Assembly (NCBI GenBank): GCA_026702755.1
Contig: JAPPBX010000019.1
Location: forward strand, 1 to 36,890
Reading direction: 5' to 3'
Length of the DNA: 36,890 bases
Origin: Candidatus Poribacteria bacterium
GTDB taxonomy: Bacteria; Poribacteria; WGA-4E; WGA-3G
The notes beneath the pieces were generated by a model. The model did no database searches, had not been told where the DNA came from, and was given only the letters and a program-made list of their open reading frames with translations. Position numbers and translations under genes: made by a program. Each line of letters opens with the position of its first letter. Position 1 is the first letter of the stretch. Positions 1 to 36,890 of this stretch are shown here, piece after piece.

Positions 1-154
1 ATACCTGTCATCTCTTGATGATTACTGCCTCCTTGATAACTCTGATAAATATCAGCTTAAAATGAAGTTGAAAACCTTGTAAGTGGGAAACAAAGGGAAT
101 CAGTAGTTCTGAAAACCGAGCTGCTTTGCCAATTGTGAAATTGTGAGAAAAAGG

Positions 155-183
155 TTGACGAAAATATTAAAATTTGGTATCAT
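155..183 (+). promoter_or_regulatory. Sigma70-like promoter for the NUDIX-rhamnose operon
   Basis: TTGACG at 155-160, a 17 bp spacer and TATCAT at 178-183. The layout matches the promoter at 27900-27928, which has TTGACA, 17 bp and TATCAT. It lies about 60 bases before the first start codon of the 246-1892 operon. Nothing else is recognised in 1-245. Confidence 0.55.
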
Positions 184-245
184 ATAAACACTGATAAAGA
201 GGAGTTCGGCTCAGTTAGCGACTGAAGCGGGTTTTAAAGAACACA

Positions 246-704
246 ATGTTTTGTTACGACTATCCACGTCCTGCTGTTACTGTTGACATCGTGGTCTGTA
301 CAAGCGAACTCTCGGATGTGCTGTTAATCCAACGCAAACACGCACCGTTTGAAGGATGCTGGGCACTGCCAGGAGGTTTCATAGAGATGGAGGAAACGCT
401 GGAGGCAGCGGCACTACGCGAGTTGGAAGAGGAAACCGGTGTCTCCGATGTAGTATTAACCGAAGTCGGTGCTTTCGGGGCACCATTTCGTGATCCGCGG
501 GGACGTGTAATTACGATCGCCTACGCCGCTGTTCTCGAAAAGCCTACACTAAACATCAAAGCAGGCTCCGATGCATCAGCAGCTGCGTGGTTTCCGATTG
601 CTTTTTTTGACGAAGGCTCTCAGTTAAGATCTGCTACTGAAAAACCGAAACTCGCGTTCGACCACGGCGAGATAATCCGAAAGGCACTAAAAAAATTAAA
701 ATGA
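246..704 (+). CDS. NUDIX hydrolase
   Basis: A 152-residue NUDIX-superfamily pyrophosphohydrolase that would cleave a nucleoside diphosphate linked to another moiety, for example ADP-ribose, using Mg2+. The full NUDIX box is present at about residues 43-65: Gly, five residues, Glu, seven residues, then RELEEETGV. All the metal-binding glutamates are therefore intact. The segment before the box (WALPGGF) matches the ADP-ribose pyrophosphatase/NrtR-like branch. Its stop overlaps the start of the mutarotase gene by four bases (ATGA), so the two are translationally coupled. The Shine-Dalgarno is weak (AAAGA just upstream). Substrate is unknown; coupling to sugar genes suggests sugar-nucleotide or ADP-ribose housekeeping, which is inference. 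Confidence 0.9.
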   Translation: MFCYDYPRPAVTVDIVVCTSELSDVLLIQRKHAPFEGCWALPGGFIEMEETLEAAALRELEEETGVSDVVLTEVGAFGAPFRDPRGRVITIAYAAVLEKPTLNIKAGSDASAAAWFPIAFFDEGSQLRSATEKPKLAFDHGEIIRKALKKLK

Positions 705-1033
705 AATACTACGGCTTAACGCTGAATCTGAAAGACGACTCAGCAATTATTGAAAAGTATAAAGCATATCATCAAGATGCCTGGCCCGAAGTCCTCCGGG
801 CACTAAAAGCAGTTGGTATCACAAAAATGAATATCTATCTGTTAGGGCACCGCTTGTTTATGGCAATGGAAACGGTCGACGATTTCGATATAGAACGCGA
901 TTTTCCACGCTACCTTGAAGAGAACCCGAAGTGTAAAGCTTGGGATGAATTGATGCGAACCTTCCAAGAACCAGTGGAAGACGCGCAGCCAGACGAATGG
1001 TGGGCACGTATGGAGACTGTCTTTGAATTATAG
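701..1033 (+). CDS. rhaM: L-rhamnose mutarotase family protein
   Basis: A 110-residue protein of the RhaM/DUF718 family, which interconverts alpha and beta anomers of L-rhamnose or a related 6-deoxy sugar. The length is normal for the family. Visible hallmarks are the N-terminal strand, the YHxxxWPEV segment near residues 22-30 that carries the catalytic His, the LFM strand, and the C-terminal Trp-rich DEWWARMETVF. The ATG overlaps the NUDIX stop, and the 3' end overlaps the possible TTG start of the kinase, so the three genes form one compact operon. The gene symbol is by family resemblance. A fucose-type mutarotase specificity cannot be excluded. Confidence 0.85.
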   Translation: MKYYGLTLNLKDDSAIIEKYKAYHQDAWPEVLRALKAVGITKMNIYLLGHRLFMAMETVDDFDIERDFPRYLEENPKCKAWDELMRTFQEPVEDAQPDEWWARMETVFEL

Positions 1034-1892
1034 CGCAAAAATGAACATACCGCCTTCAATGCCCACAACTTTTCTATCAATTGGTCACTTCTGTTATGAT
1101 GTCTCGCCAAATGGATATATTCTCGGTGGCTCCGCCTCGTACTCGACGCTGACCGCTCGGAACCTCGGACACCACGCCCGAGCAGTTACAGCAGTAGGGG
1201 CAAACTTTGACCGACAAAACCCACTTTTGGAGGGGATAAAAACGGTCTATCATGAATCCCCTGAGACAACAATTTTCGATAACCAATATGACGCAAAAGG
1301 GCATAGACAGCAATTTATTTTAGGGAACGCACAACAACTAAAAGGGAGCCATATTCCGGCTGAATGGCGTACCAGCGATATAGCCTATTTGTGCCCTATT
1401 GCCGATGAGGTCTCCGCTGAAGTCGTCCACTGCTTCAGTGATAAAACGCTAATAGGTGCTACACCGCAAGGTTGGCTCCGGCAATGGGATGCCAGTGGCA
1501 AAGTTGAGGCAAAACGGTGGGAAACGGCGAAAAATATCTTACCTCATATTGATGTATTAATTCTGAGTGACGAGGACCTCCGCACCTACCCGGATGAATT
1601 AGAAAAATATATCGGATTAGCCCCGATTGTTGTACTAACACAGGGGGCGCGGGGCGCGACCCTTTTCCAAAATGGCACGGAACTTCGATCAGAGGCATAC
1701 TCCGTCACGGAAGTAGATCCGACAGGGGCTGGCGATGTTTTTGCGACCGCCTTCTTAATCAACTATTATCAAAACCGATCGGTACAAAAGGCATTGAATT
1801 TTGCGCACTGTGTGGCATCTTTTGCTGTGGAAGGGGTTGGCACCTCTTGTATCCCAAAACTTGCACAAGTTATGTCAAGATTAAAGATATAA
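1023..1892 (+). CDS. PfkB-family carbohydrate kinase
   Basis: A ribokinase/PfkB-superfamily sugar or nucleoside kinase of 289 residues. The C-terminal signature DPTGAGDVFATAF lies at about residues 232-244, with the catalytic base Asp in GAGD. The N-terminal GGSASYSTLTARNLG substrate-binding loop is at about 35-49. The start is ambiguous. TTG at 1023 has a GGAG seven bases upstream and overlaps the mutarotase gene by 11 bases. ATG at 1041 lies just past the mutarotase stop but has no visible Shine-Dalgarno; ATG 1059 is a third option. The protein is slightly short and has a shortened lid region, a trait of the divergent PfkB branch. Its position after RhaM suggests a role in deoxy-sugar use, but the substrate is not readable. 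Confidence 0.88.
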   Translation: MNYSAKMNIPPSMPTTFLSIGHFCYDVSPNGYILGGSASYSTLTARNLGHHARAVTAVGANFDRQNPLLEGIKTVYHESPETTIFDNQYDAKGHRQQFILGNAQQLKGSHIPAEWRTSDIAYLCPIADEVSAEVVHCFSDKTLIGATPQGWLRQWDASGKVEAKRWETAKNILPHIDVLILSDEDLRTYPDELEKYIGLAPIVVLTQGARGATLFQNGTELRSEAYSVTEVDPTGAGDVFATAFLINYYQNRSVQKALNFAHCVASFAVEGVGTSCIPKLAQVMSRLKI

Positions 1893-1898
1893 ATGGTT

Positions 1899-1952
1899 TT
1901 GACCAACAACTCGCGCCTTAGCACAAATATTTGTAGACGAGTTGTTGATCAA
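1899..1952. repeat. Long hairpin, copy 1
   Basis: Arms TTGACCAACAACTCG (1899-1913) and CGAGTTGTTGATCAA (1938-1952) pair over 15 positions with one mismatch around a 24-base loop. The loop begins with GCCTTAGCA. No T-run follows, so it is a poor fit to an intrinsic terminator. It is related in sequence to the hairpin at 1996-2050. Confidence 0.8.
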
Positions 1953-1995
1953 AGTTGTCAGGAGCCGTTAAACCAAAACTTCTTTCACTGAAAAC

Positions 1996-2050
1996 TTTAA
2001 CCATCAACTCGTGCCTTAACATTTATATCGGAGGCGAGTTGATGGTTAAG
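1996..2050. repeat. Long hairpin, copy 2
   Basis: Arms TTTAACCATCAACTCG (1996-2011) and CGAGTTGATGGTTAAG (2035-2050) pair over 16 positions, one as G-U. The loop again carries GCCTTAACA. Relative to copy 1, the stem differs at paired positions while pairing is kept, which points to selection for structure. It ends about 28 bases before the 2079 start codon. Confidence 0.8.
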
Positions 2051-2078
2051 ACCGAAGACTATTACCAAAGAGAGAACT

Positions 2079-2939
2079 ATGGCAATCACCTACGACTTCA
2101 TCGTATACAGTAGTAGAACATCAGCAATGAATTGGATCCTCGGAATGAAGGCTATTCAGGGGGAAGTACCGTTAGATATTGTCATACCAAACGAGCAAAC
2201 GTCATCAGACCCTGAAAATCCAGAAATAGTCGGTGTTTTAACGAACGAAGGGTTAGAACGCGAGAGCACCGATGGATTGGAACTTTATTGGTATCTTAGG
2301 CAATTAAATCCAAAGAAAAATGAAACATTCGGCTACAATGAAGTAGCGATTCGCAATATTCACAACATGCTGAGCAACTTGCGAGTTAATGAAGAGATAC
2401 GGGTGCAAATCACATACAACGAACGGAAAGAACCCTATCCCCAGTTCTCGTATCACATTAAGTTAATCGGTATTTTTCCGAGCCAAGATGCTGCAGGAAC
2501 GACTCACAAACCAGATGAAATTCCAGATGAAATTGCTACATCTTCTCCTCCAGCTTCTCCAGAAAAGAACACACAACCTCAGGAACAAAAAGATCGCGGT
2601 CAGCCTGAGCAAACTATTTATAAAACAACGAACACTTTAGAAAAATTAATCACTTTTACGCAAAACCTTCAAAAAGAGTTGACCCAGACCCAGCAAGAAC
2701 TCGCAGTAATGGTAGATAAGGTACAACGACTGGAAGACGAGCAGCAACAGTTCAACGCAGTTCAAGACCTAATTCAAGACATTCTCGATCAACTCACCCG
2801 TTTGGAAGGCTTTAACGCACGCATTAAAGGGCTTGAGGCAGGCCAAGAGCAATTTCAAGATCTTCAGGAAAGCTTGCAGAAATTCCTTACAGCACTGAAT
2901 CAGCAGACCCAAACATTGCTTCACGAACAGAAAAAATAA
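2079..2939 (+). CDS. Hypothetical protein with C-terminal coiled coil
   Basis: A 286-residue protein I do not recognise. Residues 1-135 look globular and mixed alpha/beta, starting MAITYDFIVYSS and containing WYLRQLNP and ISYNERKE-like segments. Residues about 140-175 form a Pro/Ser/Thr/Glu-rich linker. Residues about 180-286 form a Gln/Leu/Glu-rich coiled coil with heptad-like spacing. There is no signal peptide or membrane segment, so it is probably cytoplasmic. A purine-rich AAAGAGAG lies just upstream of the ATG. The architecture of small beta domain, acidic linker and coiled coil resembles the 522-residue protein at 31365-32933, but no sequence homology is claimed. It stands alone between the two hairpins and the isomerase gene. 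Confidence 0.75.
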   Translation: MAITYDFIVYSSRTSAMNWILGMKAIQGEVPLDIVIPNEQTSSDPENPEIVGVLTNEGLERESTDGLELYWYLRQLNPKKNETFGYNEVAIRNIHNMLSNLRVNEEIRVQITYNERKEPYPQFSYHIKLIGIFPSQDAAGTTHKPDEIPDEIATSSPPASPEKNTQPQEQKDRGQPEQTIYKTTNTLEKLITFTQNLQKELTQTQQELAVMVDKVQRLEDEQQQFNAVQDLIQDILDQLTRLEGFNARIKGLEAGQEQFQDLQESLQKFLTALNQQTQTLLHEQKK

Positions 2940-3025
2940 AAATTTTAGTAGATGAATAAACCTTTTGAAAAACGCGTGAACAGACAATTTCGCTCGGCAC
3001 CGGCACCAAAAAAGGAGAATCTGTT

Positions 3026-3826
3026 ATGATGAAATTAGGGACTATGTCTCTGAATGTGAGAAATACGACTGCTACCGCTTTTGCACAAATCGTGTATGAT
3101 CTCGGTTTTGATGTCATTGAGCTGCATTCAAGCGCGTTTGAATCCACCGATGCTGATTACCTACGAGACTTGAAAAAAGATTTGGCGCGAAAAGGGTTAC
3201 CCTTGGGTTACATTGGTGTCAGCAACAATTTCGGACGTCCTGTTGCCGAACACCCAGAACAGATCGCACTTATCAAGCAATGGATTGACGTTGCCTCTTT
3301 TATGAGCTGCCCACTCGTTCGAGTCTTCGCTGCCTACGTTCCTGAGGACTGCGAAGATGAAGAGACTTTGTGGCCACCGATGATTGAAGCCTTCAAAGAG
3401 GTTGCTGAGTACGGACATGAAGCAGGGATCCTCGTCGGGCTTCAGAATCACAACCACAACAACGTTACACGTGATGGTGCTGCCGTTTTGCGTGCTTTGA
3501 ACGGAACGGATCATCCGTATTTCACACATATTTTGGATACAGGGCAGTACGCCGGTTCACCCGGAGCAAGTGGACATCGAGGCTCTTCACACCCAGGCTA
3601 CGACTGCTATGCAAGCATTGAACAGACAGCACCCTACGCCATCTATGTCCGCACCAAGTTTTATCAGATTGATAGCGGCGTGGAGGAATGGTTAGATTAT
3701 CCTCGTGTTTTAGAGATCCTACGAGGGGTTGGTTATAACGGATGCCTTTCGGTTGTTTATGAAGGTGAATCTGACCCGATTGAATCAATGCGAAAGGCGA
3801 GAAGTTATCTGGAATCGTTGCTGTAA
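3026..3826 (+). CDS. Sugar phosphate isomerase/epimerase family protein (TIM barrel)
   Basis: A 266-residue protein of the AP-endonuclease-2-like TIM-barrel family (xylose isomerase-like, IolE/hydroxypyruvate isomerase relatives). Strand motifs are visible in order: DLGFDVIELHSS (25-36), PLVRVFAAY (96-104), VGLQNHNHN (137-145), HILDTGQYAG (168-177) and SVVYEGE (242-248). Asp171 and Glu246 sit where metal ligands are expected. The third ligand, usually Glu in an ENH motif, is Gln140 here. AAAGGAG at 3011-3017 lies eight bases before the ATG at 3026. It is probably co-transcribed with the dehydrogenase 29 bases downstream, suggesting a polyol or inositol-type pathway. The substrate is unknown. 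Confidence 0.85.
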   Translation: MMKLGTMSLNVRNTTATAFAQIVYDLGFDVIELHSSAFESTDADYLRDLKKDLARKGLPLGYIGVSNNFGRPVAEHPEQIALIKQWIDVASFMSCPLVRVFAAYVPEDCEDEETLWPPMIEAFKEVAEYGHEAGILVGLQNHNHNNVTRDGAAVLRALNGTDHPYFTHILDTGQYAGSPGASGHRGSSHPGYDCYASIEQTAPYAIYVRTKFYQIDSGVEEWLDYPRVLEILRGVGYNGCLSVVYEGESDPIESMRKARSYLESLL

Positions 3827-3855
3827 GCGTCCTACAGCATAGAGGGAGCGAAGAA

Positions 3856-4959
3856 ATGAAAACGCGTGCTGCTGTTATGTATGAACATAACCAACCGGTC
3901 GTCGTTGAGGAACTTGAGTTAGACGAACCGAAGGCAAACGAAGTTCTCGTTCGGACTGCGGCGAGCGGTGTCTGCCATTCCGATCTATCGGTAGTTACTG
4001 GCACTATATATTACGATGCCGCTGTCGTACTTGGTCACGAAGGTGCTGGCATCATTGAACATGTTGGGAAGGATGTAACCGGTTTTCATCCCGGCGACCA
4101 CGTGATTCTATCTTTCGTCAGTTATTGCGGGAGTTGTCGAATGTGCCAGATGGAGCGGGTCTGTCTCTGCGAAACTTACGACGTACCACGCGGGTTCCAA
4201 TTGGACGGTACATATCGTCTTTATAACAAGTCAGGCGATGGCATCCTCCAGATGGCACGGATTGCGACAATGTCGGAATATATGGTCGTTCCACAGCAAA
4301 ACCTTGTAAAGATCGACACGCATTACTCTTTAGAGAAGGCAGCACTCGTAGGTTGTGGGGTAACAACAGGCGTTGGGGCAGTACTCAATACAGCAAAGGT
4401 AGAACCCGGCAGCACCGTAGCGGTTATCGGCACCGGCGGTGTCGGTTTGAACGCAATTCAAGGTGCCGTGCTTGCACAAGCAGAACGGATTATCGCCGTT
4501 GATATAACAGAAAAGAAGCTCAATTTCGCTAAAGGTTTTGGTGCTACGGATGTCGTCAATGCCGCTGAGGGTGATCCAGTTGAGGCTGTCCGTGAGCTAA
4601 CAAACGGTCTGGGTGTAGATTACGCCTTTGAGGTCATTGGGAATCCGAAGACGATTGTGCAAGCATACGATATGGTCCGACCCGCTGGGAGTGCTGTTAT
4701 CGTAGGGATGGCACATCATGAATCCGAGTTTAGTATCCCGGCACAACGTTTCGTCTCAAGTGAAAAACGGTTAATCGGTTCATTCTACGGTTCATGCCAA
4801 CCGCGGGTGGATATGCCAAAACTGCTCAGTCTTTACGAGGAAGGCACCTTAAAACTGGATGAACTCATCACACGGCAGTATCGCCTTGAGCAGATTAACG
4901 AGGCATTTGCAGACATGGAAGCCGGGGAAAACGCACGCGGGGTTATTCTTTTCAATTAG
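3856..4959 (+). CDS. Zinc-dependent alcohol dehydrogenase (MDR family)
   Basis: A 367-residue medium-chain dehydrogenase/reductase that would oxidise an alcohol or polyol with NAD(P). Catalytic zinc ligands are Cys40, His61 (in GHEGAG) and Cys166. The structural zinc site is the C-x2-C-x2-C-x7-C set at Cys91, 94, 97 and 105. The nucleotide-binding loop is GTGGVG (191-196), followed about 18 residues on by an acidic Asp (AVD) that favours NAD. The overall length and the VGCGVTTGVGA segment resemble class III/aryl-alcohol or S-(hydroxymethyl) dehydrogenases. The neighbours suggest sugar or alcohol catabolism. The specific substrate cannot be assigned. Confidence 0.9.
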   Translation: MKTRAAVMYEHNQPVVVEELELDEPKANEVLVRTAASGVCHSDLSVVTGTIYYDAAVVLGHEGAGIIEHVGKDVTGFHPGDHVILSFVSYCGSCRMCQMERVCLCETYDVPRGFQLDGTYRLYNKSGDGILQMARIATMSEYMVVPQQNLVKIDTHYSLEKAALVGCGVTTGVGAVLNTAKVEPGSTVAVIGTGGVGLNAIQGAVLAQAERIIAVDITEKKLNFAKGFGATDVVNAAEGDPVEAVRELTNGLGVDYAFEVIGNPKTIVQAYDMVRPAGSAVIVGMAHHESEFSIPAQRFVSSEKRLIGSFYGSCQPRVDMPKLLSLYEEGTLKLDELITRQYRLEQINEAFADMEAGENARGVILFN

Positions 4960-4994
4960 TCATCAGTCATCCGCAACCCAGACCGAAAACTGAT

Positions 4995-5774
4995 ATGAAG
5001 TCCATACACACCACCGTCCGAGATCAGTTTAGCCAGCATGCCGACTACTACGCGCAAAGCAGCGCACACGCCAAAGGCGACACCTTAGACGTTATCCTCG
5101 AATTTGCTGACCCTAAAGGCACAGAACGGACGCTGGACATTGCGACAGGGACGGGTTTCACAGCGTTTACGCTCGCTCCAAAGGTCTCGCACGTAGTCGC
5201 CACAGACCTGACCCCAGAAATGGTCGCGAAGGCAGCTGAGTTGGCAGAGGAACAGGCGATAGAGAATGTTGCGTTTTCGGTTGCTGCCGCGGAATCTCTG
5301 CCGTTTACCACGGCTTCGTTAGATTTAGTGACCTGTCGGATTGCACCGCATCATTTTCAAGATGTCCCGAAATTTCTGCGCGAGGTACATCGAGTTCTAC
5401 GAACAGATGGACTTTTTTGCCTTGTAGACTCTGTCTCGCCTGAATCGGAAAAATTAATAGTGTGGCAGAACCGCGTAGAGGCACTCCGAGATAACTCACA
5501 CGTGTACGGTCGCCCACCATCGCAGTGGGATGCGATGATTGCGGATGCCGGATTTTCCATCGAAAAGACAGCACACGTCCGAAATGCACAGATGTCGTTT
5601 CTGTGGTGGGTACGTCCAGAACAAAACCCACCGGAGTTGGTACAAGAAATTCGTGATGCGTTCTCGCAGCTCTCGCCTGATGAGGCCCGAGAGCATTACA
5701 CAGTTGAACCCGCCGGCGATGATTTCTATTTTTCCTGGCCCATGTACGCCGTTAAAGCGAGGCGGATATCCTAA
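4995..5774 (+). CDS. Class I SAM-dependent methyltransferase (UbiE/Methyltransf_11 type)
   Basis: A 259-residue Rossmann-fold methyltransferase. Motif I, LDIATGTGFT, is at 47-56. The acidic residue that binds the SAM ribose is Asp71 (in ATDLTPEM). Motif II-III segments are AAESLPFTTASLDLVTCRIAPHHF and the following LREVHRVLRTDG. This set is typical of the UbiE/COQ5-like small-molecule methyltransferases. The start ATG has no strong Shine-Dalgarno and lies 35 bases after the dehydrogenase stop, so it is likely read through from the same transcript. Its stop is two bases from the stop of the convergent receptor gene. The acceptor substrate is unknown. Confidence 0.9.
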   Translation: MKSIHTTVRDQFSQHADYYAQSSAHAKGDTLDVILEFADPKGTERTLDIATGTGFTAFTLAPKVSHVVATDLTPEMVAKAAELAEEQAIENVAFSVAAAESLPFTTASLDLVTCRIAPHHFQDVPKFLREVHRVLRTDGLFCLVDSVSPESEKLIVWQNRVEALRDNSHVYGRPPSQWDAMIADAGFSIEKTAHVRNAQMSFLWWVRPEQNPPELVQEIRDAFSQLSPDEAREHYTVEPAGDDFYFSWPMYAVKARRIS

Positions 5775-5776
5775 AA

Positions 5777-8700
5777 TTAGAAAGTCTGGGTCAAGCGCAC
5801 CATTGACAAACGCCCGATTTCGGGAGATCCAATAAATTGCTGGTGTCTACGATTCAGGAGGTTTTGGACCGTCAACGAGAGGCGCGGTCTGGGACCGACG
5901 GGTATTTCATAGCCAGCGTTTAAATCAATCGTATAATACGATTCAATATCACCGATATAAACACCCGATCTCACAGGGAAGCCTGCCACAAAACGCGTTC
6001 GGAGTCCTATGCCTAATCCGAGATCCGCGTTAAAGTATTGAATACTCGCCCCGAATTTATTTTTTGGCGCGTTGAGTGCGATGTCCCCAAGTCCTTCAAC
6101 ATCCTCAAAAAGGTCCTTGCTGACGAACGAATAGTTTGCCCCGAAACTCAAACTCGGATTGAGATAATAGGTAAACGACACATCCAACCCGTTGAGCGAA
6201 ATGTCCCCATAGTTACGATAGGTGAGCATGACCGCGTTCGGGTCTGATGCTTGTTCTGGGGTGACCGTGCCGAACGGAATGAAAGCTGCCCCATTGTTGT
6301 CGGTACCTGCTATAAACAACCTGACCAACTCCTCAACCGGTGAACCGTCGCCGTTCCCGCCTTGTTCAGGCGCGTCAAACGCGAGCACGGCTTGGCTAAG
6401 CACTGCATTTTTCGGATCGGCTAACGCTGCTGTGATCTGTGCGCCGAGCGAGGCACTTAATGTTTCGGCATCTAAGAACACATTCGGTGTCTCAACGACC
6501 AGGGGCCCGACGAAATCGTTAATGCGTGAATGATAGACATCGACCGAGAAAGCCAACTTATTCACGAGAATCCCTTTGTATCCGACTTCATACGTTTGTG
6601 TAATCGTTGGTTTCAGCGCATCAACATCATTGACATCTTCAACGTCAATAAAGTTACCTGCCTCTGGGTCGAGCGAGCGGAGAACATTTTTGACACCGTC
6701 TACCTGTGTCGGGATGAGTGCCTCAAATCCGGCGGAGAGGTCGGTTACCAGGGATGCAGCGAGTTCTTCTAAGACAGGGGCTGGCAGTCCTTGAATCACT
6801 TGTGGTACCAACCCTTGAACCACTTCCGCCGGCAGTGCAGCAATCGCCCCGGGTTCCTGCAATGTTGGGGGCAGGAGTTGAACCACTTCCGCCGGTAGCT
6901 CAGAGACTATCCCTTGGATTGTCACCGGAGATTGGGCTTGAAGGAGGGCTGGAAGTGCCTCAGCAGTGAAGGTCTGCTTTAGGTTCGCTTCAAAAACCGG
7001 TTGAACGCCACTCAGGACAGCACTGCGCCCGACACCCCACATAACGTTGGTAAAACTCGGATCGTCAAGCGGTATGTAAACGTCCACTGGACGCGCTGCC
7101 ACCGGTGAGAAGACCGAGCGAAACTCTGGTCGTCCGTTGGCACTTCTCTTAAAGGTGAACCCCGTATCGGCGTTCACGCCTTCTGCCCTTACATCAATAG
7201 CCGGACTGAAGCCTAATGCTGGTTGAAAGTTTGCCCCCAACTGAAATGCATCTTTTGCCGACAAAATATCAAGAAACAGGTTTGAAGTGGTTGGCGTATT
7301 GAAGGCACGGTTATAAGTTACTCTCAAATTATGGTCGTCGTTGGGTTGATAGGCAAGCGCGACACGTGGGGAGAGGACCATATCCTCAAGTTGATTGTGG
7401 TCATCAATTCGCCCAGCAGCAATGAACTTTAACTGCGAAAGGATTTTTGTCTCTGACTGCAAATAGACACCTATCTCATTGATATTGTCATCGTCCTCGT
7501 TGCGGCCGTTAATTGACCCTTCCGTATCCGGACGGGTCAGTAATAGATCTGCACCGTAAGTAAAGCGTTGCCGATCACCAAAGTTGTAACCGTGCTGAAT
7601 TTGTCCGACATACAAATCAGAATTGTCTATGGTTGGTTGACCTGTTCGCAGAATATAGGTATCTCCTGCATTGCTACGATTCCAAAAGGCTTGTGCAAAG
7701 AGGTCTTTGTAAATGAATCGCCCTTGGAGGTAACCATAAGTCCAGTCCTTCGCTTGACCAGCACCAATACCTGTTAGTTCAATACCAGTGGCTTGTGTGA
7801 AACCACTGGCAAGAATTGTGGTCATGTCCTCACTTGGACTATAATCAACGCGAAACTCACCACTGGCTTTGTAAGTATCAAATATCGGTTCTCCAGGACC
7901 TTCAACATCTTCTTTTGCGCGCCCCTCTTCCCAATCGTTTCCTCGAAAATAATTTCCTGAAAACTTATAACCGATTGTTTCGTTGACAACGCCAGCGTGT
8001 CGCACGGAACCCATGAGTATACTCCGTTCACCGCCGCCAACGCTAATGGTCGTTCCTTGGGAGGTGAAGGGTGAGCGAGTGATGATGTGCATCACACCGT
8101 TGGCACTGTTCGGACCGTAGAGTGCCGCGCCAGGACCAGAGACGATTTCAATCTGCTCAATATCTTCGTTTATCGTCGGAATGAAGTTGTAACTATTGAC
8201 CCGCAGCGAAGGCACACTCGCAATGCGATTGTCAACGAGCGACAAAAGTGAACCCGAAAAAACGTTGTTGAAGCCACGGACAACAACATACGATGCCCCA
8301 AGTCCAGCGGTCACGACATCTACCGCACGTACCGATTTTAAGTGCTCCGTAACACTTGGTGAGACTCGGTCTTTTATTTCCGAATCCCCAACAAGTGCAA
8401 CGGATGCCGGTGCTTCAAGCACCTTTTCTCGACGACGCGATGCCGTAACGGAAATCTGTTCAAGTTGGATAGCCGCTGAAGAGAGTGCAACTTCTAAAGG
8501 TTTTGTTTCATCGTCAGCAAGCGCGATGTCTGACACGACTGCATCGGTATAACCGGGAGACGATGCAGTAATCGTATAGACCCCAGCAGCCAAGTCTGAA
8601 ATTTCAAGTGTGCCGGTTGCATCGCTGGTCCCTGTAGCAACAGTGCTGTCCTCGGATGTGATGGTAATAGAAACATCGTTTAGTTCGTTGCCAGTTCGGG

Positions 8701-8809
8701 TATCCGTCACCGTAATGTTCAAAGTGGCGGCTTGCACCGACATTACAGCAACAACCAAAATAGTGAATGAAGCCAATAATAAAATACCAGATCGATTTAG
8801 TGATTCCAT
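5777..8809 (-). CDS. TonB-dependent outer-membrane receptor with CarboxypepD-reg-like N-terminus
   Basis: A 1010-residue outer-membrane active transporter. A signal peptide occupies about 1-28. A carboxypeptidase-regulatory-like beta domain follows (29-110), then the plug domain from about 118 with the EIVSGPGAALYGPNSANGVM segment (221-240), then a 22-strand type barrel ending in the expected terminal Phe (LTQTF). An unusual region at about 618-715 is rich in Leu, Pro and Val and repeats LPAEVVQ at 638-644 and 659-665. It falls inside the barrel, probably in an extracellular loop. AAAGGAT precedes the ATG. It is upstream of no gene on its strand and downstream of a kinase/dehydrogenase set, suggesting sugar or organic ligand import; the ligand is inference. 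Confidence 0.93.
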   Translation of the reverse strand: MESLNRSGILLLASFTILVVAVMSVQAATLNITVTDTRTGNELNDVSITITSEDSTVATGTSDATGTLEISDLAAGVYTITASSPGYTDAVVSDIALADDETKPLEVALSSAAIQLEQISVTASRRREKVLEAPASVALVGDSEIKDRVSPSVTEHLKSVRAVDVVTAGLGASYVVVRGFNNVFSGSLLSLVDNRIASVPSLRVNSYNFIPTINEDIEQIEIVSGPGAALYGPNSANGVMHIITRSPFTSQGTTISVGGGERSILMGSVRHAGVVNETIGYKFSGNYFRGNDWEEGRAKEDVEGPGEPIFDTYKASGEFRVDYSPSEDMTTILASGFTQATGIELTGIGAGQAKDWTYGYLQGRFIYKDLFAQAFWNRSNAGDTYILRTGQPTIDNSDLYVGQIQHGYNFGDRQRFTYGADLLLTRPDTEGSINGRNEDDDNINEIGVYLQSETKILSQLKFIAAGRIDDHNQLEDMVLSPRVALAYQPNDDHNLRVTYNRAFNTPTTSNLFLDILSAKDAFQLGANFQPALGFSPAIDVRAEGVNADTGFTFKRSANGRPEFRSVFSPVAARPVDVYIPLDDPSFTNVMWGVGRSAVLSGVQPVFEANLKQTFTAEALPALLQAQSPVTIQGIVSELPAEVVQLLPPTLQEPGAIAALPAEVVQGLVPQVIQGLPAPVLEELAASLVTDLSAGFEALIPTQVDGVKNVLRSLDPEAGNFIDVEDVNDVDALKPTITQTYEVGYKGILVNKLAFSVDVYHSRINDFVGPLVVETPNVFLDAETLSASLGAQITAALADPKNAVLSQAVLAFDAPEQGGNGDGSPVEELVRLFIAGTDNNGAAFIPFGTVTPEQASDPNAVMLTYRNYGDISLNGLDVSFTYYLNPSLSFGANYSFVSKDLFEDVEGLGDIALNAPKNKFGASIQYFNADLGLGIGLRTRFVAGFPVRSGVYIGDIESYYTIDLNAGYEIPVGPRPRLSLTVQNLLNRRHQQFIGSPEIGRLSMVRLTQTF

Positions 8810-8898
8810 TATAACTATCCTTTATGTTTAGGAAATGTAGTGATCGCCGCCCCAACAGACAAAACGTAAAAAGCCGAATGATTCTGTAGGAGCGATCT

Positions 8899-9849
8899 CT
8901 ATAGGAAACCTTCAATATCAGCAGGCGTAGGGAGTGCTGGAATTACACCAACCTTCTGCGTTGCCAATGCGCCTGCGGCATTCGCATATCGCATGATAGG
9001 ATCCAGTTGATCTTTTTCAAGCGCGGTAAGATCCATATACTGCCTTAATTGTGTGAGCATGGCAGCGACGAAGGCATCTCCCGCCCCCAATGTATCCACC
9101 ACGTTAACGATGAATCCATCAACAAAACCTTCAGCAAAACCGTTTGTATAATAACATCCACGCTCCCCTAATGTAACAACGAGCAATTTCACACCGAGTC
9201 CAAGGATGCGTTTAATGCCTTGTTCCAAATCTGCATCACCTGTAACAAATTCCCATTCCTCTTCTGAAATTTTGACGACATCCGCGTAGGGCATCGCCTG
9301 CCAGATCCAACGTTTAGCATCGGTGGCATTGTCCCAAAGCATCAAGCGTAGATTTGGGTCGTAGGAGAGGCGGGCACCGCCTGCTCTTGCTGACTGGATC
9401 GCGTGGAGTGTCGCTTCCCGACTCGGCAGATGGCTGAGACTAACAGAACCGTAGTGGAATAGTTCTGCTGATTGAACATAGTCAATGTTAATTTCGTTAG
9501 GAGAGAGTTGGATGTCGGCACCCGGGTGTCGATAGAAGGTGATGTCTTTCATGCCGTCGGAGCGTGTGGCGACGAACGCTAAGGTCGTCCGAGACCCTTC
9601 GCCTGAAATGAGGTAATCGGTATTAACACTGTTCTGTTGAAGCGTCTCGCGCAGGAAATCGCCGAACGCATCCGCGCCCACTTTACCAATAAATCCGGCA
9701 TCCACACCGAGCTTGGCTAAGCCAACGGCAACATTGGCGGGGGCACCGCCGGGTGCTTTGACAAATCCTGGAGCTTCAGCGAGTGTCACATCAGGCGTTG
9801 TGGAAACAAAGTCTATAAGGAGTTCACCAATACATAAAGCTTTTGGCAT
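8899..9849 (-). CDS. PfkB-family carbohydrate kinase (fructokinase-like)
   Basis: A 316-residue sugar kinase. Starting at the ATG at 9849, the protein begins MPKALCIGELLIDF. An AAGGAG at 9859-9864 lies nine bases upstream, so the upstream TTG at 9867 is unlikely. Signature 1 is GGAPANVAVGLAKLG (34-48). Signature 2 is DTLGAGDAFVAAM with GAGD at 255-258, containing the catalytic Asp. The motif set and length match fructokinases and 2-keto-3-deoxygluconate kinases. The gap to the upstream Gfo/Idh gene is 14 bases, and AAGGAG partly overlaps that gene's stop, so the two are coupled. It would phosphorylate the product of the neighbouring dehydrogenase pathway. Confidence 0.92.
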   Translation of the reverse strand: MPKALCIGELLIDFVSTTPDVTLAEAPGFVKAPGGAPANVAVGLAKLGVDAGFIGKVGADAFGDFLRETLQQNSVNTDYLISGEGSRTTLAFVATRSDGMKDITFYRHPGADIQLSPNEINIDYVQSAELFHYGSVSLSHLPSREATLHAIQSARAGGARLSYDPNLRLMLWDNATDAKRWIWQAMPYADVVKISEEEWEFVTGDADLEQGIKRILGLGVKLLVVTLGERGCYYTNGFAEGFVDGFIVNVVDTLGAGDAFVAAMLTQLRQYMDLTALEKDQLDPIMRYANAAGALATQKVGVIPALPTPADIEGFL

Positions 9850-9863
9850 AGAGGATTGCTCCT

Positions 9864-10946
9864 TCAAAACGTTGTACGCAAGTCTTGTGCTTGTCCTGTC
9901 TCTGCGGATCGGTACCCTGCATCAAAAATTTCTATGACGTGCCGCGCATGCTCCGCCGTGACAATTGTCGGTTTATCCTCGCGGATCCAATCCACAAGCT
10001 GCATAATATCCTCATAGACGTGTGATTCCTGAATATTACGATGCGGTCCCACGACGTGCGGTAACTCCCTTTTCGGTGCGTCAATCGGTTCTCCGTTAAG
10101 GGTGCTGCCTTCGATTGCGCCAGCCGTCCCGTGAATTGCCAATCCACCCTTGATCCCATGTCCTGCCGCGGCACCATAGATAAAACCGAAGAAGGCATCG
10201 CCGAAGTCAAGGAGAATAAAGGTGTTATCGTCCATATCACAAGGGAGCATCTCGCCTCGGAATTCACGTTCCTTGACGCGAACACCAGAGAACGCTGTTA
10301 CACGCTTCACGGGTCCAAGAATACCGGTCATTGTGTGCAGACCGTAGACGGTCATATCATAGAGCGGACCACCGCCCGGTTTGCGGAAGTACCATGCAGG
10401 GTTGATATTCGAGAGTAGATCGTCGCCGTGCCGAACCGATTCGTTTTCGTGATACCGTCCGAAAGCGGAACCCGTCGCTGCCCATGTCAACGTTCCGATG
10501 GCACCTTCATTGATGAGCCTGCGGATCTCTTGATGAATCGGGCGGAGCATCTGTCCGGGAGAAGCCACTAACTTCACGCCTTTACGTGCCGCCGATTCAA
10601 TAAGGTCGTCCGCCTCATCAACGGTGGTTGTCATCGTCTTGTTGAAATGGGCGTGTAAACCGTGCTCAATCGCAAGTTTTCCTTGTTCATAATGCAAGCC
10701 GATGGGTGATGCGATGCTAACAGCGTCTACATGTCCGTCCGCCAAGAGTTCGTCGTAGGTCTGATATGCATACGGAACGTTGAATTTTTCAGATGCCGCT
10801 TGTGCCCTACCGGGGACCGGGTCACAGACAGCGGTTACCTCTAATCTATCTTGGACATCATCTTGGGTGAGATGCGGAAGGATGCCACGCACTGAGATAC
10901 TTCCTACACCGATGACACCGATGCGTACTCTGTCATTGGTTGCCAT
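9864..10946 (-). CDS. Gfo/Idh/MocA-family oxidoreductase
   Basis: A 360-residue NAD(P)-dependent sugar or cyclitol dehydrogenase. The nucleotide-binding loop GVGSIS is at 13-18. The usual EKP motif is replaced by FNKTM, but the catalytic Lys is kept (Lys103). The second-domain motif GGGPLYDMTVYGLH holds Asp197 and His204, the expected substrate-binding pair. GGAGGA upstream gives a strong Shine-Dalgarno for the ATG at 10946. It is probably co-transcribed with the epimerase gene before it and the kinase after it. Substrate specificity in this family cannot be read from sequence alone. Confidence 0.92.
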   Translation of the reverse strand: MATNDRVRIGVIGVGSISVRGILPHLTQDDVQDRLEVTAVCDPVPGRAQAASEKFNVPYAYQTYDELLADGHVDAVSIASPIGLHYEQGKLAIEHGLHAHFNKTMTTTVDEADDLIESAARKGVKLVASPGQMLRPIHQEIRRLINEGAIGTLTWAATGSAFGRYHENESVRHGDDLLSNINPAWYFRKPGGGPLYDMTVYGLHTMTGILGPVKRVTAFSGVRVKEREFRGEMLPCDMDDNTFILLDFGDAFFGFIYGAAAGHGIKGGLAIHGTAGAIEGSTLNGEPIDAPKRELPHVVGPHRNIQESHVYEDIMQLVDWIREDKPTIVTAEHARHVIEIFDAGYRSAETGQAQDLRTTF

Positions 10947-10962
10947 GATATTTCCTCCAATA

Positions 10963-10989
10963 GTAGGGGCGAGGTAACCTCTCCCCTAC
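10963..10989. repeat. Palindromic hairpin (GTAGGGG/CCCCTAC)
   Basis: GTAGGGG (10963-10969) pairs with CCCCTAC (10983-10989), and an inner GAGG pairs with CCTC around TAA. The 11 paired positions are interrupted by one C/T mismatch. There is no T-run on either side. It sits between the epimerase stop and the dehydrogenase Shine-Dalgarno, so it looks like a dispersed palindromic repeat or a processing site rather than a terminator. Confidence 0.7.
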
Positions 10990-10991
10990 GA

Positions 10992-11873
10992 TTACCGCCA
11001 CGATGTTTCGTGTTGCCACCCGACAGCGTTTTTGAGTTTATCACAATTGATAAATGATTGATGTCCCTGAAGCGTTCTGACTTTTGGAAGGAACTCAGGT
11101 TTAAAACGCTCCACCAATTCTTGAGAAGGCTCTAATGCGGACGTATCATCTGCGTTGAGAAAATAGACATCGTGCGGTGGTAGCGTGTCTCCCTTTTCCA
11201 TGATTAAGCGATGCGCGCTCGCGACATCTTCACTACCTACCCAACACCAGAGCCACGGTGTCCAAGCGGTTGTCGCTTTGGCATTCTCTGCCATCTGTTT
11301 TCGTCGTTCTTCCGGACTGATACCGGCGGGACGTGTAATGTATGTTCGGATGCCGTACGCACGGGTATAACTCGCTAACAGGTCCTCGCCACAGCGTTTA
11401 GAAAAACTATAGGAATCTTCAGGGTAACAAGGGTGCTCTTCATCTATCGGCAGATAGTCTATCGGAATATGGGTTTTGCTGATCCGAAAGCCGTGTCCCA
11501 ATGCGCAATTACTACCGGACATTACGACTGTTTGGACATCTGCTTCAATCGCGGCTTGCATGAGGTAGTAGGTGCCGAGCATATTCGTTTTGAAGGTCGC
11601 ATCGAACGGGATGCCTCTCTCTTCAGCACCTGCACGTAAGTCTGGATGATCGACGGGCCCCGGTTGTGCCCCGAGGTGCTGGATTGCGTCCACGTCTTCA
11701 ACGGCGCGCTGGCAGTCCTCAAAGCTGTTCAGGTCGCCCTGAATAAAAGGTAAGCGTGAGAATTCATCAGGCGGTGTTCTGCGTGACATTAGCACGAGTG
11801 AGTGTTCTGCTGCTAATTCTCGGATTACAAATTCGCCGAGTCTACCGCTCGCGCCGGTTATCAATACTTTCAT
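10992..11873 (-). CDS. NAD-dependent epimerase/dehydratase (extended SDR)
   Basis: A 293-residue extended short-chain dehydrogenase. The cofactor loop GASGRLG is at 7-13. Catalytic Tyr155 and Lys159 are in SYSFSKRCGE, with Ser119/Ser121 (VVMSGSN) as the third catalytic residue. Asp47 in QGDLNS contacts the adenine. The shape fits sugar-nucleotide epimerases or uronate dehydrogenases, and the small size plus the sugar-catabolic neighbours slightly favours a uronate dehydrogenase-like role (inference). It is the first gene of a minus-strand unit reading into the Gfo/Idh and kinase genes, behind a strong promoter at 11959-11986. The Shine-Dalgarno is a modest AAAGG. Confidence 0.9.
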   Translation of the reverse strand: MKVLITGASGRLGEFVIRELAAEHSLVLMSRRTPPDEFSRLPFIQGDLNSFEDCQRAVEDVDAIQHLGAQPGPVDHPDLRAGAEERGIPFDATFKTNMLGTYYLMQAAIEADVQTVVMSGSNCALGHGFRISKTHIPIDYLPIDEEHPCYPEDSYSFSKRCGEDLLASYTRAYGIRTYITRPAGISPEERRKQMAENAKATTAWTPWLWCWVGSEDVASAHRLIMEKGDTLPPHDVYFLNADDTSALEPSQELVERFKPEFLPKVRTLQGHQSFINCDKLKNAVGWQHETSWR

Positions 11874-11895
11874 ATAGAGCCTTTCATTAATTGAG

Positions 11896-11924
11896 TTGAC
11901 AGGTCCCGGAATGTTCTTTATTAT
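11896..11924 (+). promoter_or_regulatory. Sigma70-like promoter for the hydrolase gene
   Basis: TTGACA at 11896-11901, a 17 bp spacer and TATTAT at 11919-11924. Transcription would start near 11931 and give a leader of about 84 bases to the ATG at 12015. The path runs through the opposing minus-strand promoter. Confidence 0.6.
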
Positions 11925-11958
11925 ATCTTATAGATTATCTGGAAGTTTATTCGCCAAC

Positions 11959-11986
11959 ATTATAGCAGTGCTAAGAATTTTGTCAA
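11959..11986 (-). promoter_or_regulatory. Strong sigma70-like promoter for the epimerase operon
   Basis: Reading the minus strand, TTGACA (11986-11981), a 16 bp spacer and a perfect TATAAT (11964-11959). The predicted start is near 11952, and the transcript runs through the plus-strand promoter at 11896-11924 before reaching the epimerase ATG at 11873. Confidence 0.7.
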
Positions 11987-12014
11987 GTGACGCAATCTAT
12001 GGAGGACAACTGTA

Positions 12015-13049
12015 ATGTACAACGCTGACACACATTTCAAAAACTTATATGATACTGTCCCGCGGAAATACGAATTCCGAGAAACCACACGGGAAGGGCT
12101 GTTAGCATGGCAAGCCAATTTTCGTCCAGAGTTACGAGAAATCCTCGGCTTGGATAACATGGAATCCGATCTGGAAGGATACGTCCCGAAAGCGGAACAA
12201 CTCGAAGTCTTGGATATGGATAGCCACTTCCGCGAAAGTTGGTATCTGTGGGTAGAGCCGACGGTGCCGTTGCCGTTTTATCTGCTTCGTCCGAAAACAG
12301 TCGAAGGCAAAGTGCCGCTAATCCTCGCACCGCACGGGCATAACCATCCGCATATTTATGCTGGTATTGCACATACGGAAACAGAGGAAGAACACATGCT
12401 GGAAGGTGAGCGCGACATCGCACGGCAGGCAGCCGTAGAGGAAGGCTACATCGCTATTGCACCGACAACGCGGGCATTCGGTGAAACGCGCACTGACGCG
12501 GATAAACAGTCGAACAATACGCACTCCTGCCGACATCAGTTGGTTCATAGTATACTCGTCGGGCGGACCCCGATCGGTGAGCGGGTGTGGGACATGTCAC
12601 GCCTCATAGATTGGGCGATACAGGACTTACCGATAGATGCCGAACGTATTGCGATTACCGGTAATTCTGGCGGTGGGACGGTTTCGCTTTTTGCTGCAGC
12701 GTGTGAAACGCGCATCGCGGTTGCGGTGCCGAGTTGCTATTTCTGTACGTTTGAAGGGAGCATCGGCATGATCCGACACTGCGAATGCAACTATGTGCCG
12801 GGAGTCATGCGGCTTGGAGAGATGTACGATGTCGCAGGCTTAATCGCACCGCGTCCGTTTTGCGCAATCGCAGGACGAGATGACGGAATTTTCCCGATAG
12901 ATCACGTCGAGCTGGCTTATGAGCGATTGAAAACTATCTACATGGTAGCAGGCGTTGGAGACAGGTGTGAACTTTTTATCGGTGAAGGCGGACACCGTTA
13001 CTATAAAGCGGGCGCATGGCCCTTCGTACGACGATATTTTGGGGCATAA
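12015..13049 (+). CDS. Alpha/beta hydrolase, acetyl-xylan-esterase-like
   Basis: A 344-residue cytoplasmic alpha/beta hydrolase. The nucleophile elbow GNSGGG centres on Ser218. The acid is Asp289 or Asp290 in AGRDDGIFP, and the base is His327 in EGGHRYY. An HGHNHPH segment at 107-113 is near the expected oxyanion loop. The layout resembles the acetyl xylan esterase/AXE1 and dienelactone hydrolase-like families that remove acyl groups from sugars. No signal peptide is seen. GGAGGA at 12001-12006 gives a strong Shine-Dalgarno. Its promoter interleaves with that of the divergent epimerase operon. It ends 10 bases from the convergent sugar transferase gene. Confidence 0.87.
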   Translation: MYNADTHFKNLYDTVPRKYEFRETTREGLLAWQANFRPELREILGLDNMESDLEGYVPKAEQLEVLDMDSHFRESWYLWVEPTVPLPFYLLRPKTVEGKVPLILAPHGHNHPHIYAGIAHTETEEEHMLEGERDIARQAAVEEGYIAIAPTTRAFGETRTDADKQSNNTHSCRHQLVHSILVGRTPIGERVWDMSRLIDWAIQDLPIDAERIAITGNSGGGTVSLFAAACETRIAVAVPSCYFCTFEGSIGMIRHCECNYVPGVMRLGEMYDVAGLIAPRPFCAIAGRDDGIFPIDHVELAYERLKTIYMVAGVGDRCELFIGEGGHRYYKAGAWPFVRRYFGA

Positions 13050-13059
13050 AAAATTAGCG

Positions 13060-14466
13060 TCAGCCTTTTTTGATTGCCCACAACGTTTTCAAGATGATTT
13101 TAATATCCAAGGCGAGCGACCAGTTCTCGATATAGTATCGGTCATAGCTGACCCGATCCTCAAGAGAGGTATTACCACGTAAACCGTTGACTTGTGCCCA
13201 GCCGGTCATACCAGATTTAACGCGCTGCCGAGCGAGGTAGTGTGGGATTGATTCACTGAAAGTATCAATCAATCCGGACATCTCAGGACGGGGTCCAACG
13301 AGACTCATATCACCTTTGAGAACGTTGAAAAACTGAGGTAGTTCGTCCAAACTCCAGCGTCTGAGAAACTTTCCAAGTGAGGTTTGCCGCGAATCATCAC
13401 TTTTTGCCCAGACATGCCCAACGTCTTCTTCAGCATCGGCACGCATGGAACGGAATTTGTAGATGCGGAACGGCTTTCCCGCTCTGCCGATGCGTTCCTG
13501 CCGGAAAATCGCTTTGCCGGGTGAGGTCAGGCGGATGACAACCCCAATTGTTAGCATGAGCGGACTTAAAACGAGCAATGCGAACCCGCTAAAAACGATG
13601 TCTATAAGACGTTTGACGATACCGCGCACACCTTGCATCGGTGTCTCGCGTAATTGTAGCACAGGTATGCCATCAAAAAAGGTTATGGTCTCCCTACCGT
13701 CCCTGATAAATTCGGAGAGTTCGGGCAGTAGGTTGATTTGAACTGGCATGCCTTCGCATGCGTGGAGAATTTGCAATATCGTATCATTCGACACCGTGGG
13801 TGATACGATAAAGAGTGTATCAAGCCGATGCGTCCGTATGAGTTCGAGTATCTCCTGACTTTTTCCAAGATATGGCGCGTCCGAATCATCAGCATCTACC
13901 GTTGCATTGATTACACCCACAAACTCGTAACCACTGTTCGTCTGAGCGTTTAAAACATCAATAAACCTTTCGACGCGGGTATCATAGTTTCCGATGACTG
14001 CCAGTCGATTTACACCGACACCTTGGGCATGGATCGCCTGTCGGAAACGGTAAAGGACGAGTCGTCCGAGAAACAACCAGACGAGGCTGAAACCGGTAGC
14101 GAGGAGCATCACCCAGCGCGAGTAGGCATCGTGATGATAGATAAAAAAGAGCGCAGCTAACGTGGCAATGAGTGCGATGATGGCGGCTTTGCAGAGTGCC
14201 CAGAACGCTGAAAGTGTCGCGTTACTCTCCGGACGATAAAGCTTTAAAGCCTTCAATGTCATTAACCAGACAATCACCATCAACGGGATGAGGCGGAAAT
14301 AGTCGTCAAGGGGAGGGGTGCCACCTTTGTGAAACGCGAGGACTTCAGGTGTCCACCCTGATTCAAATCGGAGCCAATACGCTACAACAATTGCGGTGGC
14401 AACGAAGCAGAGATCGAATAAAACTGTGAGCGCGATAAGCAAATGGTCGAGCGTTTTGTTGTTCAT
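13060..14466 (-). CDS. Undecaprenyl-phosphate sugar phosphotransferase (WcaJ-like)
   Basis: An inner-membrane polyprenyl-phosphate hexose-1-phosphate transferase that loads the first sugar on the lipid carrier for exopolysaccharide. From the ATG at 14466 it has 468 residues. There are about four N-terminal transmembrane helices, a CoA-binding-like Rossmann middle domain (AVIGNYDTRVERF), a fifth hydrophobic segment, then the bacterial sugar transferase domain with KFRSM, RRWSLDELPQFFNVLKGDMSLVGPRPE and SGMTGWAQVNGLRG. A TTG at 14520 with GAGG four bases upstream would add 18 residues; the ATG has no clear Shine-Dalgarno, so the start is uncertain. No other capsule genes are nearby. Confidence 0.92.
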   Translation of the reverse strand: MNNKTLDHLLIALTVLFDLCFVATAIVVAYWLRFESGWTPEVLAFHKGGTPPLDDYFRLIPLMVIVWLMTLKALKLYRPESNATLSAFWALCKAAIIALIATLAALFFIYHHDAYSRWVMLLATGFSLVWLFLGRLVLYRFRQAIHAQGVGVNRLAVIGNYDTRVERFIDVLNAQTNSGYEFVGVINATVDADDSDAPYLGKSQEILELIRTHRLDTLFIVSPTVSNDTILQILHACEGMPVQINLLPELSEFIRDGRETITFFDGIPVLQLRETPMQGVRGIVKRLIDIVFSGFALLVLSPLMLTIGVVIRLTSPGKAIFRQERIGRAGKPFRIYKFRSMRADAEEDVGHVWAKSDDSRQTSLGKFLRRWSLDELPQFFNVLKGDMSLVGPRPEMSGLIDTFSESIPHYLARQRVKSGMTGWAQVNGLRGNTSLEDRVSYDRYYIENWSLALDIKIILKTLWAIKKG

Positions 14467-14493
14467 TGCTTGGCGTAAGATATGACTTACAAG

Positions 14494-14511
14494 CCCATAT
14501 TGGAATATGGG
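14494..14511. repeat. 18-base perfect palindrome
   Basis: CCCATATT (14494-14501), GG, AATATGGG (14504-14511). It lies in the leader of the sugar transferase gene if the ATG at 14466 is used, or within codons 4-9 if the TTG at 14520 is used. It could be an operator or a small RNA hairpin. Confidence 0.6.
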
Positions 14512-14613
14512 TGTGTTCAATTTGCCTCTTGTATTACGACTGATTTTGATTGTTAAAGACTGCTCTAAAGTATGAATGAAAACTTTACCAGCGACGCATC
14601 AGCAGCCATGTTA

Positions 14614-14642
14614 AGTATATCAAATCCTCACTGTGCTTTCAA
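14614..14642 (-). promoter_or_regulatory. Extended -10 promoter for the sugar transferase gene
   Basis: On the minus strand: TTGAAA (14642-14637), a 17 bp spacer ending in TGA, and TATACT (14619-14614). The TGA-TATACT arrangement is an extended -10 element and is shared with the moaA promoter at 27789-27817. Confidence 0.6.
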
Positions 14643-14795
14643 ATTAAAAGAGTGAAGAAAACGTCCACTATAAGCATAACTTGGCGGTTAAAGCGGTTGA
14701 AAATTTTGGTGATAAATTGTGCGCAATGTGCTATGCTATCACAATAGATTTCTGTATCGCAAGTTTCGACGGGGCAAAATCGGAGGAGGGACACA

Positions 14796-15884
14796 ATGGC
14801 GAATCAACTCAAAGTCGGAATCGTTGGAGCGCACCGCGGCAGCTCTTACGTAGCACCTTTTAAAGCAATAGCAGAAACCGATCTGACGGCAGTCTGTGAC
14901 ATCAATGAAGAGACGCTTCAAAGTGCTTCAGAACGCTTTGATATCCCACAACAGTTTACAGATTATACAGCAATGCTGGACGCAGTGGATCTTGTTGTGC
15001 TTGCTACACCGGAGAATCTACACGTGCCACAGTCGATCGAAGCGTTAGAAGCCGGAAAACACGTCATCAGCGAAGTAACCGCTGCCGTCAACTTAGAGGA
15101 ATGCTACGACTTAGTTCGGGCGGTTCGGAAGGCATCTGCGAAGTACACAATGGCTGAAAACACGTGTTACTCCAAGCCAAACGTGCTCATCCGCAGCATG
15201 GTGGAGGCGGGCATGTTCGGCGATGTCTATTTTGGAGAGGGTGAGTATCTCCACAACATTAAGTCGCTCCATCACGATGCAGAGGGTAATCCGACATGGC
15301 GCTACTACTGGCAGGTCGGCATTAATCGGTGCAACTACGCGACGCATAGTCTCGGTCCGGTGCTTCAGTGGTTTGGTAGTCGTGTCGCGAGTGTTTGTTG
15401 CCTTGGGACTGGCACTAACACCGATCCCGAACACGCGATGGAAGATACCGTGATGATGCTTTGCAAAACAGATTGTGGTGGGCTTATTAAGATTCGGATT
15501 GATATGCTCTCGAACCGACCGGCGAATTCGTATTTCAGTTTGCAGGGAACAAAAGGGTGTTATGAGGGTTCACGTGGGTTGGGTGCGGCACCGAAACTCT
15601 GGCTGAGTGAATTCGGAGTGACCGAACAGTGGAGACCGCTCTCCCAATTTGAAGACCTTCTGCCTGAACGGTGGAAAAATCCGCCTGCTGAGGCTGAGAA
15701 TGCTGGCGACCTCGGTGAGTATTTCAAGGTCCGGGATTTTGTCGATAGCATCCTCACGGATACAAACCCACCGCTGGATGTCTATACGGCGATGGATTTT
15801 ACGGTGCCGGGTCTGGTTTCGGAGCAATCCATTGCGAACGGTGGCGCACCGATGGAAGTTCCAGACTTCAGGGAAATTGAATAA
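14796..15884 (+). CDS. Gfo/Idh/MocA-family protein lacking the catalytic lysine
   Basis: A 362-residue Gfo/Idh/MocA-fold protein. The N-terminal dinucleotide-binding strand GIVGAHRGSSY (8-18) and the second-strand acidic residue (CDINEE) are present. The family EKP motif reads SEVTAA at 92-97, with Val94 where the catalytic Lys is expected. The C-terminal domain keeps a NYATHSLGPVLQW motif with its His. The first-loop sequence is also unusual (GAHRGS rather than GxGxxG/A). A very strong Shine-Dalgarno (GGAGGAGGG) precedes the ATG. It may be a non-canonical oxidoreductase, a lyase or hydrolase like the NAD-dependent glycosidases, or a binding protein; this is inference. Confidence 0.88.
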   Translation: MANQLKVGIVGAHRGSSYVAPFKAIAETDLTAVCDINEETLQSASERFDIPQQFTDYTAMLDAVDLVVLATPENLHVPQSIEALEAGKHVISEVTAAVNLEECYDLVRAVRKASAKYTMAENTCYSKPNVLIRSMVEAGMFGDVYFGEGEYLHNIKSLHHDAEGNPTWRYYWQVGINRCNYATHSLGPVLQWFGSRVASVCCLGTGTNTDPEHAMEDTVMMLCKTDCGGLIKIRIDMLSNRPANSYFSLQGTKGCYEGSRGLGAAPKLWLSEFGVTEQWRPLSQFEDLLPERWKNPPAEAENAGDLGEYFKVRDFVDSILTDTNPPLDVYTAMDFTVPGLVSEQSIANGGAPMEVPDFREIE

Positions 15885-15910
15885 CAGATTAGATTCAGGA
15901 ACAACCTGCT

Positions 15911-16087
15911 CTATTCTTCTTCTTCTACAGGAGAGAAAACAAGCCCACAGCTACTGCAGCGGTATCCACTTTCTGGCTTCGATTCCACAACAGGGAAAAG
16001 CATTCCGCAACAGATCGGACAAGGCTCGTCAATTTCCATTTCGGCTTGTTCTATTTCACCAGAGCGGTTTTCAAATTCAACGATCAC
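15911..16087 (-). CDS. Small zinc-ribbon protein
   Basis: A 58-residue protein starting at GTG 16087, chosen because AGGAGG at 16094-16099 lies six bases upstream. The TTG at 16117 has no such signal. Two cysteine knuckles, CPICC (Cys23, Cys26, Cys27) and CSSC (Cys44, Cys47), form a zinc ribbon, framed by an acidic N-terminal half and an acidic tail. Its first 11 bases overlap the end of the Uma2 nuclease gene, so the two are translationally coupled. The role is unknown. It could be a nucleic-acid or protein adaptor for the nuclease, or a small house protein that merely shares the transcript. Confidence 0.72.
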   Translation of the reverse strand: MIVEFENRSGEIEQAEMEIDEPCPICCGMLFPVVESKPESGYRCSSCGLVFSPVEEEE

Positions 16088-16673
16088 GGGTGTCCTCCTC
16101 TTGATCAGCAACCGCAACGCGCGTATAGATGTCCCGCAAGGATATCTTGCAGCCGATTGAAATGAGTGACATCACATCTTCGGGAGCGCAAAATTCTGTG
16201 CGCTTCCAGTGTTGATCTTGTCGCCGATAATGTTCAACGCAGAATCTGTACTGTGAGACAAGAATGTAGTCTTGCAGCGACGTAAGTTGCTGATAGTGTT
16301 CAAATTTCTCTCCTCGGTCGTATGCTGCAGTGGAAGGAGAAAGCACCTCTACGATAACAATCGAGTTCAGAAGTGTGTCGTAAACATCATCTTCAAAGCG
16401 GGGTTCACCGCAGGCAACAACGACATCTGGATAGAAGTAGGCTACTGGACTCGGTTGCACGCGCATATCGCTGGAATGGACTTCACAATCTGATCCCACT
16501 AATTGGTTGTAAAGTGTATTGGATATATCGCCTGTGATAAGACTATGGACGCGGCTTGCCCCAGACATTGCAAATATCTGCCCGTTGAGGTACTCACTTT
16601 TGTGCAGTGCCTTTCGTTCTTGAGTAATGTATTCCTCAGGGGTAAAGAGGGTTTGTGCCGGAAGAGATGCCAT
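16077..16673 (-). CDS. Uma2-family (DUF820) PD-(D/E)XK nuclease-like protein
   Basis: A 198-residue Uma2/DUF820 protein starting at ATG 16673 (MASLPAQTLFTPEEY), with AAGG eight bases upstream. An ATG at 16709 would add 12 hydrophobic residues but has no Shine-Dalgarno. Nuclease-fold residues are visible: YPDVVVACGE with Asp83, then IVIVEVLSPST with Glu109, followed by YDRGEKFEHYQ. In this family the classical Lys of the ExK is often displaced to the next helix. The family is expanded in cyanobacteria and similar multicellular or host-associated bacteria, and its biological role is unsettled. It is coupled to the zinc-ribbon gene. Confidence 0.88.
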   Translation of the reverse strand: MASLPAQTLFTPEEYITQERKALHKSEYLNGQIFAMSGASRVHSLITGDISNTLYNQLVGSDCEVHSSDMRVQPSPVAYFYPDVVVACGEPRFEDDVYDTLLNSIVIVEVLSPSTAAYDRGEKFEHYQQLTSLQDYILVSQYRFCVEHYRRQDQHWKRTEFCAPEDVMSLISIGCKISLRDIYTRVAVADQEEDTRDR

Positions 16674-16764
16674 GCGTATTGCCTTGAATAGAAGTAATGT
16701 TAACAACATGATACCGCATTTTTAGGCAAAAGTCAATCTTTTTGTCTATGCTGTTCAGGACGAT

Positions 16765-17100
16765 TTAATATCTCGGTAGGGTTGGATCGATTTCTGCTGC
16801 CCACTGGTCAATCCCGCCGATAAGGTTCTTTGCATCCGTAAGCCCATTTTGTTGCAGATAAGCGACAGCATAGAGACTACGTTGTCCATGATGGCAGTAA
16901 ACAACAATTTCCTGGTCCTGTGGCAGACTATCTATGTGGTTCGGCAGCGTGTTGAGCGGTATCAACCGCGCGCCTTCAAGATGCACAATGTCGTATTCGC
17001 TCTGCTCACGGACATCCAACAATAAGACAGATTCGTTCGCGTCGAGTCTCTGTTTCAATTCTTGTGGTGAGATTTCAGGAAGTGATGGCGTTGTCTGCAT
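16765..17100 (-). CDS. Single-domain rhodanese
   Basis: A 111-residue rhodanese-like sulfurtransferase or persulfide carrier. The CDC25-like N-terminal motif LLLDVREQSEYDIVHLEGA is at 26-44. The active-site loop CHHGQRS has Cys69 as the persulfide-forming residue, followed by the helix LYAVAYLQQNG and the closing GGIDQWAAE. It starts three bases after the DUF971 gene stop, and a GGAGGA sits within the end of that gene. The position at the end of a SUF island suggests it handles sulfane sulfur for cluster assembly. No signal peptide is present, so it is cytoplasmic. Confidence 0.93.
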   Translation of the reverse strand: MQTTPSLPEISPQELKQRLDANESVLLLDVREQSEYDIVHLEGARLIPLNTLPNHIDSLPQDQEIVVYCHHGQRSLYAVAYLQQNGLTDAKNLIGGIDQWAAEIDPTLPRY

Positions 17101-17103
17101 TGT

Positions 17104-17487
17104 TTAGTTTTCTTCCTCCGTTTGAATAAGTGGTAAAGGCGCGCATTCTGGACAAGGACATGTCTCACGCAGGACTTCAAATGGATAGATGCCGGTAGCG
17201 TGTCCATCATTCCAACTGAATTGGAGTGCGTAGCGACCAACTAACTGGACATCGAGGGGTTGGATATCGTCCGAGACCTCAATCAGTGTTACGTCTCCGT
17301 CGCCTTGCGGTGCAAAAAGAGAATGGACATCCCGACCTTTATGCCGGATGATGGCGCATTCGGCACACGGACACATTTGTCGGAGATAGGTGTATGGATA
17401 CCAACTGACATGCCCGTCTTTCCATTCAATTTGGAAGGCGGTGTCATGTTTCTTGAGGAGTTTTGGACTTTTTTCAACTATTGTCAT
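17104..17487 (-). CDS. DUF971 (GBBH-like N-terminal) protein
   Basis: A 127-residue stand-alone DUF971 protein. The family fold, shared with the N-terminus of gamma-butyrobetaine hydroxylase and with Mrp/ApbC-associated proteins, is built from two related halves: IEWKDGHVSWYPYTYLRQ and FSWNDGHATGIYPFEVLRE. Each half ends in a CxCxxC motif (CPCAEC, Cys39/41/44; CPCPEC, Cys110/112/115). Many family members keep only one such cluster, so the second one may create a second metal or Fe-S site. In this operon a role as an Fe-S carrier or client adaptor is likely but inferred. It ends three bases before the rhodanese start. Confidence 0.9.
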   Translation of the reverse strand: MTIVEKSPKLLKKHDTAFQIEWKDGHVSWYPYTYLRQMCPCAECAIIRHKGRDVHSLFAPQGDGDVTLIEVSDDIQPLDVQLVGRYALQFSWNDGHATGIYPFEVLRETCPCPECAPLPLIQTEEEN

Positions 17488-17588
17488 GGCACTGATGGTT
17501 TATACCAAATTGAGAGGATCTGAAAATATGAAAAAAAATAGTGTGTAAGTGTCAAACACAAAATTTGATGCAAGTGCTATAGGAAAAC

Positions 17589-17945
17589 TTATAGTATTTT
17601 CAAAAGAACACTGATTCTTTGTAAAACAGCATCTACAGTCTCCGTATGTAAGGAACAAATATACTCTGCGTTTCTTGCTCGCCAATCCATAGTCCGAATC
17701 TGATCTGGAAGAATAAACCCGTTTACTTCTAACCCTTCAGGAATCGCAATTGCAAATGGATTTCTCTGTTGTCTTGTACTACTTCGAGTAATTGGACAGA
17801 GTACAACCAAACTGGTTTTATCGTTAAAATCTTTGGTAGTTAAAACAACAGCAGGGCGACGACCAGCTTGTTCATGTCCAGCTTGAGGATTGAAGTCAAT
17901 CCACACCACATCTCCGCGTAGTGGAACGTTTGTTAATCCTACCAT
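17589..17945 (-). CDS. mazF: MazF/PemK-family endoribonuclease toxin
   Basis: A 118-residue type II toxin that cuts mRNA in a sequence-specific way. Family hallmarks are RGDVVWIDFNPQAGHEQAGRRPAVVLT at 10-36, with the conserved Arg and the loop that contacts substrate and antitoxin. CPITRSS (50-56), LPDQIRTMDW (79-88) and the C-terminal helix also fit. The length is standard. Its ATG lies inside the last codons of the preceding gene (overlap of seven bases), the classical antitoxin-first arrangement with coupled translation. It sits inside the SUF island between the SufT-type and DUF971 genes, all on one strand. Confidence 0.93.
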   Translation of the reverse strand: MVGLTNVPLRGDVVWIDFNPQAGHEQAGRRPAVVLTTKDFNDKTSLVVLCPITRSSTRQQRNPFAIAIPEGLEVNGFILPDQIRTMDWRARNAEYICSLHTETVDAVLQRISVLLKIL

Positions 17946-18325
17946 ACCTCATTACCGACCGGCGGGTCAGTGTCTATCTCATCATGTGAACTGTTTTCTT
18001 TCACCTGGTCTAGTAGATCTTTCAGTGTATAGTCGGGGCGTTTCAACGGATAACTCCCTTTTTCCGTTCGCGGGGGACCAAATGGAGCAGCTTTTGCTTT
18101 ATTGCTATTTGCGTTATCCTCCGATATTTGTGCCAATAGGTCCTCTAACGTATAGTCCGGACGTTTTATAGAATCGCTCCCTTTTTCGTTACGAGGCGGT
18201 CCAAACTCACTTACTTTTTTTTCTGCTGGTGCCTGATCTGTCTGTTCACGGTTAATGAACTGTTGATAACCGAGGAATGCTATCACGATCAGACATTCAG
18301 TGAAAGTAAACGTTTTTTTTGACAT
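17939..18325 (-). CDS. Atypical MazE-like antitoxin: hydrophobic N-terminus plus duplicated toxin-binding tail
   Basis: A 128-residue protein overlapping mazF by seven bases. AAGGAGA five bases upstream fixes the ATG at 18325. The C-terminus (YTLKDLL ... EIDTDPPVGNEVW) matches the toxin-binding tail of MazE/PemI antitoxins. That tail segment occurs twice: residues 41-71 and 82-112 share FGPPRxEKGS and KRPDYTLxDLLxQ. The AbrB/SpoVT DNA-binding domain expected at the N-terminus is absent. Instead residues 3-19 (KKTFTFTECLIVIAFLG) are hydrophobic and resemble a type IV prepilin N-terminus, with Phe at +1 and Glu at +5 but Thr instead of Gly before the cut site. It is probably the MazF neutraliser, possibly membrane-tethered and unable to autoregulate. 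The function is inferred from position and tail. Confidence 0.8.
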   Translation of the reverse strand: MSKKTFTFTECLIVIAFLGYQQFINREQTDQAPAEKKVSEFGPPRNEKGSDSIKRPDYTLEDLLAQISEDNANSNKAKAAPFGPPRTEKGSYPLKRPDYTLKDLLDQVKENSSHDEIDTDPPVGNEVW

Positions 18326-18386
18326 AATATTCTCCTTATATGTGTGCCTACAAAGCACATCTATTGGAGATTGGCTGATAACCTAC

Positions 18387-18686
18387 TTAAAAGATACCGA
18401 GTTCGTCCCTTGCGTCTTCAGTCATCATTTCGGGGGTCCAACGCGGGTTCCACACTACATTAACATTGACTTCGTCAACGCCGTCGAGTTGCTGTGTAAC
18501 GTGCTGGGTGCCGTTGACAATCTGTCCACCAGCAGGACACCCTGGACTCGTTAAGGTCATGGTAATATCCACAGTCGTGTCGTTGATATCCACGCCGTAG
18601 ATAAGCCCCATATCAACGATGTTGATGCCAATTTCCGGGTCAATAATTTCTTTAATAGATTCCAATACAGATTCTTCTGTTACCAT
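18387..18686 (-). CDS. sufT: SufT/MIP18-family (DUF59) Fe-S assembly protein
   Basis: A 99-residue MIP18/PaaD-like protein, the family of SufT that helps mature Fe-S proteins. The DPEIG motif is at 16-20, NIVDMGLIYGV at 22-32, and LTSPGCPAGG carries the conserved Cys50. The C-terminal VVWNPRWTPEMMTEDARDELG is typical. GGAGGAAA precedes the ATG. It follows the Rieske gene within the SUF island. The symbol is assigned by family and context; other DUF59 proteins such as PaaD act in different complexes. Confidence 0.92.
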   Translation of the reverse strand: MVTEESVLESIKEIIDPEIGINIVDMGLIYGVDINDTTVDITMTLTSPGCPAGGQIVNGTQHVTQQLDGVDEVNVNVVWNPRWTPEMMTEDARDELGIF

Positions 18687-18717
18687 TCTGATTTCCTCCT
18701 ATAAGACAAATAACCAA

Positions 18718-19029
18718 TCAGTCAACACTAATCAAAATATCATCATCCTCAATTTTGACGGTGTAGCATTCAATGGCTTCGACAGCAGGCATACAGAGCG
18801 GCTCGCCGGTTTTGACGCAAAAACGTGCGCCGTGCCGTGGACATTCTATCTCGCCGCCGTTGAGAAAACCTTCAGCTAAGGGACCGCCATCATGCGTGCA
18901 AACGTCCTCCATTGCGTAGAATTCACCCTCAATATTGAAAAGTAGCACGGGGACGAAATCCACTTCAACCAAGTGTTTCGTGCCGGGGGGTACTTCACTC
19001 ACTTTCGCAACTTTATAGAATTCTGGCAT
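18718..19029 (-). CDS. Rieske-type [2Fe-2S] ferredoxin
   Basis: A 103-residue soluble Rieske ferredoxin. The cluster ligands are Cys44 and His46 (CTHDGG) and Cys63 and His66 (CPRHGARF), with the usual spacing. No membrane anchor is present, so it is of the non-haem dioxygenase-type electron carriers. An extra Cys71 follows the second box. Its start overlaps the end of the upstream small gene by 17 bases, showing tight coupling. Rieske ferredoxins are commonly found next to sufU/sufS in SUF operons of many bacteria, which fits. Confidence 0.93.
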   Translation of the reverse strand: MPEFYKVAKVSEVPPGTKHLVEVDFVPVLLFNIEGEFYAMEDVCTHDGGPLAEGFLNGGEIECPRHGARFCVKTGEPLCMPAVEAIECYTVKIEDDDILISVD

Positions 19030-19267
19030 TACGTTCCTTCCAAATTTCTTCGTGGGTATAAAACTTTAACTTCTCGGATTCTTTACGTTCAAGAATATCC
19101 TCCATATCCTCATAAAGTGGAGATTCTTTATCAAGATGGAAAATCCCGAGTTCTTGTGCGGCGAACTCCACCAATTCTTCACGCACTACCTTCCGAATGA
19201 GACTTTCTAACTGCTGAACACTAAGTGTGACTTTAGTTTCCGGTGTTGCTGTTACATTGTTCGTCAT
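19013..19267 (-). CDS. Small helical protein, antitoxin-like
   Basis: An 84-residue, mostly helical, charged protein. The central segment LSVQQLESLIRKVVREEL (15-32) and the tail SPLYEDMEDILERKESEKLKFYTHEEIW resemble small antitoxin-like proteins that normally precede a RelE/ParE-type toxin gene. Here the next gene is the Rieske ferredoxin, overlapped by 17 bases, and no toxin is seen. AGAGGTG upstream gives a fair Shine-Dalgarno. It may be an orphan antitoxin trapped in the SUF operon, or an unrelated small partner of the Fe-S genes. I do not assign a function. Confidence 0.7.
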   Translation of the reverse strand: MTNNVTATPETKVTLSVQQLESLIRKVVREELVEFAAQELGIFHLDKESPLYEDMEDILERKESEKLKFYTHEEIWKERNARIL

Positions 19268-19281
19268 TGTGTTGCACCTCT

Positions 19282-19671
19282 TTATTCATCTTCCTCGCCG
19301 GGCCAACTTGTGATGCCATAAGCACCGGCTTTGAGAACCTTGAGAGCCAATAACGCACATTTGACACGAACAGGACCCAAGGGAATGCCGATCATATCCA
19401 AAATGTCATCTCGCGAGAGTTTTTTGACTTCCTCAAGGCTTTTGCCTTCAATCTCCTCAGTCAACATAGAGGCAGCCGCGAGACTAATCGTACAACCGTG
19501 ACCAGAAAAACGCACCGCTGTAATCGTGTCGTCTTCAATAAGTAGGTCAATGCGAATCTGGTCACCACAAAGTGGATTGTCTTCTTCGTGCGAAATATCA
19601 GGATTCGGCAACGTCCCATAGTTGCTCGGATTTTCGTAGTGGTCAAGCAGCTCTTCCTGATATATGTTCAT
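19282..19671 (-). CDS. sufU: SufU-type Fe-S scaffold/sulfur relay protein
   Basis: A 129-residue NifU-N/IscU-fold protein. Ligand residues are Cys35 and Asp37 (PLCGDQ), Cys60 (GHGCTIS) and Cys105 (VKCALL). The loop between Cys60 and Cys105 is longer than in IscU, and the HSCA-binding LPPVK is absent, as in SufU. SufU binds zinc and accepts persulfide from SufS. Its ATG overlaps the sufS stop (ATGA), so the two are translationally coupled, the usual pairing. Confidence 0.95.
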   Translation of the reverse strand: MNIYQEELLDHYENPSNYGTLPNPDISHEEDNPLCGDQIRIDLLIEDDTITAVRFSGHGCTISLAAASMLTEEIEGKSLEEVKKLSRDDILDMIGIPLGPVRVKCALLALKVLKAGAYGITSWPGEEDE

Positions 19672-20915
19672 TTTCTTCTCCGAGTCATAAGTTTTTGTGT
19701 TCTACACAACCCTTCATATAAGCGATCCACGTCCTTGATTGTGTTGTAAAGATAAAAACTGGCACGGACGGTGGCGATAACGTCCAACCGCTTCATGAGG
19801 GGTTGTGCACAGTGGTGTCCTGCACGGATAGCAACACCGTGCGTATCTAAAATGCCAGCGATATCATGCGGATGGATGCCGTCCATATCAAAGGAGATAA
19901 CGCCTGCTTTCTGATGCGGTGCAGAGGGTCCATAGAGCGTGATGCCTTCGATTTCTTGTAAGCGATTATGTGCGTATTTTAGGAGTTCTTGTTCGTGAAC
20001 GTGAAGTGCTGCCAAATTTGCTTTTGTAATGTAGTCCACGGCGTGTCCAAGCCCTATCGCTTCGGCGATACTTGGGGTTCCCGCCTCAAATTTAGCAGGA
20101 AGTTCTGCATAACTCGATACGTCGCGTTCAACGCTCCGAATCATCGAACCACCGCCGAGGAACGGGGGCATATCTTCAAGGAGCTCTAATTTCCCGTATA
20201 ACACGCCGATACCCGTCGGGCCACACATTTTATGTCCAGAGAACGCGAGGAAATCGCAGTCAAATTGTTGAACATCAACCGGAAAATGTGGTACCGATTG
20301 CGCTGCATCAACAACGACTTTTGCGCCAACAGCGTGCGCAGCTTCAATAACAGACTGGATCGGATTGATGGTCCCAAGTACATTAGAAACGTGCCCCATA
20401 GCGACAAGTTTCGTCTTTTCGGTGAGGACATCTTGGAGCTGCGTGAAATCAAGCAGCCCTTCATCGGTTATCTCAAGGAAACGGAGGACAGCACCCGTGC
20501 GCTGTGCAAGTAACTGCCACGGCACCAGATTGCTATGGTGTTCCATGACAGTGAGGACGATTTCATCGCCTTCTCGGATATTTTCAGTTCCCCAACTATA
20601 AGCGATGAGGTTAATAGATTCTGTTGTGTTTCGCGTGAAGATGATTTGGCGCGAGCGAGGCGCGTTAATCAGTTCTGCGACCTTCTCGCGTGCGCGTTCA
20701 TATTGTTCTGTTGCCTCTTCTGAGATGCGATAGATACCGCGATGGATATTGGAACGATAGGTATCGTAATAGGCATCCATCGCCTCAACGACGGGACGTG
20801 GTGTCTGCGTTGACGCGGCATTATCAAGGAAAGCCAAAGGCGGTTCCGTTGCGAAGATCGGAAAATCTTTGCGGATGCTCTCCACATCAAGAGGACGAAA
20901 GTGCGCGGTGTGCAT
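19668..20915 (-). CDS. sufS: Cysteine desulfurase SufS
   Basis: A 415-residue group II PLP-dependent cysteine desulfurase supplying sulfur for Fe-S clusters. From the ATG at 20915 (MHTAHFRPLDVESIRKDFP) the PLP Lys is Lys229 in AFSGHKMCGPTG. The catalytic persulfide Cys is Cys369 in RAGHHCAQP. MEHHSN and DAAQSVPH contribute further PLP contacts. A longer version from 20999 would overlap the preceding gene and adds a basic, non-family extension, so it is rejected. The ATG is seven bases past the stop of the nuclease-like gene. Confidence 0.96.
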   Translation of the reverse strand: MHTAHFRPLDVESIRKDFPIFATEPPLAFLDNAASTQTPRPVVEAMDAYYDTYRSNIHRGIYRISEEATEQYERAREKVAELINAPRSRQIIFTRNTTESINLIAYSWGTENIREGDEIVLTVMEHHSNLVPWQLLAQRTGAVLRFLEITDEGLLDFTQLQDVLTEKTKLVAMGHVSNVLGTINPIQSVIEAAHAVGAKVVVDAAQSVPHFPVDVQQFDCDFLAFSGHKMCGPTGIGVLYGKLELLEDMPPFLGGGSMIRSVERDVSSYAELPAKFEAGTPSIAEAIGLGHAVDYITKANLAALHVHEQELLKYAHNRLQEIEGITLYGPSAPHQKAGVISFDMDGIHPHDIAGILDTHGVAIRAGHHCAQPLMKRLDVIATVRASFYLYNTIKDVDRLYEGLCRTQKLMTRRRK

Positions 20916-20922
20916 TATTATT

Positions 20923-21774
20923 TTACCCTCGCTGCTTGGAAATTTTTTGATAGTCGTTTTTAATTGCCGTAACAGCTTTCCCTTTTTGAACTGCTTCATA
21001 GTTCAGGTATCTGTCAAGACGCTCGGCACTTTTTTCACTGTCGATTTCGATCATGTCTAATTCGTATACCTTACGTTCCTTGTATTTTCCTTCTCCCGTT
21101 GCGTCAAAAAATCGCCATATCTGACCATCAGTGAGAATTGCGATTGGTACTCCTTCACCAAAAGCATATCCGAATAATTGTTCCTCTGCCCCTTCAAGAT
21201 TGCCAACTTGTTTAACTTCAATAAAGACAAGAGGCTTTCCTGGTGGGTGACACAGCGCAAAGTCAACCCTCTGTCCCTCCACTGCATATTCAGGAATAAT
21301 GATCTGAGGTGTGAATTTCGGCCATCCTAATGCCTCAAATAATCTTTGCACAATACTAAAAGAGATTGCAGCCTCGTTTGAAAACGCGCCTTGTTTTAAC
21401 TGATTTCGTATATCATCAATGTGTTCCTTAAGTGTCACTTTAATACTATCTCTCTTTTCAACATTCTGTTGCACAACATGTTCCTGAAGAATCTGAACAA
21501 TCTTAGGAGCAATTGGTCGCAGTTTTTCTTCTAATACGTCATCATCAATAGAAAGGAATATACCTTTGTCAACATCCAGTGGGAAAGCCTTATCTTGTTT
21601 TACGCCGTTTAGGGCATAGCGAACACGCACAAACGGGCTATATCTACGACCTTCCCGATAAGGTTCTTCCACACTCAAAAACTCAATTGAGTCAGTACTG
21701 GGGACACGCCCTTCCAAGTCTATAGTCTTGAATGTAAGTTCAAGTTTATTGACATTATCAACTATATGTTTCAT
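20923..21774 (-). CDS. PD-(D/E)XK nuclease-like protein (HsdR N-terminal-like)
   Basis: A 283-residue protein. The C-terminal half matches the N-terminal nuclease domain of type I restriction enzymes: a helical Glu (SNEAAI, Glu134), RVDFALCHPPGKPLVFIEVKQ with Asp171, Glu186 and Lys188 forming D...ExK, then EEQLFGYAFGEGVPIAILTDGQIWRFF. The N-terminal 100 residues are a beta-rich domain with no recognised family. There is no helicase, specificity or methylase gene nearby, so it is not a full restriction system. AAGGAG precedes the ATG. It lies between the ADP-ribosyltransferase-like gene (15 bases) and sufS (7 bases). A defence or DNA-processing role is inference. Confidence 0.8.
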   Translation of the reverse strand: MKHIVDNVNKLELTFKTIDLEGRVPSTDSIEFLSVEEPYREGRRYSPFVRVRYALNGVKQDKAFPLDVDKGIFLSIDDDVLEEKLRPIAPKIVQILQEHVVQQNVEKRDSIKVTLKEHIDDIRNQLKQGAFSNEAAISFSIVQRLFEALGWPKFTPQIIIPEYAVEGQRVDFALCHPPGKPLVFIEVKQVGNLEGAEEQLFGYAFGEGVPIAILTDGQIWRFFDATGEGKYKERKVYELDMIEIDSEKSAERLDRYLNYEAVQKGKAVTAIKNDYQKISKQRG

Positions 21775-21789
21775 GAAAGTACTCCTTGT

Positions 21790-22389
21790 TTATTGTGAGA
21801 AAGGCATATCAACAAAGACATCAAAACAGTTCACGACACAAGTTGCAGGAATAGTTCCATAGGCAAGAATTTCGGCATCTCGTAAGGCTCTGACTAATGT
21901 TTCCAACTCAAGGGACAAGTTAGGTGGACGAGGTGTCCCTTCACTTGATGGAGGCTGCTGCGAATGCTGCACCAAAAAATGTCCCATATTTCTTGGATTT
22001 ACAACGCCTAACAGGAACTCTTGGGATCCGTCGTGCTGGTAAACGGGCCCAATAGTAGGTGGAGAAGGTAATGTTTGAGCAACTTCTTTAGCGGTATCCA
22101 ACATCTTCGGGCCAGAAGGTAGTGGATCCTGAAACTCTATCTCATACACATAGGCTGGTTTGCTCGGTGTTGGAATCTCTGGACTACTTAATAGTGCATA
22201 GTCCCTAGCCACTGCATACGAGAGCGATAGCGAAATAAAAGGGCTGTTGTTAGTTCCTCTTGAAATATGCTGCATTAGACGGGTAGTTGTGGGTGCCATT
22301 TCCGGTGCTCTTGCTGTAAAACCAATCTCTGTCGGATTGTTGATGTGCCAGTAAGTATCAACACCCGCTCCCCGATAGAATATTGACAT
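21790..22389 (-). CDS. Hypothetical protein, possible ADP-ribosyltransferase fold
   Basis: A 199-residue protein that I do not recognise with certainty. Three segments recall the R-S-E class of ADP-ribosyltransferases: an early YRG with Arg6, a central SPFISLSLSYAVARDYA (49-65) like the Ser-x-Ser strand, and HDGSQEFLLG (119-128) with a QxE-like Gln123-Glu124. Between them is a Pro-rich stretch, and there is a second Pro/Ser-rich stretch at about 142-157. The gene lies 15 bases upstream of the nuclease-like gene and 66 bases after the glutaredoxin gene. If the fold is right, it could be a toxin or modifier paired with its neighbour. Alternatives are a RES-like or unrelated hypothetical protein. 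Confidence 0.6.
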   Translation of the reverse strand: MSIFYRGAGVDTYWHINNPTEIGFTARAPEMAPTTTRLMQHISRGTNNSPFISLSLSYAVARDYALLSSPEIPTPSKPAYVYEIEFQDPLPSGPKMLDTAKEVAQTLPSPPTIGPVYQHDGSQEFLLGVVNPRNMGHFLVQHSQQPPSSEGTPRPPNLSLELETLVRALRDAEILAYGTIPATCVVNCFDVFVDMPFSQ

Positions 22390-22421
22390 AAACCATCTTC
22401 AAGTGCATTCGCATTAGTAAT

Positions 22422-22443
22422 GGCGAGGCATGAACGCCCCGCC
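22422..22443. repeat. GC-rich hairpin between glutaredoxin and the accessory pair
   Basis: GGCGAGGC (22422-22429) and GCCCCGCC (22436-22443) pair over eight positions with one mismatch around ATGAAC. No T-run follows on either strand. It marks the left-hand boundary of the 20923-22389 insertion on the transcript. Confidence 0.6.
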
Positions 22444-22455
22444 TATAAAAGACCA

Positions 22456-22797
22456 TTACCGGCTTGGGAAACCAATATTGACAGCAGAGGGACCATGGTC
22501 CTCACACGCCTGATCGGTTGGAACATCGGTTTCAGCATCGCTGGATTTGACAATCCCTTCCGAAACCAAGTAGTGTTCCACTTCATCGCCGCTGACATCA
22601 GCAAGTATTCTGTCGTCGATCTGGACGCACGGCTGATACGGCTGCCGCGTCTTCTGAACCATTTCACGATAGTTGTCTGCGTTGTTAATAATGTCTCTAT
22701 CTTCATATTCCAAACCGTATTTGGCAAAGATAGCACGGACACCATTGCTCCACCCACAGACAGGCTTCATATAAGCGATAATCTTAGGTTGACTCAT
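22456..22797 (-). CDS. Monothiol glutaredoxin-like protein
   Basis: A 113-residue glutaredoxin-fold protein. The active site KPVCGWSNG has Cys14 in CGWS, close to the CGFS of monothiol glutaredoxins that carry [2Fe-2S] clusters. RQPYQPCVQIDD supplies the TQP-like cis-proline strand, here with a Cys next to the proline. The C-terminal 25 residues are an acidic, unmatched tail. AAGGAGC eight bases upstream sets the ATG. Placed after sufD, it is likely a cluster carrier for the SUF system. Confidence 0.9.
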   Translation of the reverse strand: MSQPKIIAYMKPVCGWSNGVRAIFAKYGLEYEDRDIINNADNYREMVQKTRQPYQPCVQIDDRILADVSGDEVEHYLVSEGIVKSSDAETDVPTDQACEDHGPSAVNIGFPSR

Positions 22798-22826
22798 TTG
22801 AGTTGCTCCTTTTTTTATTCGTTATC

Positions 22827-22881
22827 GGTTATCGGTTAAAGAAAGTACCACCGATGTAAAAGATTCTCTTAACCGACAACC
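22827..22881. repeat. Imperfect inverted repeat upstream of sufD end
   Basis: GGTTATCGGTTAA (22827-22839) and TTAACCGACAACC (22869-22881) are complementary at 12 of 13 positions. A degenerate tail of ACTGACGACTGACAACT follows. It sits in the gap between sufD and the glutaredoxin gene. A related element lies in the gap on the other side of sufD. Confidence 0.6.
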
Positions 22882-22903
22882 AGTAACTGACGACTGACAA
22901 CTA

Positions 22904-24265
22904 TTATTCAAGTTTACGCGTAACGGATGTACTCAGTTCTTCACGAACTGATTCCAACGGGATACGTTCCATGACGGGTTCAAAAAATCCGTCAACAATC
23001 AATTTTTCTGCTTGTGCGTAAGGCACACCACGACTCATTAGGTAAAAAACCTGCTCAGGATCAATCTTCCCAGCCGTTGCACCATGTGTACAACGCACTT
23101 CATGCGCCTGAATCTCTAATCCGGGCAAAGTATCAGCATGTGCACGTTCACTGAGCAGCAGATTATCGTTCTTCTGATACGCATCGGTATGGTTTGCCGA
23201 TGGATAGACGTAAATGTTCCCGCCCCATGCGGTTTGTGCTCTATCTTTAAGGACGGTTCGATACAGTAGATCACTGGAGGTATGGGCTGAAACGTGTTCC
23301 TGTGCGGTGCTAACATCTAAGTGCTGGCGTGCATCCGTAAAAGCCAATCCCAACATTTGGGCGGTACACCCAGTCCCTTCCAAAACAACGGCTTGGTTCA
23401 TTTTGCTCAACCTACCCCCGAAAGTGGCAGTCACCCAACAGAGATGTGCGTCTCTGGCAACCATAGCGCGGTGCGAAGCGAAACTCCAAACCTGCCGATT
23501 CCAACGTTGAACCTGCACGTAAGTTACATTCGCATTCTGTTCCGCAAAAATTTCAACTGCGCCACTATGTAAGCCATCAGTATCTGGATTGACAGATGAA
23601 TTATCCTCTAAAATCACAACCTGACTCCCCTCTTCAGCAACGATGAGGGTATGGGACAAGTCAGCCTGCGCCGCTTCGGACATCTTGATATAAACCCGCA
23701 AGGGTACTTCAATTTTTGTGCCTTTAGGAACATGTAGCAGATAACCGCCTTGCCAAAATGCACCATGGAGTGCATCAAATTTATTATGTTGGGCAATATT
23801 TCCACTTTTTAATGTTGTCTCCAAGGTCACTGCCTTATTCATGAAGTAGCTGCGGAGGAGTTCTGGCTGTTCTTGAAGTGCAGTATGGAGATGCGCGAAG
23901 TATATTCCTTTTTCTTTCAGTTCTGCAGTTTCAGAGGCGTGTTGAAGTTGCCCATCAACTTGCACGAGTACACCGGCGGTTTCCTCATCGTTGTCGTCCA
24001 AAACTTCAGCGGATAGCCCACCGTTCGTTGGAACACTGGGTTGATATTTTTCGAGTGCGAAGCCGCGAAGATGTCGCCGAGTGCGCCGCCAATAATCTTG
24101 CGTGCGCATATCAACAGTGCGTCGCCATTCATCATCTTTGGTCGTATGCGGCATCGGTAGAGATTCGTAATGTGCGTAAGCCTCTAAACGTTTCTCACGC
24201 ATCCACTTCGGTTCATCTGCTGCTATTTTTTGAAGAAATTCTTTTGAAAAGTCGCCTTTTTGCAA
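22904..24265 (-). CDS. sufD: SufD, Fe-S scaffold complex subunit
   Basis: A 453-residue SufBD-family protein of the SufBC2D scaffold. The C-terminal core motifs are intact: TAWGGNIYVYPSANHTDAYQKNDNLLLSERAHADTLPGLEIQAHEVRCTHGAT, followed by LMSRGVPYAQAEKLIVDGFFEPV. The N-terminal helical part (DEPKWMREKRLEAY) matches SufD. The start appears to be TTG 24265, with AAGGATC about eight bases upstream; the next Met is inside the conserved start of the family. It lies 119 bases after sufB, a gap filled by repeat-like sequence. Confidence 0.95.
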   Translation of the reverse strand: MQKGDFSKEFLQKIAADEPKWMREKRLEAYAHYESLPMPHTTKDDEWRRTVDMRTQDYWRRTRRHLRGFALEKYQPSVPTNGGLSAEVLDDNDEETAGVLVQVDGQLQHASETAELKEKGIYFAHLHTALQEQPELLRSYFMNKAVTLETTLKSGNIAQHNKFDALHGAFWQGGYLLHVPKGTKIEVPLRVYIKMSEAAQADLSHTLIVAEEGSQVVILEDNSSVNPDTDGLHSGAVEIFAEQNANVTYVQVQRWNRQVWSFASHRAMVARDAHLCWVTATFGGRLSKMNQAVVLEGTGCTAQMLGLAFTDARQHLDVSTAQEHVSAHTSSDLLYRTVLKDRAQTAWGGNIYVYPSANHTDAYQKNDNLLLSERAHADTLPGLEIQAHEVRCTHGATAGKIDPEQVFYLMSRGVPYAQAEKLIVDGFFEPVMERIPLESVREELSTSVTRKLE

Positions 24266-24288
24266 TTTTTTTGATCCTTATTAATAGC

Positions 24289-24383
24289 CATCCGCTGTCG
24301 GCTGTCAGCCGTCAGTCTTAAGAGGTCTTCGTTTAAGAATACCCTCTTCCTGCTGAAAGCCGATAGCCGACTGCCGATTGCCA
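24289..24383. repeat. Imperfect long inverted repeat between sufB and sufD
   Basis: Two roughly 37-base arms (about 24289-24325 and 24343-24382) made of TCGGCTGTC/GATAGCCGA-like units can pair imperfectly. The centre holds TTAAGAGG and CCCTCTT. It fills most of the gap between sufB and sufD and resembles the 22827-22881 element in building blocks. It fits a miniature mobile or REP-like repeat better than a terminator. Confidence 0.55.
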
Positions 24384-24384
24384 C

Positions 24385-25803
24385 TTAACCCACTGAACCT
24401 TCCATCTGAAGTTGGATAAGACGGTTCATTTCAACGGCATATTCCATCGGAAGTTCCTTGACAAGCGGTTCAATAAACCCATTGACGATCATTGTGGAAG
24501 CTTCCTCTTCCGAAAGCCCGCGGCTCATCAGATAGAAGAGTTGCTCTTCTCCGATTTTGCTGACACGTGCCTCGTGCTCAATATTCGTATCGTTCTCTCC
24601 AATCTCAATAACGGGATAGGTGTCTGACCGAGAATCCTTGTCAAGAATGAGCGCATCACAAACGACGTGCGATTTGCACCCTTTCGCTCCCTTTGCGACA
24701 TCAACCCATCCGCGATAACTGGAGCGACCTCCATCTTTACTGATACTCTTTGAGGTTATCTGCGAAGTAGTGTGTGGTGCGCAATGGTAGACTTTTGCTC
24801 CTGCGTCTTGATGTTGTCCCTTGCTGGCGAACGCAATAGAGAGAATATCGCCGCGCGCACCGGGTTCCATCATATAGACACTCGGATACTTCATGGTTAA
24901 CTTACTGCCGAGGTTACCATCAACCCACTCCATCTGTGCGTCTTCGTAAGCAAATGCCCGCTTTGTGACCAGATTATATACATTGTTCGCCCAGTTCTGG
25001 ATGGTCGTATAGCGGACTCGCGAACCTTTCATGCAAACAATCTCAACGACCGCACTGTGTAAGGATTCGCTGCTGAATGTCGGCGCGGTGCACCCCTCAA
25101 CGTAATGTACCTGTGAACCTTCATCGGCGATGATGAGCGTGCGTTCAAATTGTCCCATATTCTCGCTATTAATGCGGAAATAGGCTTGCAGCGGGTACTC
25201 CACCTTTACACCGGGTGGCACATAAACGAAACTTCCACCGCTCCAGACCGCGCTGTTAAGGGCTGCGAACTGATTATCCGCAGACGGGATAATAGTACCG
25301 AAGTATTTCTTCACCAAGTCGGGGTACTCTTTAACAGCAGTATCAGTATCAAGGAAAACAACGCCGATTTTGTCCAATTCTTCGACAATGTTATGATAAA
25401 CGACCTCTGAGTCGTATTGAGCACCGACACCCGCGAGGAATTTCCGTTCCGCTTCCGGGATACCGAGCCGATCGAATGTTTTCTTGATGTCGTCCGGTAC
25501 ATCGTCCCAACTCCGTTCACTCCGATCAGAGGCTTTGACATAATAATAGATGTCGTCAAAATCGAGCTGGGAGAGGTCTCCGCCCCATTTGGTCATCGGC
25601 TTCTGCTTGAAAATCTGGTAAGCATTGAGCCGATACTCGCGCATCCAGTCGGGTTCGCCTTTGATGTCGCACATCTGATTGATAACCTCTTCATCCAACC
25701 CCTTCCGGGACTTGAACGTAGGTTTAATATCGTCGTGGAACCCGTATTGGTACTCGTTACTAACACCGAGTTCTTCGATGGTGTTTCTTTCAGAATTTGC
25801 CAT
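24385..25803 (-). CDS. sufB: SufB, Fe-S scaffold complex subunit
   Basis: A 472-residue core subunit on which SufBCD builds nascent clusters. The family-defining stretch is complete: [53 protein letters not shown], then [26 protein letters not shown]. The N-terminus, with [28 protein letters not shown], is SufB-specific and separates it from SufD. GAGGAG before the ATG gives a strong Shine-Dalgarno. It follows sufC by 50 bases. Confidence 0.97.
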
Positions 25804-25853
25804 TTTACTCCTCCTATTACGTTAGCCGGGATGCCGTGGGCCACCGTCCCGAG

Positions 25854-26639
25854 TTACTCTTCGTCAATACCGTGTTTTTCGCGAATTGGATCGTAGCCTT
25901 CTGCTTCTAACATCTGTGCGAGTTCCCATCCACCGGATTCAACAATCTTACCATCAAGCAGAATATGCACGAATTCCGGACGGATGTAGTCCAGCAATCG
26001 CGGATAGTGTGTGATAATCAGGACTCCCAACTCCGGTCCAATCAATTGACTCACACTTTCACCTACGACTCGGATAGCATCGATATCCAGTCCTGAATCC
26101 GTTTCATCAAGGATCGCAATTTTGGGTTCAAGCATTGCGAGCTGTAAAATCTCGGCACGTTTCTTTTCACCACCGGAAAACCCATCATTGAGGTAGCGTC
26201 TGGCGAAAGAATCATCAACACCGAGCTGCTTCATTTTTTCGCGAAGTTCGCTACGAAATTCGCGCATCGGAATGAGTCCATCACTGCTGGAACCATTTCC
26301 TTCTTTGACGCGGACTGCACTCACGGCGAGTCGTAGAAAATTCGCTAAACTGACCCCAGGAATCGCTGTTGGATACTGAAAAGCGAGAAAAAGTCCGAGC
26401 TTCGCGCGTTCGTTCGGTTCTAATTCCAGAACATCAACGCCGCTAAAAACCACTTCTCCAGAATCAATATCGTAGAGCGGATGTCCCATTAAGCCATTGG
26501 CGAGGGTGCTTTTGCCGGACCCGTTTGGACCCATCAGCGCATGGATTTCACCCTGTTTGACAGTTAAATTTAATCCTTTGATAATTGGTTTTCCTTGCAC
26601 ACTGATATGCAAGTCTTTAATCATCAAGTCTTTGCTCAT
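25854..26639 (-). CDS. sufC: SufC, ABC-type ATPase of the SUF system
   Basis: A 261-residue soluble ABC ATPase that powers SufBD remodelling. Walker A GPNGSGKST is at 37-45, the Q-loop AFQYP at 86-90, the signature FSGGEKKR at 154-161, Walker B with catalytic Glu AILDE at 175-179, and the switch His in IITHYPR. The segment DETDSGLDIDA is diagnostic of SufC. AAGGAG lies unusually far (13 bases) before the ATG. It is the first suf gene, 117 bases after moaA. Confidence 0.97.
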   Translation of the reverse strand: MSKDLMIKDLHISVQGKPIIKGLNLTVKQGEIHALMGPNGSGKSTLANGLMGHPLYDIDSGEVVFSGVDVLELEPNERAKLGLFLAFQYPTAIPGVSLANFLRLAVSAVRVKEGNGSSSDGLIPMREFRSELREKMKQLGVDDSFARRYLNDGFSGGEKKRAEILQLAMLEPKIAILDETDSGLDIDAIRVVGESVSQLIGPELGVLIITHYPRLLDYIRPEFVHILLDGKIVESGGWELAQMLEAEGYDPIREKHGIDEE

Positions 26640-26680
26640 CCGTTGTTTTGAACTCCTTAATAATTTATAGATGCGATTTT

Positions 26681-26707
26681 GATATTATTTTTTAGGTTGT
26701 TAATATC
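26681..26707. repeat. Inverted repeat upstream of sufC
   Basis: GATATTA (26681-26687) and TAATATC (26701-26707), 13 bases apart, in the moaA-sufC gap. Symmetric half-sites 20 bp centre to centre suit a dimeric regulator, for example an Rrf2- or SufR-type repressor, but no known consensus is matched. Confidence 0.35.
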
Positions 26708-26756
26708 GCGCCCACAGTGCGATTTTTTAAACGCATACGCTGTTCCAAAAAACGTT

Positions 26757-27752
26757 CTAACCTCCGATTCGCGACATATTTCTTTCCGGCTTAATGAAGT
26801 CCGCTGCATTAATTTTATGCCCTGCCTCTTTCTGCAAGACTGCATCGAGAATCAACTCTGTAATCACTTCATCTGGCGCGCCTTCGCGTAGCGGTGTTAG
26901 CAGGTCTGTTTCCGTCAATGAGAAGAGACAAGTACGAAACTTTCCGTCAGCCGTGAGGCGAACCCGGTTGCAATTTTCACAAAAAGGTTCACTCACAGAA
27001 GGGATGACACCCACTTCGTTTCCATTATCCGCGAAGCGATAACGCTGCGCAGTATCGCTCTTTGATTCACCGTTCAAGGTTACTGGTGCAAGTGGATAAA
27101 CAGCGTTAATCTTTGCGATAATCTCTTTTCCGGGGATGTACATATTACGTCCCCACACGTCATCTCCATCAAGCGGCATGAATTCAATGAACCGAAGTTG
27201 ATAGTCATTTTGGCGTGCAAAGGTTGCCAAATCGACGATCTCATCATCGGTAAAACCGCGCATTGCGACAGCATTAACTTTAATTGGGTTGAAACCACAA
27301 TCGTGTGCTGTCTTAAGTCCTTCAAGCACGCGTGAAAGCACCTTCCGACGCGTCATCTGCTCGAACTTCTCTTCGTTGAGTGTATCCAAGCTGACATTAA
27401 TACGACGGAGACCAGCATCGTAAAGGGCTTGTGCTTGGTTAATAAGCCCGATGCCATTTGTCGTCAAACTAATGTCTTTGAGTCCTTCCAACTGCGTCAA
27501 CCGCGCTATGAGTGCAGGCACACCGGGACGGACAAGTGGTTCACCACCGGTAATACGGATTTTGTTAACACCCAAGGCAACGAAAATGCGGGCGAGATGC
27601 AGAATTTCATTATAGGTCATCACCGAGGAATCCGGCATGAAGGTCATATCTTCCGGCATACAATAGATACACCGAAAGTTACATACATCTGTAACGGAAA
27701 TCCTGAGATTCGTATGGATCCGCCCAAAGCGGTCAAGCATTTGTTGTTTCAT
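26757..27752 (-). CDS. moaA: GTP 3',8-cyclase MoaA (molybdenum cofactor biosynthesis)
   Basis: A 331-residue radical-SAM enzyme that performs the first step of molybdopterin synthesis. The N-terminal cluster motif CNFRCIYC gives Cys24, Cys28 and Cys31. The C-terminal cluster is C-x2-C-x13-C at Cys258, 261 and 275. The protein ends in the conserved GG needed for activity. GGEPLVR and TTNGIGL are also typical. It needs two [4Fe-4S] clusters, which may explain its place directly upstream of the suf genes on the same strand. No other mo-genes are in the window. The promoter is at 27789-27817. Confidence 0.97.
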   Translation of the reverse strand: MKQQMLDRFGRIHTNLRISVTDVCNFRCIYCMPEDMTFMPDSSVMTYNEILHLARIFVALGVNKIRITGGEPLVRPGVPALIARLTQLEGLKDISLTTNGIGLINQAQALYDAGLRRINVSLDTLNEEKFEQMTRRKVLSRVLEGLKTAHDCGFNPIKVNAVAMRGFTDDEIVDLATFARQNDYQLRFIEFMPLDGDDVWGRNMYIPGKEIIAKINAVYPLAPVTLNGESKSDTAQRYRFADNGNEVGVIPSVSEPFCENCNRVRLTADGKFRTCLFSLTETDLLTPLREGAPDEVITELILDAVLQKEAGHKINAADFIKPERNMSRIGG

Positions 27753-27788
27753 ATCAATTTAGACTTAGACAAACTCAAATTTATTAAT

Positions 27789-27817
27789 AGTATATCACAT
27801 CAACATTCTTTTTGCAA
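27789..27817 (-). promoter_or_regulatory. Extended -10 promoter of moaA (and possibly suf)
   Basis: On the minus strand: TTGCAA (27817-27812), a 17 bp spacer ending in TGA, and TATACT (27794-27789). The start would be near 27782, about 30 bases before the moaA ATG. An AT-rich palindrome lies just upstream. Confidence 0.65.
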
Positions 27818-27819
27818 GT

Positions 27820-27845
27820 TTTTTTATAGTAAAAACTATAAAAAA
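27820..27845. repeat. AT-rich palindrome between divergent promoters
   Basis: TTTTTTATAGT (27820-27830), AAAA, ACTATAAAAAA (27835-27845): a perfect 11-base inverted repeat directly upstream of the moaA -35. It could act as an UP-like curved element or an operator for the moaA/27963 divergent pair. Confidence 0.55.
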
Positions 27846-27899
27846 GATTTTCGGAGAAAGCGAGGAAAATTGCGTCGCACACCGACAAGGATTTTTCAA

Positions 27900-27928
27900 T
27901 TGACATAGTTATAATTTTAATGTATCAT
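27900..27928 (+). promoter_or_regulatory. Consensus sigma70-like promoter
   Basis: Perfect TTGACA at 27900-27905, a 17 bp spacer and TATCAT at 27923-27928, followed by the GGAGGA Shine-Dalgarno and the ATG at 27963. Confidence 0.75.
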
Positions 27929-27962
27929 ATACTTACATTTCTAAGAACTGGAGGAAAAATCG

Positions 27963-28331
27963 ATGAATGAAAAAGTGTTTGATGTAGGCGGCGTTGAACT
28001 TCATGTAGATCAACGCAATTTCGGATCAGACGGAGGTCCTTCTGTCCGTGTGTACGGCGAGGCAGATGGCGAAAATATTCAACTGCTTCGCTTCGACTGT
28101 TTTCGCGAGGATCCCCACTATCACTACGATCCCTCTGGAAAGAATGATCAGCGGTCCCTCGATAAAGCGAGCGTACCAGATTCGGTTGCTTGGACAATTG
28201 AACAACTGGGACAAAACCTCGTGGAGATGATTCATACAGCAGGTTACGCCAGCGTTGCTGAACAGGTTGACCAAGCGGCGGTCGCGCAAGTCCTGTCTGA
28301 AGTCGAATCCCTTATGCGGGATGATGCCTAA
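27963..28331 (+). CDS. Conserved small protein with HxH motif, unknown function
   Basis: A 122-residue soluble protein. The N-terminal half is beta-rich (VGGVELHVDQ, SVRVYGEADGENIQLLRFDCF) and holds DPHYHYDPSG at about 50-59, whose His-x-His suggests a metal site. The C-terminal half is helical. I do not recognise a characterised family. A near-consensus promoter and GGAGGA Shine-Dalgarno suggest strong expression. It is followed 40 bases later by the secreted CBM-like gene. Confidence 0.85.
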   Translation: MNEKVFDVGGVELHVDQRNFGSDGGPSVRVYGEADGENIQLLRFDCFREDPHYHYDPSGKNDQRSLDKASVPDSVAWTIEQLGQNLVEMIHTAGYASVAEQVDQAAVAQVLSEVESLMRDDA

Positions 28332-28371
28332 TTTTATAAGTGCGCTTCAACGCACAAAGGAGAAAGTTAAG

Positions 28372-29037
28372 GTGACGAAATCTATTATTATAAGTATGTT
28401 CCTGCTCACACTGTTAATAGGCTTGAATGCTTTCGCGGGAACTCCAATAGAGTGGGGAAAGTGGAAGGAAGGGGAACTCCTCCTTGAAAACCACAGTTTT
28501 GAAGAGGATTTAGCCGCTTGGGGTTTAGAGGACGGTGCATGCTGCAACCGAGGCGGACTCTATACGATGGAAATCGATAAGAAAAATCCACAACACGGAA
28601 AACAGTCGCTCAAAGTTATCGGGCATAAAGCAACAGGTACTGCATGGCATGCGAAGGTTCGGCAAAAGGATGCCTCAATGAAATCTGGGGAGACGTACAC
28701 TGTGATTTTTTGGGCGCGTTCCGAAAAGCCGCGTGAGGTGCAACTCAGCCTCCAGATGCAACACGATCCTTGGACTTTCTACCAAGGAGGTGCTATCAAT
28801 TTAGTAGGTCCGGAATGGACGGAGTACCATATCACTTTCAATTCCACTGCAGATGTTGAAAGAGATATGTGGGTAGGGTTGGCAATCGCCCAATCCGATG
28901 TCGATTTTTGGATCGATAATTTCAGATACTTTGAAGGTGAGCCAGCAGACGATCTGAACCGTGACACCCCTTTCCTCGTTGATGCCAAAGAGAAGTTGGC
29001 GACCCAATGGAGCGCGATTAAGGCGGATCGGTTCTAA
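28372..29037 (+). CDS. Secreted protein with CBM4/9-like carbohydrate-binding domain
   Basis: A 221-residue secreted protein. The start is GTG 28372, with AAAGGAG at 28356-28362; an in-frame ATG at 28255 would overlap the previous gene and disrupt the signal peptide. Residues 1-23 form a signal peptide (IIISMFLLTLLIGLNAFA). The rest is one galactose-binding-like jelly roll of the CBM4/9 type: LLENHSFEEDLAAW, GKQSLKVIG, YTVIFWARSEKPREVQLSLQ, WTEYHITFNS and VDFWIDNFRYFEG. No catalytic domain is attached. It would bind glycans at the cell surface or outside. An intrinsic terminator follows. Confidence 0.85.
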   Translation: MTKSIIISMFLLTLLIGLNAFAGTPIEWGKWKEGELLLENHSFEEDLAAWGLEDGACCNRGGLYTMEIDKKNPQHGKQSLKVIGHKATGTAWHAKVRQKDASMKSGETYTVIFWARSEKPREVQLSLQMQHDPWTFYQGGAINLVGPEWTEYHITFNSTADVERDMWVGLAIAQSDVDFWIDNFRYFEGEPADDLNRDTPFLVDAKEKLATQWSAIKADRF

Positions 29038-29059
29038 AACGCTCTTTTGATTTTATGAG

Positions 29060-29089
29060 GCGCGGTCTTTCGACCGCGCTGTTTTTTTT
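29060..29089 (+). terminator. Intrinsic terminator
   Basis: GCGCGGTC (29060-29067), loop TTTC, GACCGCGC (29072-29079), then TG and eight T residues. It closes the 27963-29037 transcript. Confidence 0.92.
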
Positions 29090-29146
29090 AGGACAGCGAA
29101 CTGGACTGCGGAATTTTACCTTTACAGTGCCTCACTGTCTTTACAA

Positions 29147-30055
29147 TTACTCGTAACAAAGTAGTTCATAATAAACTTTGGCATTATTGTGTGGTAAATC
29201 ATTTATGAGTCTAGAATAAGAAAACGTTTCTACATCGGATTGGATTACGTGACTTCTAAGGGTCGAAAGGTTGGTTTTAAGTTTCTCCCACTTGTCATAC
29301 AATTTCAAGCGGCGAAGTCCGGATGCTGAGCGATGATCAGGATTTTGGTATATGAAACACATTTTATGCTGATTGTATGCCCTCATAATCTGGATGAGGA
29401 CATCAGATAAGTTATTAATGTCTAATGTCGGACTGGAGAAAAAATAGCAAAAATTAAATATAATCTGGGTCCTATCACCCTTTTCAATGTACCTGTCCAA
29501 TAACCCGGTCAAATTATCGTAGGTGCGAATTAACGCAATTTTGTCAAAGAAAGGATCCCCGTACCTGTTGGGACCATATTTGTTAATTGCTGCCGCCTTA
29601 TTAAGCATCGTTTGCGAACTATCAATTCCTAAATAAGCAATGTCGCGCTGTCCCGCAAAAGTTTGAAAGGCAATCCCTGAAGTGAGTGGACCACAACCGA
29701 AATCAATAAATACAATTTTATCCTCTTCGCACATCGGTGTGAGGCAATTCGTAAAAATGTGGTAAGAACCAAAAAGGTGTCTGGGCATGTGATGAACACA
29801 ATAGATAGACACCTTGTCTTTCGGAAAATAATATTCATTAGATGATTTATCAAATGATACTTGATCAAAATCGCTCTGTCCTTGTCTCAGAATGCGCGCT
29901 ATATCCTCCCAGTAGTATATTCTGTTATTTTTAATATCTGCTGCGAGTTTTGGTAGATCGTGTTCAAATGATTGGACTACCAGTTCCTCAAACAGATTCT
30001 TTAGACTCTCACCGGGCTTATACTGGTTATCGTGGGAGCGATATATGTAGGACAA
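29147..30055 (-). CDS. Methyltransferase-like protein, AT-rich
   Basis: A 302-residue protein with a class I SAM-methyltransferase motif I, VFIDFGCGPLTSG (115-127), and an acidic Asp145 in LGIDSSQTM. Later motifs are weak. Phe, Tyr and Asn content is high (IIFNFCYFFSSPT) and base composition is more AT-rich than the neighbours, which suggests transfer. The only supported start is TTG 30055, with AAGGA about ten bases upstream; the first internal ATG is at residue 90. It stands alone between the terminator and a 290-base gap, so no partner helps assign a substrate. It might be a tRNA, protein or small-molecule methyltransferase. Confidence 0.75.
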   Translation of the reverse strand: MSYIYRSHDNQYKPGESLKNLFEELVVQSFEHDLPKLAADIKNNRIYYWEDIARILRQGQSDFDQVSFDKSSNEYYFPKDKVSIYCVHHMPRHLFGSYHIFTNCLTPMCEEDKIVFIDFGCGPLTSGIAFQTFAGQRDIAYLGIDSSQTMLNKAAAINKYGPNRYGDPFFDKIALIRTYDNLTGLLDRYIEKGDRTQIIFNFCYFFSSPTLDINNLSDVLIQIMRAYNQHKMCFIYQNPDHRSASGLRRLKLYDKWEKLKTNLSTLRSHVIQSDVETFSYSRLINDLPHNNAKVYYELLCYE

Positions 30056-30144
30056 ACTTTAAGGATCCTTCTCTGGAGACTGCCTCATGTAGGATCACAT
30101 GGCTGCCTCCATTTTTGGGGTGGTAGATCAAAAAGCTATATTGC

Positions 30145-30178
30145 TTTGCTAACGTTCAACATCAGTCATGTTAGCAAA
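30145..30178. repeat. Inverted repeat TTTGCTAAC ... GTTAGCAAA
   Basis: Perfect nine-base arms at 30145-30153 and 30170-30178 with a 16-base loop. No T-run follows. Confidence 0.6.
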
Positions 30179-30283
30179 CTATCTTGTAGCGTAACGAGAG
30201 TATAGCAAGTAATGCTATTTTGGTCAATTCAATTTGGGATTTAGGCTGATAAGGAAGGGGAACCGGATGCGTTGAGATGCTAC

Positions 30284-30302
30284 CGTACCTGAATCAGGTA
30301 CG
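30284..30302. repeat. Palindrome CGTACCTG-AAT-CAGGTACG
   Basis: Perfect eight-base arms around AAT, about 44 bases beyond the end of the desulfhydrase gene. No T-run follows, so it looks like a dispersed palindrome or a site rather than a terminator. Confidence 0.65.
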
Positions 30303-30345
30303 CGGCAACACTGAAAAAATGGAGATTTCGATCAAGCGATTGAAA

Positions 30346-31356
30346 CTATAAATCGGCGACTAATTCTTCGTGGTAGGCAAAGAGTGCGGGGGTGCCGCCT
30401 GTGTGGAGAAAGATAACAGTTTCGTCGCGTCCGAATTTGCCCTGTTGGATATGGTCGATGAGGCACGCCATCGCCTTGGCGGTATAGACGGGGTCAAGGA
30501 AGATGCCTTCCGTTCTGGCAACGAGTTTGAGAGCATCAATACATTCCGGTGTGAGGTAGCCGTAAGCCTGTCCGATATAGTCATCTGTGTTCTGAATATC
30601 CGCGTCGGTGACTTGGGTATCTAATTCCAAAAGTTCGGCGGCATTGTTCGCAGCACTGCGTAGCCGATCAAATTTACCTTCCCAAACGATTGGAGCAATG
30701 CCAAATGGTTTCATCTTCAACCCAAGTGTTTTGGTGCCGAGGACAAGTCCTGCCTGTGTGCCGCCGACGGAAGCCGTATAAATCCAATCCGCCTCAATAC
30801 CCAACTGCTGTTGCTGTTGTGCAATTTCAGCGATACACCACGTAAAAGCAACGGCGGCAAGTGCAGTCGAACGCGGTGCTGCGAGGACATACGGTTTCAG
30901 CCCTTGCGTCTTTAGTTTTTCCGCGAGTTCGTACTTCACCACATCTAACTCAGGTCCGAACGGGACATCAACAATCTCAATATCCGCGCCTGCAATATTA
31001 TCTAAAAGCAGATTGCCCTGGATAATACTTTTGTGGTCCCGGGCGAGGCGCAAATAGCAGTTAAGTCCAAGTTTACCGGAGGCGGCAGCAGCTTGTCGAC
31101 AGTGATTAGATTGCGAAGCCGCGCCCTGTATAATTGTATCGGCACCTTGTGCGACAGCGTCGCCGAGCGTAAAAGTAAGCTGCCGTACCTTGTTTCCACC
31201 AAATGCTAAACCTGAGCAATCCTCGCGCTTCATAAAGATGCGCGGTCCGCCGAGTACTTCGGAAAGTCGTGGGCACTCCTCAAGCGGCGTTGGGAAATAA
31301 CCCAGGTCTACCTGCGGCATTTGTGCGACCTTCTGAATTAAGCCTTCACTCATCAT
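30346..31356 (-). CDS. D-cysteine desulfhydrase / ACC deaminase family PLP enzyme
   Basis: A 336-residue fold-type II PLP enzyme. The PLP Lys is in FGGNKVRQL near residue 56. ASQSNHCRQAAAASGKLGL, TASVGGTQAGL and the C-terminal FLHTGGTPALFAY are characteristic of the D-cysteine desulfhydrase/1-aminocyclopropane-1-carboxylate deaminase family. The family would release H2S and pyruvate from D-cysteine, or ammonia and 2-oxobutyrate from ACC. Sequence alone does not separate the two. It starts eight bases after the 522-residue protein gene, so they are probably co-transcribed. Either ATG of the doublet at 31351-31356 can serve as start. Confidence 0.92.
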   Translation of the reverse strand: MMSEGLIQKVAQMPQVDLGYFPTPLEECPRLSEVLGGPRIFMKREDCSGLAFGGNKVRQLTFTLGDAVAQGADTIIQGAASQSNHCRQAAAASGKLGLNCYLRLARDHKSIIQGNLLLDNIAGADIEIVDVPFGPELDVVKYELAEKLKTQGLKPYVLAAPRSTALAAVAFTWCIAEIAQQQQQLGIEADWIYTASVGGTQAGLVLGTKTLGLKMKPFGIAPIVWEGKFDRLRSAANNAAELLELDTQVTDADIQNTDDYIGQAYGYLTPECIDALKLVARTEGIFLDPVYTAKAMACLIDHIQQGKFGRDETVIFLHTGGTPALFAYHEELVADL

Positions 31357-31364
31357 TATTTCTT

Positions 31365-32933
31365 TTACTCCGCTTCAATGACAACAGCCATGTGGCTAAC
31401 CCGTTTTCCGTCTTTGGACTGCAATCCCGGTGTGATGACTTCAACAATGGTTCCGGAGTCAAATTCACTAATGCACGCGCCTTTTACCTTATGATGATTC
31501 GGCGATACTTCTGTTTCTCCAACTTCAATTGGCATCACTTCAGAATCAACGAGATCTAAGAACCAGGTAATGCGTTCGGGCAACTCGTTCCCTTGCAGGC
31601 TCTTCGCGACCTCAACAAAAAGAAAATCGCGGACAAACTCAGTGAGGAACTTTTTAAAGATAAGCACCTCAATCTTTGCAGCATGTTTCTTCTCTTGCTC
31701 GGTTAGTTTCTTCTTGAAACGTTGGAGATAAGCATCACATTCACTCTGAATTTTCTCTAAATCTCTCTGGTTTGCAGCGAGGAGATCTGGGAACAGTGTT
31801 GGAGAAGGCGTAGAAATACCGCGCGTCTGCTTGAGGGTTTGTCTGAGACGCGTATTAATCTCATCAAGCGTTTGGACGAGTTGTTCTGTTTCAAGCGTAG
31901 CACGCCCGACTTCCTTCTGCCAAGCACCCACCTCATTTACCATGAGATTAAGGAGTAAAACAGCGGTTTCCTCTTCACAGAGCGTCCCTGGGTCCCAATC
32001 AACAAGATTGAGTCCATATCCCTCGTTGTAATCTCTCTCCAACTTAGCGAGTTGATCCTGAAATTCGTTCTGAATGGCTTCGCTTTTTTCTTGATAGTAA
32101 GCCTTGCCGCGTCTCCCACCAGTAGAAAGCCCCAATGCCTGGACGAACTGTCCTAAGATCCCTTTCTCTTTCCGTTTTGAAGCTGCACCCCGGGCAGTAG
32201 AGGAAGCGTTTTCTGCGTTCGCAATCGCTTGTGATTTCCGTCGTTCTGCAAGCGCACTTGCCGGAAGAGTTGGAACCGTGATCTTAAACTCTAAGTTAGT
32301 ATTTACATTAGGCAACAGGGTTTTGACACTCTGAACCGCCGGGATTTTGGTAGTGACGCGCACTGGAATGGATTCATCCTTCGGTGCCTGTTCACTTTCC
32401 TGCGCAACTGGTAGTGCTACTTCTGGAAAAAGTGTTTCAGGAACATTCGGAACGACTTCTTCTTCTCGTTCGGTAGTAGGTGGGTCCAACACTTCCTCTG
32501 CCTGTTGTGTCGCTGCGATCCCCGGATCCTGAGTGGGATGATCATCATCGTCGCTGTGGTTCTCTGATAGAGATGTATCACGTATAGACCCAGGATCTTC
32601 TACCGGTTCCTCCGCTGGTGATGCAGCTTTGAGCACTTCTAATTCCGCTAATATTTTTTCAACACGCGCAGAAATAGGGTCTGTCTTATCAACAAAAAAA
32701 GTTAAGCGATATGCTTGGAGCACCTCCGTTGGAAGACGAAACGAGATAGGTGTGTTAATCAACTGAAACTGTTTCCAATTGGCAAGTCCACTCACGGCCA
32801 ATTTCTGATACATTACACGCACTTGCCTTTCATCATTAGTCAGGTTCCGGACTCCCATAACGGTGTAGGTGCCATCAAAACTAAACGATATTTCAATATC
32901 TCTAAAACGACCTGTTACGCTGTTCCTGGACAT
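31365..32933 (-). CDS. Large coiled-coil protein with GrpE-like C-terminus
   Basis: A 522-residue protein. Residues 1-95 form a beta-rich domain (FSFDGTYTVMGVRNLTND, SFRLPTEVLQAYRLTFF). Residues 105-200 are an acidic, Pro/Glu-rich disordered linker. Residues about 260-455 are basic then long-helical coiled coil (EEETAVLLLNLMVNEVGAWQKE, FLTEFVRDFLFVEVAKSL). The last 48 residues (475-522) have NHHKVKGACISEFDSGTIVEVITPGL, like the beta-domain of the GrpE nucleotide-exchange factor. The coiled coil followed by the small beta domain copies GrpE order, but the family link is only my reading. AAGGAG before the ATG. The real function is unknown. Confidence 0.75.
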   Translation of the reverse strand: MSRNSVTGRFRDIEISFSFDGTYTVMGVRNLTNDERQVRVMYQKLAVSGLANWKQFQLINTPISFRLPTEVLQAYRLTFFVDKTDPISARVEKILAELEVLKAASPAEEPVEDPGSIRDTSLSENHSDDDDHPTQDPGIAATQQAEEVLDPPTTEREEEVVPNVPETLFPEVALPVAQESEQAPKDESIPVRVTTKIPAVQSVKTLLPNVNTNLEFKITVPTLPASALAERRKSQAIANAENASSTARGAASKRKEKGILGQFVQALGLSTGGRRGKAYYQEKSEAIQNEFQDQLAKLERDYNEGYGLNLVDWDPGTLCEEETAVLLLNLMVNEVGAWQKEVGRATLETEQLVQTLDEINTRLRQTLKQTRGISTPSPTLFPDLLAANQRDLEKIQSECDAYLQRFKKKLTEQEKKHAAKIEVLIFKKFLTEFVRDFLFVEVAKSLQGNELPERITWFLDLVDSEVMPIEVGETEVSPNHHKVKGACISEFDSGTIVEVITPGLQSKDGKRVSHMAVVIEAE

Positions 32934-33135
32934 GTTATCTTTCTCCTTGCAAATCTCTGATAAAAATTAAGACCGAACATAAATAGCTTGGACAATATCA
33001 GGTTAACTAACTCAACGTTTTTTGTCGATTTGCGTTACAAATTTTTTCCCTCTTCGGTTGTTTTCTGAATCAGAATTCAGGAGATGAGAGAGGTTCTTTG
33101 TTGCAGAAAAATTACACAAAGCAAGGATCGGAAAT

Positions 33136-36100
33136 TCATCTTTGAATAAGCATCTTTCGGGTCGCATGGAAATCCCCAGCTTTAAGTGAATAAAAATATA
33201 CGCCGCTCGCGACAGATTCACCTGCAGCATTACGCCCATTCCAATAGGCAGTGTGCGAACCGGCTTTGCGGTAGCCCAGTGTTTTAAAATAGATACGCCG
33301 CCCTTGAGCATCATAGATATGAAGTGACACGTTCACATCTGAGGCGAGTTGATAGGGAATCCATGTCTCTGGGTTAAATGGGTTCGGAAAATTTTGACTT
33401 AAACGGTTGACTAACGTAGATTTGACAGTAGTCGGTGTCCACTCAGATTGCGTAGGTTCTTCCACCGCAAGTGAGTAACCCTCTGGATGCACACGAAAAA
33501 TACGGAGTTGATAGAGATCCGCCACATAGAGGGCTCCCCCTACCAACTGCAATTCAAACGGAAACCGGAGTTCACGAAAATGAGAGGTAGCTATCAACGT
33601 ACGTGTGTCAATAACTTGGATGCTATCACTATCAAGCAGATAGAGATAGTTACCACTTACTTTTACATCAATTGGGAGGGCATCATTCTCGTATACGTCC
33701 TCCAACCTCGGATCATTTAGTTCAGCCACATCAAGCACAGCAACCCCGACAGCACTGTCCAGTAGATACGCACGTTCATCTGCGAACGCAACGCCCGTCG
33801 CGTTTCCTTGTGTCGCGTAACTTCCAATTAGGCGCGGGATTGTCGGTGCTGTAATGTCAAAGACATGCAGTCCTCCTTCAAGCGCAGCAACATAGGCGCG
33901 TGCAGGCGAATTCGCATCAACGACGACGCGATAGGCACTTCCCCGCATGTCGCGTCTGGATACAATTCTGCTCTGATGGGGAACCCGGCTATCAACCACA
34001 ATTAGGGATTCTGCACAAAGGTAGGCGTACCCCTCGTGCAAAGCAATATCCGAAACGGATGCGGCTGTTGGAATATGTGCCACAACCGTATTTAAAGCGA
34101 GATTAACAACGAACATCCCCGTCTCGGCAGCAAGGAAACCGTGTCCATCTTGGACACGAACTTTGGCGCAGCTGACAGTATCAAGCCGATTGTCAGAAAC
34201 GACACCCTTCGCAGACAATGACAGTTTTTTTGTTACAGTACCCTGATAAGGGGTCGTAAATTCGATGGTCTTCAACCCATCAGTGCCGTTTGCGATATAG
34301 ACAGTGCGTTCTCCGTCTGTTGTTTCGGCAACATCAAGTCCATAAACCGTGCCACCAGATGCATATCGGTGCAACCACTTTGGTGATTCTGCTTCGCTAA
34401 CATCAATTGTTTGGATACCACCCTTTCCATCAGCGACATACGCGAGTGTTCCTTCAAGGACCACATCAGTTGCCTTACCAAACGTAGGCTGTGTGGAAGT
34501 TCGCCGCGGTTGTTGTGGGTTACGTACATTGATAATATGGAGCCCAGTCTGTTGGTCTGTAAGATAGACGGTGTCGTCATGAAACTGAATACCTGTTGCA
34601 AGCCCCGGCGTATTTAGGCGGAAATCCTCTTCAGGGTTTTGATCATCCGTAATATCCACAACAATGAGGTTACCTGAAGCGACATAGGCGTGTGCCGCAT
34701 TTCTCGTCTTTTCAATCTCATAGGCAGCGGCTAAAATTGGCACAATGCTACGCACGACAAAATTGCCGAATGGGCTTGGATGAAGAATAAAAAGCCCGTG
34801 TCTATCGTCACTGAAGTAAACAACATCGTCATGAATCGTCACATTAAGCGGTCTACCAGCAGTCCGAAAAAAACGCCGAGGTTGTGGTATCCGAGCGTTA
34901 TGGACATCCCGCAAATTGAATACAAGCATTCCGCGCGCATTGTCAAGCACATACAGTTTGTCGTCAGCAACTCGAACCCTATGCGCATTCGTGAACCCAC
35001 CAAGCGTCTTTAGAACGCTCGGATTGGTCGGCACGGAAGTATCAATAATCTGCACACCTGCAGCGCTGTCAGCGACATAAGCGGTATCGCCCTCAACAGC
35101 GACAGATCGCGCACGACCCGGTGTGGCGATCTCACCCGTTCGTACAGGTTGCGTCGGTTCTGTCAACGTGAAGATTTCAAGTCCCCAGTCACTCGCTGCA
35201 TAAAGATATGCCGCATTAGGCCCCCCAATTTCAACATCGGTGTAATCGCTTGCGAGATGAATTTGCGTCACCGGTTCAAGCTGCGTTCCGGGTGTAAGAT
35301 TCACACGCGAGATACTGGGTTGGGTAAGATTACCGAGGGCGTAAGTGATAGCATCAGGCACAGTATCTGACATACGTTGGCGTGGCGCGCCTATTACCGC
35401 TTCAACATTATTGGCGGCAGGTACATCCGCGATATAACGGAGTATCTGCGGGGTATCTGCCGTTACCATTAGGACAATTTCGCCATTACGCTGGAGTCCA
35501 TCTCGCCGAATATGTCCCCTGTTTTTCGTGTCAAACGGAACGGGTGTAACAGCGGGGCGTCCGTTGGTCGGCAAGTAAAGGGTTGTCGCGTAGAGGTTTC
35601 CCGAACCGCTCCCAATCACCGATATGTCCAAAGTCTCTGGCAGATTTTCAAATACAATATAGTATGCACTCCACTGGTCAATAGGAATATTGTTCGCCGC
35701 GCTTGGGTAGTTGAAGATGCGCGGCACTACGGCACTCACCTTTCGGTCACGCAGGTCAGAATAGCCGAGTCGTCTGTTTTGTGCCTGCGTGTTCACCCAA
35801 TTCGCGAGTCCCCAATTCAGAAAGACCTCAGGAAATTGGACATTCTTCCCGTCGCCTGCCAAGGCAGCATTGATCGCGTGTTCACCCAGTGCATCCGTCT
35901 CTATGATTCCACGGATAAGTTCCGGTCCACCATACTGCTCATAGAGATAGAGCATGAGCATGAAAGTCCCGCCGTAATAGGTATCTCTCGTGTTCGCATA
36001 AGCAAGCGAAACACTGGGGTTCGCCAGATAGCCATCAACAAAAATATTGTGTACGGTGCCGTAAACCGCCCATTCAACGAAACTCGCCGTGCCTTCCTCT

Positions 36101-36723
36101 AACCACCGTTGATCAGTTGTTCCACCGTTCTGAAACCAATTGATGAGATGTGCAAATTCATGTGCCAGACTACTATAAAAAGTATGTCGAGAACGTTCTC
36201 TGAACTGGAAAACATCCATATAGAGCATCTCGCGCCGGTTGCTATTCGGTGCTGTCGGCACCTGATCAGCGGGCGCGAAATAACCGCCATAGTCCGCTCC
36301 AGAGTTGTTCATACCGACATCGTGCATCAACAAGGTGATTCGGTTATCTCTGTCGAGTCCGGGTTTCCATTCAGTTCCCATCCATTTCCGAACGCCCGGG
36401 TAGATACGTGTATCAAATTCCCTTGCTACAGCAACTGCGTCGGCATCTGTGAACAATTCTCGCACAGAATTATCAACATAGACATAGAGATGTTCACTCT
36501 TAGCGATACAGGTGGCTGTTACCTCTGTCTCTGGAATGTGAATAAAGAACCGTTCTACCTGTCCGATTTGAACGGGTGCAGCAGGCGCAGCAGGAACCTC
36601 TTCAGAGGGGTGTTCGTTGATATGTGCTTGATGCAGGAGGGGTGTCCCGCACAACCACGGATCCGCGAACACAAAGGCGTTGGTGAGAAAGAGGGTAAGA
36701 TTGATGAATACTAAGAGTCGCAT
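33136..36723 (-). CDS. Secreted HEXXH metallopeptidase-like protein with LVIVD propeller and FlgD/T9SS-like C-terminus
   Basis: A 1195-residue exported protein. A signal peptide spans about 1-20. The N-terminal domain holds the zinc motif HEFAH (188-192) followed by WLEEGTASF with Glu209/Glu210 about 17 residues later, a gluzincin-like arrangement. The middle, about 500-1090, is built from many LVIVD-type repeats of the form LxxxDxxxPxxPxxxG, folding as beta-propeller. Residues 1111-1195 (FPNPFNPETWIPYQL ... YWNGRNAAGESVASGVYFYSL ... MLIQR) are a FlgD-Ig/type 9 secretion-like C-terminal module. It is likely surface-attached or released, and would degrade or bind host or matrix proteins. Catalysis is inferred from the motif. 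Confidence 0.9.
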   Translation of the reverse strand: MRLLVFINLTLFLTNAFVFADPWLCGTPLLHQAHINEHPSEEVPAAPAAPVQIGQVERFFIHIPETEVTATCIAKSEHLYVYVDNSVRELFTDADAVAVAREFDTRIYPGVRKWMGTEWKPGLDRDNRITLLMHDVGMNNSGADYGGYFAPADQVPTAPNSNRREMLYMDVFQFRERSRHTFYSSLAHEFAHLINWFQNGGTTDQRWLEEGTASFVEWAVYGTVHNIFVDGYLANPSVSLAYANTRDTYYGGTFMLMLYLYEQYGGPELIRGIIETDALGEHAINAALAGDGKNVQFPEVFLNWGLANWVNTQAQNRRLGYSDLRDRKVSAVVPRIFNYPSAANNIPIDQWSAYYIVFENLPETLDISVIGSGSGNLYATTLYLPTNGRPAVTPVPFDTKNRGHIRRDGLQRNGEIVLMVTADTPQILRYIADVPAANNVEAVIGAPRQRMSDTVPDAITYALGNLTQPSISRVNLTPGTQLEPVTQIHLASDYTDVEIGGPNAAYLYAASDWGLEIFTLTEPTQPVRTGEIATPGRARSVAVEGDTAYVADSAAGVQIIDTSVPTNPSVLKTLGGFTNAHRVRVADDKLYVLDNARGMLVFNLRDVHNARIPQPRRFFRTAGRPLNVTIHDDVVYFSDDRHGLFILHPSPFGNFVVRSIVPILAAAYEIEKTRNAAHAYVASGNLIVVDITDDQNPEEDFRLNTPGLATGIQFHDDTVYLTDQQTGLHIINVRNPQQPRRTSTQPTFGKATDVVLEGTLAYVADGKGGIQTIDVSEAESPKWLHRYASGGTVYGLDVAETTDGERTVYIANGTDGLKTIEFTTPYQGTVTKKLSLSAKGVVSDNRLDTVSCAKVRVQDGHGFLAAETGMFVVNLALNTVVAHIPTAASVSDIALHEGYAYLCAESLIVVDSRVPHQSRIVSRRDMRGSAYRVVVDANSPARAYVAALEGGLHVFDITAPTIPRLIGSYATQGNATGVAFADERAYLLDSAVGVAVLDVAELNDPRLEDVYENDALPIDVKVSGNYLYLLDSDSIQVIDTRTLIATSHFRELRFPFELQLVGGALYVADLYQLRIFRVHPEGYSLAVEEPTQSEWTPTTVKSTLVNRLSQNFPNPFNPETWIPYQLASDVNVSLHIYDAQGRRIYFKTLGYRKAGSHTAYWNGRNAAGESVASGVYFYSLKAGDFHATRKMLIQR

Positions 36724-36801
36724 GAGATATAATCATTAAAGGTTTTTTATTTTGTATAAACGATAGGTTTTTGGATCTTTTACTGCTCAACCTAACCTAA
36801 A

Positions 36802-36818
36802 TTGAAAATCTTTTTCAA
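36802..36818. repeat. Palindrome TTGAAAA-TCT-TTTTCAA
   Basis: Perfect seven-base arms with a three-base centre, about 80-95 bases upstream of the secreted peptidase gene, in its likely promoter region. It could be an operator; no clear -10 was found with it. Confidence 0.4.
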
Positions 36819-36890
36819 ACTCACGTTAGTTAATTGAGGGTGTTTCATAAATCATTAATATTCTATCGAAAGACAGTTTTAATGTGTGTG

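Follow-up and report, generated by a model that had tools for sequence, protein, structure and literature searches.

One of the questions raised by this locus is how MazF, an RNA-cutting toxin, is neutralised by a partner in which no DNA-binding domain can be recognised and a candidate toxin-binding helix occurs twice. MazEF is the textbook example of a single autoregulatory circuit that links dimerisation of the antitoxin to its binding of DNA and of toxin. The window analysed here, a 36,890-nt stretch of DNA from a Candidatus Poribacteria bacterium, carries two co-oriented genes, an antitoxin gene and mazF, whose features are collected in Table 1. On sequence evidence, a type II mazEF-like module is the most suitable reading of the pair.

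Table 1. Features of the antitoxin-mazF locus, in positions of the window
Feature	Positions	Strand	Extent	Basis or remark
Downstream neighbour, DUF971-like gene	17104..17487	-		right edge of insertion site
mazF toxin gene	17589..17945	-	118 aa	PemK_toxin match
Antitoxin gene, lacking a DNA-binding domain, with MazE tail	17939..18325	-	128 aa	ORF and ribosome-binding site; same-locus orthologs
Site-I-like tail	17942..17986	-	residues 114-128 (HDEIDTDPPVGNEVW)	aligned to MazE 68-82; present once only
Site-II-like helix, copy 2	17987..18028	-	residues 100-113	aligned to E. coli MazE 54-67
Repeat copy 2	18002..18082	-	residues 82-108 (FGPPRTEKGSYPLKRPDYTLKDLLDQV)	self-alignment
Site-II-like helix, copy 1	18110..18151	-	residues 59-72 (TLEDLLAQISEDNA)	matches copy 2, and so MazE 54-67
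Repeat copy 1	18125..18205	-	residues 41-67 (FGPPRNEKGSDSIKRPDYTLEDLLAQI)	self-alignment, shift 41
N-terminal hydrophobic helix	18257..18301	-	residues 9-23 (TECLIVIAFLGYQQF)	AF2 helix 8-31
Shine-Dalgarno AAGGAG of antitoxin	18332..18337	-		6 nt ahead of ATG; position kept in orthologs
Upstream neighbour, DUF59/SufT-like gene	18387..18686	-		left edge of insertion site; present in all orthologs

Re-reading of the open reading frames bore out an earlier note on this DNA, which had described a gene overlapping mazF. The overlap is 7 nt, with the mazF start region lying over the antitoxin stop, and the order of the two genes is kept in orthologs. The start codon of the antitoxin gene is ATG, and 61 nt separate the module from the DUF59 gene. 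All examined orthologs occupy one locus, in the order SufU, Rieske, DUF59, antitoxin, mazF, DUF971, rhodanese. DUF59 adjoins DUF971 in 25 of 30 genus loci, the two genes lying 113-413 nt apart without a TA motif between them, while in the rest the gap is occupied, four times by an antitoxin-mazF module and once by a HicB-like gene. As these occupancy counts indicate, the module is patchy at a fixed insertion site, and a pseudogene remnant of it persists at the same DUF59-DUF971 locus in G013. The HicB-like gene stands alone at the site in L167, and a HicB-like ORF lies between DUF59 and the antitoxin in four orthologs (L051, L052, L055 and L056), so the gap appears to hold TA genes recurrently. 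The full length of the antitoxin is common to orthologs at this locus, N-terminus included, which disposes of an assembly join as the origin of that N-terminus, a possibility that the earlier note had allowed for.

On sequence grounds the toxin is certainly a MazF, in agreement with the earlier identification. Pfam PemK_toxin (PF02452) matches it at E = 2.4e-29 (102.2 bits, against a cut-off of 23.1), and MazF chains in the PDB match it with E values down to 3e-26. Its residues E25, R30 and T53, which presumably correspond to the catalytic E24, R29 and T52 of E. coli MazF, are invariant in 5 orthologs, and both genes are intact in the window.

No accepted family match was found for the antitoxin in searches of Pfam, NCBIfam, PADLOC and PHROGs. 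Pfam matches to GIDA_C_1st and OTU1_UBXL fell below the cut-off and were judged spurious, and PHROGs gave weak matches only, all to the tail. Its residues 95-128 match the final 34 positions of E. coli MazE (49-82; profile E = 0.0096), the alignment partners for helix copy 2 being the E. coli MazE chains 1mvf_D and 1ub4_C; the NCBIfam MazE model gives E = 0.0085, and annotated plasmid MazE tails match the same residues at 44-50% identity. The MazE-type C-terminus that had been claimed for this protein is real, though short. The AbrB/MazE_antitoxin domain PF04014 was not found in the antitoxin at E<=10, and the same library detects that domain at 4e-13 in an order-level relative belonging to another family. 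Nor does an intact AbrB domain lie in another frame or in a missed gene upstream, since the upstream gene is DUF59, the Shine-Dalgarno sequence is conserved, and no AbrB-like ORF occurs between them. The best explanation of these comparisons is that the antitoxin derives from the toxin-binding tail of a MazE and would have lost the AbrB domain that serves DNA binding and dimerisation.

Upstream of the tail the protein is repetitive. Self-alignment gives a score of 126 at a shift of 41, whereas none of 500 shuffles scored above 48. The two copies proposed earlier thus stand far above chance, although the repeat unit consists of some 27 similar residues and is not a clean block of 31. In an alignment to E. 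coli MazE, through which alone the site numbering is transferred to this protein, the site-II-like helix is present twice and the site-I-like tail once. The copies differ in a fixed way across all orthologs of the window's group (group A), copy 1 reading TLEDLLAQ and copy 2 TLKDLLDQ. A low-confidence AF2 model (six input sequences, mean pLDDT 62, pTM 0.20) contains three helices only, at 8-31, 60-70 and 101-110, the rest being unstructured; it includes no AbrB-like sheet or other beta fold and so agrees, together with the missing PF04014, with the claim that an AbrB-type fold is absent.

Seven orthologs were compared, as non-independent pairs and over short regions, and dN/dS came to 0.04 both in helix copy 1 (residues 54-67) and in copy 2 (95-108). 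Tail residues 109-128 gave 0.09. The FGPPR segment gave 0.22 in copy 1 and 0.12 in copy 2, the hydrophobic N-terminal stretch 0.26, and the linkers 0.40-0.48. Within the helices, silent sites are free to change (pS 0.57 and 0.66 in the same seven orthologs), so a constraint on RNA is unlikely. Invariant alignment columns make up 12/14 of helix 1 and 11/14 of helix 2, and 2/14 of the linker between. Purifying selection acts with equal strength on the two helix copies and, because selection keeps both, a model with two toxin contacts per antitoxin chain is well supported. Within the window gene, copies 1 and 2 differ by pS 0.95 and pN 0.28; this saturation of silent sites indicates that the duplication is old and that both helices have been kept, and it rules out a recent slippage duplication in this gene.

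The same figures bear on whether the module is simply decaying or non-functional, its duplication having arisen in a degenerating antitoxin. Elsewhere mazF is truncated or missing beside an intact antitoxin (L010:1474-1893, L036, L037, L038, L042 and L047), and the G013 pseudogene lies at the very locus of the window module. Nevertheless, with both window genes intact, the MazF catalytic residues invariant and dN/dS far below 1 in the binding parts of the antitoxin, decay is scarcely credible.

A structural framework for the two helices comes from E. coli. The MazE tail covers one MazF dimer, with the 54-67 helix in site II and residues 68-82 extended in site I (PMC12557383), and a MazE 54-67 peptide alone inhibits MazF while 68-82 does not (PMC12557383). 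The MazF dimer has two symmetric site-II pockets, both of which are filled by SamF (PMC12557383), a helix-type peptide that binds E. coli MazF with a KD of 2.5 uM (PMC12557383); native MazE places one tail on each MazF dimer and uses one site-II pocket (PMC12557383). The presence of the helix twice, taken with the two site-II pockets of each MazF dimer, favours a clamp. We consider it reasonably probable that the antitoxin is a MazE derivative lacking the DNA-binding domain (DBD-less), each chain of which would use its two site-II helices and its single site-I tail to clamp one MazF dimer. Residues 59-72 and 100-113 would each fold as a short amphipathic helix filling MazF site II, and residues 114-128 would form the single extended site-I tail. 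Helix 2 and the tail would occupy one edge of the dimer, as E. coli MazE does, and helix 1, carried on a linker of about 30 residues, would occupy the symmetry-equivalent edge, which is not used by ordinary MazE. One chain would then block both MazF active sites, and this would make good the avidity that went with the AbrB dimer. Binding of helix 1 to MazF is something we infer, as is the choice of a clamp on one dimer over a bridge between two.

The earlier note suggested that each chain may bind two toxin units. Two contacts are supported by selection, but only the helix is duplicated and not the whole tail, which makes one chain holding one MazF dimer at both edges at least as likely. Were the two helices of one chain to bind two MazF dimers instead, they would neutralise four monomers or build chains, in imitation of the MazF2-MazE2-MazF2 hexamer and without an AbrB dimer. 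Classic MazE dimers bring two tails to two MazF dimers, the tandem pair would restore two tails, and a 30-residue linker is long enough to reach a second dimer. However, the unduplicated site-I tail would leave that second dimer with half of the contacts, and micromolar binding of the kind measured for the SamF helix peptide is weak unless the helix is tethered on the same dimer. Such bridging seems to us unlikely.

Copy 1 has no site-I tail of its own and is fixedly unlike copy 2, and it may therefore have another partner. On this account helix 1 would serve a different MazF-like toxin, a protease or an adaptor, and helix 2 with the tail would bind the adjacent MazF. The constancy of the copy 1/copy 2 differences in all group A orthologs is consistent with such a division of labour, as is the finding that other duplicated antitoxins adjoin other MazF lineages. 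Yet G000 contains only two other MazF-like loci, one of them weak and the other a fragment that contains a stop, and it is copy 1 rather than copy 2 that lies nearer to the helix of the sister-family AbrB-MazE proteins (DDLLAQ). Moreover, groups C, D, E and K have homogenised or re-duplicated copies, a pattern compatible with a ligand common to both. A separate partner for helix 1 is thus quite improbable. As for the clamp itself, single-helix DBD-less relatives pair with intact MazF (L016, for example), and some members can therefore do without a second helix.

The N-terminus, which reads KTFTFTECLIVIAFLG and is common to the same-locus orthologs, had been likened to that of a type IV prepilin and taken as a sign of membrane tethering. 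Glu10 is present as claimed. Homologs sharing a hydrophobic N-terminus do exist, with the motif E-C-L-[IV]-x-IA[YF] conserved in groups A-D, and the hydrophobic stretch is under the moderate constraint given above; its Kyte-Doolittle 19-mer value, 1.43 in the window antitoxin, rises as high as 1.77 in group D. But Gly at -1 and the prepilin motif are absent from every DBD-less member inspected (the Glu of group C falls at position 5 of the complete protein), the hydrophobic run spans about 10-13 residues, where a type IV prepilin has about 20 after its Glu at +5, with charged or polar residues inside or adjoining the run, AF2 gives a plain helix (pLDDT about 84 for residues 11-20), and groups F-K include duplicated members that lack a hydrophobic N-terminus altogether. 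The prepilin comparison was rejected on these grounds, membrane tethering is unsupported, and an antitoxin of either kind is very improbable. Self-association and membrane contact are both possible roles for the N-terminal helix.

Searches of species-level genome contigs found no relatives of the antitoxin outside Candidatus Poribacteria MAGs. Within the related genomes, 45 of 60 hold antitoxin relatives at E <= 1, some matching weakly, and PF02452 occurs in 37 of 38 genus genomes. The DBD-less antitoxins upstream of MazF in the fetched loci fall into about ten block types, most of which hold two-copy members and several of which also hold one-copy members; L016 and L047 thus share a block type with L007 and L011 and differ from them in copy number, as L038 does from L008. 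When 44 MazF domains were counted, with duplicates removed and a partner of known type, the MazE-tail partners were duplicated and DBD-less in 21 cases, single-tailed and DBD-less in 14 and of AbrB type in 9. A sister family supplies 4 or 5 of these 9 AbrB partners (L188, and four whose MazF falls in the same clade), and the tally for the genus is 21 duplicated and 14 single-tail DBD-less antitoxins against 5 AbrB partners. The duplicated DBD-less architecture is common in this Poribacteria genus, and so more general than the window alone.

The internal repeat is largely a property of these antitoxins. It is strong in 36 of 680 ORFs of 90-200 aa from all fetched loci, a set chosen for holding MazF or antitoxins, in which neighbours were compared, and not a random genome sample; 33 of the 36 are MazF antitoxins, with a period of 40-43 residues in nearly all. 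On the MazF tree, a single 100/100 group takes in the toxins with DBD-less partners together with four whose partner is a sister-family AbrB protein, and the toxins with other AbrB partners fall outside it. Duplication mapped on this tree needs 7 changes, of which at least 4 are forced by well-supported branches, and no duplication was found among the sister-family antitoxins that were read. The simplest history would have the tail of an AbrB-MazE lose its DNA-binding domain in the genus and then gain or lose a second helix repeatedly. At silent sites, groups C, D, E and K show less divergence between the two copies of a single gene than between copy 1 of one gene and copy 2 of another, pointing to gene conversion or re-duplication; slippage or gene conversion may be acting there. 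Group A has no such closeness between copies of one gene. Spread by plasmids or phages was considered and rejected, given that nearly all plasmid matches cover the MazE tail only, viral contigs gave no match to the antitoxin, and PADLOC gave none either.

Several antitoxins in the fetched loci depart from the common plan. Group K (L048-L050 and L142-L146) carries an RGLEGAYDDDEPEYTLDML block in two copies 40-41 residues apart, or one copy in L142, and has no MazE tail. Its blocks are unlike those of other groups, its period and its one/two-copy variation are the same, and its genes stand directly before a conserved, divergent MazF-like protein of 113 aa. Hybrid antitoxins at L087 and L080 begin as another type of MazF antitoxin (MITISKELRQAI...WDDPEMDVYND) and continue into one group E tail block (RRIPEEAYSPAKFGKSTHTLDDLLAQVTEDNL). 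L019:1009-1797 and L107 encode antitoxins of 261-262 aa, with a long N-terminal region and a tail helix repeated at period 35, that adjoin an open frame of 235 codons holding a MazF domain. Group G (L020, L026, L039 and L072) consists of 79-aa single-tail antitoxins whose N-terminus resembles a shortened, degenerate first block copy (shift 37). A helicase-like ORF at L029:1-1590 has a MazE-type tail (MKLNELLDQVTEYNTHDEIDTGSPVGREEL) at its end and is not followed by a MazF.

The missing AbrB domain also supports the claim that expression of this module must be controlled differently from that of a textbook mazE operon. An antitoxin without a DNA-binding domain would not repress its own operon. 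No conserved separate repressor gene stands beside the locus, where the window neighbours are the DUF59 and DUF971 genes and the HicB-like gene found upstream in some orthologs is absent in others. Since the antitoxin has no DNA-binding domain and no repressor gene is conserved beside it, we do not expect autorepression of the classical kind, and autoregulation is probably absent. Expression might come from transcription of the module's own or from upstream, in the suf region; a promoter and terminator scan of the locus stayed near chance level, with no promoter standing out. Toxin output would depend on translational coupling of mazF to the antitoxin through the overlapping start.

A broader proposal, for which we would claim somewhat less than for the clamp at this locus, is that Poribacteria have evolved a distinct form of MazF neutralisation. 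DBD-less antitoxins might clamp both edges of one dimer with two tethered site-II helices, an arrangement reached or renewed repeatedly at 40-43-residue spacing, also in group K where the MazE tail is lacking, and replacing AbrB dimerisation together with conditional-cooperativity autoregulation. We found no description of a duplicated-helix or DBD-less MazF antitoxin, or of a Poribacteria MazE, in the open-access literature. A whole bacterial genus appears to run MazF with DBD-less antitoxins, the inhibitory helix often being doubled. Work published in 2025 showed two site-II pockets on each MazF dimer, with MazE occupying only one (PMC12557383), and together these observations give a clear, testable prediction, that one chain blocks both active sites. 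The changes between one and two helices among otherwise similar antitoxins offer a natural series in which the gain from a second contact could be measured.

The closest known systems share parts of this design. With E. coli MazE-MazF (1UB4) and Kis-Kid, the window module has in common a PemK/MazF toxin, a bicistronic arrangement with overlap, and a 34-residue C-terminus resembling MazE 49-82, site-II helix and site-I tail together. Unlike E. coli MazE and Kis, the window antitoxin has no AbrB/SpoVT domain, carries the site-II helix twice with a 41-residue period, and has a short hydrophobic N-terminal helix instead. Nearer relatives are the AbrB-MazE proteins of the sister family (L023, L027, L028 and L181), which partner MazF of the same well-supported clade and whose tail (KLDDLLAQVTEHNLHDEVDTGPAVGGEV) is very close to that of the window antitoxin, although they differ from it in retaining PF04014 (4e-13), in having a single tail and in their length of 79-80 aa. 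Type II antitoxins without a DNA-binding domain have been described in paaR2-paaA2-parE2 (PaaA2) and omega-epsilon-zeta (epsilon) (PMC5086665), where the operons are controlled by the separate repressor genes PaaR and omega (PMC5086665). PaaA2 is a flexible monomer and DBD-less like the window antitoxin, but PaaA2 and epsilon act on different toxins, and their separate repressor gene has no conserved counterpart at this locus. Finally, SamF demonstrates that two site-II helices per MazF dimer suffice to inhibit it, a situation that tethering of two helices would reproduce; SamF is synthetic and unlinked, whereas the window antitoxin may tether both helices naturally.
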